Assembly: GCF_014843005.1 (NCBI RefSeq)
Contig: NZ_JACYXM010000004.1
Coordinates: forward strand, 312,530-376,529
DNA length: 64,000 nt
Reading direction: 5' to 3'
Origin: Rhodanobacter sp. DHG33
GTDB taxonomy: Bacteria; Pseudomonadota; Gammaproteobacteria; Xanthomonadales; Rhodanobacteraceae
The notes under the pieces were generated by a model. The model had not been told where the DNA came from, searched no databases, and saw only the letters and a program-made list of their open reading frames with translations. Of the stretch, positions 1-64,000 are shown piece after piece. The translations under genes and the position numbers were made by a program. The stretch's first letter is position 1. Each line of letters begins with the position of its first letter.

Positions 1-117
1 CCCTATCAGGGATATTCTACCTTTGCGCTGGCACATGAGTTGACCAGCCGGATTCCTTCCGTGACGCCACGGGTCGAACAGGTGAGGCCTTGGTGTACCA
101 ATCAAGTTCTTGAATAG
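1..117 (+). CDS. Possible C-terminal end of an unidentified gene (5' truncated by the window)
   Basis: Frame 1 is open from the first base to a TAG at 115-117, giving 38 residues that end in TNQVLE. The stop lies 8 nt before the GTG of the next gene on the same strand, as expected for an operon. Nothing in the fragment is recognisable and the open frame could be chance, so this is a weak call. Confidence 0.2.
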   Translation, partial: PYQGYSTFALAHELTSRIPSVTPRVEQVRPWCTNQVLE

Positions 118-125
118 GGGGCATT

Positions 126-719
126 GTGAACTTCTCTCGGTCACTGGTTTACGCGGTGGGCCTCGCCATTGCTGGCTTCATCGTCGGCCTTATCGCTGCC
201 ACCATTCTTCGCGCGATATGGCTAGGTACTCTCGGTTCTCTGGTCTTTGTGTTGTGCCCGATTGCAGGGTTCGTCTACGGCATCATTTTGGCTGGGAAAA
301 AAGAGACGGCGATCTCCGGTCAACGAGCGAGCAATGTGCTTGCGATGGTCGGAGCCACCTCGGAAGGTAATGGCGTGTACTCGGCGCATGGCCCGAAATG
401 GGGCATCGCCGTAAACGGCCAAACCCAGCAACTCGCTTTGATTTCTGACGGGAAAAGCAAGGTGTATGGCTTCAGCGACGTCCGCAAGTGGGAAACGTCG
501 TTTGAGCGGCCGGGACATGTGAGCAATGCTGTCAACATCTCCTCCGCGTTGGCGGCAGATGCCGCCAACATACGAATGCATCGGGAGGCGAAGGCAAACT
601 CTGGCCTGTTCATCACAGTGCGCGACGTCGACAACCCTGTCTGGCGTATTCCGCTCATCGACAAGCCGCAGCAACAGCGTTGGATGGAGATTTTGCGTCA
701 AACCGTCAACAACGCTTGA
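126..719 (+). CDS. Hypothetical membrane protein with two N-terminal TM segments
   Basis: This encodes 197 aa from a GTG start preceded by a G-rich stretch at 117-121 that can act as ribosome binding site. Residues of about 8-28 and 33-55 are strongly hydrophobic and form two probable membrane segments. A KKE motif follows and then a roughly 140-residue soluble domain. I recognise no family. The codons are visibly less G/C-biased at third positions than in genes from 2.7 kb onwards. The gene sits beside a tyrosine recombinase, so it is probably accessory cargo of an integrated element. Function unknown. Confidence 0.6.
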   Translation: MNFSRSLVYAVGLAIAGFIVGLIAATILRAIWLGTLGSLVFVLCPIAGFVYGIILAGKKETAISGQRASNVLAMVGATSEGNGVYSAHGPKWGIAVNGQTQQLALISDGKSKVYGFSDVRKWETSFERPGHVSNAVNISSALAADAANIRMHREAKANSGLFITVRDVDNPVWRIPLIDKPQQQRWMEILRQTVNNA

Positions 720-831
720 ACAAGGGCGAACCCGATCAGATTGCGGGGTGTCAGCGTTTCCGTTTCTGGCTCGTGCCCGAAGGGCGGACAACGCTTTGGT
801 TCTGCCCCTTCTTTTCCACGCCAAACCGCTG

Positions 832-2547
832 TTAGGTTTTCTTTTCGACCGGGCGTGGCAGTCCTGCGGCGCGCGCGTCCCGAATCGCTTTACGCTCGAC
901 GGCGCGGCGCGCGTGTTCTGCGTCGGCGGCGGGGTCACTTTGTCGCCGCTCCTTGTACTGGCCTCGGCGGCGAACTTTCGGCGCGGTGGTGTCCTGCATG
1001 ATAGCGGCGAGGTTTTCGACGTTAACCACACCATGCGCACCCCACGAGATCGGCGGCAAGCAGATGACGCGTAGGTTGGAAATCTGCGCCAGCAGCGCGC
1101 CGCGTCTTTCGTCCTTGGCAACGTAGTTCATGACACGGGGTACGGCCAGGACGCTTTTACCGCTCACCGCGTGGCCCGTGTACCGCTCGCTCATCGCTTG
1201 GTCCACGCCCGCCACCTCGTGCGCGGTGATGACCGTATCGCGAAAGCGATGGGTGACGCCCTCCGTGCCTGGCGGCGAAAAAACCTCAACAGATTTCAGG
1301 TATTTCGAGAGGTCTTTTTGCACCCGCCCCGCAGCGCCCTTCTTCGTGTCACGCGGCAATCCGGGGAAGAGGTAATCGGATTTTTCGGCGCGCCGGGCCT
1401 CGACCCACGTACCGAACCCGATGGTAACCAGCTCATCATGGATGGGGATTTTTCGGGCGGTGGCGTCGGTCTTGCCGCCCCGGATTTCCACCCACCACCC
1501 GCCGGCTCCGGCGTCATTGTGGGCATCCTTTAGCAGGATGTTGGCGATGTCGTCGCTACGACCGCCGGTGTACAGCATTAACAGCGTCTGCCAGCGGTTC
1601 AGAGCGTCCAACCGCGCGAAGTCCGCCGGCTCGAAAATCCGGCGCAGTTCGTCGTCCTCGAACGCCTGCGCGCCGCGTGCGGCGGACGCCTCCCGCTCCG
1701 CCCGGCCGCGCTTCGTCCAGCCTTCCGTCGGGTTTTCTCCCGGCGGATACCACCGCATTTTCATCGCCCACGCGAAAAAATGGCCGATGTACGACATTTT
1801 GTCGTGGGCGGTGCCGGGCTTCCAATCATTCAACAACTGGGTGGCGTAGGCCCCCAAGTCCTGCGGTTCGATACTGTCCAGCCGCCGCGCGGGTGTCATT
1901 GCCGCGACGAAATCCCTTATCGCCTTGGCTTTGGTCTCAAATGAGGTGGGCCGCCTGTTAGCCGCTTTCATCCTTTTGTCCTCGGCGGCAAGCCACTGAT
2001 CCACCGCCGCGCCCAGCAAGTGCCCCGGAACCGGGGCGGCGCGCGTATCGAGCGACGCCCGGAAGGCAGCCATTTCCGCCGCCACTGCCCCCATCCGCTC
2101 GTCGTCTCGCGCCCGCGCGGTGGCGGTCGCCTCGGCGTCGAGTTGCACCCGCAACCGTTCGATTTCTTTCCAATCGGCCCGCGCTTCGCGGTACTCCGCG
2201 ACCCCTTGCTGGATGGCGTCCGGCGTGTCGTGCGGTTCGGTCGCAAACTGCGGCCCGTGTGGCGTCGGCGTGATTGTCCACTCCTTGCCGGCTGCGGCGG
2301 CCAAGCCAGCCGCCAGCGCCCGCGCTTCATCCTCTTTGCCCATCTTGCCGCCCCCGCACCGCACCCACCGAAAGGTTGCCGCGAAGGTGTCGGCCAAGGC
2401 AAGGGCCAGCCGCTGCGCGTGGCGGCGGTCGGTGCCGAGGGTGACGCGGATCAGGTGCTTTCCGCCCGGCGCGCGCAGCGCCGTGGGCACCTTCATTTGG
2501 AAGGTGTAGCCGCTGGCGCGGCGGGTGAGGTAATGAGGTGCAAACAT
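832..2547 (-). CDS. Site-specific tyrosine recombinase (integrase), DUF6538-type N-terminus
   Basis: An integrase that cuts and rejoins DNA at attachment sites. The N-terminus (PHYLTRR then an SGYTFQMKVP-like stretch) matches the DUF6538 domain of many proteobacterial integrases, followed by a coiled arm region and a SAM-like core-binding domain. The catalytic set is visible (numbering from an upstream GTG at 2562): Arg335 in TGGRSDD, Lys364 in RGGKTD, His438 and Arg441 in THRFRD, His464 in YTGHA and the nucleophile Tyr480. About 95 basic, low-complexity residues follow the tyrosine, which is unusual. ATG 2547 is preferred because it fits the family start; GTG 2562 lies inside a palindrome. 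No tRNA was found next to it, so the attachment site is unknown. Confidence 0.88.
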   Translation of the reverse strand: MFAPHYLTRRASGYTFQMKVPTALRAPGGKHLIRVTLGTDRRHAQRLALALADTFAATFRWVRCGGGKMGKEDEARALAAGLAAAAGKEWTITPTPHGPQFATEPHDTPDAIQQGVAEYREARADWKEIERLRVQLDAEATATARARDDERMGAVAAEMAAFRASLDTRAAPVPGHLLGAAVDQWLAAEDKRMKAANRRPTSFETKAKAIRDFVAAMTPARRLDSIEPQDLGAYATQLLNDWKPGTAHDKMSYIGHFFAWAMKMRWYPPGENPTEGWTKRGRAEREASAARGAQAFEDDELRRIFEPADFARLDALNRWQTLLMLYTGGRSDDIANILLKDAHNDAGAGGWWVEIRGGKTDATARKIPIHDELVTIGFGTWVEARRAEKSDYLFPGLPRDTKKGAAGRVQKDLSKYLKSVEVFSPPGTEGVTHRFRDTVITAHEVAGVDQAMSERYTGHAVSGKSVLAVPRVMNYVAKDERRGALLAQISNLRVICLPPISWGAHGVVNVENLAAIMQDTTAPKVRRRGQYKERRQSDPAADAEHARRAVERKAIRDARAAGLPRPVEKKT

Positions 2548-2560
2548 CCGGCGGTATCTC

Positions 2561-2579
2561 ACTTAGTGTCGCACTAAGT
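2561..2579. promoter_or_regulatory. Perfect 8-bp inverted repeat upstream of the integrase
   Basis: ACTTAGTG, spacer TCG, CACTAAGT: a perfect 19-bp hyphenated palindrome ending 13 bp before the integrase ATG at 2547. It has the size and place of an operator for a dimeric repressor, or of an arm/core site for the recombinase itself. It is AT-richer than its surroundings. Inference only. Confidence 0.5.
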
Positions 2580-2610
2580 GGCCGGTTCTGAACTTTTGCG
2601 ACCGCTCTAA

Positions 2611-2738
2611 CGCCTTGAAAAGGCTAGATAAAAAAGCAAAACATCAAAGGCGTTGGCTGAGCGATTCGAACATGGATGCGGCATCGGTATGAGCGAACGG
2701 ATGATTATAGCCGAGGCCGCCCGGAGCCTGTTCGAGGC
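2611..2738. other. Probable boundary of the integrated element; no gene seen
   Basis: The region between the integrase promoter side and the first core gene holds a small stem-loop (GCCTT-GAA-AAGGC near 2612-2624), an A-rich run (2630-2645) and no convincing ORF. A T-loop-like GATTCGAAC at 2663-2671 was tested as a tRNA remnant and fails, because the flanks do not pair. The change in base composition suggests that the element junction lies here, but no direct repeat was found. Confidence 0.25.
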
Positions 2739-4067
2739 TCAGCCCGCAGGCTGCGCCTTCACCCACGACGCGATGTCGTCGATCACTTTCGCATCCACAT
2801 GGGCGGGCGCCTTGTAGTCGGCCAACGTCCCGGTCTTGCCCGCCGGCATGAACAGATGGCTGAGCCCCGGGTACAGATGGAATGCCGTACGCGGACGACC
2901 TGCCAGCTCCTGCTGCCAGCGCGCAAAATCCAGCGTGGGGGACACCTGGAAATCGCTGCCGCCCTGCAGCAGCAGCATGGGCATCGGCAAGGCTTTCGCC
3001 ACTTCCACCTGATGGTAGTCGTACAAGCTCAGCCAGTAGCCCTGCGGCAGGTTGTCGAACGAACCCGCCGGCGGATGCTGCGGATCGGCGCCGGCCAGCA
3101 GCTTTTGCTCAGCGGCGATGGCCTGTTCGTCGGCAGCGATCTGCGCCGCCGTCTCGTGAGCGCGCTGCCCCTGTTCACGCGCCTGCTGGGCCGACACGTC
3201 CAGCAACGAGCGGCCCGGCGCAGCCATCAGCACCAAACCGGCCAGCTGCGGATCGCGCTGGCCGATGCGCGGCGCCATCAGCGCGCCCAGGCTGTGGCCG
3301 AGCACGAACACGCGCCTCGGATCGATCTCTTTCTGCTGCGCCAGCAGGCGGGCTGCCGCCACGGCATCGTCGGTGACTTCGGCATCGATCGCGAAATCGG
3401 CGCTGCGTCCGGGGTGATCGAACGTGCGCTTGTCGTAGCGCAGCGTGGCGACACCGGCGCGCGCCAACCCCTCGGCAATGTCGCGAAACGGCTTGTTCGG
3501 GCCGATGGTCTCGTCCATGTCGTGCGCGCCGGAGCCGGCCACCAGCACGATCGCGGGAAACGGCCCTGCTCCCGCCGGCAACGTCAGCGCGCCATGCAAG
3601 GGGCCTACCGGCGTCGGCACATCCAGCGGCGACACCCGCACCCCGCCGTCTTCGACATGCGCCTGCACGGCCGTAGAAGCCAGCGCTTCCACCGGCACGA
3701 AGCGGTAGCTGCTGATCTTGTCCTGCGCATCGCATGCCGCCACGAAGCCCAGTTGCATGTTGGCGAAGCTCAACGCCGCGCCAGCGACGGCGTGGCCGGA
3801 AATGGTTTTCTGCCCCACCGCGCCATGCGACTGATAGGCGCCAAGCGAGCCTTGCAGCTGCTCCCACACCTGTTCGAGCTTGGCGGCATCCAGCTTGCTC
3901 GCGACGGCATCGTCGAAGTCCTTGCGTGCACCGGCGTAGTCGCCATGCGTCAGGGCATCCAACGATGCGGCCGCATGGGCCACGCAGGCCGGCGTGGGCG
4001 CATCGGCGGCGTGAACCGCCGGGATGGAAAGGGTGACTGCGGCCAACAAGACGTAAAAAGGTTTCAT
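2739..4067 (-). CDS. Secreted alpha/beta hydrolase with N-terminal DUF3887-like domain
   Basis: This 442-aa protein has a signal peptide (MKPFYVLLAAVTLSIPAVHA), a small alpha-helical N-terminal domain like DUF3887 (about residues 25-130), and an alpha/beta-hydrolase domain. The nucleophile elbow is GHSLGA, the acid is in LLQGGSDFQV and the histidine in PGLSHLF, so the triad looks complete. Proteins of this design are esterases or peptidases of unknown substrate acting outside the cytoplasm. The ATG at 4067 has AAGGAGATG upstream and overlaps the TGA of the SdpI-like gene (ATGA), so the two are translationally coupled in one operon under the ArsR regulator. Confidence 0.8.
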   Translation of the reverse strand: MKPFYVLLAAVTLSIPAVHAADAPTPACVAHAAASLDALTHGDYAGARKDFDDAVASKLDAAKLEQVWEQLQGSLGAYQSHGAVGQKTISGHAVAGAALSFANMQLGFVAACDAQDKISSYRFVPVEALASTAVQAHVEDGGVRVSPLDVPTPVGPLHGALTLPAGAGPFPAIVLVAGSGAHDMDETIGPNKPFRDIAEGLARAGVATLRYDKRTFDHPGRSADFAIDAEVTDDAVAAARLLAQQKEIDPRRVFVLGHSLGALMAPRIGQRDPQLAGLVLMAAPGRSLLDVSAQQAREQGQRAHETAAQIAADEQAIAAEQKLLAGADPQHPPAGSFDNLPQGYWLSLYDYHQVEVAKALPMPMLLLQGGSDFQVSPTLDFARWQQELAGRPRTAFHLYPGLSHLFMPAGKTGTLADYKAPAHVDAKVIDDIASWVKAQPAG

Positions 4068-4729
4068 CGCGCATCTCCTTCGGACGGATGGCGCCCCTCG
4101 AGGCGCCGATAGATGAAGTACGAGCACACGTGCGGGATCAGCAAGACGACAATCACGGGCGCCAGCGTCCATCCCGCCATGGCGCCAGCCAGGGCCATGA
4201 CGACTATCGCCGCGCCGGCCAACACGTACGTCCAGCCAGCCAGACGGTGCGTGCGCTCCCATACCGCTTCGCTGGCCAGCGTCCACGGCGTGCGGATGCC
4301 GATGAAGAAATTGCGGCGTAGCTTCCCCATGTAATTGCCCAGCACCATCAGCAGCACACCGACCGCCAGCGGCGCGATGGTCGCCATGGGCACGGCATGG
4401 CCGGCACCGGCCAGCATGGCCGCGATGCCTAGCACCAGCATCACGCCCTGGATCGCCAGCATCAGTACGGCGTAGATGCCGGCGAAAGACTCCATCTCAA
4501 AGCGCTTCGGCGAAATGCGCGGCAGTGCCGCCGTGAGCGCGGCCAGGCCGACGATCAGCAGAGGCCACATGGCCACGGCCCAGAACCGGGAGGCGTATCC
4601 GTTCGGTTGCCCGTCGATGCCCCAATGCACCGGCATGCGCGCCGGCATCTGCGGCCACAGCCAGACCGCCACGCCGACGGCGATGGCCAGGAAAACGATC
4701 GAAACGATCAAAGTGCGTGCCGGTTTCAT
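4064..4729 (-). CDS. SdpI/DUF1648-family integral membrane protein
   Basis: This 221-aa protein has about six hydrophobic segments. The N-terminal part, with MPVHWGIDGQPNGYASR, is the DUF1648 signature. The segment GNYMGKLRRNFFIGIRTPW is the SdpI signature, a motif shared by Bacillus SdpI (immunity and signalling protein against the SDP toxin) and many stand-alone homologues of unknown role. It lies in the cytoplasmic membrane. Its ATG shares one base with the TGA of the ArsR gene (TGATG), and its own stop overlaps the next ATG. The ArsR-SdpI pairing mirrors the sdpRI operon of Bacillus, but no toxin gene was found here. Confidence 0.82.
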   Translation of the reverse strand: MKPARTLIVSIVFLAIAVGVAVWLWPQMPARMPVHWGIDGQPNGYASRFWAVAMWPLLIVGLAALTAALPRISPKRFEMESFAGIYAVLMLAIQGVMLVLGIAAMLAGAGHAVPMATIAPLAVGVLLMVLGNYMGKLRRNFFIGIRTPWTLASEAVWERTHRLAGWTYVLAGAAIVVMALAGAMAGWTLAPVIVVLLIPHVCSYFIYRRLEGRHPSEGDAR

Positions 4730-5025
4730 CACTTGCCTCCAACCTTGCCCTTGGTGGGGAACAGATCCAGCAGCATCCGCGCGAGGTCCTCGAACACGGT
4801 GCTGTTGAGCGAATAGACGATGTACTGCCCGCGCCGCTCGGTACGCACCAGGTCGGCGTGCTTGAGCACCGCGAAGTGGTGCGACAGCGAAGCCGGCGTG
4901 ATGTCGAATGCCTCGCCGATTTCGCCGGCGGTGAGCGGGCCGCCCTGCAGGCGCTTGAGGATCGCGCGCCGCGTGGGATCGGCCATGGCCTTGAACACTT
5001 CCTGCTGCTTCATCGGAGACGCCAT
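4729..5025 (-). CDS. ArsR-family (SdpR-like) transcriptional repressor
   Basis: This 98-aa protein is a winged helix-turn-helix: MADPTRRAILKRLQGG, then the recognition helix region ITPASLSHHFAVLKHADLV and the wing RRGQYIVYSLN. The metal-binding cysteines of ArsR/SmtB are absent, as in the SdpR branch. It is the first gene of a three-gene operon with overlapping stops and starts (regulator, SdpI-like protein, hydrolase). It probably autoregulates through the AT-rich dyads just upstream. A second ATG four codons in (5013) is an alternative start. Confidence 0.88.
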   Translation of the reverse strand: MASPMKQQEVFKAMADPTRRAILKRLQGGPLTAGEIGEAFDITPASLSHHFAVLKHADLVRTERRGQYIVYSLNSTVFEDLARMLLDLFPTKGKVGGK

Positions 5026-5033
5026 CAGGGAAC

Positions 5034-5065
5034 GTTTCTAGATAATTAGATATTTTTCTAAATAT
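5034..5065 (-). promoter_or_regulatory. AT-rich promoter/operator of the ArsR-SdpI operon
   Basis: A 30-bp AT-rich island in GC-rich DNA, between the ArsR start and a divergent membrane-protein gene. It holds TTAGA at 5046-5050 inverted against TCTAA at 5057-5061, and TCTA at 5037-5040 inverted against TAGA at 5047-5050. These overlapping dyads are plausible binding sites for the ArsR dimer. The match is visual only. Confidence 0.45.
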
Positions 5066-5130
5066 TGCAAGTGCCGCCGCGCGATTTGCCGCGTTCACTG
5101 GCTTGGGGGCGTGTGCGACACTTCCAGGCC

Positions 5131-5928
5131 ATGTCGCTCGTACTGCCCACCATCCTCGCCATCGTGTTCTATCTCGGTGGCGCCAGCCTGCTTGCCGCGC
5201 CGTTGACCGGCTGCCCGCGCACGCCGCAACGCCTTGGCCTGGGCGCCGCAACCGTGGCCTTGCTGCTGCATATCGCGGTACTGCTTGGCGCGCACGGTGG
5301 GCGGGTGGACCTGCATTTCTTCGCCGCGCTGTCGCTGGTCGCCTGCGTGGTGGCAGCACTGACCCTGCTGGTGAACCTGTCGAAACCGGTGGCCGGCCTG
5401 GGCGTCATCGTGTTCCCGCTGGCGGCGCTGCTGCTGGGGCTGGACGTCTTCCTCGCGCCGCCCACCACGCCGAATCCGCTGGACTGGCAGATCAGCCTGC
5501 ACGTGGCGATCGCCCTGCTCGGCTACAGCGTGCTGTCGATCGCCGCGGTGCTGGCGGTGCTGCTGGCCGTGCAGGAACGCGCGCTACGCACGCACCGACC
5601 GATCCGCCTGATGCGCGCGCTGCCGCCGCTGACGCAGACCGAATCGCTGCTGTTCCGTTTGATCGGCGCCGGCTTCGCCCTGCTCACGCTGACCCTGCTG
5701 AGCGGCCTGCTGTTCATCCAGAACATCCGCGCCCAGCACCTGATCCACACCACGGTGCTCAGCGTGCTCGCGTGGCTGATCTTCGGCATCTTGTTGTGGG
5801 GCCGCTGGAAGCACGGCTGGCGCGGGCGCAGCGCGGTGAACCTGTGCCTGATCGGCATGGCCGTGCTGCTGCTGGCCTTCTTCGGCAGCAAGGCGGTGCT
5901 GGAACTGATCCTGCACCGGAGTGTGTAA
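5131..5928 (+). CDS. ypjD: CcsA/YpjD-like cytochrome c assembly membrane protein
   Basis: This 265-aa protein is almost entirely hydrophobic, with about eight TM segments. The core LHVAIALLGYSVLSIAAVLAVLLAVQ and HTTVLSVLAWLIFGILLWGR fit the CcsA/HemX-like branch of the cytochrome c assembly family (YpjD/CorE), where conserved histidines are thought to bind haem. In many gammaproteobacteria the homologue is next to ffh, which is not seen here. ATG 5131 was chosen because the upstream extension to 5065 is hydrophilic and runs into the operator. The precise role in this branch is not settled. Confidence 0.75.
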   Translation: MSLVLPTILAIVFYLGGASLLAAPLTGCPRTPQRLGLGAATVALLLHIAVLLGAHGGRVDLHFFAALSLVACVVAALTLLVNLSKPVAGLGVIVFPLAALLLGLDVFLAPPTTPNPLDWQISLHVAIALLGYSVLSIAAVLAVLLAVQERALRTHRPIRLMRALPPLTQTESLLFRLIGAGFALLTLTLLSGLLFIQNIRAQHLIHTTVLSVLAWLIFGILLWGRWKHGWRGRSAVNLCLIGMAVLLLAFFGSKAVLELILHRSV

Positions 5929-6176
5929 GTTGGTGCGATTCGTCCGGAATCGCGGCTCGACGCGGTAACACGGCGAGCTTCGAGTGCCTGCTTTACCCGA
6001 ACGCCAGCCGCGACCATCCATGCCCGCACTCTTCAGGAACAGCCAGCACGACCTAGCGATGACATCGCCTGTTTTCGGCCAACTGCCAAGGCTGCGTGAC
6101 CCACGCCACCTCACCCCGGCCACGCTCCTGCAGCAAATTCAGATTCGCGCCGCGCGCAACCGCGCAGCGATATCGC

Positions 6177-7265
<1,089 letters not shown>

Positions 7266-7340
7266 TCAGGGATGGGAAAGCGCGCCCATGGTACGTCGGG
7301 CGCAATGCAGGCAGGGCGAGGGTTTCTTGGAACGTCCTGC

Positions 7341-7370
7341 AAAAAACAAAAGCCCCGCCGGAGCGGGGCC
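7341..7370 (-). terminator. Rho-independent terminator after rpmA
   Basis: GCCCCGC (7352-7358), loop CGGA, GCGGGGC (7363-7369), followed on the minus strand by TTTTGTTTTTT. This is a textbook intrinsic terminator placed between rpmA and obgE. Confidence 0.88.
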
Positions 7371-7392
7371 CTTGCAGCAGCTTCGGAAAGGA

Positions 7393-7650
7393 TTAGGCCT
7401 TCACGACGCTGACGAAACGGCGGTTGTTCTCGCCGCGGACCTTGAACTCCACCTTGCCGTCCACCAGGGCGAACAGGGTGTGGTCGCGGCCAAGGCCAAC
7501 GCCGGCGCCCGGATGGAACTGGGTGCCGCGCTGACGCACGATGATGTTGCCGGCCTCGATGGCCTGCCCGCCGTAAACCTTCACGCCGAGGTATTTCGGG
7601 TTCGAATCGCGACCGTTGCGGCTGGAACCTACGCCTTTTTTATGTGCCAT
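7393..7650 (-). CDS. rpmA: 50S ribosomal protein L27
   Basis: This 85-aa protein is complete. It begins [16 protein letters not shown] and carries the typical GGQ(A)[13 protein letters not shown] core and [18 protein letters not shown]. The N-terminal tail reaches the peptidyl-transferase centre. It lies 19 nt downstream of rplU in the conserved rplU-rpmA order, and its transcript ends at the terminator 22 nt beyond the stop. Confidence 0.98.
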
Positions 7651-7669
7651 GACTCAATGCTCCAGTTGC

Positions 7670-7984
7670 TCAGGCGTTGATGCCCGTGATCTCGATTTCG
7701 GTGAAGTGCTGGCGGTGACCCTGCTGACGCTTGTAGTGCTTGCGGCGGCGGAACTTGATGATGCGGACCTTGTCGGCGCGACCATGCTTGCGCACGGTGG
7801 CACTGACGGTGGCGCCCGCGACAACCGGCGCACCGACGGTGACCGACTCGCCGGAGCCGACCAGCAGCACCTGGTCGAAGCTCACGCTGGCGCCTTCTTC
7901 GGCGGTCAACAGCTCCACGCGCAGGACGTCGCCCTGCTGCACGCGATACTGCTTGCCGCCAGTCTTGATGACTGCGTAACTCAT
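7670..7984 (-). CDS. rplU: 50S ribosomal protein L21
   Basis: This 104-aa protein is complete. It begins [21 protein letters not shown] and ends with the basic [15 protein letters not shown] rRNA-binding stretch. It is the first gene of the rplU-rpmA transcript, driven by a near-consensus promoter 70 bp upstream and divergent from uvrA. AGAAGGGC precedes the ATG. Confidence 0.98.
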
Positions 7985-8051
7985 GGGAAAAGCCCTTCTG
8001 TCGTTATTCTCTTGGGTTCCGTCACGACCTTTCCGGCCGGACGAACCTGGG

Positions 8052-8081
8052 ATTGTAGCCAGCAGAGGCCGCGCTGGTCAA
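8052..8081 (-). promoter_or_regulatory. Sigma-70 promoter of rplU-rpmA
   Basis: On the minus strand, TTGACC (8081-8076), an 18-bp spacer and TACAAT (8057-8052): 5/6 matches to each consensus box. Transcription would start near 8045, leaving an approximately 60-nt leader before rplU. This is the best housekeeping promoter visible in the window. Confidence 0.75.
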
Positions 8082-8140
8082 ATCGTGACCAATACGAAAA
8101 GCACGGGCCGGGATGGCAATAACTAACCTGTCCAGTTTGG

Positions 8141-8146
8141 TATAGT
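8141..8146 (+). promoter_or_regulatory. Possible -10 box for uvrA
   Basis: TATAGT at 8141-8146, about 30 bp before the uvrA ATG. The matching -35 region (near 8118-8123) is poor. No clear LexA box was found, although CTGT at 8128-8131 invited a check. Confidence 0.3.
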
Positions 8147-8175
8147 TCACTTTTTCCCCCTTGCGACCCCTACGC

Positions 8176-11102
<2,927 letters not shown>

Positions 11103-11106
<4 letters not shown>

Positions 11107-11594
11107 GCAATACCAACAACGAATCACCCAAGCCCGCACGCCGCGGCAAGAAAACCGAACCGGCTGCTGCAACTGCAGCCGTGGATGCGGCGCATACGCC
11201 GGCACCCCTCTTCACGGCGGACATCGCCGCGCGTTGGCGCGACCTCGACGCCTTCAACCACGTCAACAACTCCAACTACCTCACCTACCTTGAGGAAGCG
11301 CGGCTGCAGTGGCTGAGCCACGTGCCCGGCCCGTGGTTCGACGAACACAGCATGCCGGTGATGGCCGCCGTGCAGCTCAACTACCGCCGGCCGATCGAGT
11401 GGCCGGCGCAGCTGCACGTGGAGCTCTACTGCGAGCGCATCGGCAACAGCTCGATGACCATCGCCCATCGTCTGGTTGACGCCACCGACGCCGGCATCCT
11501 CTACTGCGACGGCAACGTGGTGATGGTGTGGATGGACCCCACCAGCGGCAAGCCGGTATCGCTGCCGCAGGCAATCCGCGACGCGGTCGGCTAG
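11103..11594 (+). CDS. 4HBT-type acyl-CoA thioesterase (YbgC/FcbC-like)
   Basis: This 163-aa protein has a hotdog fold. The motif [27 protein letters not shown] contains the usual catalytic aspartate and the helix of the 4-hydroxybenzoyl-CoA thioesterase class. An unusual 35-residue hydrophilic, Ala/Lys-rich N-terminal extension precedes it. Its ATG overlaps the uvrA stop, so it is co-translated with uvrA, an uninformative pairing. The substrate is unknown; acyl-CoA hydrolysis is inferred from the family. Confidence 0.85.
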
Positions 11595-11604
11595 GCCAGC
11601 AGCC

Positions 11605-12240
11605 ATGCATGGCCGCCCCGCTCTCGCCCGCACCGCATTTGCGGTCGACCGCGAAACGGGCGCACCGGTCGAGAGCATTGCTGGCGGACGCCATGCCTGG
11701 CGCTTTCGCCCGCACTTCCATGCCGGCGACGAAGTCGTGCGCGTGCTCGCCGGCCGCGCGAGGCTGCGCTTGCCCGAAGGCTGCCGCGACGTGGCCGCGG
11801 GCGACACGCTGGTGGTGCCGGCCGGTGTGGTCCATCGCTTCGAACCCATCGACCGGCAGGGCTGGGCGTTCGTCTCGCACTTCGTGCCTGCACCTCGAGC
11901 AAGCGCGCGTGGAATCGCCACGCTGGCAACACGCGCCACAGCGCTCCTGGCGGAGCGCCCTTCGCTGCGCACCAATGTCGCTGCCATTGCGCAGGGCTGT
12001 GCCGTATCCGAAGGACACCTGTCGCGCACCTTCCGCCGCGAGACCGGCAGCAACCTGCACAACTTCCATGTGCTGCTCGCCCTGCAGCAGGCCAAGGCGC
12101 TGCTGCGCCGGCAGGCTTCCGTAGTGGAAGCGGCATTGGTGGCCGGCTTCTATGACCAGGCGCACCTCAATCGCGAATTCGTCCGCACTTACGGCATGAC
12201 GCCGGCCGCCTTCCGCGACGGCTGGGCCGCCGCCGCATGA
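11605..12240 (+). CDS. AraC-family transcriptional regulator with cupin sensor
   Basis: This 211-aa protein has an N-terminal cupin-like sensor (HFHAGDEVVRVLAGRARLRL through VVPAGVVHRFEP), which often binds a sugar or other small effector. A C-terminal double HTH follows, with LSRTFRRETG and AGFYDQAHLNREFVRTYGMTPAAFR. It starts 10 nt after the thioesterase. There is no obvious target nearby; the convergent acetyltransferase gene and the glycan cluster beyond it are candidates. At 211 residues it is short for AraC proteins but both domains are present. Confidence 0.85.
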   Translation: MHGRPALARTAFAVDRETGAPVESIAGGRHAWRFRPHFHAGDEVVRVLAGRARLRLPEGCRDVAAGDTLVVPAGVVHRFEPIDRQGWAFVSHFVPAPRASARGIATLATRATALLAERPSLRTNVAAIAQGCAVSEGHLSRTFRRETGSNLHNFHVLLALQQAKALLRRQASVVEAALVAGFYDQAHLNREFVRTYGMTPAAFRDGWAAAA

Positions 12241-12247
12241 AGATCGC

Positions 12248-12733
12248 TCAACCCAGTTCCAGCTCCATGTACGACGTGCCTGGCAACGGGTTGTCGTAGT
12301 AAGGCGGCACGGGACGGAACCCCAGCGATGCATACAGGTGCCTCGCGGCATCCATGTTGGCGAGCGTATCCAGCACCACGCGTGCATGGCCCGCTTCGCG
12401 GGCGCGCGCGATGGCCGTTTCCGCCAGGCGACGCCCTAGCGCCTGCCCGCGCGCCGCGGGACGCAGGTAGAGACGCTTGATCTCGCCCGTGCCCGGCATG
12501 GCCGTCGGCCGCAGCGCCACGCATCCCAGTGGTACGCCCGCGGTGTCGCGCGCAATCAGGATGTCGCCCAACGGTCGCGCGTATTTGCCGGGCAGTTGCG
12601 CCAACTCCGCCTCGAAACCCTGGAAGGAGAGATCGATGCCCAGGCTGTCCGCGTATTCCGCGAACAGCTCGCACACCACCTCACCATCCGTCGGAAAGCG
12701 CGCCGACGCGATGCTGATTCCCGATGCCGTCAT
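12248..12733 (-). CDS. GNAT-family N-acetyltransferase
   Basis: This 161-aa protein carries the acetyl-CoA pyrophosphate loop in LYLRPAARGQALGRRL and the C-terminal YASLGFRPV, the two most conserved GNAT pieces. The N-terminal half holds GKYARPLGDILIA. Acceptor unknown. It is convergent with the AraC-type gene (7-bp gap) and downstream of the hexosaminidase, separated from it by a long perfect inverted repeat. Confidence 0.82.
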   Translation of the reverse strand: MTASGISIASARFPTDGEVVCELFAEYADSLGIDLSFQGFEAELAQLPGKYARPLGDILIARDTAGVPLGCVALRPTAMPGTGEIKRLYLRPAARGQALGRRLAETAIARAREAGHARVVLDTLANMDAARHLYASLGFRPVPPYYDNPLPGTSYMELELG

Positions 12734-12741
12734 GTTCGACC

Positions 12742-12780
12742 GCCTCCATCAGACTGTCATGGCGACAGTCTGATGGAGGC
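12742..12780. repeat. Perfect 17-bp inverted repeat, 5-nt loop
   Basis: GCCTCCATCAGACTGTC (12742-12758), loop ATGGC, GACAGTCTGATGGAGGC (12764-12780), with no mismatch. It lies between the hexosaminidase stop (12828) and the start of the acetyltransferase (12733), both on the minus strand. No U-tract follows on either strand, so it is not a standard intrinsic terminator. It could be a REP/MITE-like element, an RNA 3'-end stabiliser or a protein site. The inner GATGGAGGCCATC overlaps the right arm as a second small dyad. Confidence 0.75.
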
Positions 12781-12827
12781 CATCGTCATGCGCTTGGACG
12801 ATTCTGATCCGGCGCACCCGATTCGGA

Positions 12828-15074
12828 TTACTGCACCAGAATCTCGTCCGCGAACAGCCAGGTATTCGTCGCTCCGTTCGCGAAGCCTGCCGGCAACGTG
12901 GCGTAGCGGTTCGCGACGACTCGCACATAGTGCGCATCCAGCGTCTTGGACGCCTTGAATGCGATGTGGAACACGCGCGGGCTCGTGTCCATCACGTCGG
13001 CTTTCGGCTGCTCCGTATCGACCGTGGTCCAGTGCTTTCCGTCGCCGGAGACCTGGAAGCTCACCTGTTGCGGCGGCAGGATGCGCGAACCTGTGTCCTG
13101 CAGGAAATCCACCTCGATCGCATGGACAGTCGCAGGCTTCTGCAAGTCGATGGTGGCGTCCACATCGGCATCGTTCCAGCCCGACCATTGACCGTTGTGG
13201 AAGTCGTTGCCGCCCAGCACGCCATCAGTCAGCGCGGCAGCGGGGGCGTACTTGGCCGAAGGCGGCTGGGCGAGGCTCAGCGGCTTGCCGGTGGCCAGGT
13301 TGTCCATCAGCGTGAAGCGGACCGGGTTGTCGTAGCGCAGCCCCTTGCGGAACAGCACCACCTGCAGCGTGCCGGCCCGGTGCAGGGCCACCACGTCGGT
13401 GAACAAAGGCGAGCTGGCGGTGGGCATGCTGCCGTCCAACGTGTAGCGATTCACCAGGTCGTCGAAACCGCGCTGTGCGTGCAGTTGCCAGCCACCCTGT
13501 GCATCCGTCGCGATTGTGTACTTCACCACGGCGCGATCTTCCGGCCCGTAGGCCACGTGCCACGCATCGAGTCGCGGGTATTGCGCCTGCAGGCGCTGCT
13601 GGAAATCCGCCCACGCCGCATCGTCGTGCGCATTGCCGCGCCACAGGTTCTCGGCGAAGGCCAGCACGCGCGGATACATCTTGGATTCGGCGTTGTACGG
13701 ATTCGCCCGCTCGCTCCACAGCGGCGCCTCGCCGCCCAGCAGCTGCGAACGGTGCGCCGCGAACACGGCGGCGTCCGTCTTCGCATCATCCGGGCTGCTG
13801 TCGTTGGCGATGTCGGTGCGGAATACATCCTTCACCGTCAGCGAATCCAGCGCCTGGTCGATGTAGAACGGCCCGGCGACCACCACGTGGTTGCCGTTCG
13901 CCAAGGCCTTGGCCTGCTCGTCCGCGCCGCGCCAGGCTTCGATGATGGCCTGCGTGTCGGCGCCGCCTTCGAGGATCTCGTCCCAGCCGACCAGGGTCTT
14001 GCCCTTGCCTTCCAGGTAACGCTGGATGCGCTTGATGAAATAGCTCTGTAGGCCGTCCTCGTCCTTCAGGCCCAGCTTGTGCATCAGCGCCTGGCAGGAA
14101 GCGCATTCGTGCCAGGCGACCTTGGGCGTCTCGTCGCCGCCGATGTGCACGTACTTCGACGGGAACAGCGGCAGCACCTCGTCCAGCACGTTTTCGATGA
14201 AGGTGAAGGTGCCTTCGTCGCCCACGCAGTCGATGTTCTTGTGCACGCCCCAGGCAGTGGTCACGGCCACCGGCTTCTTGCTGCACGACAATTCGGGATA
14301 AGCGGCGATCGCCGCCACGCTGTGCCCCGGCATCTCGATTTCTGGGATCACGGTGATGTTGAGGCGGCGCGCATAATCCACCACCTCGCGGATCTGCGCC
14401 TGCGTGTAGAAGCCGCCGTAGCGCGTGCCGTCCGCCTCGGTGCGCCATGCGCCGACGCTGGTGAGCTTCGGATAGCGCTTGATCTCGATGCGCCAGCCCT
14501 GGTCGTCGGTGAGGTGCCAGTGGAAGGTGTTGATCTTGTAGTAGCTGAGCAGGTCGAGCTGCTTCTCGACGAAGCTCACCGGATAGAAATGCCGGCCGAC
14601 GTCCAGCATCACGCCGCGCCACGGATAGGCCGGCACGTCTTCGATGTCCACCGCGGGCACCGCCACCTGCGCCGATTTCTGCACCGGCAACAGCTGGCGC
14701 AGCGTCTGCACGCCCCAGAACAGGCCGTTTTCGGTGGAAGCGCTGATCGTGATGCCGGATGGCGTCACCGCGAGGCGGTAAGCCTCCTCGCCCTTCACGG
14801 CGGGATCGAGCTTCAGCGCAATGCCGGGCGCGGCATCACCCTCCTGCACCGCGATGCCGGTCTGCGCACGAATGGCATCGCGCAGAAAGGCGGCGATCTC
14901 GCGGCCGCGCGCATCGCCCGGCGCCGACACGCGTGCATGCGCATCCAGCCGATAACTGCCCTGCCCGACCTGCATATGCTGTGGCTCGGGAATGATCGAA
15001 ATGCCCGACGCCATGCCCAAGGCCGGCAGCAGCGTGGACAGGCCCAGCAGGCATCGCGCAAGCAACTTCGACAT
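12828..15074 (-). CDS. Exported beta-N-acetylhexosaminidase, GH20
   Basis: This 748-aa enzyme removes terminal GlcNAc or GalNAc from glycans. It has a signal peptide (residues 1-22), a GH20b N-terminal domain (about 25-145) and the GH20 barrel beginning YPWRGVMLDVGRHFYP. The substrate-assisted catalytic pair is Asp314-Glu315 in HIGGDE, with HWHLTDDQGWR and EIEMPGHS also typical. The C-terminal 150 residues look like a discoidin/F5-8C-type carbohydrate-binding module. ATG 15074 has a GGGGTAG-like binding site. It is transcribed divergently from the L-fucose operon across a 122-bp region, which suggests shared control and a common substrate, fucosylated N-acetylhexosamine glycans. Confidence 0.93.
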   Translation of the reverse strand: MSKLLARCLLGLSTLLPALGMASGISIIPEPQHMQVGQGSYRLDAHARVSAPGDARGREIAAFLRDAIRAQTGIAVQEGDAAPGIALKLDPAVKGEEAYRLAVTPSGITISASTENGLFWGVQTLRQLLPVQKSAQVAVPAVDIEDVPAYPWRGVMLDVGRHFYPVSFVEKQLDLLSYYKINTFHWHLTDDQGWRIEIKRYPKLTSVGAWRTEADGTRYGGFYTQAQIREVVDYARRLNITVIPEIEMPGHSVAAIAAYPELSCSKKPVAVTTAWGVHKNIDCVGDEGTFTFIENVLDEVLPLFPSKYVHIGGDETPKVAWHECASCQALMHKLGLKDEDGLQSYFIKRIQRYLEGKGKTLVGWDEILEGGADTQAIIEAWRGADEQAKALANGNHVVVAGPFYIDQALDSLTVKDVFRTDIANDSSPDDAKTDAAVFAAHRSQLLGGEAPLWSERANPYNAESKMYPRVLAFAENLWRGNAHDDAAWADFQQRLQAQYPRLDAWHVAYGPEDRAVVKYTIATDAQGGWQLHAQRGFDDLVNRYTLDGSMPTASSPLFTDVVALHRAGTLQVVLFRKGLRYDNPVRFTLMDNLATGKPLSLAQPPSAKYAPAAALTDGVLGGNDFHNGQWSGWNDADVDATIDLQKPATVHAIEVDFLQDTGSRILPPQQVSFQVSGDGKHWTTVDTEQPKADVMDTSPRVFHIAFKASKTLDAHYVRVVANRYATLPAGFANGATNTWLFADEILVQ

Positions 15075-15148
15075 CGGTGCTACCCCTTGGTTGGTTCGGG
15101 CGGGCCGGAGTCCGTGGCGGCAACATCCATAATCACTTGTAAATCATC

Positions 15149-15163
15149 GTTTCATATGTGCAC
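15149..15163. promoter_or_regulatory. Candidate fucose-regulon operator (copy 1)
   Basis: GTTTCATATGTGCAC. Its reverse complement differs at one of 15 positions from GTGCAAATATGAAAC at 23324-23338, in the fucP/IclR control region of the same cluster. It lies in the AT-rich divergent region between the hexosaminidase and the aldo/keto reductase gene. The IclR regulator of this cluster is the likely ligand. Confidence 0.55.
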
Positions 15164-15196
15164 ACTAGCATGCAAGGCACAAGGCGGTTTGAATCC

Positions 15197-16234
15197 ATGA
15201 CGCACGCCAATACGGCCCCCGAGTCGACACGCTCCGCGAAAACGCGGAAATCCGTAGCGCGCCAGTTGCCGCGACTGTCCTTCGGCGGCGCCCCCATCGG
15301 CAACCTGTATGCAGGCGTGGAAGAGCGCGACGCGCTCGATGCGGTACGCCATGCCCTGCATCTCGGCGTGCGCCATTTCGACACGGCTCCCTATTACGGC
15401 TACGGCCTCAGCGAATCGCGACTCGGCAATGCGCTGGCTGGCGTTCCGCGCAGCGACTACAGCCTGTCCACCAAAGTGGGCCGACTCTTGCTGGACGCCG
15501 ACGGCAGCACGCCGGCAGTGGATGACGGCTTCGCCGTGCAGGGCCGCCGCGCCGTGTTCGACTACAGCCGCGACGGCATCCTGCGCTCGGTGGAATCCAG
15601 CCTGCGCCGACTGGCCACCGACCACGTCGAGATCCTTCTGCTGCACGACATCGGCGCGCTGACCCACGGCGCCAACCACGCAAGCATCCTGCGGCAGGCG
15701 CTGGACGAAGCGCTGCCTGCGATGGCCGAGCTGCGCAGCCAGGGCGTGTGCGGCGCGATCGGCCTCGGCGTCAACGAACAGGATGTATGCCTGCAGGTGC
15801 TGCCGGCATTCCCTCTCGATGTCATCATGCTGGCGGGCCGCTACACCTTGTTCGAACAACACGACAGCGCACAGCTGATGGCGCTGGCCGTGCAGCAGGA
15901 CGTCGCGATCATGACGGCCGGTCCGTACAACTCTGGCCTGCTCGGCGCCGACGGCGCACCCGGCGATACTTACAACTACGCCCCTGCCGACAGCGCGACG
16001 CGCACCCGCGCCCAGCGCTTCTACGACGCCTGCAGCCGATTCGGCGTCAGTGCCGCTGCCGCCGCGCTGCAATTCCCGCTGGGTCATCCCGCCGTCGCCA
16101 CCGTGGTGTGCGGCCTGCGTTCGACGGCGGAAGTGGACAGCGCCGCACAACGCATGCAGGCCACCCTCCCGCCTGCATTGTGGGACGGCTTGCGCCAGGC
16201 CGGCCTGCTCGACGCCGACGCGCGCACGCCATGA
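15197..16234 (+). CDS. L-fucose dehydrogenase (aldo/keto reductase, D-threo-aldose 1-dehydrogenase type)
   Basis: This 345-aa protein is an NAD(P)-dependent oxidoreductase that converts the L-fucose pyranose to L-fuconolactone, the first step of the oxidative pathway. The AKR tetrad is visible: Asp62 and Tyr67 in FDTAPYYGYGLSE, Lys93 in STKVGR, His150 in LLHDIG. ATG 15197 is chosen over an ATG at 15158 because the latter lies inside the candidate operator; AAGGCGG precedes 15197. It is the first gene of a tightly packed operon (AKR, lactonase, SDR, FAH-type hydrolase, dehydratase). The fucose assignment rests on this context and on the matching Xanthomonas gene set. Confidence 0.87.
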   Translation: MTHANTAPESTRSAKTRKSVARQLPRLSFGGAPIGNLYAGVEERDALDAVRHALHLGVRHFDTAPYYGYGLSESRLGNALAGVPRSDYSLSTKVGRLLLDADGSTPAVDDGFAVQGRRAVFDYSRDGILRSVESSLRRLATDHVEILLLHDIGALTHGANHASILRQALDEALPAMAELRSQGVCGAIGLGVNEQDVCLQVLPAFPLDVIMLAGRYTLFEQHDSAQLMALAVQQDVAIMTAGPYNSGLLGADGAPGDTYNYAPADSATRTRAQRFYDACSRFGVSAAAAALQFPLGHPAVATVVCGLRSTAEVDSAAQRMQATLPPALWDGLRQAGLLDADARTP

Positions 16235-17106
16235 ACCTGATCGACGCCCACCAGCATTACTGGCGCGTGGATCGCGGCGATTACGCGTGGCTGCACGACG
16301 CACCCGCCGCGCTGCAACGCGACTTCCTCCCCGCGGACCTCCAGGCGCAGCGCTCCGCCGCCAAAGTGACCGGCAGCGTGCTAGTGCAGGCCGCGGCGAG
16401 CGAGGCGGAAACGCGTTATCTGTTCGAACTCGCCCGCGCCGACCGCAACATCCTTGGTGTCGTGGGCTGGGTGGATTTCGAGGCACCCGGCGCACCGTCG
16501 CGTATTGATGCCTTGCTGCACGACGGCGCAGGCCTGCTGCTCGGCCTGCGACCGATGGCGCAAGACCATCCCGATCCCGATTGGCTGTCGCGCCCCGCGC
16601 TCGATGCAGCCTTCGGCCGCTTACAGGAACTGGGACTCGCTTTCGACGCGCTGGTGAAGCCCGCTCAATTGCCCGCACTGCAAAAACGACTGCAGCGCGA
16701 ACGCGAACTGCGGGGGGTGCTCGACCATGCCGGCAAGCCCGACATCGCGCGCGGCCGTTTCGACGACTGGGCCGCGCACATCCGCGAACTCGCCGCACTG
16801 CCCAACGTCCACTGCAAGTTCTCCGGCCTGCTGACCGAACTGGCGCCCGGCATGCCGATCGACGCACTCGATCCCTATGTCGACCACCTGTTCGCCTGCT
16901 TCGGCGCGGATCGGCTGATCTGGGGCAGCGACTGGCCGGTGCTCACGCTGCGCGACAGCTACGCGCACTGGCTGGAACTCGCCCGCACGCTAGCGCAGCA
17001 ACGCGCGCCGCACGCTCTCGACGCCATCTTCGGCCGCAACGCCCTGGCGTTCTACCGGCCGCAACGCGCACACGCATCCACCGCTTCCACAGGAGCCACG
17101 CCATGA
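16231..17106 (+). CDS. L-fuconolactonase (amidohydrolase-2 family)
   Basis: This 291-aa enzyme hydrolyses L-fuconolactone to L-fuconate. It begins MNLIDAHQHYW, with the metal-binding His7 and His9, and ends with IWGSDWPVLTL, the conserved aspartate motif of the COG3618 lactonases. His in LDHAGKP and the Lys-Phe-Ser motif HCKFSGL are also family hallmarks. The ATG overlaps the AKR stop. Its own TGA overlaps the ATG of a nine-codon ORF (17103-17132) whose stop in turn overlaps the SDR start. Confidence 0.87.
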   Translation: MNLIDAHQHYWRVDRGDYAWLHDAPAALQRDFLPADLQAQRSAAKVTGSVLVQAAASEAETRYLFELARADRNILGVVGWVDFEAPGAPSRIDALLHDGAGLLLGLRPMAQDHPDPDWLSRPALDAAFGRLQELGLAFDALVKPAQLPALQKRLQRERELRGVLDHAGKPDIARGRFDDWAAHIRELAALPNVHCKFSGLLTELAPGMPIDALDPYVDHLFACFGADRLIWGSDWPVLTLRDSYAHWLELARTLAQQRAPHALDAIFGRNALAFYRPQRAHASTASTGATP

Positions 17107-17132
17107 ACATCCAACCGAGGTCACGCGCATGA
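17103..17132 (+). other. Nine-codon ORF bridging lactonase and SDR genes
   Basis: ATG at 17103 overlaps the lactonase TGA (ATGA). The nine codons end in a TGA that overlaps the SDR ATG at 17129 (ATGA again). It contains the GAGG that probably serves as SDR ribosome binding site. It may pass reinitiating ribosomes along the operon, or it may be chance. Confidence 0.35.
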
Positions 17133-17875
17133 GCGCACGGCTGCAAGGCAAGCACGCCCTCGTCACCGCGGCCGGCGCCGGCATCGGCCGCTCCACCGCC
17201 GTCGCCTTCGCGCGCGAGGGCGCGCAGGTGCTGGCCACCGACATCGACGCCGCGGCGCTGGCCAGCCTCGCGCAGGAACACCCGGCGATCCGCACACAGG
17301 CGCTGGACGTCACCAGCAATGCCGCCATCCGCGCGCTGGTCGAGGCCAATGCGCCGTTCGACGTGCTGTTCAACTGCGCTGGCTTCGTGCACGCGGGCAC
17401 CATCCTCGACACCGACGACGATGCGTGGCAGCGCTCGTTCCGCATCAACGTGGACAGCATGTACTGGCTGTGCCGCGCCGTGTTGCCGGCGATGCTGGAG
17501 CGCGGCCGCGGCAGCATCATCAACATGTCCTCGGTGGCGTCCAGCATCAAGGGCGTGCCCAACCGCTTCGCCTACGGCACGACCAAGGCCGCGGTGATCG
17601 GCCTCACCCGCGCCATCGCCGCCGACTACGTGGCGCGCGGCGTGCGCTGCAACGCGATCTGCCCGGGCACGGTGAAGACGCCTTCGCTGGCCGATCGCGT
17701 GCGCGCGCTGGGCGGCGACGAGCAGGCGGTGTGGCGCAGCTTCACCGACCGCCAGCCGATGGGCCGCCTCGGCACGCCGGAGGAGATCGCCGCGCTCGCG
17801 CTGTATCTCGCCTCCGACGAATCCTCCTTCACTACCGGCACCACCCACGTCGTGGATGGCGGCTGGTCTAACTGA
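17129..17875 (+). CDS. 2-keto-3-deoxy-L-fuconate dehydrogenase (SDR family)
   Basis: This 248-aa enzyme oxidises 2-keto-3-deoxy-L-fuconate at C4 with NAD+. The classical SDR features are present: the cofactor loop around residues 13-20 (TAAGAGIG), Asp at the end of beta-2 (ATDID) favouring NAD+, NCAG at 82-85, Ser in NMSSVASS, and Tyr149-x3-Lys153 in YGTTK. The C-terminal TTHVVDGGWSN is typical. Position 3 of the operon, between the lactonase and the FAH-type hydrolase, matches the Xanthomonas campestris pathway, and the substrate is inferred from that. AT the DNA level it follows the bridging mini-ORF. Confidence 0.86.
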   Translation: MSARLQGKHALVTAAGAGIGRSTAVAFAREGAQVLATDIDAAALASLAQEHPAIRTQALDVTSNAAIRALVEANAPFDVLFNCAGFVHAGTILDTDDDAWQRSFRINVDSMYWLCRAVLPAMLERGRGSIINMSSVASSIKGVPNRFAYGTTKAAVIGLTRAIAADYVARGVRCNAICPGTVKTPSLADRVRALGGDEQAVWRSFTDRQPMGRLGTPEEIAALALYLASDESSFTTGTTHVVDGGWSN

Positions 17876-17885
17876 GCACACCTTC

Positions 17886-18746
17886 ATGAAACTCGTTCGT
17901 TACGGCGCACCCGGCCAGGAGCGCCCCGGCCTGATCGACGCGCAGGGCAAGCTGCGCGACCTTTCCGCCCATGTCGGCGATATCGACGCCGGCACGCTCG
18001 TACGCGCGGGCCGCGCGCGGCTCGCAGCCATCGATCCGGCTTCGCTGCCTGAAGTCGCCGGCGCACCGCGCCATGGCGCACCGGTGGCGCACGTGGGCAA
18101 GATGATCTGCATCGGCCTCAACTACACCGACCACGCCGCCGAGACCGGCGCGAAGCCGCCCGCGCAGCCCATCCTCTTTATGAAGGCCACCAGCGCCATC
18201 ATGGGCCCCAACGACGACGTCGTCATTCCCAAGGATTCGGTCAAGACCGACTGGGAAGTGGAGCTGGGCGTGGTGATCGGCGACGCCGCACGCCACGTGA
18301 GCGCGGCGGATGCGCTGAACCACGTCGCCGGCTACCTGCTGGTGAACGATTTGTCCGAACGCGAGTTCCAGCTGGAACACGGCGGCCAGTGGGTGAAGGG
18401 CAAGAGCTGCGACACCTTCGGCCCCATCGGCCCGTGGCTGCTCACCGCCGACGAAGTGGCCGATCCGCAGAACCTGGCGATGTGGCTGGAGGTCAACGGC
18501 CACCGCTACCAGAACGGCAACACGCGCAACATGATCTTCGGCGTGGCCGAGCTGGTGAGCTACGTCAGCCGCTACATGACCCTGCAGCCGGGCGACATCA
18601 TCAGCACCGGCACGCCGGCCGGCGTGGGCCTGGGCCTGAAGCCGCCGGTGTACCTGCGCCCAGGCGACGTGATCGAGCTGGGCATAGACGGCCTGGGCAC
18701 GCAGCGCCAGCGCACGGTTGCCTACAGCGAAGCGGCGCAATCATGA
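17886..18746 (+). CDS. 2,4-diketo-3-deoxy-L-fuconate hydrolase (FAH family)
   Basis: This 286-aa protein carries the fumarylacetoacetate-hydrolase fold. Metal and catalytic residues are visible: [10 protein letters not shown] (about 79-88), Glu124 and Glu126 in DWEVELG, Asp155 in VNDLSERE, Lys in [12 protein letters not shown], and [13 protein letters not shown]. In the xanthomonad pathway this enzyme cleaves 2,4-diketo-3-deoxy-L-fuconate to pyruvate and L-lactate, ending the route without an aldolase. ATG 17886 is the family start (MKLVRYG). Its stop overlaps the dehydratase ATG. Confidence 0.86.
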
Positions 18747-20062
18747 GCAGCGTCGTCGACACCCATGCCGCGCACATCGTGGCGCTCGATACGCTCGACG
18801 TGCGCTTCCCCACGTCGCGCGAGCTAGACGGCTCGGACGCGATGAATCCCGACCCGGACTACTCGGCCGCCTGCGTCACGCTGCGCACCGACCGTCCCGG
18901 CGTGGTGGGCCACGGCTTCGTGTTCACCATCGGCCGCGGCAACGACGTGCAGACCGCTGCGCTGGCGGCGCTGTCCGAGCACGTCGCCGGCCTCTCCGTC
19001 GACGCCATCGTCAACGACCTCGGCGGCTTCGCCCGGCGCCTCGTCGGCGATTCGCAGCTGCGCTGGCTCGGCCCCGAGAAGGGCGTGATGCACATGGCGA
19101 TCGGCGCGGTGATCAACGCCGCCTGGGATCTTGCCGCGCGACTCGCCGGCAAGCCGCTGTGGCGCTACATCGCCGAGCTGTCGCCAGAGGAAATCGTCGC
19201 CGCCATCGACTTCCGCTACCTCAGCGACGCACTCACGCCCGACGAGGCGCTGGCCATCCTGCGCGCGGCGTTGCCGCACCGGCAGCAGCGCATCGAGCAG
19301 CTGCTGGCCGAAGGCTACCCTGCCTACACCACCTCGCCGGGCTGGCTTGGCTACAGCGACGAGAAGATGCAGCGGCTGGCGCACGAAGCGGTCGCCGACG
19401 GCTTCCGCACGATCAAGCTCAAGGTGGGCCTCAACGCGGCGGACGACGTGCGGCGCTGCCGCCTCGCGCGCGCAGCGGTCGGCCCCGACATCAAGATCGC
19501 CATCGACGCCAACCAGCGCTGGGACGTGCCCGATGCCATCGCCTGGCTGAAGCAGCTCATCGCATTCGACATCGCCTGGATCGAGGAGCCCACCAGCCCC
19601 GACGACATCCTCGGCCACGCGGCGATCCGCCGCGCAGTCGCACCGATGCCGGTTTCCACCGGCGAGCACACCCACAACCGCGTGATGTTCAAGCAGCTGT
19701 TCCAGGCCGGTTCGGTGGACCTGGTGCAGATCGACGCGGCCCGCGTGGGCGGGGTCAACGAGAACCTGGCGATCCTGCTGATGGCGGCCAAGTTCGGCGT
19801 GCGTGTGTTTCCGCATGCGGGCGGCGTGGGCCTGTGCGAACTGGTGCAACACCTGGCGATGGCCGACTTCGTGGCGATCACCGGCAAGAAGGAAGATCGC
19901 GCCATCGAATTCGTCGACCACCTGCACGAGCACTTCGTCGACCCGGTGGTGATACGCGAAGGCCGCTACATCGCGCCTTCGGAACCGGGCTTCTCCGCGG
20001 AAATGAAGGAAAGCTCGCTGCGCGACTACGCCTTCCCGCAAGGCGTGGTGTGGCAATCCTGA
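18743..20062 (+). CDS. L-fuconate dehydratase (enolase superfamily)
   Basis: This 439-aa enzyme dehydrates L-fuconate to 2-keto-3-deoxy-L-fuconate. All mandelate-racemase-subgroup residues are present: Lys225-x-Lys227 (TIKLKVG), the Mg ligands Asp255 (IDANQRW), Glu281 (WIEEP) and Glu308 (STGEHTHNR), and the Asp331/His358 pair ([20 protein letters not shown]). Length and the long N-terminal capping domain match characterised FucD. ATG overlaps the previous stop (ATGA). It is last in the tightly coupled part of the operon; the fucosidase follows after 17 nt. Confidence 0.95.
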
Positions 20063-20079
20063 CCCACTGGAGCTGAGCG

Positions 20080-21489
20080 ATGAACATGCCGTACCGCCTC
20101 GTGAAATCCGCCCTCGCCTGTGCGCTCGTCTCCGCCTGCGCCATGGCGCATGCCGCGACGCCGACGAACACCGGCACGCATCCGGTCGCGGCGATCCAGG
20201 ACACCGAAACGCCGGCGCAGCGCGATGCGCGCATGGCCTGGTGGCGCGCGGCGCGCTACGGCATGTTCATCCACTGGGGCGTGTATTCGGTGCCGGCGGG
20301 CGTGTGGCACGGCAAGCCGGTGGACGGCGCGGGCGAATGGATCATGCACGACGCGCGCATCCCGGTGGCCGAGTACAAGCAGCTGCCCGCGCAGTTCGAT
20401 CCGACGCAGTTCGACGCGCACACCTGGGTGTCGCTGGCCAAGGCCGCGGGCATGAAATACATCGTGATCACGGCCAAGCACCACGACGGCTTTGCGATGT
20501 TCGACTCGAAGGCGAACGCGTTCAACATCGTCGACGCCACGCCGTTCAAGCGCGACCCGCTGCGCGCCCTGGCCGACGAGGCGAAGCGGCAAGGCATCAA
20601 GTTCGGCGTCTACTACTCGCAGGATCAGGACTGGACCGCACCGGGCGGCGCCGCCATCGGTGGACACTGGGACAAGGCGCAGGACGGCGATTTCGCCACC
20701 TACCTGCATACCAAGGCGATCCCGCAGATCAAGGAGCTGCTGGCGAAGTACCACCCGGCGGTACTGTGGTTCGACACGCCTACCCGCGAGATGACGCCGC
20801 AGCTCGCCTCGGAGATCGTGAAGCTGCTCGACCAGTATCCGCAGCTGATCTGGAACAACCGGCTGGGCGGCGGCTACGAAGGCGACACCGAGACGCCGGA
20901 GCAGCACATCCCGCCGCAGGGCTTTCCCGGCAAGGACTGGGAAACCTGCATGACGATCAACGGCACCTGGGGCTACAAGTCCGCCGACATCGATTTCAAA
21001 TCGACCACCGTGCTGCTGCACAACCTGGTCGACATCGCCAGCAAGGGCGGCAACTACCTGCTCAACGTCGGCCCCGATTCGCACGGTGTGATCCCGTCAG
21101 GCGAGGCCGAGCGCCTGCAGGCCATCGGCCAGTGGCTCAAGGTCAACGGCGAATCGATCTACGGCACCGGCCCCACGCCGTTCGCCGATCCGCACGGCAG
21201 CTACTCCGCCACCCAGAAGGATTCCGACGGCAAGCCCGTGTGGGTGCCCACCTGGGATTGGCGCGCCACTAGTCGACCCGGCAAGGTCTACATCCACCTG
21301 CTCGAATGGCCTGGGAGTTCGCTCCACATCGCCGACGCGGACATCCACGCCACCGGCGCCTACCTGCTGGCCGATCCGCAGCACAAGCCGCTCAAGTTCA
21401 CGCAGCACGGCACGCAGCTCGACGTGCAATTGCCGGCCAAGCCGCTCGATCCGATCGACACCGTGCTGGTCGTCACCACCAAGAGCTGA
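20080..21489 (+). CDS. Exported alpha-L-fucosidase, GH29
   Basis: This 469-aa enzyme has a signal peptide ending near AMAHA (residue 26) and so acts in the periplasm or outside. The GH29 landmarks are RYGMFIHWGVYSVP, KHHDGFAMFDS (about 133-143) and the nucleophile Asp232 in VLWFDTP. CMTINGTWGYKS and SKGGNYLLNVGPDSHG are also typical. A GGAG-type binding site precedes ATG 20080. Together with the GH20 hexosaminidase it would free fucose from fucosylated glycans to feed the adjoining operon. It ends the plus-strand operon and is convergent with the mutarotase gene. Confidence 0.95.
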   Translation: MNMPYRLVKSALACALVSACAMAHAATPTNTGTHPVAAIQDTETPAQRDARMAWWRAARYGMFIHWGVYSVPAGVWHGKPVDGAGEWIMHDARIPVAEYKQLPAQFDPTQFDAHTWVSLAKAAGMKYIVITAKHHDGFAMFDSKANAFNIVDATPFKRDPLRALADEAKRQGIKFGVYYSQDQDWTAPGGAAIGGHWDKAQDGDFATYLHTKAIPQIKELLAKYHPAVLWFDTPTREMTPQLASEIVKLLDQYPQLIWNNRLGGGYEGDTETPEQHIPPQGFPGKDWETCMTINGTWGYKSADIDFKSTTVLLHNLVDIASKGGNYLLNVGPDSHGVIPSGEAERLQAIGQWLKVNGESIYGTGPTPFADPHGSYSATQKDSDGKPVWVPTWDWRATSRPGKVYIHLLEWPGSSLHIADADIHATGAYLLADPQHKPLKFTQHGTQLDVQLPAKPLDPIDTVLVVTTKS

Positions 21490-21513
21490 GGGCAGTCGCG
21501 CTTATCAACCCTC

Positions 21514-21553
21514 GTCCGCCGGTCACGACGGGCGTTGGCAAGAGACGGCGGAC
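21514..21553. repeat. 8-bp inverted repeat between convergent fucosidase and mutarotase
   Basis: GTCCGCCG (21514-21521) and CGGCGGAC (21546-21553), separated by 24 nt, in the gap between two convergent genes. No U-tract follows, so a terminator role is possible but unproven. Confidence 0.3.
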
Positions 21554-21577
21554 TGATACGGCCGCGTAGCTATGCGC

Positions 21578-21961
21578 CTAGCGGCGCGCGCCCTGCTCTG
21601 CCGTGTCGCTGACGGCCAGTGCTGCCCTGAGCGAGAAGATCCCGCGCATCGCCACCCACTTCTCGCCCGGCTTCGCCCACGGCAAGCGTTGCTGGTAGCC
21701 ATCCATCAGCTGCTCCCACGCCTGCACACGCGGGTCAGCCGCATCGGCCGACTGCTTGCCTGCAGCGTCGTAGTCGTCAGGCACCTGCATCATCATCACC
21801 AGCCGGTTGCCGGTGCGGAAAATCTCCATGTCCTCGATGCCCGCCGAGCGGATCGAAGCGACGATTTCGGGCCAGACCTTCTCGGGCCGATGCCAGTTTT
21901 CATACTCGGCGATGGCGGCCGCATCGTCGCGCAGGTCGAGTGCGTAGTAGAGGCGCGGCAC
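21578..21961 (-). CDS. L-fucose mutarotase (RhaM-like, COG3254)
   Basis: This 127-aa protein interconverts sugar anomers so that the dehydrogenase receives its preferred form. The core PRLYYALDLRDD, YENWHRPEKVWPEI and IEDMEIFRTGNRLVMMMQ fits the L-rhamnose/L-fucose mutarotase family (dimeric alpha/beta barrel), not FucU. GTG 21961 is chosen because it lies 2 nt after the permease TGA and has a GAGGGG binding site. The earlier ATG would overlap the permease by about 50 nt. Co-transcribed with the permease. Confidence 0.83.
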   Translation of the reverse strand: MPRLYYALDLRDDAAAIAEYENWHRPEKVWPEIVASIRSAGIEDMEIFRTGNRLVMMMQVPDDYDAAGKQSADAADPRVQAWEQLMDGYQQRLPWAKPGEKWVAMRGIFSLRAALAVSDTAEQGARR

Positions 21962-21963
21962 GA

Positions 21964-23271
21964 TCAGCCCCTCGCCTTGCCGGCGCGCGGCAGGCGCCGC
22001 CACGCGAACCACGCTACCACCACAAAACCCAGGGCCGGCACGCTCAGCGCACGCGCGATGCCGGCGAGATCGGACACCTTGCCCATCGCTGCGGTGAGCA
22101 CCGCGCCGCCGATGATGGTCATTACCAGCAAGGCCGAACCGAGCTTGCGCTCGTCGTCATCCATGCCTTCCACGCCCAGCGCGAAGATGGTCGGATACAT
22201 CACCGACATGAAGAAGCTGCAGGCCACCAGCGCGCAGGCGCCGCTCAGGCCGGGCCACGCCAGCGCGTACAGCGCGAGCACGACATTGATCAGCGCGAAT
22301 GCCAGCAGCAGGCGCACCGGCGCCAGGTATTTCATCAGCAAGGTGCCCGCGAAACGGCCGAGCATGAAGCACACCAGCCCGGCGAGGATGAAATTGGCCG
22401 CCACCTGCGCCGACGTGCCCGGCATCGTCGCCTGCACGTAGCGGATGGTGTAGCTCCACACACCGACCTGCGCCCCTACGTAGAAGAACTGCGCCGCCAT
22501 CGCACCGGTGAAGCCGCGGTCGCGCAGCAGCCGCGCCAGCACGCCGTCGCGCCCTGCAGCGTGCGTGACGAGCGCATGCGGCGCGGTCACCGCAGGGAAG
22601 CGGACCAGCAGCACCAATACAGCCCACGCCAGCACGACCAGCCCGATGCACAGGTAGGGCAACTGCACCGCATGCGTCGCGTCCGCGTAATACGCCGCGC
22701 GTTCGGCGGCGCTCATTGCAGCCAGTTGCACCGGCGTGTGTTCCACCCCCGCAAGGATGAACTGCTGGCCGACCACCACGCCGGCGATGGAGCCCAGCGG
22801 GTTGAACGCCTGCGCGAAATTGAGCCGGCGCGTCGCGCCATCGGGCGGCCCCAGCACCGTCATCAGCGGATTGGCCGAGGTTTCCAGAAACGCCAGCCCG
22901 GTGGCGATCACGAACAGCGCGAACAGGAACACGCCATAGGTGTGCAGCTCCGCCGCCGGCCAGAACAGCAACGCGCCTATGCCGTACAGCACCAGGCCCA
23001 GCACCACCGCCTGCTTGTAGCCGAACCGGCGCATGAACATCGCCGCCGGCATCGCCACCAGAAAGTAGCCGAGGTAGAACGCGCTCTGCACCAGGCCCGC
23101 CTGGAAATCGTCCAGCACGAAAGCTTTCTTGAACTGCGCGATCAGCACGTCGTTGAGGTTGTTGGCAGCGCCCCACAGGAAGAACAGGCCAACGATCAGG
23201 AGCAAGGGCAGCCAGCGGCGAATGCCTTGCGGCGCTGCGGCTGCCGGCGTGGCCGGGTATTCCGTCGTCAT
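21964..23271 (-). CDS. fucP: L-fucose:H+ symporter, FucP-type MFS permease
   Basis: This 435-aa protein has 12 probable TM segments. It contains the FucP-family segments LFFLWGAANNLNDVLIAQFKK, LVQSAFYLGYFLVAMPA, FLETSANPLMTVLG and NFAQAFNPLGSIAG. These families use a membrane aspartate and asparagines for sugar and proton binding. It imports L-fucose released by the exported glycosidases. Divergent from the IclR gene with a 150-bp control region, and followed 2 nt later by the mutarotase. Confidence 0.92.
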   Translation of the reverse strand: MTTEYPATPAAAAPQGIRRWLPLLLIVGLFFLWGAANNLNDVLIAQFKKAFVLDDFQAGLVQSAFYLGYFLVAMPAAMFMRRFGYKQAVVLGLVLYGIGALLFWPAAELHTYGVFLFALFVIATGLAFLETSANPLMTVLGPPDGATRRLNFAQAFNPLGSIAGVVVGQQFILAGVEHTPVQLAAMSAAERAAYYADATHAVQLPYLCIGLVVLAWAVLVLLVRFPAVTAPHALVTHAAGRDGVLARLLRDRGFTGAMAAQFFYVGAQVGVWSYTIRYVQATMPGTSAQVAANFILAGLVCFMLGRFAGTLLMKYLAPVRLLLAFALINVVLALYALAWPGLSGACALVACSFFMSVMYPTIFALGVEGMDDDERKLGSALLVMTIIGGAVLTAAMGKVSDLAGIARALSVPALGFVVVAWFAWRRLPRAGKARG

Positions 23272-23323
23272 TGGTGCATCCACCCCGCTCTCCCGTTGTA
23301 ACCCGCACATGCCGGACACGGCA

Positions 23324-23338
23324 GTGCAAATATGAAAC
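23324..23338. promoter_or_regulatory. Candidate fucose-regulon operator (copy 2)
   Basis: GTGCAAATATGAAAC, in the divergent fucP/IclR region. It matches the reverse complement of 15149-15163 at 14 of 15 positions, and the bases that follow (AGATATT here, GATGATT there) are also related. A looser direct copy, GCACTGCAACATG, lies at 23361-23373. A likely site for the adjacent IclR regulator. Confidence 0.55.
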
Positions 23339-23421
23339 AGATATTCACCAGCACAAAGACGCACTGCAACATGCCCGACCGCATGGCGGTCGCCCGCCAC
23401 ATGCGGCAAGCTAGCGGGACC

Positions 23422-24198
23422 ATGATGAAGCCCGCACCCAAATACCGTGCCCCCGCGCTCGACAAGGGCCTGGACATCCTCGAACTGCTGGCCAGCGCGC
23501 ACAAGCCGCTGAGCATCGTGGAGATTTCCGAGGGCGTCGGCCGCTCTCGCGGCGAGATCTTCCGCATGCTGCAGGTGCTGGAGGAGCGCGACTACCTGGC
23601 CCGCGCGGAAGGCGACGGCGGCTACAGCATCACGCCACGGCTGTTCCTGCTGGCGATGGAACAGCCGCCGGTGAAAAGCGCCATCGAAGCCGCGCTGCCG
23701 GTGATGCACCGCCTCGCCGAAACCACCGAGCAGGCCTGCCATCTCGTGGTGCCTTCGCGCGACCAGATCGTGGTGATCGCCCGCGCCGATCCGCCGGGCG
23801 AGATCGCGCTGGTGGTGCGTATCGGCCATCGCCGGCCGATGTCGCAGTCCACCTCCGGTCATGTGCTGCTCGCCTTCCAGGACGAGCAGTTGCGCGAGCA
23901 CTGGCTGGACATCATCGCCGGCCAGGAGGCCGACCTCGACCGCAAGAAGCTGGTCCGCCAGCTCGCGCAGGTGCGCAACCAGGGCTACGCCTGCGCGCGC
24001 AGCCATGTGGTGGATGCGGTCACCGATCTCTCGGCGCCGGTGCTGCAGCATGGCCGGGCCGTGTGCGCGCTCACCGTGCCATTCATCGCGCAGCGCGCCT
24101 CGGCGCAGACGCAGCAACGCACCATCGCGGCCCTGTGCGAGGCCACCACGGAGATCTCCGACATCCTGCAGTACGGCTCGGCCACTCAGAAGCGGTAA
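23422..24198 (+). CDS. IclR-family transcriptional regulator of the fucose cluster
   Basis: This 258-aa protein has an N-terminal winged HTH (residues about 10-70: ALDKGLDILELLASAHKPLS, SRGEIFRMLQVLEERDYL) and a C-terminal IclR effector domain of roughly 170 residues, including ARSHVVDAVTDLSAPV and ALTVPF. IclR proteins bind a pathway intermediate and act mostly as repressors. It is divergent from fucP and is the only dedicated regulator in the cluster. ATG 23422 (AGCGGGACC upstream) fits the family; the open frame extends to 23332 but crosses the operator. Confidence 0.88.
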   Translation: MMKPAPKYRAPALDKGLDILELLASAHKPLSIVEISEGVGRSRGEIFRMLQVLEERDYLARAEGDGGYSITPRLFLLAMEQPPVKSAIEAALPVMHRLAETTEQACHLVVPSRDQIVVIARADPPGEIALVVRIGHRRPMSQSTSGHVLLAFQDEQLREHWLDIIAGQEADLDRKKLVRQLAQVRNQGYACARSHVVDAVTDLSAPVLQHGRAVCALTVPFIAQRASAQTQQRTIAALCEATTEISDILQYGSATQKR

Positions 24199-24206
24199 AT
24201 CCGCAC

Positions 24207-24276
24207 GGGCGCACCTTGTGCGCGACGGCTCCATGCCTTGACCGGGGCCGCGGGTTATCGCGCACAGGGTGCGCCC
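24207..24276. repeat. Nested inverted repeat: two copies of GCGCAC-N3-GTGCGC
   Basis: The 19-nt arms 24207-24225 and 24258-24276 are inverted with one mismatch that becomes a G-U pair in RNA. Each arm is itself a palindrome: GCGCAC-CTT-GTGCGC at 24209-24223 and GCGCAC-AGG-GTGCGC at 24260-24274, 51 bp centre to centre. It fills the gap between the IclR gene and the DUF4139 gene. No U-tract follows. It may be a double operator or a cruciform-type repeat. Confidence 0.7.
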
Positions 24277-24312
24277 CGCCATAGAAGATTCCAGACCCGC
24301 AAGGAGCCCGCC

Positions 24313-25785
24313 ATGAATCAGCCTGCCCTGTCCGTCCTCGCACTGGCCTGCGTCGCCGGCCTCGCCATCGCCGCACCGGTCGGCGCCGCCACGCCCACCG
24401 CGGGTGGCGCCGACATCACGCTGTACCGCAGCGACAGCACCGCACTGTATGCGAGCAGCAGCGATGGCCAGGTCAGCGATGGCTACGCGGTGATCCGCGA
24501 GCGGCGCACGCTCAGCCTGCAATCCGGCATGCAGGACATCACCCTGGGCGACCTGCCCGACCAGCTCGATGCCGAAGCGCTGGCGCTGGGCTTCCCCGAC
24601 GGCAATGCCAAAGTCGTCTCGCAGCGCTTGCTGCTCGGCCAGGGCGGCAGCGCCGCGCTGACCGGCCTGATCGGCCGCGAGGTCACCGTGCTGGGCGACA
24701 ACGGCCAGCCGCTCGCCAACGGCACGTTGCGGCGCGTCGGCGACGATGGGCTGATGATCGAAAGCGCGCAGGGCACGAGCTGGATCCGCCAATACGCCGG
24801 CGTGCGCGTGAGCAGCGGCGACTTCCCCACCGGCTCCAGCCTGCGCCTGCGCGTGGATGCCGCGCATGGCGGCAATAGCGAGGCCGTGCTCAGCTATCCC
24901 ACTTCCGGCCTGGGCTGGCGCGCCGCATACGTGGCCACACTGCAGCCTGGCAACGGCTGCCGCATGCAGTTCGAATCGCGCGCCAGCATCGCCAATCGCA
25001 GTGGACGCGATTGGAACGACGCGAAGCTCACCCTGATTGCGGGCGAGCCGAACTTCGCCAAGCCTTCCGCACCGCGGCCGATGATGATGGTGGCCAAGTC
25101 GTATGCCGCCGCCGCGCCCATGCCGCAGCAGGAGCAGATGGACAACTATCGCAGCTACACCCTTCCTGCGCCGGTCAGCCTCCCCGACGGCAGCGTCAGC
25201 CAGGTGCCGCTGTACGAAGCACGTCCGCTTTCATGCGAACGCACCAACCTCGTCGAAAACGGCAATGTGTGGCAACCGCAGCAACCCATGCTCGGTCCCG
25301 ATTTCGACAGCGGCAGCGGTCACGACAATATCGTCAGCACGCTCAAGTTCACCGCCTTCGACAGCCTGCCCGCCGGCTACCTACGCGTGCTCACGCAGGA
25401 CAGCCACGGCACACCGCAATTCATCGGCGAAGGCCGCATCGACGACACACCCAAGGGCAGCGACGCCACCATCGAGCTGGGCAGCGCCTTCGACCTGCGC
25501 GCCACGCGCGAACGCACCGCCTTCCACGCGGACAAGGCCAGCCGCACGATGGACGAAGCCTTCCGCATCACCCTCACCAATGCCGGTGACAGCGCACGCA
25601 CCGTCACCGTGCGCGAACACCCCAACCGCTGGCGCGAATGGAAACTGGCTTCGTCCAGCATCCAGCCCAGCAAGCAGACCACCGACACGTTGGAGTTCCG
25701 CGTCGACGTGCCTGCCAACGGCAAGGCCGTGCTGGACTATGCCGTGCATTACACGTGGACTGCAGAGCAGAATCCGCAGCCCTGA
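24313..25785 (+). CDS. Exported DUF4139 domain protein
   Basis: This 490-aa protein has a signal peptide ending near VGAA (residue 25). An N-terminal beta-rich region starts TLYRSDSTALYASSSDGQVSDGYAVIRERRTLSL and contains a DUF4140-like part. The long C-terminal beta region includes LSYPTSGLGWRAAYVA, the DUF4139 signature, and ends with an immunoglobulin-like segment (DEAFRITLTNAGDSARTVTVREH). AAGGAG lies 8 nt before ATG 24313. Family function is unknown; cell-surface location is inferred. The nested palindrome upstream may control it. Confidence 0.8.
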   Translation: MNQPALSVLALACVAGLAIAAPVGAATPTAGGADITLYRSDSTALYASSSDGQVSDGYAVIRERRTLSLQSGMQDITLGDLPDQLDAEALALGFPDGNAKVVSQRLLLGQGGSAALTGLIGREVTVLGDNGQPLANGTLRRVGDDGLMIESAQGTSWIRQYAGVRVSSGDFPTGSSLRLRVDAAHGGNSEAVLSYPTSGLGWRAAYVATLQPGNGCRMQFESRASIANRSGRDWNDAKLTLIAGEPNFAKPSAPRPMMMVAKSYAAAAPMPQQEQMDNYRSYTLPAPVSLPDGSVSQVPLYEARPLSCERTNLVENGNVWQPQQPMLGPDFDSGSGHDNIVSTLKFTAFDSLPAGYLRVLTQDSHGTPQFIGEGRIDDTPKGSDATIELGSAFDLRATRERTAFHADKASRTMDEAFRITLTNAGDSARTVTVREHPNRWREWKLASSSIQPSKQTTDTLEFRVDVPANGKAVLDYAVHYTWTAEQNPQP

Positions 25786-25801
25786 AGAAACCCGCTGCAT
25801 A

Positions 25802-25832
25802 CGCAGGATACGGCGACAAGCCGCATCCTGCG
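25802..25832. repeat. Stem-loop between DUF4139 and crotonase genes
   Basis: CGCAGGAT (25802-25809) and ATCCTGCG (25825-25832), 8 bp perfect, with an inner GGC/GCC pair in the 15-nt loop. No U-tract. It could stop or stabilise the DUF4139 transcript. Confidence 0.35.
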
Positions 25833-25863
25833 GCAACGAACGACCCTGAATCGCGGAGCCGTC

Positions 25864-26619
25864 ATGATCGAAATCACCCACCACGATGCCGTCGCCGAAA
25901 TCCATCTCGCACGGGCGCCGGTCAATGCGCTGAACCTGGAGATGCTGCACGCGCTGCGCGGCGCACTGGCCGAAAGCATCCGTGGCAGCGCGCGCGGCAT
26001 CGTGCTCTCCGGCATACCCGGCATGTTCTCCGCCGGCGTCGACGTGCCAGCGCTGCTGCAGGCCGATCGCGCCGGCGCACGCGCGTTCTGGCGCGAGTTC
26101 TTCGCCACCGGCGCCGCGCTGGCCTGCTCGCCCGTGCCGGTGGTTGCGGCGATCACCGGCCACAGCCCCGCCGGCGGCGCCGTGCTGGCGCTGATGTGCG
26201 ACTACCGCGTGATGGCGCAAGGGCCGTACAAGATCGGCCTCAACGAGGTGCAGGTGGGCCTGGCCGTGCCCGACTGCATCCAGCTGGCGCTGCGCCGCGT
26301 GGTGGGCGCCTACCGTGCCGAACGCCTGCTGGTATCCGGCGCGATGATCGACGCGGAACAGGCGCTGGCCTGCGGCTTCGTAGACGAAACCACCGGCATC
26401 GACCAGGTGGTGACGCGCGCGCTGCACTGGATGAACGGCATGCTCGCCCTGCCCCCGCACGCCATGCTCGCCACGCGCCGCGTGGCGCGCGCCGACCTCA
26501 TCGCCACCTACGCCAACGTGGATGCGCTGCCCATCGACGATTTCCTCGAGGGTTTCTTCCACCCGCAGACGCAGGCCACGCTGCAGGCATTGGTGGCCCG
26601 GCTCAAGAGCAAGGGGTAG
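25864..26619 (+). CDS. Enoyl-CoA hydratase/isomerase family protein
   Basis: This 251-aa crotonase-fold protein has ARAPVNALNLEML, the oxyanion region GIPGMFSAGVDVPALL and AAITGHSPAGGAVLALMCDYRVM. The two glutamates of true hydratases are not both evident (SPAGGAV replaces the usual GGxxELA). NEVQVGLAVP keeps the second acidic position, which fits the delta3-delta2-enoyl-CoA isomerase branch better. It may help oxidise unsaturated fatty acids. There is no operon partner. Confidence 0.8.
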   Translation: MIEITHHDAVAEIHLARAPVNALNLEMLHALRGALAESIRGSARGIVLSGIPGMFSAGVDVPALLQADRAGARAFWREFFATGAALACSPVPVVAAITGHSPAGGAVLALMCDYRVMAQGPYKIGLNEVQVGLAVPDCIQLALRRVVGAYRAERLLVSGAMIDAEQALACGFVDETTGIDQVVTRALHWMNGMLALPPHAMLATRRVARADLIATYANVDALPIDDFLEGFFHPQTQATLQALVARLKSKG

Positions 26620-26625
26620 CTCCGC

Positions 26626-27114
26626 TCAGGGCTCCCAGATCATATGCACGTCCGCCCGCGCGTAGTGCGAGCCCGCGCGCGGTGCTGGGTGATGGCGGAA
26701 ACCGACGCTCTCGTACAGCGCCAGTGCGGGGCCGAGCAGGCTGTTGGACTCCAGGAACAGCTCGCGCGCATCCAGCGTGCGGTACAGATCCAGCGCCGCA
26801 TCCATCAGCAGTCGTCCGATACCGCGACCGCGCGCCTCGGGCGACACCACCATTTTGGTGAGTTCGTAGATGCCGTCGCCCTCGTGCTTCAGTGCGACGG
26901 TGCCGAGCGCGCATCCCGTTTCGTCGATGGCGAACAGGACGTGTCCGCCATTTGCGAGTATGTATTTGCCGGGATCGCCCAGCACTTCGCGGTCGTAGTC
27001 TTCCACCACGAACCAGTGCTCCAGCCACTCGATGTTGAGCGTGGCGAAGGCTTCGCGCAGATGCGGCTCGAAGCCGACGATGCGGATGCCGTGCGATTTC
27101 GTGGGCGTACTCAT
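26626..27114 (-). CDS. GNAT-family N-acetyltransferase
   Basis: This 162-aa protein contains ELTKMVVSPEARGRGIGRLLM, the acetyl-CoA-binding loop, and YESVGFRHHPAP at the C-terminus. The opening FEPHLREAFATLNIEWLEHWFVVEDYD is typical of a small-molecule acetyltransferase subgroup. Acceptor unknown. It begins 7 nt after the stop of the sulfurtransferase gene and is probably the last cistron of the DUF1289-Nudix-sulfurtransferase operon. Confidence 0.83.
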   Translation of the reverse strand: MSTPTKSHGIRIVGFEPHLREAFATLNIEWLEHWFVVEDYDREVLGDPGKYILANGGHVLFAIDETGCALGTVALKHEGDGIYELTKMVVSPEARGRGIGRLLMDAALDLYRTLDARELFLESNSLLGPALALYESVGFRHHPAPRAGSHYARADVHMIWEP

Positions 27115-27121
27115 CGCGGGG

Positions 27122-27970
27122 TCATTGGCCGCCCGTCGCCACTGCGCGCGAACGATCGCTCACCCAGCCGCTCCACGACGGCGCATAGAGCCGCGAGCCG
27201 GCGAGACCGGCGTGCTCCATCGCCAGCAGGTTGTGGCAGGCGGTGACCCCGGAGCCGCACATGTGCACGACTTCGGCGGGATCGCGCGCGCCCAGCATGG
27301 CAAGGAAGTCGCGCTTCAGTTCGGCCGCATCCTTGAAGCGGCCATCGGAGGCGAGGTTGTCGGTGAACGGACGATTGAGTGCGCCGGGCACATGCCCCGC
27401 GACGGGATCGAGCGGCTCGGTATCGCCGCGGTAACGCGGCACGGCACGGGCGTCGATGAGCAGCGGCGCGGGCGCGGCATGCAAGGCCGCGTGGTCGAGC
27501 ACCACCTGGGCCGGATCGAAATGCACGGCCACCGAAGTCGCCGTCCGCTGCGGCACGGCGGTTTCCGCCGGCAAGCCCGCGGCCTGCCACGCGGCATAGC
27601 CGCCATCGAGCACGGCCACCGCACGTTCGCCGGCGAAGCGCAGCAGCCACCACAGCCGCGCGGCGGCCAAGGCGCCATGGGCGGCGTCGTACACCACCAC
27701 CTGCAGACCCGGACGCCAGCCCCAGCGGCCGAGCACGGCGGAGAATGCCTGCGCCGATGGCAGGGGATGGCGCCCTAATCCCTGCGGCTGCAGCGAAAGA
27801 TCGGAGAGGTCGACATCCAGCTCGGCGTAGACGGCACCGGGAATGTGGCCGGCGAGATAGTCGCGCCGCCCCTTCGCCGGATCGGCCAGATCCTTGCGGC
27901 AATCGACGATCAGCACGTCGCCCGGCGGCAACGCGGCAAGTTCGGCAGCGGAAATCAGCGTGGTCTTCAT
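27122..27970 (-). CDS. sseA: 3-mercaptopyruvate sulfurtransferase (two rhodanese domains)
   Basis: This 282-aa enzyme transfers sulfur from 3-mercaptopyruvate or thiosulfate to an acceptor. The first, inactive rhodanese domain starts VLIVDCRKDLADPAKGRRDYLAGHIPGA. The second, active one contains LLIDARAVPRYRGDTEPLDPVAGHVPGALNRP and the active loop CGSGVTAC, a sequence typical of mercaptopyruvate sulfurtransferases. The start overlaps the stop of the Nudix gene (ATGA), so the two are translated together. Confidence 0.9.
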   Translation of the reverse strand: MKTTLISAAELAALPPGDVLIVDCRKDLADPAKGRRDYLAGHIPGAVYAELDVDLSDLSLQPQGLGRHPLPSAQAFSAVLGRWGWRPGLQVVVYDAAHGALAAARLWWLLRFAGERAVAVLDGGYAAWQAAGLPAETAVPQRTATSVAVHFDPAQVVLDHAALHAAPAPLLIDARAVPRYRGDTEPLDPVAGHVPGALNRPFTDNLASDGRFKDAAELKRDFLAMLGARDPAEVVHMCGSGVTACHNLLAMEHAGLAGSRLYAPSWSGWVSDRSRAVATGGQ

Positions 27971-28560
27971 GCGCGCCCCATCCTCTTCAGCAGGTTGAGC
28001 AGGATCGCCGCGGTGGCGCCCCAGATGCGGTGGCCGCCATGCACGAACTCCACCATCTCGCGGCGGTGGCCGCGGAACTCCATGGTGTAGCGGCGCAGAT
28101 TGGCCGGGTCGAGAAAAAAGGCCAGCGGCACCTCGAACACTTCGGCCACTTCGGCGGGCGCGGCCTTCAGGTGGATGTGCTCGGCAATGCGCGCCACGAC
28201 CGGGGTGATGCGGTAGCCGCTGATCGTGTCGAAGTTGTCGAGATAGCCCAGCGGCGTGACCTGGGCCGGATCCAAGCCGATTTCCTCTTCGCTTTCGCGC
28301 AGCGCGGTGGCCAGCGCATCGGCGTCGCCGGGATCCGCCCGGCCACCGGGAAGCGCCACCTGCCCCGCGTGCGATTGCAGGTTGTCGGTGCGCACCGTGA
28401 GTACCAGCCGCGGCGACTCGCCATCGCGCAAGGCCAGCAACACCGCCGCCGGTCGGCGCTGTGCCGTGCCCAGCAGTTCGCTCATGTCGGCGTGATTCCA
28501 GCCGGGCGTGTCGGTCGACGTGGTGAGCGGCAACAGCGCCTTCAGCAGATCGTCGCTCAT
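27967..28560 (-). CDS. nudL: Nudix hydrolase, CoA pyrophosphatase type
   Basis: This 197-aa protein has the UPF0035 signature before the Nudix box (LVLTVRTDNLQSHAGQVALPGG) and the Nudix box ADALATALRESEEEIGL, with the REsEEEIG catalytic core intact. This pairing marks CoA-hydrolysing Nudix enzymes, which cut CoA or acyl-CoA to 4'-phosphopantetheine and 3',5'-ADP. The start overlaps the DUF1289 stop and its stop overlaps the sseA start, so four genes are chained. Confidence 0.88.
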   Translation of the reverse strand: MSDDLLKALLPLTTSTDTPGWNHADMSELLGTAQRRPAAVLLALRDGESPRLVLTVRTDNLQSHAGQVALPGGRADPGDADALATALRESEEEIGLDPAQVTPLGYLDNFDTISGYRITPVVARIAEHIHLKAAPAEVAEVFEVPLAFFLDPANLRRYTMEFRGHRREMVEFVHGGHRIWGATAAILLNLLKRMGRA

Positions 28561-28748
28561 GGCTGCCCTCGCGCGGGCAGCACCTCGCGCATCACGCGCA
28601 GGCGTTCGGCGTCGCTCATGCTGCGCCAGCGGCCGATCTCTTCGATCGTACGGCGACAACCGATGCAATAGCCCTGCGCGTCCAATTGGCAGACACCGAT
28701 GCACGGCGTAGCCGGGGACGGCGGCGCGGAAGGAAGTTCGTTCGACAT
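28557..28748 (-). CDS. DUF1289 small cysteine-rich protein
   Basis: This 63-aa protein carries the DUF1289 pattern TPCIGVCQLDAQGYCIGCRRTIEEIGRW, with four cysteines that probably bind a metal. The role is unknown; homologues are common next to Nudix or deacetylase genes. ATG 28748 gives MSNELPSAPPSP; three upstream codons are possible. It is the first gene of the four-cistron operon and overlaps nudL by ATGA. Confidence 0.85.
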   Translation of the reverse strand: MSNELPSAPPSPATPCIGVCQLDAQGYCIGCRRTIEEIGRWRSMSDAERLRVMREVLPARGQP

Positions 28749-28781
28749 GCCCCGCAATTTTAGCAGCAGGGCGCCCGCTTC

Positions 28782-29525
28782 TCAGGGAGAGCCCTGATCC
28801 GGCTCGTCCGGCTTGATCGCCAGTAGTTCGATTTCGAACACCAGCGCCTCGTTGGGGCCGATGCGCGGCAACGCGCCCGCCTTGCCGTAGGCCAGCTGCG
28901 GTGGGATCACCACCTTCCAGCGGTCGCCCACGTGCATGCGCGGAATCACGTCGCGCCAGCCGGGTATCACCTTGTCTACGGCGAAGCTCACCGGTGCGCC
29001 GTGTGCCCAGGTGCTGTCGAATTCGGTGCCGTCGATCAGCATGCCGCGGTAGTTCACCACCACCGTGCTGGTGACCGCGGGGCTGACCCTGCCGTCACCC
29101 TTCTTCATCACCGAATACTGGATGCCGGAAGGCAGCGACACCACGCCCGCCAACTTGGCGTTGCGCGCCATGAAGGCGGTACTTTTGCTCGCGTTGGCTT
29201 CGGCGAGCTGCTCGTACTCGGCCTGCGCATCGGTGCGCAGCTGCTGGTTGAAGGCGCGCAGCTGCTGGTGCATGGCCTGCATCGAAACGGTGGGCTGACG
29301 CTTGCTGTAGGCGTCCTGGATGGCGCGCTGCAGGGTGGCGACGTCGATCTCCGGGATGCCCGGCTGATTGCGGCCCGCGGCGAACTGGCTGCCGATCTGG
29401 TAGCCGATGGCGTAGGACAGCTTGGTCTTGTCCAGCTTCACCGGCGCCTGTGGCTGTGCCTGATCCTGCGCATGCGCCGCGCCGACCAGCAACAGGCAGG
29501 GCAGCAGCCAACGCAGTCGAATCAT
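28782..29525 (-). CDS. FKBP-type peptidyl-prolyl isomerase, Mip/FkpA-like
   Basis: This 247-aa periplasmic chaperone has a signal peptide ending LLVGAAHA, an N-terminal dimerisation domain (LSYAIGYQIGSQF, then a long helix rich in Gln/Ala), and a C-terminal FKBP domain. The latter has VVVNYRGMLIDGTEFDSTW, VIPGWRDVIPRMHVGDRWKVVIPPQLAYG and LVFEIELLAI. The layout is that of FkpA and Mip. ATG 29525 is chosen because GGAGAACGGC lies directly upstream. Its transcript is divergent from the following crotonase gene. Confidence 0.92.
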   Translation of the reverse strand: MIRLRWLLPCLLLVGAAHAQDQAQPQAPVKLDKTKLSYAIGYQIGSQFAAGRNQPGIPEIDVATLQRAIQDAYSKRQPTVSMQAMHQQLRAFNQQLRTDAQAEYEQLAEANASKSTAFMARNAKLAGVVSLPSGIQYSVMKKGDGRVSPAVTSTVVVNYRGMLIDGTEFDSTWAHGAPVSFAVDKVIPGWRDVIPRMHVGDRWKVVIPPQLAYGKAGALPRIGPNEALVFEIELLAIKPDEPDQGSP

Positions 29526-29669
29526 GCCGTTCTCCATCGCGCATCCAAGGCGCACCATCGTAAGCGTTCTGCGCATTGTGTGCAGCGCGACGCGCATAGT
29601 AAGAACTCGCGGAAGCGCAAAGGTTCCCGCTGTTACCATGCGCGTTTTGGCACACGCGGAGTCAAGCCC

Positions 29670-30452
29670 ATGGCCTATCGCAACCTCGAAATCGCCCATC
29701 GCGGCGCGGTGCGCACCATCACGGTGAATCGTCCCGACAAGCTCAACGCGCTGAACCGCGACACACTCAACGAACTCACCCTCGCCTTCGCCCAGGCCGC
29801 GCAGGACGACGCCGTACGCGCAGTGGTGCTGGCCGGTGCCGGCGAAAAGGCCTTCGTGGCCGGTGCCGACATCGCCGAGATGAACGCTTACACGCCGGTG
29901 CAGGCACAGGGCTTCTCGCGTACCGGCCAGCGGCTGATGACGAGCATCGAGCGCCTCGGCAAGCCGGTCGTCGCGCGCATCCAAGGCTTCGCGCTGGGCG
30001 GCGGCATGGAGCTGGCGATGGCCTGCCATCTGCGCGTGGCCAGCGAAAAGGCGAAGTTCGGCCAGCCCGAGATCAACCTCGGCCTGATCCCCGGCTTCGG
30101 CGGCACCCAGCGCCTGCTGCGCCTCGCTGGCCGCAGCGCCGCGCTGGAGCTGTGCCTCACCGGCGCCACGATCAACGCGCAGCGCGCGTACGAACTCGGC
30201 GTCGTCAGCCGCGTGGTCGCGCCGGAAGCGCTGGACGAAACCGTCGACGCCCTCGCCGACCAGCTCGCCGCCGCCGCGCCGCTGGCTGCCGCAGGCATCC
30301 TCGACGCGGTGCTGCAAGGCGGCGAGGCCTCGCTGGACCAGGGCCTGGAGTTCGAAACCCAGGGCTTCGCGCTGATGTTCTCCACCGCGGACATGCGCGA
30401 AGGTACGAACGCCTTCCTGGAGAAGCGCAAGGCGCAGTTCAAGGGCGCCTGA
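29670..30452 (+). CDS. Enoyl-CoA hydratase (crotonase)
   Basis: This 260-aa protein is a full crotonase. ITVNRPDKLNALNRDTL opens the fold, GEKAFVAGADIAEM forms the oxyanion hole, GFALGGGMELAMACHLRVA carries the first catalytic glutamate and FGQPEINLGLIPGFGGTQRL the second. It hydrates trans-2-enoyl-CoA in fatty-acid oxidation or short-chain CoA metabolism. It stands alone, with ATG 29670 after CGGAGTC. Confidence 0.93.
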   Translation: MAYRNLEIAHRGAVRTITVNRPDKLNALNRDTLNELTLAFAQAAQDDAVRAVVLAGAGEKAFVAGADIAEMNAYTPVQAQGFSRTGQRLMTSIERLGKPVVARIQGFALGGGMELAMACHLRVASEKAKFGQPEINLGLIPGFGGTQRLLRLAGRSAALELCLTGATINAQRAYELGVVSRVVAPEALDETVDALADQLAAAAPLAAAGILDAVLQGGEASLDQGLEFETQGFALMFSTADMREGTNAFLEKRKAQFKGA

Positions 30453-30505
30453 GCGACGCTACAGCCGCCCCGTTCTCAAGCCGGGGCACCTCGCGCTGCC
30501 GCGAA

Positions 30506-31426
30506 TCAATGGTGGCCGCGGTACTTCTTCTCGCCCGCCGTCACCGCGATGTCGAGGCGATTCTCCGGCGGCGCCAGCGGGCAGGTAGCGAATGGCGTGA
30601 ACGCGCAAGGCGGGTTGTAGGCCTGGTTGAAGTCCAGCACCAGCTTGCCCGGCTTGGCCAGGCCACCGGCGGGCAGCGCGGCGTAGAGGAAACGCGCGGC
30701 GCCGTAGGTTTCCTTGCCCGAGGTCTTGTCGGCGATCACGAAGAACAGCTCGCCGCTCGGCTCCTCCTGGTAGGGCAGCAGCTCGAACGTGTGGCCGTCG
30801 CGGTGGAACACCGCCTTGCCGGGCACCTTCACCTTGTCGATGGTGCCGATGGCGGTGCCGATCTCGAGATCGTGCTCCGGCACGAAGGGCACCCACTCGG
30901 CCTCGATGCGCCAGGACGGATCGATCGGGAAATAGTCGATGCCGAGGAAATGGCGGCGCGCCTCGGCGTCGGTGTCCTTCACGCGCAGCGCCTTGCGGCC
31001 GTCGCGGTCGATCACGAAAAAGCTCGCGTTGCCGAAGCGCACGGTGGTGGGGTCGGTACCCGCGGCCGCGTGCATGTCGTCGATCAGCGCCGCCTCGGCG
31101 ACGGACTTGCCGTCGACGGTGGCGCCGCCGTCCTTGTCCAGCGCGATGCGCACCGTGCCGTCGGCCGCCAGCGTCACCGTGCCGAGGTGCGCGGGGCCGG
31201 CCTTCAGCACGATGTCGTTGCCTGCGGCGCTGCCTACGCGGTTCGCACCTTCGTGCAGCCACTCCAGCCCGATCAGGCTGAGCCAGCCGTCCGGCGCGGT
31301 GAGCCGGGCCACGCGGCCGGCGCGCCATTGTTCGATTTCATGCGTGTAGGACGACGGGGTTTCGGCGGAAGACACGGCGACGACTCCGAAAAGCGAGGCG
31401 AACAGGAAAGCGGCGATTCGCAACAT
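30506..31426 (-). CDS. Exported DUF1684 protein
   Basis: This 306-aa protein has a signal peptide (AAFLFASLFGVVAVSSA). The DUF1684 core follows: IEQWRAGRVARLTAPDGWLSLIGLEWL near the N-terminus and LVLDFNQAYNPPCAFTPFATCPLAPPENRL near the C-terminus. The latter strongly conserved segment has two cysteines and is followed by the basic tail KKYRGHH. Function unknown. It lies 70 nt downstream of mutL and may end that operon, in the place often held by miaA in other gammaproteobacteria. Confidence 0.85.
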   Translation of the reverse strand: MLRIAAFLFASLFGVVAVSSAETPSSYTHEIEQWRAGRVARLTAPDGWLSLIGLEWLHEGANRVGSAAGNDIVLKAGPAHLGTVTLAADGTVRIALDKDGGATVDGKSVAEAALIDDMHAAAGTDPTTVRFGNASFFVIDRDGRKALRVKDTDAEARRHFLGIDYFPIDPSWRIEAEWVPFVPEHDLEIGTAIGTIDKVKVPGKAVFHRDGHTFELLPYQEEPSGELFFVIADKTSGKETYGAARFLYAALPAGGLAKPGKLVLDFNQAYNPPCAFTPFATCPLAPPENRLDIAVTAGEKKYRGHH

Positions 31427-31496
31427 GGGGACGATCCGCGGCAAGGAAAGGTCCGAGTATGGACGTCCAAATGCCAGGCGGGCAAGCGGGCGGCCC

Positions 31497-33338
31497 TCAC
31501 CTCCCGCGCATGAACAACCGGTCCAGTTCCGACAGGGAGAGCTGCGTCCAGGTCGGACGGCCATGGTTGCACTGCCCGGAGCGCTCGGTGGCCTCCATTT
31601 CGCGCAGGAGCGCATTCATCTCGGGCAGACTGAGGCGGCGCCCCGCGCGCACCGAGCCGTGGCAGGCCATGGTGGAGAGCAGCTCGTTTTCCAGCTCCTG
31701 TAGGCGGCGCGAACTGCCGTGCTGGGCGAGTTCGGCCAGCACGTCGCGGGTCAGCTGCGTCACGTCGGCGCCTTCGAGCAACGCGGGAATGCGCCGCACC
31801 ACCACGCCGGACGGCCCGCTGCGCGACAACTCCAGCCCCCACTCGGCCAGTGCATCGGCGTGTTCCTCCGCCGCGGCAGCCTCTTTCGCGCTCACCGCGA
31901 GGTTGAGCGGCACCAGCAACAACTGCGAGCGCAGGTTGCTGCCGGCGCGGGCGCCCTTGAGCTTTTCGTAGGTGATGCGCTCGTGCGCGGCGTGCATATC
32001 CACCAGCACCAGGCCCTGCGCATTCTCGGCCAGCACGTAGATGCTCTTGAGCTGGGCGATGGCGTAGCCCAATGGGGGCGCCTCGCCCTCCTCCACGGCG
32101 GGCATCGCGGCGGCGGCAGGCGCTGCGCGCGGCGGTTCGCCCAGCAGAGCCGCGTAATCGGCCAGCGGTTCGTCGCGCACGCCGAGCGCCAGGCGGTTCT
32201 GCTCGGCGCGCGCCGGCCACGCTGCGCCGCGCGCAATGGCCGGAAGGCCGGGCGCGGTCGCATGCATGCCCCCTGCACTCGCGGTGCTCATGTGTAGGCG
32301 GCCGTCGTCGTCCTGTGCGTGCGATTCCACCTGCCCCGCGCGCGTCTGCGCCAGCGCCTCGTGCAGGGTGCGGAACAGGAAGTCGTGCACCAGGCGCTGC
32401 TCGCGGAAGCGCACCTCGTGCTTGGCCGGATGCACGTTGACGTCCACCCCGGCCGGGTCGAGTTCGAGGTACAGCACGAAGGCCGGGTGGCGCCCGTGGA
32501 ACAGCACGTCGGCATAGGCCTGGCGTACCGCATGCGCCACCACGCGGTCGCGCACCAGCCTGCCGTTGACGTAGAAGTACTGCTGGTCCGCCTGCGAACG
32601 CGAGGCGGTGGGCAGGCCCACCCAGCCGGACAGCCGCATGCCGGCGGCGGCGTGGTCCACGCGCAAGCTCTGTGCCGGGAAATCCTCGCCCAGCACCTCG
32701 GCCACGCGCGCCAGCTGTGCCTGCGCGTCGCGCGCGGCTTTCCAGATGCGCACCGGCTTGCCGTTGTGGCTAAGCCGGAATTCGACGCTACCGCGCGCCA
32801 GCGCCAGCGATTTCAGAAGATCGTCGATGTGCGCGAATTCGGTGCGCTCGGCACGCATGAACTTCTTGCGCGCCGGCACGTTGTAGAACAGGTCGCGCAC
32901 TTCCACGCTGGTGCCAGTGGGATGCTGCGCGGGGCGCGCGGCCTGCAGTTTGCCGCCATCCACCTCGATGCGGAATGCGGCGTCGGCCTCGCGCTGGCGC
33001 GAGGTGAGCGCGAAGCGCGCCACCGAGGACACCGAGGCCAGCGCCTCGCCGCGGAAGCCCATGCTGGCGACGTGCTCGAGGTCGTCGAAGCTGCCGATCT
33101 TGCTGGTGGCATGCGAGGCCACCGCCAGCGGCAGCTCGTCGGGCGCGATGCCGCCGCCGTCGTCGCGCACGCGGATCAGGCGCGCACCGCCCTGCTCGAT
33201 GTCCACTTCGATGCGCGAAGCTCCGGCGTCGAGGCTATTCTCGACCAGCTCCTTGACCACGGACGAAGGACGCTCGATCACCTCGCCGGCGGCGATCTGG
33301 TTGATGAGCTCGGGGGGCAGCGGGCGGATGACGGGCAT
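31497..33338 (-). CDS. mutL: DNA mismatch repair protein MutL
   Basis: This 613-aa protein has the GHKL ATPase motifs [27 protein letters not shown] and [14 protein letters not shown]. The C-terminal domain carries [13 protein letters not shown] (a DxHAx2Ex4E endonuclease motif), [13 protein letters not shown] and CNHGRPTW. It is therefore probably a latent nicking endonuclease, as expected where mutH is missing, rather than an E. coli-type MutL. A low-complexity linker joins the two domains. It follows the amidase by 26 nt in the nnr-tsaE-amiC-mutL operon. Confidence 0.97.
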
Positions 33339-33364
33339 CTGCGGATTTTAGCAGTTGCCGGCGA

Positions 33365-34924
33365 TCAGCCGGCCGGAATGGCCAGCACGGTACCCACGCG
33401 CACCGCGTTGCTGTCGATGTGGTTGGCGCTCTTCAGGGCGCCGACGCTGATGCCGTAGTCGCGCGCGATGCTGCGCAGGCTTTCGCCCTCGCCGACGCGA
33501 TGCATGTCGCGCACACCGGCGTCGGCGGTCGCGGACGTGTCGACAACGGCGTCGCCGCCGGGCGCCGGCCGCTGGCCGGGCTTGACCGAAGCCAGTTCCA
33601 CGCCGTCGCGGCGCACAGCCTGCGCCGCAAACCAGGTGCCCTTGGGTGGCGTGGATTCGAAGTAACCCTTCACGCCGTCCATCACCGCACTGGCCAGTGC
33701 CTGCTGGTGACCGGGGTCGCGCAGCTTGCTCTCTTCCGCCGGATTACTGATGAAGGCGGTCTCGACCAGGATCGAAGGCACGTCGGGCGAACGCAGCACC
33801 ACGAAGTTGGCGCGCTCCACATAGCCGCGATGGGTGGGGCCGATATCCCCCAGCGCCTTGAGCACGTTGTTGGCCACCGCATTGCCGGCCTGCACCGCCC
33901 AGTCCTGCTGCATGTCCAGCAGCACCTTGGCGAGGCTGTCGTCCTCGGCAGCCAGCGAAGCGCCGCCGATCAGGTCGGAGCTGTTTTCGCGGTCGGCCAG
34001 CATCTGCGCCGCCACCGAGCTCTTGCCGCGCGGGGACAGCACCCACACTGAAGAGCCGCGTGCGTCGCCGCTCGCGTACGAATCGGCGTGGATGGAAACG
34101 AACAGGTCGGCATCGTGCTGGCGGGCGATCTGGTAGCGGCGTTCCAGCGGGATGAAGTAATCGCCGTCGCGGGTGAGGATGGCCGTCATGCCCGGCTGCT
34201 TGTCGATCTGCGCGGCGAGGTCGCGCGCCACCGCCAGGGTGACGTTCTTCTCCATCGTGCCGTCAGGACCGATCGCCCCCGAATCCTTGCCGCCATGACC
34301 GGCGTCGATGCACACCACCACCTTGCGCTGGCCGCTCAGCAGTGCAGCGGCCTGCTCGGTGACCTGCCGGCTGGCGCCGATGGCCTTGCCGCCATGGCGT
34401 CCGCTGACCGTCGCGACGACGGGCGGCGGCGAATCATGGTCCGAGTCGTCCGCCTGCGGCACGGCTACCGGGACGCTGGCCGGCTTCGTGACGGCAACCG
34501 GCGAGGCATCGGCCGCACCGTTGCCGGGCAGCAGATCAAGCACCAGCCGGTAATGGTCGCCCTGGGTAGGCGCAAGCACGAAGCTGCGCACCTGACTGCC
34601 GGCCACCATCTTCGCGGTGAGCTGCAGGCCCGACCCTTGTTGGCTGCGGCTGATGCCGCGGAGCAGCCCGTGCGCGACCGGATCGGCATAGCCGTCCGCG
34701 ATCCTGCCGCGGGCGAAAGACACCACGACCTGGTCGTTCGCGCGGTCGAGGTGGTAATCCGGCTTGCCGTCCAGATCGAACACCAGCCGCGTGTGGGTGG
34801 CATCGGCCCAGACCCGCACCGCCGTCACATCGGCCGCGCGCGCGCCCACGGGCGCCATCGCCGCAGCGATAGCGACGACGAGTACCCCACCCAAGCTGTT
34901 CAGGTATCCCCGCATGGGCCGCAT
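33365..34924 (-). CDS. amiC: N-acetylmuramoyl-L-alanine amidase (AMIN, Amidase_3, LysM)
   Basis: This protein of about 519 aa cleaves septal peptidoglycan. After a signal sequence (GGVLVVAIAAAMAPVGARA) come an AMIN domain (VRVWADATHTRLVFDLDG), a linker, and Amidase_3 with zinc ligands in IDAGHGGKDSGAIG, ERRYQIARQHDADLFVSIHAD and VPSILVETAFISN. A C-terminal LysM domain (HRVGEGESLRSIARDYGIS) binds peptidoglycan. The start is uncertain: ATG 34924 or 34915, neither with a good binding site, while TTG 34951 has AAGGGA upstream. Activation by an EnvC/NlpD-type factor is expected from the family. Confidence 0.93.
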   Translation of the reverse strand: MRPMRGYLNSLGGVLVVAIAAAMAPVGARAADVTAVRVWADATHTRLVFDLDGKPDYHLDRANDQVVVSFARGRIADGYADPVAHGLLRGISRSQQGSGLQLTAKMVAGSQVRSFVLAPTQGDHYRLVLDLLPGNGAADASPVAVTKPASVPVAVPQADDSDHDSPPPVVATVSGRHGGKAIGASRQVTEQAAALLSGQRKVVVCIDAGHGGKDSGAIGPDGTMEKNVTLAVARDLAAQIDKQPGMTAILTRDGDYFIPLERRYQIARQHDADLFVSIHADSYASGDARGSSVWVLSPRGKSSVAAQMLADRENSSDLIGGASLAAEDDSLAKVLLDMQQDWAVQAGNAVANNVLKALGDIGPTHRGYVERANFVVLRSPDVPSILVETAFISNPAEESKLRDPGHQQALASAVMDGVKGYFESTPPKGTWFAAQAVRRDGVELASVKPGQRPAPGGDAVVDTSATADAGVRDMHRVGEGESLRSIARDYGISVGALKSANHIDSNAVRVGTVLAIPAG

Positions 34925-35110
34925 TGAATCGCAGGCATCGCAGGAAAGCAAGAAGTTTTCCCTTGAATATCCATGACCTGCAAACTATTTGTCAGCCCTC
35001 GTCTAGCTATGGCTCGCAAGTGACCTTTTTCCATGCCTTGCACAGCCGGGCCGGCCGCCGCCCGGGCCGCAGCCTTTCCCTGAAGAAAAACAAGCAGTTG
35101 CCGCGAGAAA

Positions 35111-35572
35111 TCAGGCCACGCACGCCAGCAGGTCCCGGCCACGTTCCGTATGTGCCTCGAGCTGTGCCTGCCGCCCGTCGCCCTCATAGGACAGATGCAG
35201 GGTGAGATCGGGCGAAGGCAGTGCGCCACGGCCGCGCTCGGGCCATTCCACCAGCACCAGCGCCGCCGGGTCGGCCAGCGCGTCCAGTCCCAGCCATTCG
35301 AGTTCGCCCGGGTCGGCGATGCGGTAGAGATCCAGGTGCCAAGCTGGCCGCCCTTGGGCGGCATAGCCTTCGACCAGGCTGTAGGTGGGACTCTTGATGC
35401 GCTCGCCCACGTCCAGCGCGCCCAGCAGCGCGCGGGCGAACGTGGTCTTGCCCGCGCCCAGGTCGCCATGCAGGTAGACCACCATGCCGCCGCCGGCCAG
35501 CGCGGCGGCGAATCGGCGCCCCAGCGCATCGGTGGCGGCTTCGTCGGCGAGTGTCCAGCGTTGTGCGGTCAT
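35111..35572 (-). CDS. tsaE: tRNA t6A biosynthesis ATPase TsaE
   Basis: This 153-aa protein has the P-loop HGDLGAGKTTFARALL and the family motifs IKSPTYSLVEGY, HLDLYRI and LVLVEWPERG. It drives the TsaBDE complex that makes threonylcarbamoyl-adenosine at tRNA position 37. The ATG overlaps the nnr stop (ATGA). The 186 bp between it and the amidase hold no gene that I can support. Confidence 0.95.
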   Translation of the reverse strand: MTAQRWTLADEAATDALGRRFAAALAGGGMVVYLHGDLGAGKTTFARALLGALDVGERIKSPTYSLVEGYAAQGRPAWHLDLYRIADPGELEWLGLDALADPAALVLVEWPERGRGALPSPDLTLHLSYEGDGRQAQLEAHTERGRDLLACVA

Positions 35573-37050
35573 ACGTCGAGTCCATTGCCCAGCGCACGCA
35601 GCGGCGCCAGCAGGTCCGTGGCAAGCAGGCCGCGTTCCCCCTGCCGCGCCGCGCAATCGCCGGCGCGCGCATGCAGGCCGACGCCAAGACAGGCCGCCTC
35701 CCATGCACCGCAGCCCTGCGCCAGCAGCGCCGCGACGATGCCGGTGAGCAGGTCGCCCATGCCGCCCGTGGCCATCCCGGGATTGCCCCATGGACAGACG
35801 TCCAGACGTCCATCCGGATCGGCGATCAGGCTGCCCGAGCCCTTCAGCACGACCACGGTCTGGAAGCGATCCGCCAGGCCGCGCGCGGCGGCGAAACGAT
35901 CCGCCTCCACCTCGGCCACCGTACTGCCGAGCAGGCGCGCAGCTTCTCCGGGATGCGGTGTTAGTACCGCCGGCTGTGCAAAACAGCGTGGTTCACGCGC
36001 CAGCAGATTCAGTCCATCGGCATCGAGCACCAAGGGCTTGCCGCTGTCCAGCGCGGTGAGCCACAGCGCATGGCTCCACGCGCCCTGCCCCAGGCCCGGC
36101 CCCACCGCCAGCACGCTGGCGCGGGCCAGCAGCGGCTCCAGCGTCTGCGGGCCATCCACGCCATGCGCCATCAACTCGGGACGCGCGGCATTCAAGGCGA
36201 GCAGATGCTCGGCGCGGGTCGCGACGCTGACCAGGCCCGCGCCGACGCGCAACGCCGCCTCGCCGCTCAGGCGGATCGCGCCGGCCATGCCATGCTCGCC
36301 GCCGATCGCCAGCACGTGGCCATTCGTGCCCTTGTTTGCGTCGCGCGGGCGCGGCGGCAGATGCTCGGCCATCAGCAACTGCGCATCGGGCGGAACGTCC
36401 CGCCACAGGGATTCGGGCAAGCCCAGCGCATCCAGCTCCAACCGGCCCACGACATTCGCGGCACGACCGGTGTACAGGCCGCGCTTGGCGGCGATGAAAC
36501 TCATCGTGAGGTCGGCACGGATCGCCGCACCGGGCGTCCGGCCGGTATCGGCATCCAACCCCGAAGGCACGTCCAGCGCCAGCACGGGCGCGCCGCTGGC
36601 ATTGACCGCCTCGATCAGCGCCGCCACCGGTGCTTCCGGTGCACGCCGCAGGCCGGTGCCATACAGCGCATCGACATGAACATCGACGACGGGCAAGGCG
36701 TCGTCAGGCTGCCACAGGCGCACGGCACCGCCGGCATCCTTCCACGCCTGCCGGGCCGTGGCGGCATCGCCCGCGGACGTCTCGCCCAGCGCGAACACAT
36801 CCACCTGCAGGCCGGCCTCGCGCGCCAGCACCGCCAGCAGGAAGCCGTCGCCGCCGTTGTTGCCCGGGCCGCAATGCACCGCGATGCGGCGCGCCTGCGG
36901 CCACTGCCGGCGCAGGCCGGACAGCGCCGCCCAGGCCGCGCGGCGCATCAATTCGAAACCCGGCACGTGCAATTCCTCGATCGCCCGGCGATCCAGTTCG
37001 CGCACCTGAGCAACGGTGTAGAGCTGATGGCTGTGAGGGCGATCGGACAT
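35569..37050 (-). CDS. nnr: Bifunctional NAD(P)H-hydrate epimerase / ADP-dependent dehydratase
   Basis: This 493-aa repair enzyme restores damaged NADH and NADPH. The N-terminal YjeF_N epimerase domain contains CGPGNNGGDGFLLA and LDVPSGLDADTG. The C-terminal ribokinase-like dehydratase domain contains GTNGHVLAIGGEHGMAGAIRLS, LTPHPGEAARLL and GNPGMATGGMGDLLTG. The ATG 37050 follows a TATAAT by only 7 nt, so the transcript may be leaderless. It begins the operon continuing into tsaE, amiC and mutL. Confidence 0.95.
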   Translation of the reverse strand: MSDRPHSHQLYTVAQVRELDRRAIEELHVPGFELMRRAAWAALSGLRRQWPQARRIAVHCGPGNNGGDGFLLAVLAREAGLQVDVFALGETSAGDAATARQAWKDAGGAVRLWQPDDALPVVDVHVDALYGTGLRRAPEAPVAALIEAVNASGAPVLALDVPSGLDADTGRTPGAAIRADLTMSFIAAKRGLYTGRAANVVGRLELDALGLPESLWRDVPPDAQLLMAEHLPPRPRDANKGTNGHVLAIGGEHGMAGAIRLSGEAALRVGAGLVSVATRAEHLLALNAARPELMAHGVDGPQTLEPLLARASVLAVGPGLGQGAWSHALWLTALDSGKPLVLDADGLNLLAREPRCFAQPAVLTPHPGEAARLLGSTVAEVEADRFAAARGLADRFQTVVVLKGSGSLIADPDGRLDVCPWGNPGMATGGMGDLLTGIVAALLAQGCGAWEAACLGVGLHARAGDCAARQGERGLLATDLLAPLRALGNGLDV

Positions 37051-37057
37051 GCTGCGG

Positions 37058-37085
37058 ATTATAGGCGGCACTGCCCACTTACAAT
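37058..37085. promoter_or_regulatory. Overlapping back-to-back promoters of nnr and queG
   Basis: Minus strand: TTGTAA (37084-37079), 15-bp spacer, TATAAT (37063-37058), ending 7 nt before the nnr ATG. Plus strand: TTATAG (37059-37064), 15-bp spacer, TACAAT (37080-37085), ending 6 nt before the queG ATG. The -10 of each is nearly the -35 of the other, and both genes would give leaderless or nearly leaderless mRNAs. Confidence 0.5.
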
Positions 37086-37091
37086 GTGCCC

Positions 37092-38156
37092 ATGTCCGCC
37101 AGCACCGCCATCGACTACGCCGCCCTTGCCTGCGACATCAAGCAGTGGGCATGCGAGCTGGGTTTTGCGGAAGCCGGCATCAGCGGCGTGGCGCTGGGCG
37201 AGGACGAGCAGCACCTGGAACGCTGGCTGGCCGACGGTCACCACGGCGAGATGGAATACATGGCGCGTCACGGCGCAAAGCGCGCGCGGCCGGCCGAGCT
37301 CGAGCCGGGCACGCAGCGGGTGATCTCGGTACGCATGGACTACGTGCCGCCGGGCACGCGCAATGCCTGGGACGTCATCCGCGACGGCGAGGCCGGCTAC
37401 GTGGCGCGCTACGCGCTGGGCCGCGACTACCACAAGCTGATGCGCAACCGCCTGCAGAAACTGGCCGAACGCATCCATGCCGTGGTGGGCGACTTCGGCT
37501 ATCGCGCCTACGTCGACTCCGCGCCGGTGCTGGAGAAGGCGCTGGCGCGCAACGCGGGGCTGGGCTGGATCGGCAAGCACACCGTGCTGATCAATCGTCG
37601 CGCCGGCTCGTACTTCTTCCTGGGCGAGCTGTACACCGACCTGCCGCTGCCGCTGGACGAGCCGGCCAGCGCGCATTGCGGCTCCTGCCGGCGCTGCATC
37701 GACATCTGCCCCACCCAGGCGATCATCGCGCCGTACCGGCTCGACGCGCGCCGCTGCATCTCCTACCTCACCATCGAGCTGAAGGGTTCGATCCCCGAGG
37801 AACTGCGCGCGCCCATGGGCAACCGCATCTTCGGCTGCGACGACTGCCAGCTGATCTGCCCGTGGAACAAATTCGCGCAGGACGCCGCCGAACCGGATTT
37901 CGCGCCGCGGCACAGCCTCGACGGCGCCAAGCTGGTCGAGCTGTTCGCATGGAGCGAGGACGAGTTCCTGAAACACACCGAGGGCATGGCGATCCGCCGC
38001 ACCGGCTACGAAGGCTGGCTGCGCAACATCGCGGTGGCGCTGGGCAATGCGCCGGGATCGGCGACGGTGCGCGACGCGCTCGCTGCGCGCGCCGACCACC
38101 CTTCGCCCATCGTGCGCGAGCACGTGGCCTGGGCGCTGGCGCAGCAGTCTCGCTGA
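37092..38156 (+). CDS. queG: Epoxyqueuosine reductase QueG
   Basis: This 354-aa enzyme makes the last step of queuosine synthesis in tRNA. The N-terminal cobalamin-binding module contains YVDSAPVLEKALARNAGLGWIGKH. Two 4Fe-4S clusters are marked by CGSCRRCIDICP, C-I-S-Y and CDDCQLICPWN. A C-terminal HEAT-like repeat follows (VRDALAARADHPSPIVREHVAWAL). ATG 37092 is preferred over GTG 37086. It is divergent from nnr with a 41-bp gap, the same synteny as E. coli queG-nnr. Confidence 0.95.
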   Translation: MSASTAIDYAALACDIKQWACELGFAEAGISGVALGEDEQHLERWLADGHHGEMEYMARHGAKRARPAELEPGTQRVISVRMDYVPPGTRNAWDVIRDGEAGYVARYALGRDYHKLMRNRLQKLAERIHAVVGDFGYRAYVDSAPVLEKALARNAGLGWIGKHTVLINRRAGSYFFLGELYTDLPLPLDEPASAHCGSCRRCIDICPTQAIIAPYRLDARRCISYLTIELKGSIPEELRAPMGNRIFGCDDCQLICPWNKFAQDAAEPDFAPRHSLDGAKLVELFAWSEDEFLKHTEGMAIRRTGYEGWLRNIAVALGNAPGSATVRDALAARADHPSPIVREHVAWALAQQSR

Positions 38157-38159
38157 GCA

Positions 38160-39344
38160 TCAGCCCTGCGTGTCGGGAATGCCGAACACCTGCCGCAGGT
38201 AGGTCACATAGGCCTCGTCCTCGCACATGTTCTTGCCCGGCGAGTCGCTGAGCTTGGCCACCGGCTGGCCGTTGCAGCGGACCATCTTGATCACGATGTT
38301 GAGCGGCGTCGGTCCGGTGTCGTTGCTGAGGTTGGTGCCTACGCCGAAGGCGAGCAGGCAGCGGCCGCGGAAGTGTTCGTAGAGCTGCATCACCTTGGGG
38401 ATGTCCAGCCCGTCGCTGAACACCAGCACCTTGCTGCGCGGGTCGACGCGGTTGGCGCGGTAGTGCGCCAGCATGCGCTCGCCCCAGTCGAACGGGTCGC
38501 CGGAATCGTGGCGCGCGCCGTCGAACAGCTTGCAGAAATACATGTCGAAGTCGCGCAGGAAGGCGTCCAGCCCGTACACGTCGGACAGCGCGATGCCGAG
38601 GTCGCCGCGGTACTCCTTCGCCCAGGCCTCCAGCGCGGCCACCTGCGAATCGCGCAGGCGCGGCCCCAGCGCCTGGTGCGCCTGCAGGTATTCGTGCGCG
38701 AGCGTGCCCAGCGGGACGAGGCCGAGCCGCATGGCGAACCACACGTTGCTGGTGCCGGCGAGCTGTGCACCCAGACCGTCGCGCAAGGCAACCAGCACTT
38801 CCTCGTGCCAAGTGCGCGAGAAGCGGCGCCGCGTGCCGTAGTCGGCGATGCGGCAATGCTCGTAGCCGGGCGTGCCGTGCAGCAGCGCGATCTTCTCCTG
38901 CAGCCGGTGCCGACCTTCCGCCAGATCGTGCCGCGGCTGCGTGTTGCGGAAATACACCTCGTTGACGATGGCGAGCAGCGGCACCTCGAACAGGATGGTG
39001 TGCAGCCACGGCCCCTGGATGCGTATCTCGATCTCGCCGTTGCCGGCTTCGGCCGGGGCGATGGTCACGTACTTCGCGTTGAGCCGGAACAGGCCCAGGA
39101 AGTCCACGAAATCGCTCTTGATGAAGCGCATCGCACGCAGGTAGTCCAACTCCTCCGTGCTGAAGCGCAGTTCGCACAGCTGCTCCAGTTCGGCGCGGAT
39201 CTCGGCGATGTAGGGAACCAGGTCGATGCCCGGGTTGCGGCACTTGAACCGGTACTCGACCTGCGCGGCCGGGTAGTGGTGCAGCACCACCTGCATCATC
39301 GAGAACTTGTAGAGGTCGGTGTCCAGCAGCGATTCGACAATCAT
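38160..39344 (-). CDS. pncB: Nicotinate phosphoribosyltransferase
   Basis: This 394-aa enzyme of NAD salvage joins nicotinate with PRPP. It starts [18 protein letters not shown]; the catalytic core has [34 protein letters not shown] and [11 protein letters not shown]. The C-terminal [12 protein letters not shown] segment binds phosphate. It is convergent with queG (3-bp gap). CATAAT, about 45 bp upstream on the minus strand, is a possible promoter of its own. Beyond that lies a transcript ending in a strong terminator. Confidence 0.96.
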
Positions 39345-39420
39345 GCGTCGCCCGGTCGGCGCGGCGGCGCCAGTCGCGCCAAGTGGCCGATTATGAAGGC
39401 TTTGGCAAATCGCGGGCATA

Positions 39421-39457
39421 AAAAATCCCGGTAACCAGGGGAGTAGTTACCGGGATT
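39421..39457 (-). terminator. Strong intrinsic terminator upstream of pncB
   Basis: On the minus strand AATCCCGGTAAC (39457-39446), a 10-nt loop with CUCCCC, GTTACCGGGATT (39435-39424), then six Ts. The 12-bp stem is perfect. It points toward pncB, so it ends an upstream RNA or attenuates pncB. Confidence 0.85.
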
Positions 39458-39549
39458 CGTCAGGTCGGCGCGTCAAGAGGGGAGAGAGGGGCCGACCCCT
39501 CGACGGTGCGATGTTTTGCCCCGTCTCCTTTCGCCTCACGGCGATACAT
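39421..39549 (-). ncRNA. Structured RNA (candidate small RNA or pncB leader), about 130 nt
   Basis: This covers the only long non-coding gap in the window (39345-39702). On the minus strand TTGAAC (39582-39577), a short 15-bp spacer and TACACT (39561-39556) could start a transcript near 39549. It would fold into UCGCC-GUGA-GGCGA (39544-39531), GAGGGG-UCGG-CCCCUC (39501-39486), a C-rich single strand with CUCUCCCCUCUU, and a 12-bp terminator whose loop carries CUCCCC. The exposed C-rich tracts are complementary to Shine-Dalgarno-like sequences, a design known from xanthomonad small RNAs. It also lies 80 nt upstream of pncB on the same strand, so a terminator-type leader cannot be excluded. A 29-codon ORF is present by chance or design. 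Confidence 0.55.
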
Positions 39550-39592
39550 GTGCTTAGTGTAGCCGGGGAAGCTGAAGTTCAAGGTAACCGGA

Positions 39593-39605
39593 CCAAATTT
39601 TTTGG
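39593..39605. promoter_or_regulatory. CCAAA-TTT-TTTGG dyad in the divergent control region
   Basis: A perfect 5-bp hyphenated palindrome (13 bp) in an AT-rich pocket, just upstream of the -35 of the minus-strand RNA and about 100 bp before the cytochrome gene. Possible operator. Only the symmetry is seen. Confidence 0.3.
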
Positions 39606-39702
39606 ACCGATTCAGTTTTCAGCCAGCCATCCAACCATGGTCGTTCCAGAGGTTGGGATGATGGTGCGGCAATACAATGCCCTAATCCATAGGAAGGTCG
39701 TC

Positions 39703-40512
39703 ATGAAACTGCTGCTGCGCTGCTGCCTGCTCTGGCTGTCCCTGCCCCTGCTAGCCCACGCAGCGGATCTGCGTATCGACCTGGGCAAGGGCACAAAAAC
39801 CTGGAGCACCGCCCAGTTGCTCGCCCGCCCCGATGCGACCGAGGTGACGGTGCCGGGCGATGTGGCATTCCGCCGCACCATGCGCTATCGCGCCGTGCCG
39901 CTGCTCGCCCTGCTGCCCGGCCTGCGGGCGGACCAGCACCTGCAGTTCGTCGCCGCCGACGGCTTCACTGCCGAGATTCCTGCCACGGCGATCCTCAACC
40001 GGCAGGGTGCGCAGGCGTGGCTGGCGGTGGAAGATCCGGCGCGTCCGTGGCCTGCGCTGGCCGAAAATGCCAAGGGCGCTGGCCCGTTCTACCTGGTGTG
40101 GACGAACCCGCAGGCCGCACACATCGGCCCCGAGCAGTGGCCCTACCAGCTGGCCGCGATCCGGGCGCTTTCCGGGGTGGATGCGCGCTTCCCGGCCATC
40201 GTGCCCTCGGCCGATGCGTCCGCCGACGTGCGCCGCGGCTTCGACGTATTCAAGCGCACCTGCTTCGCCTGCCACACGTTGAACGGCGAGGGCGACGCGA
40301 AGCTGGGGCCGGATCTGAACCTGCCTTACAACCCGACGGAATATCTGTGCGCCGACCTGCTGCGCGGCTATATCCGCAACCCGCAGTCGCTGCGCCGCTG
40401 GCCGCAGGCGAAGATGCAGGGCTTCCCCACGCAGGAGTCACTCAGCGACGCCGATCTCGATGCGACACTGGACTATCTGCGCTACATGGCAAGGCACAAG
40501 GCCGTGCATTGA
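39703..40512 (+). CDS. Exported c-type cytochrome with N-terminal molybdo-oxidoreductase-like domain
   Basis: This 269-aa protein has a signal peptide (LLLRCCLLWLSLPLLAHA). The segment of about residues 20-175, with VPGDVAFRRTMRYRAVPLLALLPG and LVWTNPQ, resembles the small domain of molybdopterin-dependent oxidoreductases. A C-terminal class I cytochrome c domain has CFACH as haem site and a methionine in AKMQGFPTQ as probable axial ligand. It may carry electrons in the periplasm. AGGAAGG precedes ATG 39703, and TACAAT at 39673-39678 is a possible -10. Partner unknown. Confidence 0.75.
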   Translation: MKLLLRCCLLWLSLPLLAHAADLRIDLGKGTKTWSTAQLLARPDATEVTVPGDVAFRRTMRYRAVPLLALLPGLRADQHLQFVAADGFTAEIPATAILNRQGAQAWLAVEDPARPWPALAENAKGAGPFYLVWTNPQAAHIGPEQWPYQLAAIRALSGVDARFPAIVPSADASADVRRGFDVFKRTCFACHTLNGEGDAKLGPDLNLPYNPTEYLCADLLRGYIRNPQSLRRWPQAKMQGFPTQESLSDADLDATLDYLRYMARHKAVH

Positions 40513-40515
40513 ACT

Positions 40516-41583
40516 TCAAGGCAGTAGCGCCTTGAGCGCGGCATCGCGCGCCGCCTTGGGTTCGCTCGCAAGCTCGCGCACCCTGGCGTAGAACGCGGGC
40601 CACTGCGAACCGCCCTTGCGGAAGATCGCGTCGAAGGCCGGCGTCCATTGGTCGTACAGCCCGAACGGCAGCAATTGCGCGTTGTTGATCGGCCTGGCCA
40701 CCCACGCGTCGTAGTTATGCTCGTTCGGCCAGTTGGCATCGCGCCACTGGGCGTAGCGCTGGCGGAATGCGGCGATCTCGCGCTGCTTGCCCGCCTCCAT
40801 GGCCTCGGTGTCCGCACCGCTGGCATAGAGCTCCTGCAGACGGTCGCGCAGGTCCAGCACCAGTTTCGTGAAGCCGTCGTCCATCGCCTGCGCCCGCCCG
40901 TCGTCCGGCGACAGACCGCGCGAGGCGCGCCATTCGCGTAGGCCCTCGGTCTGCACGAAGGTGGCGAAGGATTCGTTGAACGCGGTGTCGCCCTTGGCGT
41001 AGATCAGCTGGTGCGCCAGTTCGTGGAAGATCGTGCTGGCCAGCTCGTCGTCATCCCAGCCCAGCATGGTGGAGAGGATGGGGTCGGCGAACCAGCCCAG
41101 CGTGGAGTACGCAGGGACGCCACCGACCCATACGTCGTCGCCCGCGCTGCGCAGGCGCGCCGCATCGGCCTTGGCGGCGGCCTCGCTGAACCAGCCGCGA
41201 TAGGCCACGCAGCCGGCGACGGGGAAGCAGTGGCGCACCGCATCCACCGAATAACGCGGGGTGGCGAACACGTTCCACACCACGTAGGAGCGGCGCAGAG
41301 CCACATAGGTGGTGTAGCTGCGGTTGTCGGGCAGCCCGAGATGGCGGCTGGCGAACCCGCGCGCGGCCAGCGCCAGCGACAGGCGCGCGGCGAGCTTCGG
41401 ATCGGTGGACGGATCCTGCAGCAGCTTGCGCACCGGCTGCCGCCGCAGCACCAATTCGCCCTGTCCGTGCACCGCCTGCGCGTAGTAACGGAGGCCGCTG
41501 CAGGCGCACAGCACGAGGCTCAGCATCGCAAACGCGAGGTATCCGGGACGGAAGCGGCGAACAAGGGCAAGGTGGCGGGGCAT
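40516..41583 (-). CDS. Putative zinc aminopeptidase (COG4324), lipoprotein
   Basis: This 355-aa protein has an N-terminal hydrophobic segment with lipobox-like LVLCACSGL. The HExxH site is in STIFHELAHQLIYAKGDTAFNESFATFVQ, with the downstream glutamate typical of gluzincins. WFADPILSTMLGWDD and RSYTTYVALRRSYVVWNVFAT are typical of COG4324. It is presumably anchored in the outer membrane and cleaves peptides in the periplasm. ATG 41583 is used; GTG 41607 is an alternative. It is convergent with the cytochrome gene. Confidence 0.82.
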   Translation of the reverse strand: MPRHLALVRRFRPGYLAFAMLSLVLCACSGLRYYAQAVHGQGELVLRRQPVRKLLQDPSTDPKLAARLSLALAARGFASRHLGLPDNRSYTTYVALRRSYVVWNVFATPRYSVDAVRHCFPVAGCVAYRGWFSEAAAKADAARLRSAGDDVWVGGVPAYSTLGWFADPILSTMLGWDDDELASTIFHELAHQLIYAKGDTAFNESFATFVQTEGLREWRASRGLSPDDGRAQAMDDGFTKLVLDLRDRLQELYASGADTEAMEAGKQREIAAFRQRYAQWRDANWPNEHNYDAWVARPINNAQLLPFGLYDQWTPAFDAIFRKGGSQWPAFYARVRELASEPKAARDAALKALLP

Positions 41584-41607
41584 CCCGCCATCATGCCCCA
41601 CGGACAC

Positions 41608-41982
41608 TCAGTGATGGTTACCGCCGGTATGGCCGCTCCAGTGCCCATGGCTGCCGCCGCCGACATGGCCGGGGCTGGGACCGCGGCCGCGCACATAGCC
41701 GCCGCCGCCATAGTGGCGATGGCCCCAGTGGTCGTACCACACGCCACCCACCACCACACCCGGCGCGTAGCAGCAGCCGTAGCCATAACCGCCGTACCAG
41801 CCGTCATAGCCGTACCAGCCCGGCGCGGCGTAGTAACCATCGCCATAGGCCGTGCTGTTGCCGTAATAGGCCGCACCGGCATACGCCGTGGGCCGCACGT
41901 AACCGTAACTCGGCTCGTAATAGCAGCCCGACAGCAGCGCAGTCAGCGCGACAAGGGCGAAAACACTCAACAGGCGTTTCAT
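41608..41982 (-). CDS. Gly/Tyr-rich lipoprotein
   Basis: This 124-aa protein has a lipoprotein signal (LVALTALLSGC). The mature part is dominated by Tyr and Gly (GYVRPTAYAGAAYYGNSTAY, WYGYDGWYGGYGYGCCYAPG) and ends with His/Gly-rich GGGSHGHWSGHTGGNHH. Such proteins are low-complexity cell-envelope components of unknown function. The His-rich tail could bind metal. Its stop lies 24 nt before the aminopeptidase start, so the two may be co-transcribed. Confidence 0.75.
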   Translation of the reverse strand: MKRLLSVFALVALTALLSGCYYEPSYGYVRPTAYAGAAYYGNSTAYGDGYYAAPGWYGYDGWYGGYGYGCCYAPGVVVGGVWYDHWGHRHYGGGGYVRGRGPSPGHVGGGSHGHWSGHTGGNHH

Positions 41983-42047
41983 GACGTGGCCTCCTCGGGA
42001 GACGATGGCTTCAGCCTGCTACCGGATGGTTGAACCGACGCTGATGC

Positions 42048-42656
42048 TCAGAATCGCGGCTGCAGCAGCTGACCGAGAAAATTCGACAGCACCAGGGGAG
42101 GATTCACCAGCACGGTGAACAGCACGCCATAAGCCGCGCCCCACAGGTGGGCGCTGTGGTTGACGCCGTCCATCCCGCGCTTGTCCATGTACATCGAATA
42201 GGCGGTGTAGAGCGCGGCGTAGATGATCGCCGGCATCGGGATCACGAACACGATGATGCGTTGCCATGGCCCTAGCAGCACGAAGCCGAACAGCACCGCC
42301 GACACGGCGCCCGAGGCACCCAGGCTGCGGTAGTTCGGATTGCCGCGATTCCTCAGGTAGGTAGGCAGGATCGAAACCACCAGGCCGCCGATGTAGAACA
42401 GCGCGAAACCGAACGCGCCCAACTGGCTGGTATAGAAACCCTCCATGTACCGCCCGAAGAAGAACAGCGTGAGCATGTTGAACAGCAGATGGCCGACATC
42501 CGCATGCACCAGGCCGTAGCTCACCAGCCGGTGATATTCCTTGTGGCGACTGATCGCCGGCGGCCACAGGATCAGGTCGTCCATCACCTTGCGGTTGTTG
42601 AAGGCGATGAACGAGACGACGCAGGTGATCGCGAGGATGATGAGGGTGGTCGACAT
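42048..42656 (-). CDS. Rhomboid-family intramembrane serine protease
   Basis: This 202-aa membrane protein has six predicted TM helices. The catalytic serine is in SLGASGAVSAVLFG and the histidine in NHSAHLWGAAYG. The motif HADVGHLLFNMLTLFFFG is the usual H-x4-N signature. It would cut TM substrates in the cytoplasmic membrane; the target is unknown. It is upstream of the Gly/Tyr-rich lipoprotein on the same strand. Confidence 0.92.
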   Translation of the reverse strand: MSTTLIILAITCVVSFIAFNNRKVMDDLILWPPAISRHKEYHRLVSYGLVHADVGHLLFNMLTLFFFGRYMEGFYTSQLGAFGFALFYIGGLVVSILPTYLRNRGNPNYRSLGASGAVSAVLFGFVLLGPWQRIIVFVIPMPAIIYAALYTAYSMYMDKRGMDGVNHSAHLWGAAYGVLFTVLVNPPLVLSNFLGQLLQPRF

Positions 42657-42784
42657 GAACGATTCCGCGCCCGGGCGATGAGGTGGCGGCATCTTGGCGG
42701 CAGCGCGGGCGCTTGTCGAATCCGGAACAAAACGGCTGCATGAACGGCGGACGCGACTATCATGCGCGCTCCCCCCACGAACCC

Positions 42785-43672
42785 ATGGCCATGCCCCTGC
42801 TTCGCTATCTTCATCTGGACGTCTTTGCGGCTACTCACGGCGGCGGCAACCACCTCGGCGTGGTGCTTGGCGCAGAGCACTGGAACAGCGAAGCGATGCA
42901 GCGCTTCGCACGCTGGACGGATCTCGTCGAAACCACTTTCCTGCTGCCGCCCGCCGATCCCTCGGCCAGTTACCGCGTGCGCATCTTTACCCCGCACAAG
43001 GAGATCCCGTTCGCCGGCCACCCTAGCGTGGGCAGCGCCCATGCGGCTCTGGAATGCGGGCTGGCACAGCCCGTCGATGGGTTGCTGTGGCAGGAATGCG
43101 GCGCCGGCGTGCTGCCGCTGCGCGTGGAAGGCGCTGGCGCGGATCGCTGCCTGCTGCTGCAGTCCCCCGGCGAACGCGTGCTGAAAACCGGTCGCGACGT
43201 GCATCCGCTGCTCGCTGCCGCACTGGCCGGCATCGGCGGAGGCAGGCTGCCGCCCGCGCTGGTGGATGGCGGCCGGCGCTGGTGGATGGCGGAGGTGGAG
43301 GACGAAGCCGCGCTGCGCGCATGGAACCCCGACCACAGCGCCATCGGCGCGCTGGCCCGTGCCAGCGACAGCATGGGCCTGTGCGCGTTCGCACGCAGCG
43401 CACATTCCGACTATCAGCTGGTGGTGCGCGCTTTCCCCGCCGGCGTGGGCATCGTCGAAGATCCCGCCTCCGGCGCCGCCAATGGCCTGATCGCCGCGTA
43501 CATCGCACAAGCCGAACCGCACGGCGCGCTGGCCGGCGGCTACGTGGTGAGCCAGGGGCGCGAGATCGGCCACGATGCCCAGCTCGTCGTCCGCATCGTG
43601 GATGGCACGGTATGGGTCGGCGGCCGTACCCACACCATCGTCGACGGCGCGCTGCACTGGAACGCAGCGTGA
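42785..43672 (+). CDS. PhzF-family isomerase/epimerase
   Basis: This 295-aa protein has the PhzF fold: [16 protein letters not shown] at the N-terminus, the catalytic glutamate in [32 protein letters not shown] and [16 protein letters not shown]. Homologues isomerise small molecules such as the phenazine precursor, but most have unknown substrates, and no phenazine genes are here. Its stop overlaps the GTG of the next gene. Confidence 0.88.
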
Positions 43673-44124
43673 GCGGGACGGCGCAGATCCTGGTCGACGC
43701 CGACGCCTGCCCGGTGCCGATCAAGGAAATCCTGTTCCGCGCCGCCGAGCGCGAACAGGTGATGGTGACGCTGGTGGCGAATCAGTATCTGCGCACGCCG
43801 CCGTCCCGCTTCATCCGCGCGGTGCAGGTGCCCGGCGGCTTCGATGTGGCGGATCACGAGATCGCCCGCCGCGTGAACGCCGGCGACCTCGTCGTCACGC
43901 AGGACATTCCGCTGGCCGCCGCCGTCATCGAGAAAGGCGCATTGGCGCTGGATCCGCGCGGCGCGCTGCACACGCCCGACACCATCGCCCAGCGCCTGAC
44001 CATGCGCAATTTCATGGACGAACTGCGCGGCGCCGGGGTCGACACCGGCGGCCACGCGCCATTCCATGCGCGCGACAAACAGGCCTTCGCGAACCAGTTG
44101 GACCGCTGGCTGCGCCAGCGCTAA
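43669..44124 (+). CDS. UPF0178 (YaiI/DUF188) protein
   Basis: This 151-aa protein starts at a GTG overlapping the PhzF stop (GTGA). The signature [22 protein letters not shown] and [23 protein letters not shown] is that of YaiI/YqxD, a PIN-like fold of unknown role. Its TAA and the TAG of the next, convergent gene overlap by three bases. Confidence 0.9.
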
Positions 44125-45008
44125 CACCCGCGTTCGTCGAGCCGCGCGCGCCGCGCCGCCACTTGCGACAGTACCGACCAGTCCACATCCTCGTCGCCCG
44201 CGGCCAAGGCCTCCAGCAGGCTATCGCGCAGCACCCCGGCAAACGGTAGCGGCACCCGCGCCGCCTCGCCGGCGCGCAGCGCCAGTCCCACGTCCTTGTA
44301 GCCCAACGGCAATGCGAAGCCCGCCGGCTTGAAGCGCTGCGCGGCGATCAGTGCCGCATAACCCTGGTAAGCCGGCGCGGCGAACAGCGTGCCGGTCATC
44401 ACTTCGAGGAAATCCGCTGCGCTGATGCCATGTGCGCGCACCAGCGCGGATGCCTCGGCCATGCTTTCAATCGCCGTCGCCAGCATGAAATTGCCCGCGA
44501 TTTTCGCCACGTTGGCACGCTCCGGCGCGTCGCCCAGCGGCCATACGCGGCTGCCCATCGCATCCAGCAGCGGGCGCACGCGCTCGACGGCCTGCGTCTC
44601 GCCAGCAGCAAGGATGTTGAGCTTGCCGGCAGCGGCGACGTCTGGCCGTCCGAACACCGGCGCGGCGACGTAACCCACGTCGCGCGCGGCATGCCTGTGC
44701 GCCAATTCCCTCGCCAGCTCCACCGACACCGTCGCGTGGTTCACGTGCACGGTGCCGGGCACCATGGCGCCGAGCACGCCGCCGTCGAGGATCACGCCAC
44801 GCACCGCATCATCGTTCGCCAGCATGCTCAGTACGGCATCGCCATGCGCCGCGTCGGCAGGTGTCGAAGCCACCACGGCCCCCAGCGCCGCCAGCGGCCT
44901 CGCCGCGGCCGGCGAACGGTTCCACACCGTCACTTCATGCCCTGCCTTGAGCAGATTCGTCGCCATCGCGGCGCCCATCGCGCCAAGGCCGAGAAAACCG
45001 ATTTTCAT
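44121..45008 (-). CDS. Beta-hydroxyacid dehydrogenase (3-hydroxyisobutyrate dehydrogenase type)
   Basis: This 295-aa oxidoreductase has the Rossmann motif [24 protein letters not shown]. The catalytic lysine is in [11 protein letters not shown], and the substrate loop region is [15 protein letters not shown]. It belongs to the 3-hydroxyisobutyrate/tartronate semialdehyde/glyoxylate reductase family. WNRSP at the end of beta-2 suggests NADP preference. The substrate cannot be told from sequence. It is downstream of the flavoprotein gene on the same strand. Confidence 0.88.
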
Positions 45009-45082
45009 GAGCTGCACTCCAAGGATGGGATCATCCATGCAGTGGAACATCCCTGACGTTCAGCCACCGCGAAACCGCGTCG

Positions 45083-46261
45083 TCACGCCACCTCACCCGC
45101 CGCATGCCCCGAGGCCCAGGCCCACTGGAAGTTGTAGCCGCCCAGCCAACCGGTGACGTCGACCACTTCGCCGATGAAGTACAAACCGGATACCCGCTTC
45201 GATTGCATGGTGCTGGAGGAGAGGCCGTCGGTATCCACGCCACCCAGGGTGACCTCGGCAGTGCGATAGCCTTCGGTACCGCTGGCCACCACGGGCCAGT
45301 CGTGCAGTTGCCGCCCGATCTCGCGCAGTTCGGCGTCGCGGTACTGGCGCATGGGACGGCTAGGAAACCACTGCTCGCATAGGCGATGCGCGAGACGCTT
45401 GGGCAAGGCATCGGCCAGCACGTTCCTTAGCTCGGCCGCCGGGTGCGCGGCGCGCTGCGCCAGCAGCCAATCGCCCAGGTCCACATCGGGCGCGAGATCG
45501 AGCCGCAGGTCGTCGCCCGGCTGCCAGTACGAGGAAATCTGCAGGATGGACGGCCCGCTCAGGCCGCGATGGGTGAACAGCAGACCCGCACGGAAGGCGC
45601 GCTTGCCTACCCGCGCCTCGGCCGCCGGCAGCGCCACGCCGGCGAGATCGGCGTAATGCTCCTGGTGCTTGCCGCTCAGGGTCAGCGGCACCAGCGCGGC
45701 TCGCACGGGCAACACGGCATGGCCGAACTGGCGCGCCAGCTCGTAGCCGAAGCCGGTGGCGCCCATGCTGGGGATGGACAGGCCGCCCGTCGCCACCACC
45801 AGCGACTCCGCATGTACCTCGCCGTGCGCGGTGAGCACGGCGAAGCCCGTGTCCGTCTTGCGCACGCGCTCGACGCCACAGTTGGCCTCGATGCGTACAC
45901 CGGCGTCGGCGCACTCGTCGAGCAGCAGGCGCACGATCTGCTTCGACGAGTCGTCGCAGAACAGCTGCCCCAGCTCTTTCTCGTGGTAGGCGATGCCGTG
46001 CTTCTCCACCAGTTCGATGAAGTCCGCCGGCGTATAACGCGCCAGCGCGGACTTGGCGAAATGCGGGTTGGCGCTGAGGTAGTTCGCGGGCGATGCGCCG
46101 GTATTGGTGAAGTTGCACCGCCCGCCGCCGGACATCAGGATCTTCTTGCCGACGCGGTTGGCATGGTCGACCACCAGCACATGGCGGCCGCGTTGCCCAG
46201 CGGTGATCGCGCACATAAGCCCCGCGGCGCCGGCGCCGACGATCAGCACATCCGTTTTCAC
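45083..46261 (-). CDS. FAD-dependent oxidoreductase, HI0933/BaiN family
   Basis: This 392-aa flavoprotein has the FAD-binding VLIVGAGAAGLMCAITAGQRGR at the N-terminus, then KKILMSGGGRCNFTN, the HI0933 signature, and YFIGEVVDVTGWLGGYNFQWAWASGHAAG at the C-terminus. The family is mostly uncharacterised; BaiN acts in bile-acid reduction in other bacteria. GTG 46261 was chosen for its GGGAG binding site; an ATG ten codons upstream is possible. It is divergent from yajQ. Confidence 0.9.
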   Translation of the reverse strand: MKTDVLIVGAGAAGLMCAITAGQRGRHVLVVDHANRVGKKILMSGGGRCNFTNTGASPANYLSANPHFAKSALARYTPADFIELVEKHGIAYHEKELGQLFCDDSSKQIVRLLLDECADAGVRIEANCGVERVRKTDTGFAVLTAHGEVHAESLVVATGGLSIPSMGATGFGYELARQFGHAVLPVRAALVPLTLSGKHQEHYADLAGVALPAAEARVGKRAFRAGLLFTHRGLSGPSILQISSYWQPGDDLRLDLAPDVDLGDWLLAQRAAHPAAELRNVLADALPKRLAHRLCEQWFPSRPMRQYRDAELREIGRQLHDWPVVASGTEGYRTAEVTLGGVDTDGLSSSTMQSKRVSGLYFIGEVVDVTGWLGGYNFQWAWASGHAAGEVA

Positions 46262-46338
46262 CCGGCCACTCCCGCCATGCAAGGCGCGCATTATTGCATC
46301 GCGTACACTTTGCGCCTTCCCACCTGCGAGCCTTCGCC

Positions 46339-46821
46339 ATGCCCTCCTTCGACGTGATTTCCGAAGTCGACAAGCACGAACTGACCAACGCCGTGGACCA
46401 GGCCAACCGCGAGCTGGCGAACCGCTTCGATTTCAAGGGTTCGGACGCGAAGTTCGCGCTGGAGAAGTCCGAGATCCTGCTCACCGCGCCCAGCGACTTC
46501 CAGCTGCAGCAGATGCTGGACATCCTGCGCGGCCGGCTCACCACGCGGAAGATCGACATCCGCGCGCTGGACATCGGCGAGGTGGAAACCAACCTCGCCG
46601 GCGCGCGGCAGAAGATCACCGTGAAGCAGGGTATCGAGCAGCCGGTGGCGAAGAAGCTGGTGGCCACGCTGAAGGAGGCCAAGCTCAAGGTCGAGGCGCA
46701 GATCAACGGCGACAAGCTGCGTGTCACCGGCAAGAAGCGCGACGACCTCCAGGACGCGATGGCGGTGCTGCGCAAGGCCGACGTGGAACTGCCGCTGCAG
46801 TTCGACAACCTGCGGGACTGA
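46339..46821 (+). CDS. yajQ: YajQ-family cyclic-di-GMP-binding protein
   Basis: This 160-aa protein starts MPSFDVISEVDKHELTNAVDQ and carries NRFDFKGSDAKFALE and KKLVATLKEAKLKVEAQINGDKLRVTGKKRDDLQ, all diagnostic of YajQ. In Xanthomonas a YajQ protein binds c-di-GMP and changes transcription of virulence genes through an LysR partner. This window has three GGDEF proteins, so a matching signal exists, but no direct link is shown. Confidence 0.95.
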   Translation: MPSFDVISEVDKHELTNAVDQANRELANRFDFKGSDAKFALEKSEILLTAPSDFQLQQMLDILRGRLTTRKIDIRALDIGEVETNLAGARQKITVKQGIEQPVAKKLVATLKEAKLKVEAQINGDKLRVTGKKRDDLQDAMAVLRKADVELPLQFDNLRD

Positions 46822-46841
46822 TCGCCCGCAGGCCTGCGCTG

Positions 46842-47531
46842 CTACCCACCCATCCCCGCCACGATGTTCACCGTGATCGCGATGATGAACACGTTGAAGA
46901 AGAATGCGATCACGCTGTGCAGCAGGGCCACGCGGCGCAGGTAGCGGCTGCTGATCTGCACGTCGGAGACCTGGAAGGTCATGCCGATCACGATGGCGAA
47001 GTAGGCAAAGTCCCAGTAGTCGGGCTCGGGGGTGTCGGGGAATTCCAGCCCGGAATGCTTCTCGCCGAAGTCGCCGTAGAAGCCGTGCGCGTAATGCAGC
47101 GCAAACATGATGTTGAGGAAAAGCCAGCTCAGCACCACGCTGAGCGCGCCCACGCCCAGCGCGGGCAGGCCGCCGCCTTTCGCGGCATGCAGTTCGGTGC
47201 CCAGCGCCACCAGCACCACGCCGGAGAGCACCACCGCGCTCCACAGCACGCCCCAGCGCCCGGTGTCCTGCGCCTTCGCCTGCAGGCGCATGCGCGCGGG
47301 CGTGGATTTGTTGAACAGGCGCGCCAGTGCGAACAGGTAGACCACTGCAGCCAGGTCGAAGCCGAGCAGGATCGCCGTGGCCACGCGCAGGCCCAGCAGC
47401 ATCAGCACGGTGCCCGTGACCAGGAAAATCGCGAACGACACGCTGAGCCGCGGCCGCGCCGTCACGTAGCGGAAAGGCCGCCAGCGCCGCGCCTTGGTTG
47501 CGCCGTTCGTGCCCGATGCCCCGCCGTTCAT
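46842..47531 (-). CDS. DUF1345 membrane protein
   Basis: This 229-aa protein has five to six TM helices and the DUF1345 signature YAHGFYGDFGEKHSGLEFPD followed by PDYWDFAYFAIVIGMTFQVSDVQISSR. Function unknown. Its ATG overlaps the stop of the small acetyltransferase gene upstream (ATGA), so the two are co-translated. Confidence 0.87.
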   Translation of the reverse strand: MNGGASGTNGATKARRWRPFRYVTARPRLSVSFAIFLVTGTVLMLLGLRVATAILLGFDLAAVVYLFALARLFNKSTPARMRLQAKAQDTGRWGVLWSAVVLSGVVLVALGTELHAAKGGGLPALGVGALSVVLSWLFLNIMFALHYAHGFYGDFGEKHSGLEFPDTPEPDYWDFAYFAIVIGMTFQVSDVQISSRYLRRVALLHSVIAFFFNVFIIAITVNIVAGMGG

Positions 47532-47803
47532 GCGCGCAACTCCGCGTAGTCGGGGTGCCGTTCCAGCCAGACCGCGGCATACGAGCAGGCAGGCCGCACC
47601 TTCCAGCCTTCCGCGCGCGCGAACTCCATTGCCGCACGGACCAGCTCGCCGGCCACGCCACGGCCGCCTACCGCCGCCGGCACCCCGGTGTGGGTGATCG
47701 TCAACGTGCCGTCGCCGAGCATGTAATCGAGCACGCAATGCGCGCCTTCCACTCTTACCTCGAAGCGGTGCGTGGCCCGATCATGCCGAATGTCGAGATG
47801 CAT
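47528..47803 (-). CDS. YjdJ-type small GNAT acetyltransferase
   Basis: This 91-aa protein is a minimal GNAT domain. ITHTGVPAAVGGRGVAGELV is the acetyl-CoA loop, and CSYAAVWLERHPDY is the C-terminal motif typical of the COG2388 branch. ATG 47803 is chosen because GGAGAACAGC sits directly upstream; 47815 and 47830 are possible. Substrate unknown. Confidence 0.85.
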   Translation of the reverse strand: MHLDIRHDRATHRFEVRVEGAHCVLDYMLGDGTLTITHTGVPAAVGGRGVAGELVRAAMEFARAEGWKVRPACSYAAVWLERHPDYAELRA

Positions 47804-47839
47804 GCTGTTCTCCATGAACGATGCCGCCAAGCATACGCG

Positions 47840-48919
47840 TCAGGCCGCCAGCTCGTCCCGCGCCAGTTCGCGGCGTCGGCGCACGGCCGCGGCCAGCCGT
47901 TCCAGCACGCACACCGAATCGTCCCAGCCGATGCAGCCGTCGGTGATGCTCTGGCCGTAGACCAGCGGATGATCTGGTAGCAGCTCCTGGCGGCCACCGA
48001 CCAGGTGGCTCTCCACCATCGCACCCACGATGCGCGACTCGCCCGCCTCGAGCTGGGCGGCGATAGCGGCCACCACGCGCGGCTGGTTCTCGGGATTCTT
48101 GCCGCTGTTGGCGTGGCTGGCGTCGATCATCACCCGCGGCGGCAAACCGGCCTTGCCGATCTCGGTGCAGGCGGCCTCGACGCTGGCCGCGTCGTAGTTG
48201 GGCACTTTGCCGCCGCGCAGGATCACGTGGCAGTCGCGGTTGCCGCTGGTGGCGGCGATGGCGGCCTGCCCCTGCTTGGTCACCGCGAGGAAATGGTGCG
48301 GATGCGAGGCGGCCTGCACCGCGTCCAGCGCGATCTTCACGTTGCCGTCGGTGCCGTTCTTGAAGCCCACCGGGCAGGACAGCCCGGAAGCCAGCTCGCG
48401 GTGCACCTGGCTCTCGGTGGTGCGCGCACCGATGGCGCCCCAGGCCACCAGGTCCGCGAGATACTGCGGCGAGATGATGTCGAGGAATTCGCAGCCCGCC
48501 GGCATGCCCAGCGCGTTGATGTCGCACAGCAGCTTGCGCGCGACGCGCAGGCCTTTATTGATCTGGAAGCTGCCGTCGAGATCCGGATCGTTGATGAGCC
48601 CCTTCCAGCCCACCGTGGTGCGCGGCTTCTCGAAGTACACGCGCATCACGATTTCCAGCTCGCCGCCCAGCCGCCTGCGCTGCTCCGCCAGCCGCTGCGC
48701 ATAGTCCAGCGCCGCGCGTGGATCGTGGATGGAGCACGGGCCGATCACTACCGCGAGGCGGTCGTCCGTGCCTTCGAGGATGCGATGCAGTGCCGTGCGC
48801 GCATGCCCCACGGTGTCCAGCATGGCGTCGGTGGCGGGGCACTCGTCCATCACCTCGACGGGCGTGGCAAGCGGCTGGATGCTGCGGATGCGCAGGTCAT
48901 CGGTGGAAACGTGGGACAT
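47840..48919 (-). CDS. aroG: 3-deoxy-7-phosphoheptulonate synthase, class I
   Basis: This 359-aa enzyme condenses phosphoenolpyruvate and erythrose 4-phosphate, the first step of the shikimate pathway. Motifs are VIGPCSIHDP, VYFEKPRTTVGWKGLINDP, SFQINKGL, the SQVHRELASGL segment, KNGTDGN, and DASHANSGK with SITDGCIGWDDS, all of the AroF/G/H class. Its 5' region contains an aromatic leader peptide and a terminator, so expression is probably set by transcription attenuation in addition to feedback inhibition. Which aromatic amino acid inhibits the enzyme cannot be read from the sequence. Confidence 0.96.
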   Translation of the reverse strand: MSHVSTDDLRIRSIQPLATPVEVMDECPATDAMLDTVGHARTALHRILEGTDDRLAVVIGPCSIHDPRAALDYAQRLAEQRRRLGGELEIVMRVYFEKPRTTVGWKGLINDPDLDGSFQINKGLRVARKLLCDINALGMPAGCEFLDIISPQYLADLVAWGAIGARTTESQVHRELASGLSCPVGFKNGTDGNVKIALDAVQAASHPHHFLAVTKQGQAAIAATSGNRDCHVILRGGKVPNYDAASVEAACTEIGKAGLPPRVMIDASHANSGKNPENQPRVVAAIAAQLEAGESRIVGAMVESHLVGGRQELLPDHPLVYGQSITDGCIGWDDSVCVLERLAAAVRRRRELARDELAA

Positions 48920-48954
48920 GGCGGCGGCTCCTCGTGTGGGGTGCGGCGGCCATG

Positions 48955-49090
48955 AAAAAAGCCGCCTCGATGTTGCTGGCGGCTTTCGGGATGGGGTTTC
49001 AGTGTTTCGTCAGGACGATCGCACCCATGCCTCCGCCAGCGGCTTCGGATAGCCATAAAACCAAAAGTACTGGCGGGCGGTGTGGGTCAT
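48955..49090 (-). promoter_or_regulatory. Transcription attenuator of aroG (four-segment leader)
   Basis: Segment 1 CCGCCAG (in 49076-49070) pairs with segment 2 CTGGCGG (within 49040-49033) over 7 bp. Segment 2 GCTGGCGG pairs with segment 3 CCGCCAGC (48982-48975) over 8 bp. Segment 3 pairs with segment 4 as the terminator AAAGCCGCC/GGCGGCTTT (48986-48978 with 48966-48958), followed by Ts. The aromatic codon run lies between segments 1 and 2. Stalling there would free segment 2 to form the antiterminator. Only 35 nt separate the T run from the aroG ATG. Confidence 0.85.
49010..49090 (-). CDS. aroG leader peptide (26 aa, aromatic-rich)
   Basis: A 26-codon ORF from ATG 49090 to TGA 49010. Residues 7-14 read QYFWFYGY, six of seven consecutive residues (8-14) being aromatic, and a further Trp is at 22. 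It is preceded by GATGGAACCC, a modest ribosome binding site. An in-frame ATG four codons... no closer than 49099 (MEP) is an alternative. Its role is to sense charged tRNA for Tyr, Phe and Trp by ribosome stalling, and no function is expected for the peptide itself. Confidence 0.82.
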   Translation of the reverse strand: MTHTARQYFWFYGYPKPLAEAWVRSS

Positions 49091-49136
49091 GGGTTCCATC
49101 AATAACACCAAGTCCAGCCCACTGCAAATAACCGGT

Positions 49137-50330
49137 TCAAATAACCTGCAGCCGGTCGGCAGCATTGGCGGGCGCCGTGACCACGCGGTTGCGGCCACCG
49201 TGCTTGGCTACGTACAGCGCCTTGTCCGCGCGGCGCAGCGTGGACGACATGTCCCGCTCGTACGATTCAACCTCGGCCACGCCCACCGAGATGGTCAGAG
49301 GCAGGCTGCGGCCATCGATGACTACCGGCCCATCCATCACTGCTTCGCGAATCCATTCCGCCAGGGCTTCGCCGTCGCGGCGCCCAGCTGCCGGGACCAG
49401 CACGATGAATTCCTCGCCGCCCAGCCTTCCGATCATGCTCTCGGGAGGCAAGGCGGCACCCACACGCTGCATCAACGCCTTCAGCGCCTCGTCACCGCAG
49501 TCATGCCCGAAGCGGTCGTTCACGCTCTTGAAATGGTCGACATCCAGCAACAGCAGACAGAACGGCACGCGTGCCACCTCGCTGGCGACCAGCATGCCGG
49601 CGAAGCGCTCTTCCAGCGCCAACCGGTTCGGCACGCCGGTCAACGGATCCGTGCGTGCCATTACGTACAACTCGCGTTGCAGCAACTCGTTGTAGAGCAG
49701 CACGAAACCCAGGCCGTAGAACAGCGGCTGCATGATCGACATGAGCATCCAGAACACGTTGATCGGGCTGGGCGCGTATACGTCCAGCAGCTGCCTGCCC
49801 GTCAGCCACAGCATGCCGTTGCGCCACACCAGCAGTAGCAGCGACAACACGAAAATCCACAGCAGCACGTAGCGCGCCCGCGAGCCATGGTCGCGGCGAT
49901 CGCCAAGCAACGCCTCGATGTTCAGCAGGAGGTTGCATGCGATGGCCACCGAGCCCCACAACACGCGGCTCTGGTAGTCCGGGTCCACTACGGCAAACCA
50001 GGCCACACCACCCCAGCCGACCACGCCCACCGCGATCACGCTGCGCCAGCGCAGCGGCACGCCCAGCAGCATGCGCAGTGCGATCACGCTCATCGCCTGC
50101 GCCAGCAGGTTGAGCGCGTTGCCCCCCAGGGTGATGGCGGCCGGCGGCAGATGCTGCCCGAACGCCAGCGAGGCATAGCCCAATGCCTCCACGGCCAGGG
50201 CCGAAGCCCGCAGGTACAGGCTGCGCACCATCCGGCTCTTGTCCGAACGCACGCCCAGCCACAGCATCAGGGCCACGGTCATGGCCTGCAGCGCGCCGAG
50301 CAACGACAAGCTCTGAACCTGGATAGGCAT
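49137..50330 (-). CDS. Membrane-bound diguanylate cyclase (GGDEF)
   Basis: This 397-aa protein has a membrane domain of about six or seven helices (residues 5-220), and a C-terminal GGDEF domain with RTDPLTGVPNRLALEERF, DVDHFKSVNDRFGHDCGDEAL and the active GRLGGEEF motif. It makes c-di-GMP from GTP. The RxxD inhibitory site five residues before GGEEF is absent (PPES instead), so product inhibition at that site is unlikely. It ends 46 nt before the aroG leader ORF; read-through into that leader is conceivable. Confidence 0.92.
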   Translation of the reverse strand: MPIQVQSLSLLGALQAMTVALMLWLGVRSDKSRMVRSLYLRASALAVEALGYASLAFGQHLPPAAITLGGNALNLLAQAMSVIALRMLLGVPLRWRSVIAVGVVGWGGVAWFAVVDPDYQSRVLWGSVAIACNLLLNIEALLGDRRDHGSRARYVLLWIFVLSLLLLVWRNGMLWLTGRQLLDVYAPSPINVFWMLMSIMQPLFYGLGFVLLYNELLQRELYVMARTDPLTGVPNRLALEERFAGMLVASEVARVPFCLLLLDVDHFKSVNDRFGHDCGDEALKALMQRVGAALPPESMIGRLGGEEFIVLVPAAGRRDGEALAEWIREAVMDGPVVIDGRSLPLTISVGVAEVESYERDMSSTLRRADKALYVAKHGGRNRVVTAPANAADRLQVI

Positions 50331-50511
50331 CCGCCCCCCCTTGGGCAATGACCGGCGGACGTATCTTGGTGTATCCGCGGGTTTCCGGCACGTATCCCGT
50401 TCCGGTTTTTGCCCCAGCGAGTCCCACCCTGCACAAGCGCCCAGGCAGGGGCATCCGTTGACAGCCCGAACCGTTCAGCTACTTTCCGGCAAGCCCTCCA
50501 CGGAAGCCGGC

Positions 50512-52380
50512 ATGGCCACGCTCATACCTTCCCGCAACAGCTGCCTGCCGCGCATGACCGGCGGCGAGAAACGCGTGTCCGAGCGGCTGGAGCAGAAGCT
50601 CGAGGACGACTACCTGCTCTGGTACGACGTGCCCGTCGGCCTGAAACAGCGCCAGCCCGACTTCGTGGTGTTCCACCCGCGCCGCGGCCTGCTGGTGCTG
50701 GAAGTGAAGGACTGGAAGGCCGACACCATCCGTCACGCCGACAAGACCCAGTTCACCCTGGTCACCGAGCGCGGGCTGGCGAAGGAAACCAACCCGCTGC
50801 TGCAGGCGCGCGCCTATGCGCTGGAGATCGGCGTGGTGCTGGAGAACGATCCCGCCCTGCGCAACCCGGAAGGCCACCGCTACGCCGGCAAGCTCGCCAT
50901 GCCCTGGGGTTACGGCGTGGTGCTGGCCAACATCACGCGCAACCAGTTCCAGGAAGGCAGCCTCGATGCGGTGATTCCCGCGCACCTCGCGATTTGCCGC
51001 GACGAGCTGTACGAGACGGTGGACTCCGAAGCCTTCCAGGAGCGGCTGTGGGCGATGTTCCCGCAGGTGTTCCCGGTGGCGCTCACCCTGCCGCAGATCG
51101 ACCGCGTGCGCTGGCACCTGTTCCCCGAGATCCGGGTGGAGCCGGGCAGCGGCCAGTTCGGCCTGTTCGCCGCCACGGGCAAGGACGTGCGCGCGCTGGA
51201 GATCCCCGAACTGGTGAAGGTGATGGACGCGCAGCAGGAGCAGCTCGCGCGCTCGCTGGGCGACGAGCACCGCATCATCCACGGCGTGGCCGGCTCCGGC
51301 AAAACCATGATCCTCGGCTTCCGCGCGATGCAGCTGGCGCGCTCGATGAGCCGGCCCATCCTGGTGCTCTGCTACAACAAGGCGCTGGCGGCGCGGCTGG
51401 AGGAACTCATCGGCGAACGCGGGCTCAGCGACAAGGTGCAGGTCTACAACTTCCACCGCTGGTGCCGGCGCATGCTCACCAGTTATCACGTGGAACTGCC
51501 GCCCAAGGGCGAGCGCTTCTTCGAGAAGATGGTGGAGCGCGTGATCGAGGGCGTCGACAAGGGCCAGATCCCGCGCTTCCAGTACGGCGCCGTGCTGGTG
51601 GACGAAGGCCACGACTTCGAGCCGGACTGGTACAAGCTGATCGTGCAGATGATCGACCCGGCCACCAATTCGCTGCTGGTGCTGTACGACGACGCGCAGA
51701 ACATCTACGGCAACCCCGACCGCCGCCGCATCAGCTGGAAAAGCCTGGGCGTGCAGGCGCAGGGCCGCACCACCATCCTCAAGCTCAACTACCGCAATAC
51801 GCTGGAGATTCTCGCGGTGGCACGCAACTTCGCCAACGAGCTGCTCGCCGCACGCAGCGACGATGACGACGGCGTGCCGCTGATCGCTCCGGAAAGCGCC
51901 GGCCGCCGCGGCCCGCTGCCCGAACTGATCCGCACCGATACCGCCGCCGCCCAGCTCGACGCGCTGATCGCCCAGCTGCGCGAGGAACGCGCGCACGGCC
52001 GCCCCTGGGGCGACATGGCGGTGATCTACCGCAACAACTGGGAAGGCGAGAAGCTGCACGAGGCGCTCACGCGCATCGACATCCCCTCCAGCCTCGCCGA
52101 CGAGCGCGGCAAGCAGGCGCTGTTCGTGGTGAAGGACAGCGTGAAGCTGCTCACCATGCACTCCTGCAAGGGCCTGGAATTCCCCTTCGTGATCGTGCCC
52201 GGCCTCGGCTCGCTGCCCCACGAAGGCCAGCGCGAAGTGGACGAGGCGCGCCTGCTCTACGTGGCGATGACCCGCGCCACCGAACGGCTGGTGCTGATCC
52301 ACCACCTCGATTCGGTATTTTCCAAGCGCATCCGCGACTCGATCAACGAGGTGCAGGGGCAGTTGGCGCTGCACGGCTGA
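50512..52380 (+). CDS. NERD-domain SF1 (UvrD-like) helicase
   Basis: This 622-aa protein joins a NERD nuclease-related domain (residues about 15-130: GGEKRVSERLEQKL, PDFVVFHPRRGLLVLEVKDWK) to an SF1 helicase. The helicase motifs are HGVAGSGKTMILGFRA (Walker A), LVDEGHDFEPDW (motif II), LYDDAQNIYG (III), LNYRNT (IV), TMHSCKGLEFPFVIVPG (V) and LYVAMTRATERLVLIH (VI). NERD-helicases are scattered among bacteria and plasmids and are suspected in DNA repair or phage defence; none is defined well enough to assign here. ATG 50512 follows a gene-free gap of 180 bp. Confidence 0.9.
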   Translation: MATLIPSRNSCLPRMTGGEKRVSERLEQKLEDDYLLWYDVPVGLKQRQPDFVVFHPRRGLLVLEVKDWKADTIRHADKTQFTLVTERGLAKETNPLLQARAYALEIGVVLENDPALRNPEGHRYAGKLAMPWGYGVVLANITRNQFQEGSLDAVIPAHLAICRDELYETVDSEAFQERLWAMFPQVFPVALTLPQIDRVRWHLFPEIRVEPGSGQFGLFAATGKDVRALEIPELVKVMDAQQEQLARSLGDEHRIIHGVAGSGKTMILGFRAMQLARSMSRPILVLCYNKALAARLEELIGERGLSDKVQVYNFHRWCRRMLTSYHVELPPKGERFFEKMVERVIEGVDKGQIPRFQYGAVLVDEGHDFEPDWYKLIVQMIDPATNSLLVLYDDAQNIYGNPDRRRISWKSLGVQAQGRTTILKLNYRNTLEILAVARNFANELLAARSDDDDGVPLIAPESAGRRGPLPELIRTDTAAAQLDALIAQLREERAHGRPWGDMAVIYRNNWEGEKLHEALTRIDIPSSLADERGKQALFVVKDSVKLLTMHSCKGLEFPFVIVPGLGSLPHEGQREVDEARLLYVAMTRATERLVLIHHLDSVFSKRIRDSINEVQGQLALHG

Positions 52381-52465
52381 CGTCATCCATCCGTCTCGTC
52401 GGATTCACCCGGTCCGGCGCAGGCTTCCACCGAGGTAGTACGTCCACGACACAGGAGGAGTTCCG

Positions 52466-53125
52466 ATGAAACGCATCGCATGGCTCGCCACACTCCCGTT
52501 GCTCGCCCTGCCCGCGCTCGCGCTCGCACAAGGCGCCGCTGGCTACACCACCGGCAACGCGCACCTTCGTGCCGGACCGGACTTCAGCTACCCGCTCATA
52601 GACACGCTTCCTGCCGGTGCGCCGCTGAGCGTGCAGGGCTGCACCAGCGGCTGGGAGTGGTGCGACGTGATCTACCAGGACGAGCGCGGGTGGATCGCCG
52701 GCAACTTCATCCAGTACGACTACAACAACCAGTACGTGCTGGTACCCCAGTACGGTGCGCAGATCGGCATCCCCATCGTCACCTTCGTGATCAGCAGCTA
52801 CTGGGACAGCTACTACCGCAACCGTCCGTTCTACCGCCAGCGCGCCAGCTGGTACGCGCGCCCCATGCCGAGGCGGCCGCCACCGCCGCCGATGCCCCGC
52901 CCGATGCCACCGCCAGGCGGCAGCCGGCCGCAGCCACCGGCGCGCCCGCTGCCGGGCCACAATCCTCGTCCCATGCCGCAACGCCCGCCGATGGGGCCGC
53001 CTGCAGGAGCACGTCCGGTCGCGCCGCAGCGCCCGCCCGTCGCTCCTCGCCCCGGCGCCGGCAAGCCCGCACCGGCACACGGCAAACCTGCCCCCAAGGA
53101 CAACGGCGACCATCAGGATCACTAG
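52466..53125 (+). CDS. Exported SH3-domain protein with proline-rich tail
   Basis: This 219-aa protein has a signal peptide (WLATLPLLALPALALAQ), then a bacterial SH3 domain (AHLRAGPDFSYPLIDTLPAGAPLSVQGC, WCDVIYQDERGWIAGNFI). A hydrophobic segment with YVLVPQYGAQIGIPIVTFVI follows, then a 100-residue tail very rich in Pro, Arg and Met (MPRRPPPPPMP, PMPPPGG). Probably a periplasmic or envelope protein. GGAGGAG lies 8 nt before the ATG. Confidence 0.85.
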   Translation: MKRIAWLATLPLLALPALALAQGAAGYTTGNAHLRAGPDFSYPLIDTLPAGAPLSVQGCTSGWEWCDVIYQDERGWIAGNFIQYDYNNQYVLVPQYGAQIGIPIVTFVISSYWDSYYRNRPFYRQRASWYARPMPRRPPPPPMPRPMPPPGGSRPQPPARPLPGHNPRPMPQRPPMGPPAGARPVAPQRPPVAPRPGAGKPAPAHGKPAPKDNGDHQDH

Positions 53126-53139
53126 AGTCTCTGAACACG

Positions 53140-53172
53140 GCGTCTCTCGGCCGCAGCCGGGCCGAGAGACGC
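53140..53172. repeat. 13-bp perfect inverted repeat
   Basis: GCGTCTCTCGGCC (53140-53152), loop GCAGCCG, GGCCGAGAGACGC (53160-53172). Lies between the SH3 gene and the FKBP gene. No U-tract follows on either strand. It may be a terminator without a U-run or a protein site. TAGACT at 53175-53180, just after it, could be a -10 for the FKBP gene. Confidence 0.6.
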
Positions 53173-53210
53173 GCTAGACTGCGCGCGCTTCGTTCCCGGA
53201 ATCCCATTGC

Positions 53211-53639
53211 ATGTGCCGCCTTTCCATCGCATTCGCCACCGTCCTGCTGGGTGCCCTGGTCGCCACGCCACTGGCTTGGGCCGCGGACAAAATCGTCCAG
53301 CTGCAGAAGACCGACATCGTGGTCGGCCACGGCAGCGTGGCGAACGATGGCGACGTGGTCGAGGTGAATTACACCGGCTGGCTGTACGACGCGGACGCCA
53401 AGGACCATCACGGCACGGAGTTCGACAGCTCGGAGCAAAACGGCGAACCGATCAGCTTCACGCTGGGCGCGGGCGAGGTGATTGCCGGCTGGGACCAGGG
53501 CATCCGCGGCATGCACGTGGGCGGCAAGCGCACCCTGGTCATTCCCGCCCGGCTGGCCTACGGCAGCCGCGGCGCCGGTGACGCGGTGCCGCCGGATGCC
53601 ACGCTGGTATTTGACGTGGAGCTGGTGGGCGTGCGCTGA
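53211..53639 (+). CDS. Exported FKBP-type peptidyl-prolyl isomerase
   Basis: This 142-aa protein has a signal peptide ending LAWAA and a single FKBP domain: DVVEVNYTGWLYDADAKDHHGTEFDSS, GEVIAGWDQGIRGMHVGGKRTLVIPARLAYG, ATLVFDVELVGV. The conserved Tyr, Asp, Trp and Tyr of the active site are present. It folds proteins in the periplasm. It is convergent with the GGDEF gene that ends the borosin-like operon. Confidence 0.93.
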   Translation: MCRLSIAFATVLLGALVATPLAWAADKIVQLQKTDIVVGHGSVANDGDVVEVNYTGWLYDADAKDHHGTEFDSSEQNGEPISFTLGAGEVIAGWDQGIRGMHVGGKRTLVIPARLAYGSRGAGDAVPPDATLVFDVELVGVR

Positions 53640-53649
53640 GCCGGGAAGC

Positions 53650-55428
53650 TCACGCTTCCACAAGGCCTTCCGCGCCGACCATCACGCGATTGCGGCCACC
53701 GCGCTTGGCGCGGTACAGCGAAGCATCGGCTTCCGTGCACAGGCGGTGCAGGTCGTGACCGGTGCTCTCGGTGAAGGCCAGACCGATGCTGGCGGACACC
53801 GTCACGACCATGCCGCCGTTGTCCACCACGGCGGCCTCGATGGCTCCGCGGATGCGCTCGGCAACGGCCATGGCCTGTCCGCGCGAACCGTCGACAAACA
53901 GGATGCCGAATTCCTCGCCGCCGAGACGGCCGAACAGATCGGTCGGGCGCAGGTACTGCCGGCAGGCGGCGACGGCACGACACAGCACTTCGTCGCCGAT
54001 GCCGTGCCCGTGGGTGTCGTTGATGCGCTTGAAGTGATCCAGGTCGATGAAGGCCAGGCAGGCATCACCCCGCCGCTTCTCCAGCTGGCGCAAGATGCGC
54101 TCGGCTTCGCCCATGAAATGCTGGCGGTTGTAGATGGCGGTCAGGCCATCGAGGTGGGACAACCGCTTGAAGCGCAGTTGCGAGCGCTTGAGCCGGAACA
54201 TCCACAGCGTGCCGAAACCCAGCGCGGTGAGCAGCAGCGCGAGGTACAGCCGGTTGGCCTCGACCGTCTTGGCATCCAGCTTCTGCCGCACCAGCAGTTC
54301 GGCGTTCTGCTGACTCAGCCTCTCCGTCTCCAGCTTCTGCGCCAGCACGTGCTGCTGCACCGTCTCATAGGCCAGCGCACGCGCATGGACGTCGTCCAGA
54401 TAGGCCTTGTCCAGCGCGGCGAATTTCTCGTGATAGTCGAGCGCGGCGGCAATATCACCCCGCTTTTTCTCGATGCGGTAGAGCACCTCGTAGGTGTCTT
54501 TGAGCCACGCATCGATATCACCCGACTGGCCTTCGGCTACCACGGCCAAGGCGGCTTTCCGGGCGGCGTCATCGTCGCCCAGTGCCGCCAATGCCTGTGC
54601 TCTGTTCACCAAGGCCGACAACTTGTTGGGAACATAACCATTGATATCAAGGCTTGGCTCAGCCTGATCGAGCAACGCAAGCGCCTTGTTCGGCTGCCCT
54701 CCGCGCACATACAGATCAGCAAGTGTGATCATGAGGTTGGTGTTGTACACCGGCTCCTTCGTCGCCGGACAGGCATCGAAAGCCTGTTGCAACTCCGGAC
54801 TGTCAGGTTTGAGCCGGTGCCCGTTGAAGAGTGCCTCAACCAAATAAGAAGCCGGATAGCACGGGCTATCTCCGGCAGGGACAGCCCTCATTGCCATTCG
54901 CGCGTAGCCCAACGCCAGATCGGTCTGTCCGGCTAGACCGAGTGTCGCCGACAAGTTCAACAACAGTGAAAAGCGAACCTTTGCGTCTGTAATCTGAGGC
55001 AAGCGCGCCGCAAGGTGATTGGCCAACTCAAATGCTTCCGTGTAGCGCCGGGTAAGCCCTAATTGGCTCAACAGCAACGCAGATGCGCGCCCCGCCAGCA
55101 ACGGGTCGCCGGAATGCTGAATGATGCCCTGAAACAGGACTTCCGACTTGGGGTAATCGCCCTCGTACATGGCTTCCCATGCATTCAAGAGCTGCAGGTG
55201 CCATTGCTGCTCCGATGTCAGCCCGGAAGCTTGTTGGTTGATCTGCGCCAACAGACCAAGGGATCGCGAATGATCCGTCAGCTGCAAGTCCTCGATCTGC
55301 TTGAGGAGAGCATTCGAGTCGGCGATGCGCGTGGCGGCATAGCCGACCTGCCAGCACAGACAACTGGCCAGACCTATGCCCGCCGCCCAGCGCCGCAGGC
55401 TATTCGACCACCGGGACATGTCATGCAT
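53650..55428 (-). CDS. TPR-GGDEF diguanylate cyclase, inner copy beside the borosin-like genes
   Basis: This protein of about 592 aa has a signal or anchor segment (WAAGIGLASCLCWQVGYAA), roughly 350 residues of TPR-like helical repeats, one TM helix (LYLALLLTALGFGTLWMF) and a cytoplasmic GGDEF domain. The GGDEF domain has an RPTD inhibitory site and GRLGGEEF. It should sense something in the periplasm and make c-di-GMP. Its start is 10 nt after the stop of the putative precursor peptide, so the two are tightly coupled. It is closely related over its full length to the cyclase at 56688-58457. ATG 55419 is an alternative start. Confidence 0.9.
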   Translation of the reverse strand: MHDMSRWSNSLRRWAAGIGLASCLCWQVGYAATRIADSNALLKQIEDLQLTDHSRSLGLLAQINQQASGLTSEQQWHLQLLNAWEAMYEGDYPKSEVLFQGIIQHSGDPLLAGRASALLLSQLGLTRRYTEAFELANHLAARLPQITDAKVRFSLLLNLSATLGLAGQTDLALGYARMAMRAVPAGDSPCYPASYLVEALFNGHRLKPDSPELQQAFDACPATKEPVYNTNLMITLADLYVRGGQPNKALALLDQAEPSLDINGYVPNKLSALVNRAQALAALGDDDAARKAALAVVAEGQSGDIDAWLKDTYEVLYRIEKKRGDIAAALDYHEKFAALDKAYLDDVHARALAYETVQQHVLAQKLETERLSQQNAELLVRQKLDAKTVEANRLYLALLLTALGFGTLWMFRLKRSQLRFKRLSHLDGLTAIYNRQHFMGEAERILRQLEKRRGDACLAFIDLDHFKRINDTHGHGIGDEVLCRAVAACRQYLRPTDLFGRLGGEEFGILFVDGSRGQAMAVAERIRGAIEAAVVDNGGMVVTVSASIGLAFTESTGHDLHRLCTEADASLYRAKRGGRNRVMVGAEGLVEA

Positions 55429-55438
55429 CCGTCGATTG

Positions 55439-55738
55439 TCAGTGCGACGAATCCTGATTTGAGGACGAAGGCGGTGCGCGGTCTGGTTGCTGCGGTGTAT
55501 CGCTTTCGCCGTCCTCTTCGTCATCTCCGTGACCTGGCGCATGCGTCTGAGGTGCTTGCGGCACCTGTTGAATTCCCAGCTCCACGCGCAACGGCGAGCT
55601 GTCTCCCGCCGCCACCGCCGCCGTAAGCTCGGCGCTTGCCTGCACCTGCTCTAGCACACTCTTCAACTCATCGGTTCGCGCATAGCGCAGCGACGCATCG
55701 CTGCCGATGGCTTCCAGCAACTCGATCGTATCGGTCAT
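55439..55738 (-). CDS. Candidate split-borosin precursor peptide
   Basis: This 99-aa protein has a good binding site (AGGGGAAC) and begins 49 nt after the methyltransferase stop. Residues 4-48 form a helical domain (LLEAIGSDASLRYA, then LTAAVAAGDSSPL). The order fits the borosin-binding domain of known precursors: an LG-x-DA-x-L motif, a helix, then a hydrophobic-x-GD motif. Residues 50-99, the possible core and follower, read RVELGIQQVPQAP and then become acidic and Pro/Ser-rich (GHGDDEEDGESDTPQQ). The similarity is by eye and from recall of the family. If correct, backbone amides C-terminal to about residue 49 would be N-methylated by the neighbouring enzyme. Confidence 0.62.
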   Translation of the reverse strand: MTDTIELLEAIGSDASLRYARTDELKSVLEQVQASAELTAAVAAGDSSPLRVELGIQQVPQAPQTHAPGHGDDEEDGESDTPQQPDRAPPSSSNQDSSH

Positions 55739-55787
55739 ATTGTTCCCCTGCCCCTGTCTAAACGGCACAGACGTGCCGCCCCCCGCT

Positions 55788-56606
55788 TCAGGTCGCCATA
55801 TCCAGCGCCTTCAGCCGCTCCAGCATGGCACGGTTCGGTTGCAAGGTCACGGCGGGCGGCAGCACCACCGTTTCCTCGGCGGTCAGCGGCACGTCGGCCA
55901 GTTCGCGCAAGGTTATGCGCTGAATGCGCGGCTGCTCGATGGGCAGCGTGGCGCCGCGGTAGACGATGACCTCGTGATCCGACGGATAGTCCTGCTCCAG
56001 CCGCTCCACCAGCAGGGCGCGGTAGGCCGGTCCGGTGTCGAAGCGACCCACGGAGCGGTTGCCGATCACGCCCACCTGCCACAGCACGAGATAGCCGGCA
56101 GGGTCGATGCGGCGCTCGCAGTACAGCAGCTGGCTGGCCTCGAAATGCTGGCAACCGCATTGGCCCGGGTCGAAGCCAAGGTCGGCGTAGAGGCAATCCT
56201 CGGCGGAAATGCCCGGTTCCATGTGCGCGTCGAAACCCTCGGCGCGGGCCTGCTCGATCACCTTGTGCGGCGACCAGGCGAAGATGCCGGGATGGCCGTA
56301 GAACACGCCGCAGACCCGCTTGCCGGCGCGCAGTTCGTCCATCATCAACGCCACCCACTCGCGGTAGGTTTTCATGCGCGGCTTGCCCTCGGCGTAGTAG
56401 GGCTGCAGGCTGCGCACGTCCGGGTGCATGCGCTTCAGCCACTCTTCCGCAATGGCATCGGACAGCGCCGCGAACACCACGTCTGCCTGCACGATATGGC
56501 TGCGTGCCAGCGGGGTGAGATGGGAGCCCAGCGTCATGCCCAGGCCCACGCAGGCCAGGCGGCCGCGGCCGGGAACGTTCAAGGTGGAGAGGATGGGAGT
56601 CGTCAT
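55788..56606 (-). CDS. Borosin-type peptide alpha-N-methyltransferase (TP-methylase fold)
   Basis: This 272-aa SAM-dependent enzyme has the tetrapyrrole-methylase fold but matches the borosin branch (fungal OphMA, bacterial split enzymes): LACVGLGM for SAM, Arg77 and Tyr81 in GKPRMKTY, Tyr103 in GVFYGHPGIF, PGISAEDCLYADLGFDP and LVLWQVGV. In OphMA the matching Arg and Tyr residues are catalytic. It ends shortly after the methylase domain, without the fused clasp and core found in fungal enzymes, so the substrate must be a separate peptide; the next gene is that candidate. No cobalamin or sirohaem genes are near. TAAGAT lies 6 nt before the ATG and there is no clear Shine-Dalgarno, suggesting a leaderless message. 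Confidence 0.85.
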   Translation of the reverse strand: MTTPILSTLNVPGRGRLACVGLGMTLGSHLTPLARSHIVQADVVFAALSDAIAEEWLKRMHPDVRSLQPYYAEGKPRMKTYREWVALMMDELRAGKRVCGVFYGHPGIFAWSPHKVIEQARAEGFDAHMEPGISAEDCLYADLGFDPGQCGCQHFEASQLLYCERRIDPAGYLVLWQVGVIGNRSVGRFDTGPAYRALLVERLEQDYPSDHEVIVYRGATLPIEQPRIQRITLRELADVPLTAEETVVLPPAVTLQPNRAMLERLKALDMAT

Positions 56607-56687
56607 CCGGCGATCTTAGCGAACTTCCCGCTCCTGCTTGCGGAGGAAATATCGAGGGTGGCGCAGCCTTCCGGCGCACCGCGCGGG

Positions 56688-58457
56688 TCAGGCCGGCTCG
56701 AGATCCCCGACACCGGCCATCACGCGGTTACGCCCGTCGTGCTTGGCGCGGTAAAGCGCGGCATCGGCGTCGGCGCAGAGGCGGCGCAGATCGTGGCCGG
56801 CAGCATCGGTGAAGGCGAGTCCGATGCTGGTGGATGCGGTCACGGCCACGTCATCGAATTCCACCACGGTGGCTTCGATGGTGACGCGCATGCGTTCGGC
56901 GATGGCGATGCCCTGCTCGCGCGAGCAATCCACCAGCAGGATGCCGAACTCCTCGCCGCCGAGGCGGCCGAACAGGTCGACGGCACGCAAGTGCTGCTTG
57001 CAGGCAGCGACCATGCAGCGCAGCACCTCGTCGCCCATGGCATGCCCGTGGGTGTCGTTGATGCGCTTGAAATGGTCGAGGTCGATGAAGGCCAGGCAAG
57101 CCGCACCGTTCCGCTTCGCCAGCTGCTGCAGCATGCGTTCGGCCTCGCCCATGAAATGCTGGCGGTTGTAGATGGCGGTCAGGCCGTCGAGGCGGGACAG
57201 CCGCTCGAAGCGCAGCTGCGAGCGCTTGAGCCGGTACATCCACATCGCGGCGAAGCCCAGCGCCATGAGCAGCAGCAAGAGATACAGCCGGCTGGCCTCG
57301 GCCGTCTTGGCGGCCAGCTTCTGCTGCACCAGCAGTTCGGCGTTCTGCTGGCCCAGCCTTTCCGTTTCCAGGTTCTGCGCCAGCACGTGCTGCTGCACGG
57401 TTTCGTAGGCCATCGCACGCGCATGCACATCGTCCAGATAGGCCTTGTCCAATGCGGCGAACTTCTCGTAATAATCGAGCGCGGCGGCGGCGTTGCCCTG
57501 CTTTTTCTCGATGCGGTAAAGCACCTGGTAGGCATCTTTCAACCACGCGTCGATGTCGCCCGACTTTCCCTGGGCAACCACGGCCAAAGCCATCCGCTTG
57601 GCGTCGTCGTCCTGGCCTATGGCGGCCAGCGCCGTTGCCCTGTCCACCTGGGCCGAACGCTGCGCGGGGACATAGCCGTTGGCATCGACACTGGGTTGAA
57701 TGCGGTCGAGCAGGGCGAGCACCTGACGCGGTTGCCCCTCGCGCAGGAGCTCCTCGGCGAGCATGAAATACAGGTTGGTGTTGTACAGCGGCGCCTTGGC
57801 CGCCGGGCAGTCGTCGAAGGCCTGCCGCAATTCCGGGCTGTCCGACTTGAGCCTTTTGCCGTAATAGAGCGCCTCGACCAGGATCGAAGCGGGATAGCAC
57901 TGGCTTTCGCCCGCGGGAACGGCCGCGATGGCCATGCGCGCATAGCGCACCGCCAGGTCGGTCTGGCCCGCAGACCCCATCACCTGCGACAGGTTGGACA
58001 ACAACAAGCGGCGTACCTTGGCGTCCGTGACCTGCGGCAGGCGTGCCGCGACGCGATTGGCCAGCTCGAACGCCTCGGTGTAATGCCGGGCGGCCCCGAG
58101 CTGGCTGAGCAACATGGCCGACGCACGATCCGCCAGGAGCGGATCGCCGGAATGCCGAATGATGTCGTCGAGCAGCGATTCCGACTTGGCGTAATCGCCC
58201 TGGTACATGACTTCCCAGGCATTGAGATAGCGCATCTGCCATTGCTGGGCCGGCGTCAGGCTGGCAGCCTGCTGGTTGAGCTGAGCCAGCACCTGCAGGG
58301 ATCGCGCGTGATCCGTGACCTGCAATTGATAGATCTGCCGGATCAGGGCATCCGGATCGGCCGCGGGCACGGCGGCAAAGCCCGCCTGCCAGCACAGGCC
58401 GGCGGCGAGGCCCACCCACGCGAGCCGCGTCCTGATGCCGCTGAATAGCCAGTCCAT
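56688..58457 (-). CDS. TPR-GGDEF diguanylate cyclase, outer copy
   Basis: This 589-aa protein has an N-terminal signal or anchor (LAWVGLAAGLCWQAGFAA), TPR-like repeats, one TM helix (LYLLLLLMALGFAAMWMY) and a GGDEF domain with RAVD inhibitory site and GRLGGEEF. It is a close paralogue of the protein at 53650-55428: segments such as AAALDYYEKFAALDKAYLDD and LSRLDGLTAIYNRQHFMGEA match almost exactly. ATG 58457 has GGGGGAAG upstream. It ends 81 nt before the methyltransferase start. An in-frame extension upstream of the ATG resembles the methyltransferase C-terminus. Confidence 0.92.
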   Translation of the reverse strand: MDWLFSGIRTRLAWVGLAAGLCWQAGFAAVPAADPDALIRQIYQLQVTDHARSLQVLAQLNQQAASLTPAQQWQMRYLNAWEVMYQGDYAKSESLLDDIIRHSGDPLLADRASAMLLSQLGAARHYTEAFELANRVAARLPQVTDAKVRRLLLSNLSQVMGSAGQTDLAVRYARMAIAAVPAGESQCYPASILVEALYYGKRLKSDSPELRQAFDDCPAAKAPLYNTNLYFMLAEELLREGQPRQVLALLDRIQPSVDANGYVPAQRSAQVDRATALAAIGQDDDAKRMALAVVAQGKSGDIDAWLKDAYQVLYRIEKKQGNAAAALDYYEKFAALDKAYLDDVHARAMAYETVQQHVLAQNLETERLGQQNAELLVQQKLAAKTAEASRLYLLLLLMALGFAAMWMYRLKRSQLRFERLSRLDGLTAIYNRQHFMGEAERMLQQLAKRNGAACLAFIDLDHFKRINDTHGHAMGDEVLRCMVAACKQHLRAVDLFGRLGGEEFGILLVDCSREQGIAIAERMRVTIEATVVEFDDVAVTASTSIGLAFTDAAGHDLRRLCADADAALYRAKHDGRNRVMAGVGDLEPA

Positions 58458-58535
58458 GCTTCTTCCCCCGTGCACCCGGGCCAAGACATGCGCATCCGGC
58501 TTCCGGCCGCATCGCCCGTCCATTGCCCGCCCGCC

Positions 58536-58577
58536 CCTGATCCGTACAAGCATGGCATGGTTCGGCCGCAAGGTCAC
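58536..58577 (-). pseudogene. Remnant resembling the 3' end of the borosin methyltransferase gene
   Basis: Compared with 55809-55850 in the methyltransferase gene, 33 of 42 bases are identical and 26 of the last 29. Translated, VTLRPNHAMLVR compares with VTLQPNRAMLER at the methyltransferase C-terminus. Each copy lies 70-80 bp upstream of the next start codon (58457 and 55738). It is probably the scar of a tandem duplication whose outer methyltransferase and precursor were lost. A conserved regulatory element is the alternative. Confidence 0.5.
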
Positions 58578-58711
58578 AGCCGCGGCCGGTGGTCTTCCAG
58601 CGGTTCTTAGGGAATATCGCGACAGCTGGCCCGGCCATCCATGCCATCAGGCACAGTTGCGCCACGCCGCAGCTCGCTAGGCTAGACGCTTTACCCCGCG
58701 AGGAGATGCCC

Positions 58712-60214
58712 GTGCGCAAGCCGCTGCAGACGAGCTTGCTGGCAGCGTTGCTGCTGGCCGGTTTCCACCATCCGGCACTGGCCGCCGACAAGAAGCCGCC
58801 CGCAGCGGAGGCGCCGGACGCCGGCGACGGATTCCACCTTCCCGCCTTTCCCGCCGACGCGCATGTATCGCAATCGGCCACGGTGAACGGCCGCACGCTG
58901 TCGTACACCGCCACGGTCGGTTCGCTGCCGGTACGCGACGACAAGGGCAAGGTGATTGCCCAGGTGATGTTCACCGCCTACACCATGCCCGGCAAGAATC
59001 GCCCGGTGACCTTCGCGCTGAACGGCGGCCCCGGCGCCTCCTCGGTGTATCTGAACCTCGGCGCCATCGGCCCGAAGAAAGTGAACTTCGGCGTGGAGGG
59101 CGACAACCCTTCCGACCCCGCCACGCTGCACGACAACCCCGGCACCTGGCTGGGCTTCACCGACCTGGTGTTCATCGACCCGGTAGGCACCGGCTTCAGC
59201 CGTGCGCTGGTGGACGAGAAGCAGGCCACCAAGGATTTCTACAGCACCAACAGCGACATCCACTACCTGTCGCGCATCATCTACGACTGGCTGCTGAAGA
59301 ACGGCCGCATGGAGTCGCGCAAGTATCTGGTCGGCGAGAGCTACGGCGGCTTCCGCGGCCCGCGCATCACCGACTACCTGCAGACCCAGCTGGGCGTGGC
59401 GATGAACGGCGTGGTGCTGCTCTCGCCCTACCTCGATCCCGGCGCTTCGGACGACGAAAACGTCTCCCCGCTGCCGTGGATGCTCACCCTGCCCTCCATC
59501 GCCGCCGCGCATCTCGAGCGCCAGGGCAAGCTCGATGCGCAGTCCATGCAGTCGATCATCGACTACACGCGCACCACCTATGCCGACACGCTGATGCAGG
59601 GCCGCAGCAACCCGGCGGCCACGGACGCAATGATCAAGAAAGTGACCGAACTTACCGGTCTCGACCCGTTGTTCGTGCAGCGCTCCGGCGGCCGGATCGA
59701 AACGCAGGCCTACCTGCGCGAGGTCTACCGCGCCGAGGGCAAGCTGGGCAGCCGCTACGACTCCAACGTCACCGCATGGGATCCGTTCCCCTACGCGCCG
59801 CACCAGAACTCGGGCGACCCCATCCTCAACGGCATCATCGCCCCCACCACTACGGCGATGGTGAACTTCATCACCCAGACCGTGGGCTGGAAATACGACG
59901 GCCGCTACGGCGCGCTCAGCTACGACGTGGGCCGCCTGTGGCACGACGACGACGACGCCAACAGCGGCTCGGTGTCGCAGCTGCGCGAAGCCGTGGCCAA
60001 CGACCCCGGCCTGCGCGTGCTGATCGCCCACGGCTGGGACGACCTCTCCTGCCCATTCATGGCTTCGGTGCTGATCGTCGACCAGATGCCCGCGATGGGC
60101 GATCCCAACCGCGTGCAGGTGAAGGAGTATCCCGGCGGGCACATGTTCTACGCGCGACCCTCGAGCCAGGCGGATCTGCTGCGGGACGTGAAGACCCTGT
60201 ACGGGGTGAATTGA
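58712..60214 (+). CDS. Exported serine carboxypeptidase-like protein (peptidase S10)
   Basis: This 500-aa protein has a signal peptide (LLAALLLAGFHHPALAA). The S10 features are LNGGPGASSVYLNLGAIGP (oxyanion region), VFIDPVGTGFS, the nucleophile in LVGESYGGFRGPR, the acid in LIAHGWDDLSCP and the histidine in YPGGHMFY. GTG 58712 is preferred, because AGGAG lies 6 nt before it, while for ATG 58706 it abuts the codon. S10 enzymes trim peptide C-termini at acidic pH. It is divergent from the borosin-like operon across 254 bp. A role in maturing that peptide is possible but unsupported. Confidence 0.9.
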   Translation: MRKPLQTSLLAALLLAGFHHPALAADKKPPAAEAPDAGDGFHLPAFPADAHVSQSATVNGRTLSYTATVGSLPVRDDKGKVIAQVMFTAYTMPGKNRPVTFALNGGPGASSVYLNLGAIGPKKVNFGVEGDNPSDPATLHDNPGTWLGFTDLVFIDPVGTGFSRALVDEKQATKDFYSTNSDIHYLSRIIYDWLLKNGRMESRKYLVGESYGGFRGPRITDYLQTQLGVAMNGVVLLSPYLDPGASDDENVSPLPWMLTLPSIAAAHLERQGKLDAQSMQSIIDYTRTTYADTLMQGRSNPAATDAMIKKVTELTGLDPLFVQRSGGRIETQAYLREVYRAEGKLGSRYDSNVTAWDPFPYAPHQNSGDPILNGIIAPTTTAMVNFITQTVGWKYDGRYGALSYDVGRLWHDDDDANSGSVSQLREAVANDPGLRVLIAHGWDDLSCPFMASVLIVDQMPAMGDPNRVQVKEYPGGHMFYARPSSQADLLRDVKTLYGVN

Positions 60215-60221
60215 GGACATG

Positions 60222-60251
60222 GCGCCCTCTCCCGCAAACGGGAGAGGGCGC
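60222..60251 (+). terminator. Hairpin terminator after the S10 peptidase
   Basis: GCGCCCTCTCCCG (60222-60234), loop CAAA, CGGGAGAGGGCGC (60239-60251), a perfect 13-bp stem, followed by TCTTC. This CCCTCTCCC/GGGAGAGGG type hairpin is frequent after genes in xanthomonads. Confidence 0.7.
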
Positions 60252-60314
60252 TCTTCACATCGGCCGTCACTCGCATCACCATAATCGGCACCCACATCCG
60301 CGATGAGGTGTCCC

Positions 60315-60764
60315 ATGAAGCCCGTCACTGCCGGTCTGCTCGCGCTGTCTCTTGCGGCCATCGCCGCCACCGCGTCCGCACAGACGAAAACGCAGGCGCC
60401 CGCCTATACGCCGCTGCGTCCGGTTTCCGATTGCCTGCGTACCGACCGCATCACCGAGTGGCACCTGGTGAATTCGCGCACGATCACCGTGCGCAATGGC
60501 CCCAACCGGTTCCTGGTGAAGCTGCAGGCCTCGTGTCCGCAGCTGAGCTACGGACCGCCCACTCTGCGGTTCGGGAGCAGCAAGGCAAACCAGGGGACGG
60601 CTCCCTTCAGCATCTGCGGCGAGGCCGGCGAATCGGTGCGTTCCACGCAGCCGCCCTCCTGCCCGATCCAGTCGGTGCGCCCGATCGACAAGGCCACCTT
60701 CGACAAGATCAGCGCGCACGCCAAGCGCAACGGCAGCGGCGCGGACCAGCCCACCAAGCCCTGA
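60315..60764 (+). CDS. Exported small protein, possibly DUF6491
   Basis: This 149-aa protein has a signal peptide (LLALSLAAIAATASA). The mature part holds four cysteines that may form two disulfides: SDCLRTDRITEWHLVN, ASCPQLSY, FSICGEAGE and PSCPIQSVRPID. RTITVRNGPNRFLVKL is a strongly patterned segment seen in small xanthomonad proteins of the DUF6491 type; that match is from memory. Function unknown. Confidence 0.65.
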   Translation: MKPVTAGLLALSLAAIAATASAQTKTQAPAYTPLRPVSDCLRTDRITEWHLVNSRTITVRNGPNRFLVKLQASCPQLSYGPPTLRFGSSKANQGTAPFSICGEAGESVRSTQPPSCPIQSVRPIDKATFDKISAHAKRNGSGADQPTKP

Positions 60765-60778
60765 AAACCCATGAAAAC

Positions 60779-60806
60779 AAAGAGCCCGGCGAAAGCCGGG
60801 CTCTTC
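60779..60806. terminator. Bidirectional terminator between convergent small genes
   Basis: AGAGCCCGGC (60781-60790), GAAA tetraloop, GCCGGGCTCT (60795-60804). The minus strand continues TTTGTTTTC, a good U-run for the gene at 60828-61229, while the plus strand continues TCGTTT, weaker, for the gene at 60315-60764. Confidence 0.8.
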
Positions 60807-60827
60807 GTTTGCGACGCACTGCGGCGA

Positions 60828-61229
60828 TCAGTTGCCGTAGTACGGAGCGCTACCCACATACTGCGTGGGATAACCGTTGGTGTACACCACCGTGGTCGGC
60901 GGCGGCGCAGCCTGGTAGACCACTGTCGCGGGCTGGCTGTACACCACCGGAGCGGGCGGGTAGTACACCGGCGCCGGCGCCAGCGCGCTGCCGACGACGC
61001 CGGCCACCGCACCCGCCACGATCGCACCGGCGATCCAGCGGCCGCCGCTCCAGTAACCACCGTGGTAGTAGCCACCGCGGTAGCCGTAACCACCATGGTA
61101 ATAACCGCCACCATGGTAATAGCCGCCGCCATGACCCCAGCCATGCGCCGATGCGCTCAGCGGCATCGCCACCGCCGCAGCCACGGCCATACCGATAGCT
61201 AGAACCTTGCCGACATTGCGCTTGGACAT
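60828..61229 (-). CDS. Exported Gly/Tyr/His-rich repeat protein
   Basis: This 133-aa protein has a signal peptide (AIGMAVAAAVAMPLSASA) followed by a tandem-repeat region built on HGGGYYHGG and RGGYYHGGY (about residues 30-58). A glycine-zipper-like hydrophobic stretch follows (IAGAIVAGAVAGVVGSAL), then a Tyr/Pro/Val-rich tail (PAPVYYPPAPVVYSQPA). It is probably envelope-associated. Excellent binding site AGGAGG. Function unknown; it resembles in style the lipoprotein at 41608-41982. Confidence 0.8.
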   Translation of the reverse strand: MSKRNVGKVLAIGMAVAAAVAMPLSASAHGWGHGGGYYHGGGYYHGGYGYRGGYYHGGYWSGGRWIAGAIVAGAVAGVVGSALAPAPVYYPPAPVVYSQPATVVYQAAPPPTTVVYTNGYPTQYVGSAPYYGN

Positions 61230-61297
61230 GACGCATACCTCCTGTTGATCTGCGGGTGTGATGCTCGGCCTTCCGCACTTAATCCGAACTGAAGGGT

Positions 61298-63484
61298 TCA
61301 AGATTTGGGGCGGGCCTCGCTCCACGGATTGAACTCGCCTTCAGGCTTGCGATGGCGCAGCAGCCAGCAGCCGTGGATGTCCGCGCGGCGGGCGAAATCG
61401 AACGGGATGCTGGCGGCGCTCCAGTCCTCGATGTCGAACCGGTCCGCCAGCGCGGATTCGTCCAGCTTGAAACGACGGAAATTGTTGGAAAACACGATCA
61501 CGCCGTCGTTGGTCAGCCGCTCGGCGCAGGCTTCCAGCAAGGCCACGTGGTCGCGCTGCACGTCGAAGTCGTCGGCGCGCTTGGAATTGGAAAAGGTCGG
61601 CGGGTCGACGTAGATCAGGCCGTAGTGCGCGCGATCCTGCCGCAGGAAAGTGACGGCATCCGCCTGCATCAGCCGGTGCTTCGCGCCGGTGAAGCCGTTG
61701 AGCGCAAGATTGCGCGAAGCCCACTCGAGGTATGTGGCCGACAGGTCCACGCTGGTGGTGTCGCGCGCGCCGCCCGCCGCCGCGTACACGCTGGCGGTGG
61801 CGGTATAGGCGAACAGGTTGAGGAAGCGCTTGTTCGCCGCCAGCTCGCGCAGCTTGGCGCGCACGAGGCGGTGGTCGAGGAACAGGCCGGTATCGAGATA
61901 GTCGGTGAGGTTGACCAGGAACTGCAGGCCGCCCTCCGCCACTTCCACGAACTCGCCGCGCTGGTCGAACTGGCCGTACTTGGAGCCGCCCTTGCCGCGC
62001 GAGCGCGTCTTGAGCGCCACGCGCTCGCGCGGCACCTCGAACACGTCGCCGGCCACGCGCGCGATCTCGCGCAGACGCTGGCGCGCCACGTCGGCAGGCA
62101 CTTCGGCGGGCGCGCGGTATTCCTGCACGTGCAGCCAGGTATCGCCGCCTTCGCGCGCATAGACGTCGATGGCGGCGGCGTATTCGGGCAGGTCCTGGTC
62201 GTAGGCGCGCCAGCAATGGATGCCTTCGCGCGCCAGCCGCTTGCGCAGGTGACGCAGGTTCTTCTCCAGCCGGTTCTTCAGCATCTGCGCGCCGGCGGAA
62301 AGCGGCTTCTGCTCGCGCGGCGCCTCGTCGCGCCGGCGGATCTCGAACGTGAGCAGCTGGGTTTCCAGCGCGCCGTTGTACAGCGCGTACTTCTTCTCCG
62401 CGTGCAGGCCCAGGGCACGGCCCAGCTCCGCATCGCCCGCCAGCACGGCGGCTCGCCACCCCGCGAACTGCGTGCGCAGGCGCTCGCCCAGCGCGTGGTA
62501 CAGCGCGGGCATTTCCGCGCGCTCGCCCAGGCGCTCGCCATACGGCGGGTTGGTGATGACCAGGCCACGCTCTACGCCCGGCGGCGATTCGACATGCGAC
62601 ATGTCGCGCTTTTCCAGCGCGAGGAATCCCGCCACGCCCGCCTCCTGCGCGTTGCGCTTGGCGGTCTGCACCATGCGCGGGTCGGCATCGCTGCCGAAAA
62701 AACAGGGACGCAACTGCTTCAGGCCTGTTTCGGCGCGCTGGCGCGCCTCGTCGAGCAGGCTTCGCCACAGCGCGATGTCGTGCTGCTGCCAGCCGAGGAA
62801 ACCGTAGTAGTCGCGACGCCAGCCGGAGGCCACGTCGGCGGCCATCAGCGCGGCCTCGACCAGCAGGGTGCCCGAACCGCACATCGGATCGAGCAGGGCG
62901 CCGCCTTCGGCATAGGTTTCCGGCCAGCGTGCGCGCAGCAGCATGGCGGCGGCGAGGTTTTCCTTCAGCGGCGCCTCGCCCTGCAGTTCGCGCCAGCCAC
63001 GGCGGTGCAGCGGCGAACCGGCAAGATCCAGCGACAGCGTGGCGCGGTCGCGCTTGAGGCGCAGGTTGAGGCGCACGTCGGGTTCGTCGGTATCCACGCC
63101 GGGGCGCGTGCCGCCCTGCTGACGGAACTGGTCGACCACGGCGTCCTTCACGCGCTGCGCGATGAACTGGCTGTGCGTGAGCTTGCTCAGCGCGGTGTGC
63201 GCGTCCACCGCCAGCGTGGCGTGGGCGGCGAGGTGCCGCGACCAGTCGATGGCCTGCACGCCGGCGTACAGGGCGTCGTCCGTCGCCGCGTCGAATTCGG
63301 CCAGCGGCAGCAGGATGCGGCTGGCGAGGCGCGACCACAGGCAGGCGCGGTAGGCGGTTTCCAGCGGGCCGGCGAAATGCACGCCGGCCAGCGCCTCGCG
63401 CACGTCCTGCGCGCCCAGCGCGACCAGTTCGTCGCGCAGCAGGTATTCCAGCCCCTTCGGGCAGGTGGCGAACCAGCGATTCAT
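61298..63484 (-). CDS. rlmL: 23S rRNA methyltransferase RlmKL (bifunctional)
   Basis: This 728-aa protein has an N-terminal THUMP domain and RlmL methylase domain (LLDPMCGSGTLLVEAALMAADV, VITNPPYGERLG) for m2G2445, and a C-terminal RlmK domain (LNLFAYTATASVYAAAGGA, LIYVDPPTFSNSK) for m7G2069. The length matches fused gammaproteobacterial RlmKL. ATG 63484 overlaps the stop of the hydrolase gene upstream (ATGA). Confidence 0.95.
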   Translation of the reverse strand: MNRWFATCPKGLEYLLRDELVALGAQDVREALAGVHFAGPLETAYRACLWSRLASRILLPLAEFDAATDDALYAGVQAIDWSRHLAAHATLAVDAHTALSKLTHSQFIAQRVKDAVVDQFRQQGGTRPGVDTDEPDVRLNLRLKRDRATLSLDLAGSPLHRRGWRELQGEAPLKENLAAAMLLRARWPETYAEGGALLDPMCGSGTLLVEAALMAADVASGWRRDYYGFLGWQQHDIALWRSLLDEARQRAETGLKQLRPCFFGSDADPRMVQTAKRNAQEAGVAGFLALEKRDMSHVESPPGVERGLVITNPPYGERLGERAEMPALYHALGERLRTQFAGWRAAVLAGDAELGRALGLHAEKKYALYNGALETQLLTFEIRRRDEAPREQKPLSAGAQMLKNRLEKNLRHLRKRLAREGIHCWRAYDQDLPEYAAAIDVYAREGGDTWLHVQEYRAPAEVPADVARQRLREIARVAGDVFEVPRERVALKTRSRGKGGSKYGQFDQRGEFVEVAEGGLQFLVNLTDYLDTGLFLDHRLVRAKLRELAANKRFLNLFAYTATASVYAAAGGARDTTSVDLSATYLEWASRNLALNGFTGAKHRLMQADAVTFLRQDRAHYGLIYVDPPTFSNSKRADDFDVQRDHVALLEACAERLTNDGVIVFSNNFRRFKLDESALADRFDIEDWSAASIPFDFARRADIHGCWLLRHRKPEGEFNPWSEARPKS

Positions 63485-63999
63485 GCCAAGGCTCCCAGCA
63501 ATGCGTCGAACTGCGCGGCGATCGGCGCCATGCTCGCGAGCAGGCGGTGGTCGTCGTCCAGCAGCAACAGCGGCAGCTGGCGCTGCGCGGCGAACGCCTG
63601 CACCGCCGCCACCGGGCACACTTCGTCGCGCCAGCCGTGGACCAGCACCGCGGGCACGCCCGGACGCAGATCCAGCGCCTGCGCGAAACCGGGAATCCCC
63701 GGCGGGGTGGCAAGCAGGAACAACGCGGCCACCGGCGCGTCCAGCGACGCCAGCGCGGAGGCGAACGCTCCCATGCTCGACCCCACCAGCACCGGCGGGG
63801 TGTCGCAGGCCGCGATGGCCTCCCGTAATTGCGTCACCCGCGGCACGACTGCGCCCGCGTAGCCGTTGCCGTCGCAGGCGCGAAAATCCGGGCGCTGCGC
63901 GCGCCAGCCCTGCGCCTCCGCGCGGGCCGCCAGGGCGCTGATCTTGGTGGCGTCCGGGCTGGAATCCAGGCCGTGCGAGAGGATGATGTGGCCGCGCAT
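63481..63999 (-). CDS. Small alpha/beta hydrolase (YqiA/UPF0227-like)
   Basis: This 172-aa protein is complete within the window. The nucleophile is in LVGSSMGAFAS, the acid in VHGWRDEVCP and the histidine in LDDDHRLLASM; HIILSHGLDSSPDATK holds the oxyanion HG motif. It resembles short esterases of the YqiA/RBBP9 group. Substrate unknown. It precedes rlmKL with an ATGA overlap. Confidence 0.82.
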   Translation of the reverse strand: MRGHIILSHGLDSSPDATKISALAARAEAQGWRAQRPDFRACDGNGYAGAVVPRVTQLREAIAACDTPPVLVGSSMGAFASALASLDAPVAALFLLATPPGIPGFAQALDLRPGVPAVLVHGWRDEVCPVAAVQAFAAQRQLPLLLLDDDHRLLASMAPIAAQFDALLGALA

Positions 64000-64000
64000 C

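Follow-up and report, generated by a model that had tools for sequence, protein, structure and literature searches.

The window (the whole stretch of 64,000 nucleotides that was analysed, from the soil-type bacterium Rhodanobacter sp. DHG33) carries on its minus strand, in reading order, the genes for DGC2, a protein combining a TPR sensor with a GGDEF domain, for a methyltransferase, for a 99-aa protein and for DGC1, another TPR-sensor/GGDEF protein (Table 1). The gaps between them are 81 nt (DGC2/methyltransferase), 49 nt (methyltransferase/99-aa gene) and 10 nt (stop codon of the 99-aa gene to the ATG of DGC1 at 55428). The original prediction had described a split borosin locus, with a stand-alone peptide N-methyltransferase and a separate precursor encoded 49 nt downstream on the same strand, and agrees with the open reading frames in coordinates, strand, lengths and motifs (GKPRMKTY, GVFYGHPGIF and GISAEDCLYADL in the enzyme). 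The source genome, 3.76 Mb in 43 contigs, has 15 GGDEF domains and three TP_methylase matches; of the three, the borosin-type enzyme fits the Pfam model least well. The window has one further GGDEF domain, its third, at 49185–49658 (minus strand); the 445-aa frame that encodes it gave no match to the TPR-sensor profile. Upstream of DGC2, a nucleotide match of 39 columns to the 3′ end of the methyltransferase gene (score 46, whereas 200 shuffles reached 30 at most; in translation, VTLRPNHAML against VTLQPNRAML) suggests that the module once had a second, tandem copy here that has since decayed.

Table 1. Features of the locus, in positions of the window.
Feature	Position	Strand	Description	Basis
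Methyltransferase	55788..56606	-	272 aa; predicted stand-alone borosin-type peptide alpha-N-methyltransferase	PDB phmmer, conserved SonM residues
Borosin precursor (predicted)	55439..55738	-	99 aa + stop; ATG at 55738, stop ends at 55439; borosin-binding domain at the N terminus, then a short polar core and an acidic tail	Profile searches
Borosin-binding domain (BBD) of precursor	55568..55738	-	Residues 1–57	Predicted model helices, Foldseek
Putative core of precursor	55525..55567	-	Residues 58–71 (QVPQAPQTHAPGHG)	Inferred from SonA register
DGC1	53650..55428	-	Predicted TPR-sensor/GGDEF protein; ATG 55428 or 55419; directly 3′ of precursor	Pfam GGDEF, sensor family in relatives
DGC2	56688..58457	-	Predicted second TPR-sensor/GGDEF protein; upstream of methyltransferase; start chosen by us	
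Methyltransferase 3′-end relic (putative)	58549..58586	-	Upstream of DGC2	Nucleotide match

When the methyltransferase was compared with the PDB by phmmer, the best solved match was SonM (E 3e-71, 243 bits), and the fused fungal borosin enzymes OphMA, dbOphMA and MroMA, with a homologous methyltransferase domain, matched at E 2e-47 to 1e-43; the sole corrin enzyme among the matches listed, of CobI type, was found at E 2.8e-5 (27 bits). The alignment ends close to the end of SonM (query residue 265 on residue 255 of 263 in the chain), and the enzyme stops, as predicted, where the clasp and core would begin; in the fungal proteins enzyme, clasp and core form one chain, whereas the window locus has separate chains. 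Six SonM residues discussed in its description (Y58, R67, Y71, Y93, F99 and W166; PMC8429565) correspond to Y71, R77, Y81, Y103, F109 and W176 of the window enzyme, and these are invariant in all 14 rows of an alignment of the enzyme with 13 relatives, at identities down to 45 percent. Rhodanobacter supplies the closest named relatives listed, with an enzyme identity of up to 94 percent. The Pfam label of the enzyme, TP_methylase (78 bits), denotes a superfamily common to borosin and corrin enzymes, and the best NCBIfam model, YabN, reaches 35.7 bits where its cut-off is 525; the NCBIfam corrin and siroheme models give 14.6–19 bits against cut-offs of 163–400. In a tree of 19 rows, which took in 17 of the 55 enzyme rows, the genome's two other members of the superfamily, which we take to be CysG-like and RsmI-like, fell outside the borosin set (support 93/96, not starred, with very long branches). 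By these comparisons the enzyme falls with the borosin enzymes, both SonM and the fungal ones, and apart from the corrin methylases. A corrin methylase next to an unrelated 99-aa ORF, which the Pfam label and the YabN score might suggest, was rejected on the model scores, on the 243 bits of SonM against 27 for the corrin enzyme and on the tree, and we regard it as next to impossible.

The 99-aa protein was less readily placed: no Pfam or NCBIfam model matched it up to E 1, and as a single phmmer query against the PDB it gave no useful match. A clade profile built on 17 precursors, most of them from the protein's own clade, found seven SonA sequences in the PDB with hmmsearch (E 4e-4 to 1.3e-3; next match 2.1). 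These SonA chains were the sole significant matches of the profile, and they aligned with it without gaps (1–61 on 1–61), so that the GD pair at residues 45–46 falls on the same residues in SonA. Compared by hhalign with eight SonA-like precursors, the precursors gave a probability of 95.5 (E 1.3e-8). The predicted model has five helices (2–13, 15–19, 22–31, 36–44 and 48–53; mean pLDDT 67.6), and the SonA leader is described in PMC8429565 as residues 1–53 with five helices; a Foldseek search with the model placed SonA in the top two of 13 rows at weak E values (2.1 and 3.9). In addition, relatives conserve the precursor: pN/pS was below 1 in the BBD, core and tail in 10 of 10 pairs computed, with 11–14 codons for the core. 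A chance ORF was rejected on the match of the clade profile to SonA and on the pN/pS values; by profile, the protein is a remote SonA homologue, with the helical domain and the GD motif placed as in borosin-binding domains, as had been proposed. With a SonM-type enzyme and a separate precursor carrying a BBD, the two genes almost certainly encode a split-borosin pair.

Behind the BBD, the precursor continues with a polar core, VPQAPQTHAPGHG, and a tail of 28 residues that is acidic and rich in proline. The core was placed at residues 58–71 by register with SonA, a protein of 71 aa with a short terminal core (residues 62–71) that is methylated at residues 63 and 65, according to PMC8429565. At 63 and 65 the putative core of the window precursor has Pro and Thr; Pro cannot be N-methylated, which counts against a methylated ligand. 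Tested borosin cores are described as primarily hydrophobic (PMC11285071), and acidic residues are known in type III cores (PMC11395268). Among 82 distinct precursors of the window's family (one 35-aa fragment was dropped before counting), the pattern P-[AGC]-x(0-2)-[DE][DE] occurs past residue 54 in 50 (mean 10.1 and maximum 19 in 200 tail shuffles) and PQx(1-3)[TSQHN] in 36 (mean 17.8, maximum 28), both patterns having been picked after inspection of the sequences; outside the family they occur in 1/18 and 0/18. Tails vary: short aromatic or hydrophobic ends are found in L050, L119 and L120 and polyproline in L123, L135 and L141. The precursors at L046:7473–7901, outside the family, and L137:3901–4185 have long lysine-rich repeats as tails, not acidic ones. 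A signal peptide was not apparent in the precursor, and electrostatic matching between tail and sensor found no support in their charges (rho −0.05). By homology, then, these two genes encode a split borosin akin to SonM/SonA whose precursor is polar and ends in an acidic tail.

The proteins encoded on both sides of the pair have a GGDEF domain (Pfam E 8.2e-38 for DGC1), and the GGEEF and upstream RxxD motifs present in DGC1 and DGC2 predict diguanylate cyclase activity for both. Their sensors are 71 percent identical. Single Pfam TPR models match them weakly; the predicted fold is TPR-like, a superhelix modelled at pLDDT 91.5, for which the nearest solved folds are LGN and the peptide-binding pheromone receptors Rap and NprR, nearly tied, with AimR lower. 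IFIT1 and APC/C subunits, which are RNA- or protein-binding TPRs, appear in the same list; since TPR superhelices are common and such binders are among the matches, the fold is no proof of peptide binding. The likeness to the RRNPP receptors (Rap, NprR and AimR) is one of predicted fold, in which the first two nearly tie with the eukaryotic LGN, and these receptors are cytoplasmic, whereas the TPR domain of the window is predicted outside the cytoplasm and is joined, in its family, to a cyclase or kinase. DGC1 is predicted to be held in the inner membrane by a transmembrane helix, with the TPR domain outside the cytoplasm and the diguanylate cyclase domain within it: a hydrophobic stretch follows the sensor in 136 of 136 sensors, and an N-terminal stretch passes in 109 of the 136, with both window copies under the hydrophobicity cut (1.35 and 1.37 against 1.6). 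Across 24 sensors only two columns are invariant, both of them cysteines, a pair in keeping with a disulfide outside the cytoplasm.

Linkage of the three genes was counted around 126 distinct methyltransferases in 123 stretches, taking as partners a BBD gene no more than 1.3 kb downstream and a sensor plus GGDEF no more than 3 kb downstream, each on the strand of the enzyme (duplicates L146 and L165 were dropped, L049 and others with less than 3 kb of room stand outside the fractions, and group labels were assigned by us from record names and family codes). The window's family, besides the window, contributed 71 enzymes, 69 of them with 3 kb of room; a BBD gene was found for 68, a sensor-GGDEF gene for 66 and both for 66. 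In the Shewanella-type group, whose 27 enzymes include two of one locus (L191), one of them a fragment, the counts were 26, 27 and 26. For other taxa (27 enzymes, 24 with room) they were 8, 8 and 4; a sensor lies somewhere within 5 kb of 17 of these 27 enzymes and of none of the remaining 10. The BBD and sensor profiles used in this count were iterated on the same loci; less circular are the PDB and hhalign comparisons above and an independent sensor profile, built on 24 GGDEF-linked rows and applied at E 1e-20 (BBD at 1e-3), with which all three genes were found together in 66/69, 25/27 and 2/24 cases, respectively.

Presence in whole genomes follows the same lines. Among 197 genomes of the window's family, the enzyme (called at E 1e-20 or better) is present in 128 and the sensor in 130: the sensor accompanies the enzyme in 128 of 128 genomes and occurs in 2 of the 69 that are enzyme-negative (Fisher p 5.5e-51, ignoring kinship). 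In the genus of G851 (77 genomes; enzyme in 67, sensor in 66) the figures are 66/67 and 0/10. With these frequencies, the view that split borosins are known from a few bacteria does not stand. Class-wide, in 370 genomes scored for up to five candidates each, so that misses are possible, the enzyme was found in 11 and the sensor in four, all among the eleven; the seven further enzyme-positive genomes gave no sensor match at the threshold. G974 has the enzyme and no sensor match, and G120 and G180 the sensor and no enzyme. The distant enzymes of L089–L094, L109 and L110 showed no sensor by these profiles, and distant borosin loci, as far as such matches tell, are often without one. A Luteibacter methyltransferase (L045:5953–6804) had neither precursor nor sensor nearby by the same profiles. 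L119:4402–4949 (minus) holds two precursors in tandem, which differ in their aromatic core ends, and no sensor lies within 5 kb of it; a neighbour gene matches the C-terminal domain of glycosyl hydrolase 79 under the Pfam cut-off. At L110:2443–5964 (minus), a borosin-like methyltransferase domain lies close to the beginning of a 1174-aa frame, for which Pfam gives no further match at E 0.001.

The type IV split borosin SonM/SonA of Shewanella oneidensis MR-1 (PMC8429565) has the same stand-alone methyltransferase, the same gene order and a BBD precursor in the same residue register; the SonM-type enzymes of two loci, L053 and L054, share 47 and 46 percent identity with the window enzyme. In one genome that matches a SonM fragment at 100 percent, SonA is followed directly by a 596-aa frame with GGDEF and the sensor (E 1.3e-55), and the biochemically characterised pair thus has the same third gene. 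The original prediction had placed the locus between cyclase genes rather than in a classical biosynthetic cluster. Both flanking genes do encode GGDEF proteins; the downstream cyclase gene, however, is on the linkage counts a conserved third member of the locus, and the methyltransferase/precursor pair is very probably coupled in function with the TPR protein.

Gene order and copy number vary around this core. In L052, L086, L087 and L106 the order is precursor–sensor–enzyme. The sensor of L086 and L087 (independent profile: E 6e-31 and 1e-28, respectively) is joined in one protein to HisKA, HATPase and receiver domains, and L087 has a GGDEF version too, on the other side of the enzyme. In these two related genomes, by profile match, the same sensor drives a hybrid histidine kinase. 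TPR hybrid kinases also lie behind the enzyme and precursor in L088 and L105, and L107 and L108 have similar long proteins; we did not count these four as the same sensor because their matches to the independent profile are weak (1.6e-7 to 4.6e-13) and the cysteine pair is absent in the three checked (L088, L105 and L107). Six loci of the family (L036, L040, L129, L131, L135 and L141) have an extra precursor and GGDEF gene with no second enzyme in the stretch. In L050, L121 and L140 two precursors precede one GGDEF gene, and several loci, including the window, have a GGDEF copy with no precursor of its own, so that on gene content the pairing of precursor and cyclase is not strict. At L040 (Rhodanobacter sp. 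DHB23) one methyltransferase is accompanied by three precursors and five GGDEF-type TPR sensors in tandem, and the stretch ends within the last of them; the whole genome G022 likewise gives five sensor matches. The second copy in L120 has a shortened cyclase. A quick tree of 57 rows, with many weak forks, a meaningless root and the weak kinase cases counted as sensors, gave five changes in sensor presence.

Signalling is the likeliest role of the locus. We propose that the methyltransferase would bind the 99-aa precursor by its helical leader and N-methylate backbone amides in the stretch behind it, and that enzyme, precursor and downstream TPR-sensor/GGDEF gene would form a three-part module in which the methylated peptide, or the methylated precursor, would be the ligand of the TPR domain. 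The peptide would presumably be cleaved or released and exported to the sensor outside the cytoplasm, where its binding may alter c-di-GMP synthesis or, in loci with a kinase output, a phosphorelay. The enzyme family, the homology of the leader, the conserved linkage, the co-occurrence and the exchange of output in two genomes lend support at the level of sequence. For the window, we put the chances that the N-methylated peptide is the ligand of the TPR receptor in such a module at close to even. The wider proposal, that gammaproteobacterial split borosins of the SonM/SonA type are a form of peptide signalling in which a co-encoded TPR receptor has a backbone-N-methylated ribosomal peptide as its dedicated ligand and c-di-GMP synthesis or a phosphorelay as its output, is put forward tentatively, as somewhat less than an even prospect. 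Our confidence in a ligand–receptor relation, and in the wider proposal with it, was slightly lowered when a recheck reduced the firm cases of output exchange to two.

The main weakness of a ligand role is the absence of an exporter and a protease. When the other genes of the stretches were clustered (BLAST at E 1e-15, functions read by eye), neither recurred near the module among the 25 largest neighbour clusters shown, and in them no classical RiPP cluster was apparent; one cluster of four loci resembles an MFS transporter. A pepsin-like protease is reported to process one Shewanella borosin; a search for such a protease in the genome of DHG33 gave no match, and control genomes were without a match too.

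An ordinary split borosin that yields a released natural product, with the TPR cyclase or kinase timing production while sensing something else, would fit the general experience that sensor proteins often adjoin the genes under their control, and two distant enzymes, L089 and L092, adjoin MFS transporters as in product pathways. (The enzymes at L089:5928–6812 and L092:4535–5764 are borosin-like, with unannotated ORFs of 70–77 aa beside them and no TPR sensor.) We nevertheless consider this explanation rather unlikely, as no exporter recurs in the clusters shown and a generic regulator need not vanish wherever the enzyme is absent. A peptide acting as ligand is favoured over a sensor that regulates production because cytoplasmic outputs are exchanged under a constant sensor, and because precursor and receptor genes have multiplied beside one methyltransferase, as in the six loci with a further precursor and cyclase.

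If instead the precursor stayed inside the cell, and the methylated precursor or a precursor–enzyme complex modulated the cytoplasmic GGDEF or kinase domain, neither the lack of a visible signal peptide nor that of a recurrent exporter or protease in the clusters shown would be surprising; the retention of the TPR sensor in L086 and L087, where the cytoplasmic domains are swapped, speaks against this, and we judge it improbable. That the genes are neighbours by chance or through shared chromosomal inheritance only is very unlikely: the counts do ignore kinship, and the wider neighbourhood is also kept within the Shewanella-type group, but the linkage holds between groups at 45–48 percent enzyme identity, with altered gene order and surroundings, and with 15 GGDEF domains in 3.76 Mb chance adjacency would be rare.

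The bacterial borosins of types V–X and III share the split architecture, and the Figure 1 legend of PMC11395268 names a GGDEF-containing domain among borosin architectures, so that some borosin–GGDEF link is already on record; besides this legend, we found no text on such a link in the open-access full text. The TPR/GGDEF proteins of the window resemble RcbB of Vibrio vulnificus, whose TPR domain represses its own GGDEF output and whose partner, RcbA, is another TPR protein and not a borosin precursor; the word "borosin" is absent from the text of that study (PMC12282931). The window pair, like its counterparts in many related bacteria, adjoins one type of sensor, a hint that peptides methylated in this way may act as signals.

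Crone and colleagues are said to have reported a bacterial borosin product in 2023, and we know of no role assigned to such products. A conserved receptor-like partner gives the split-borosin pathways a concrete and testable one, in a locus already characterised biochemically. Methylation of such polar, acidic precursors would broaden the substrate range of the borosin enzymes. If the proposed role is correct, backbone N-methylation would have a use in signalling, and a group of TPR cyclases and kinases would gain a class of ligand.
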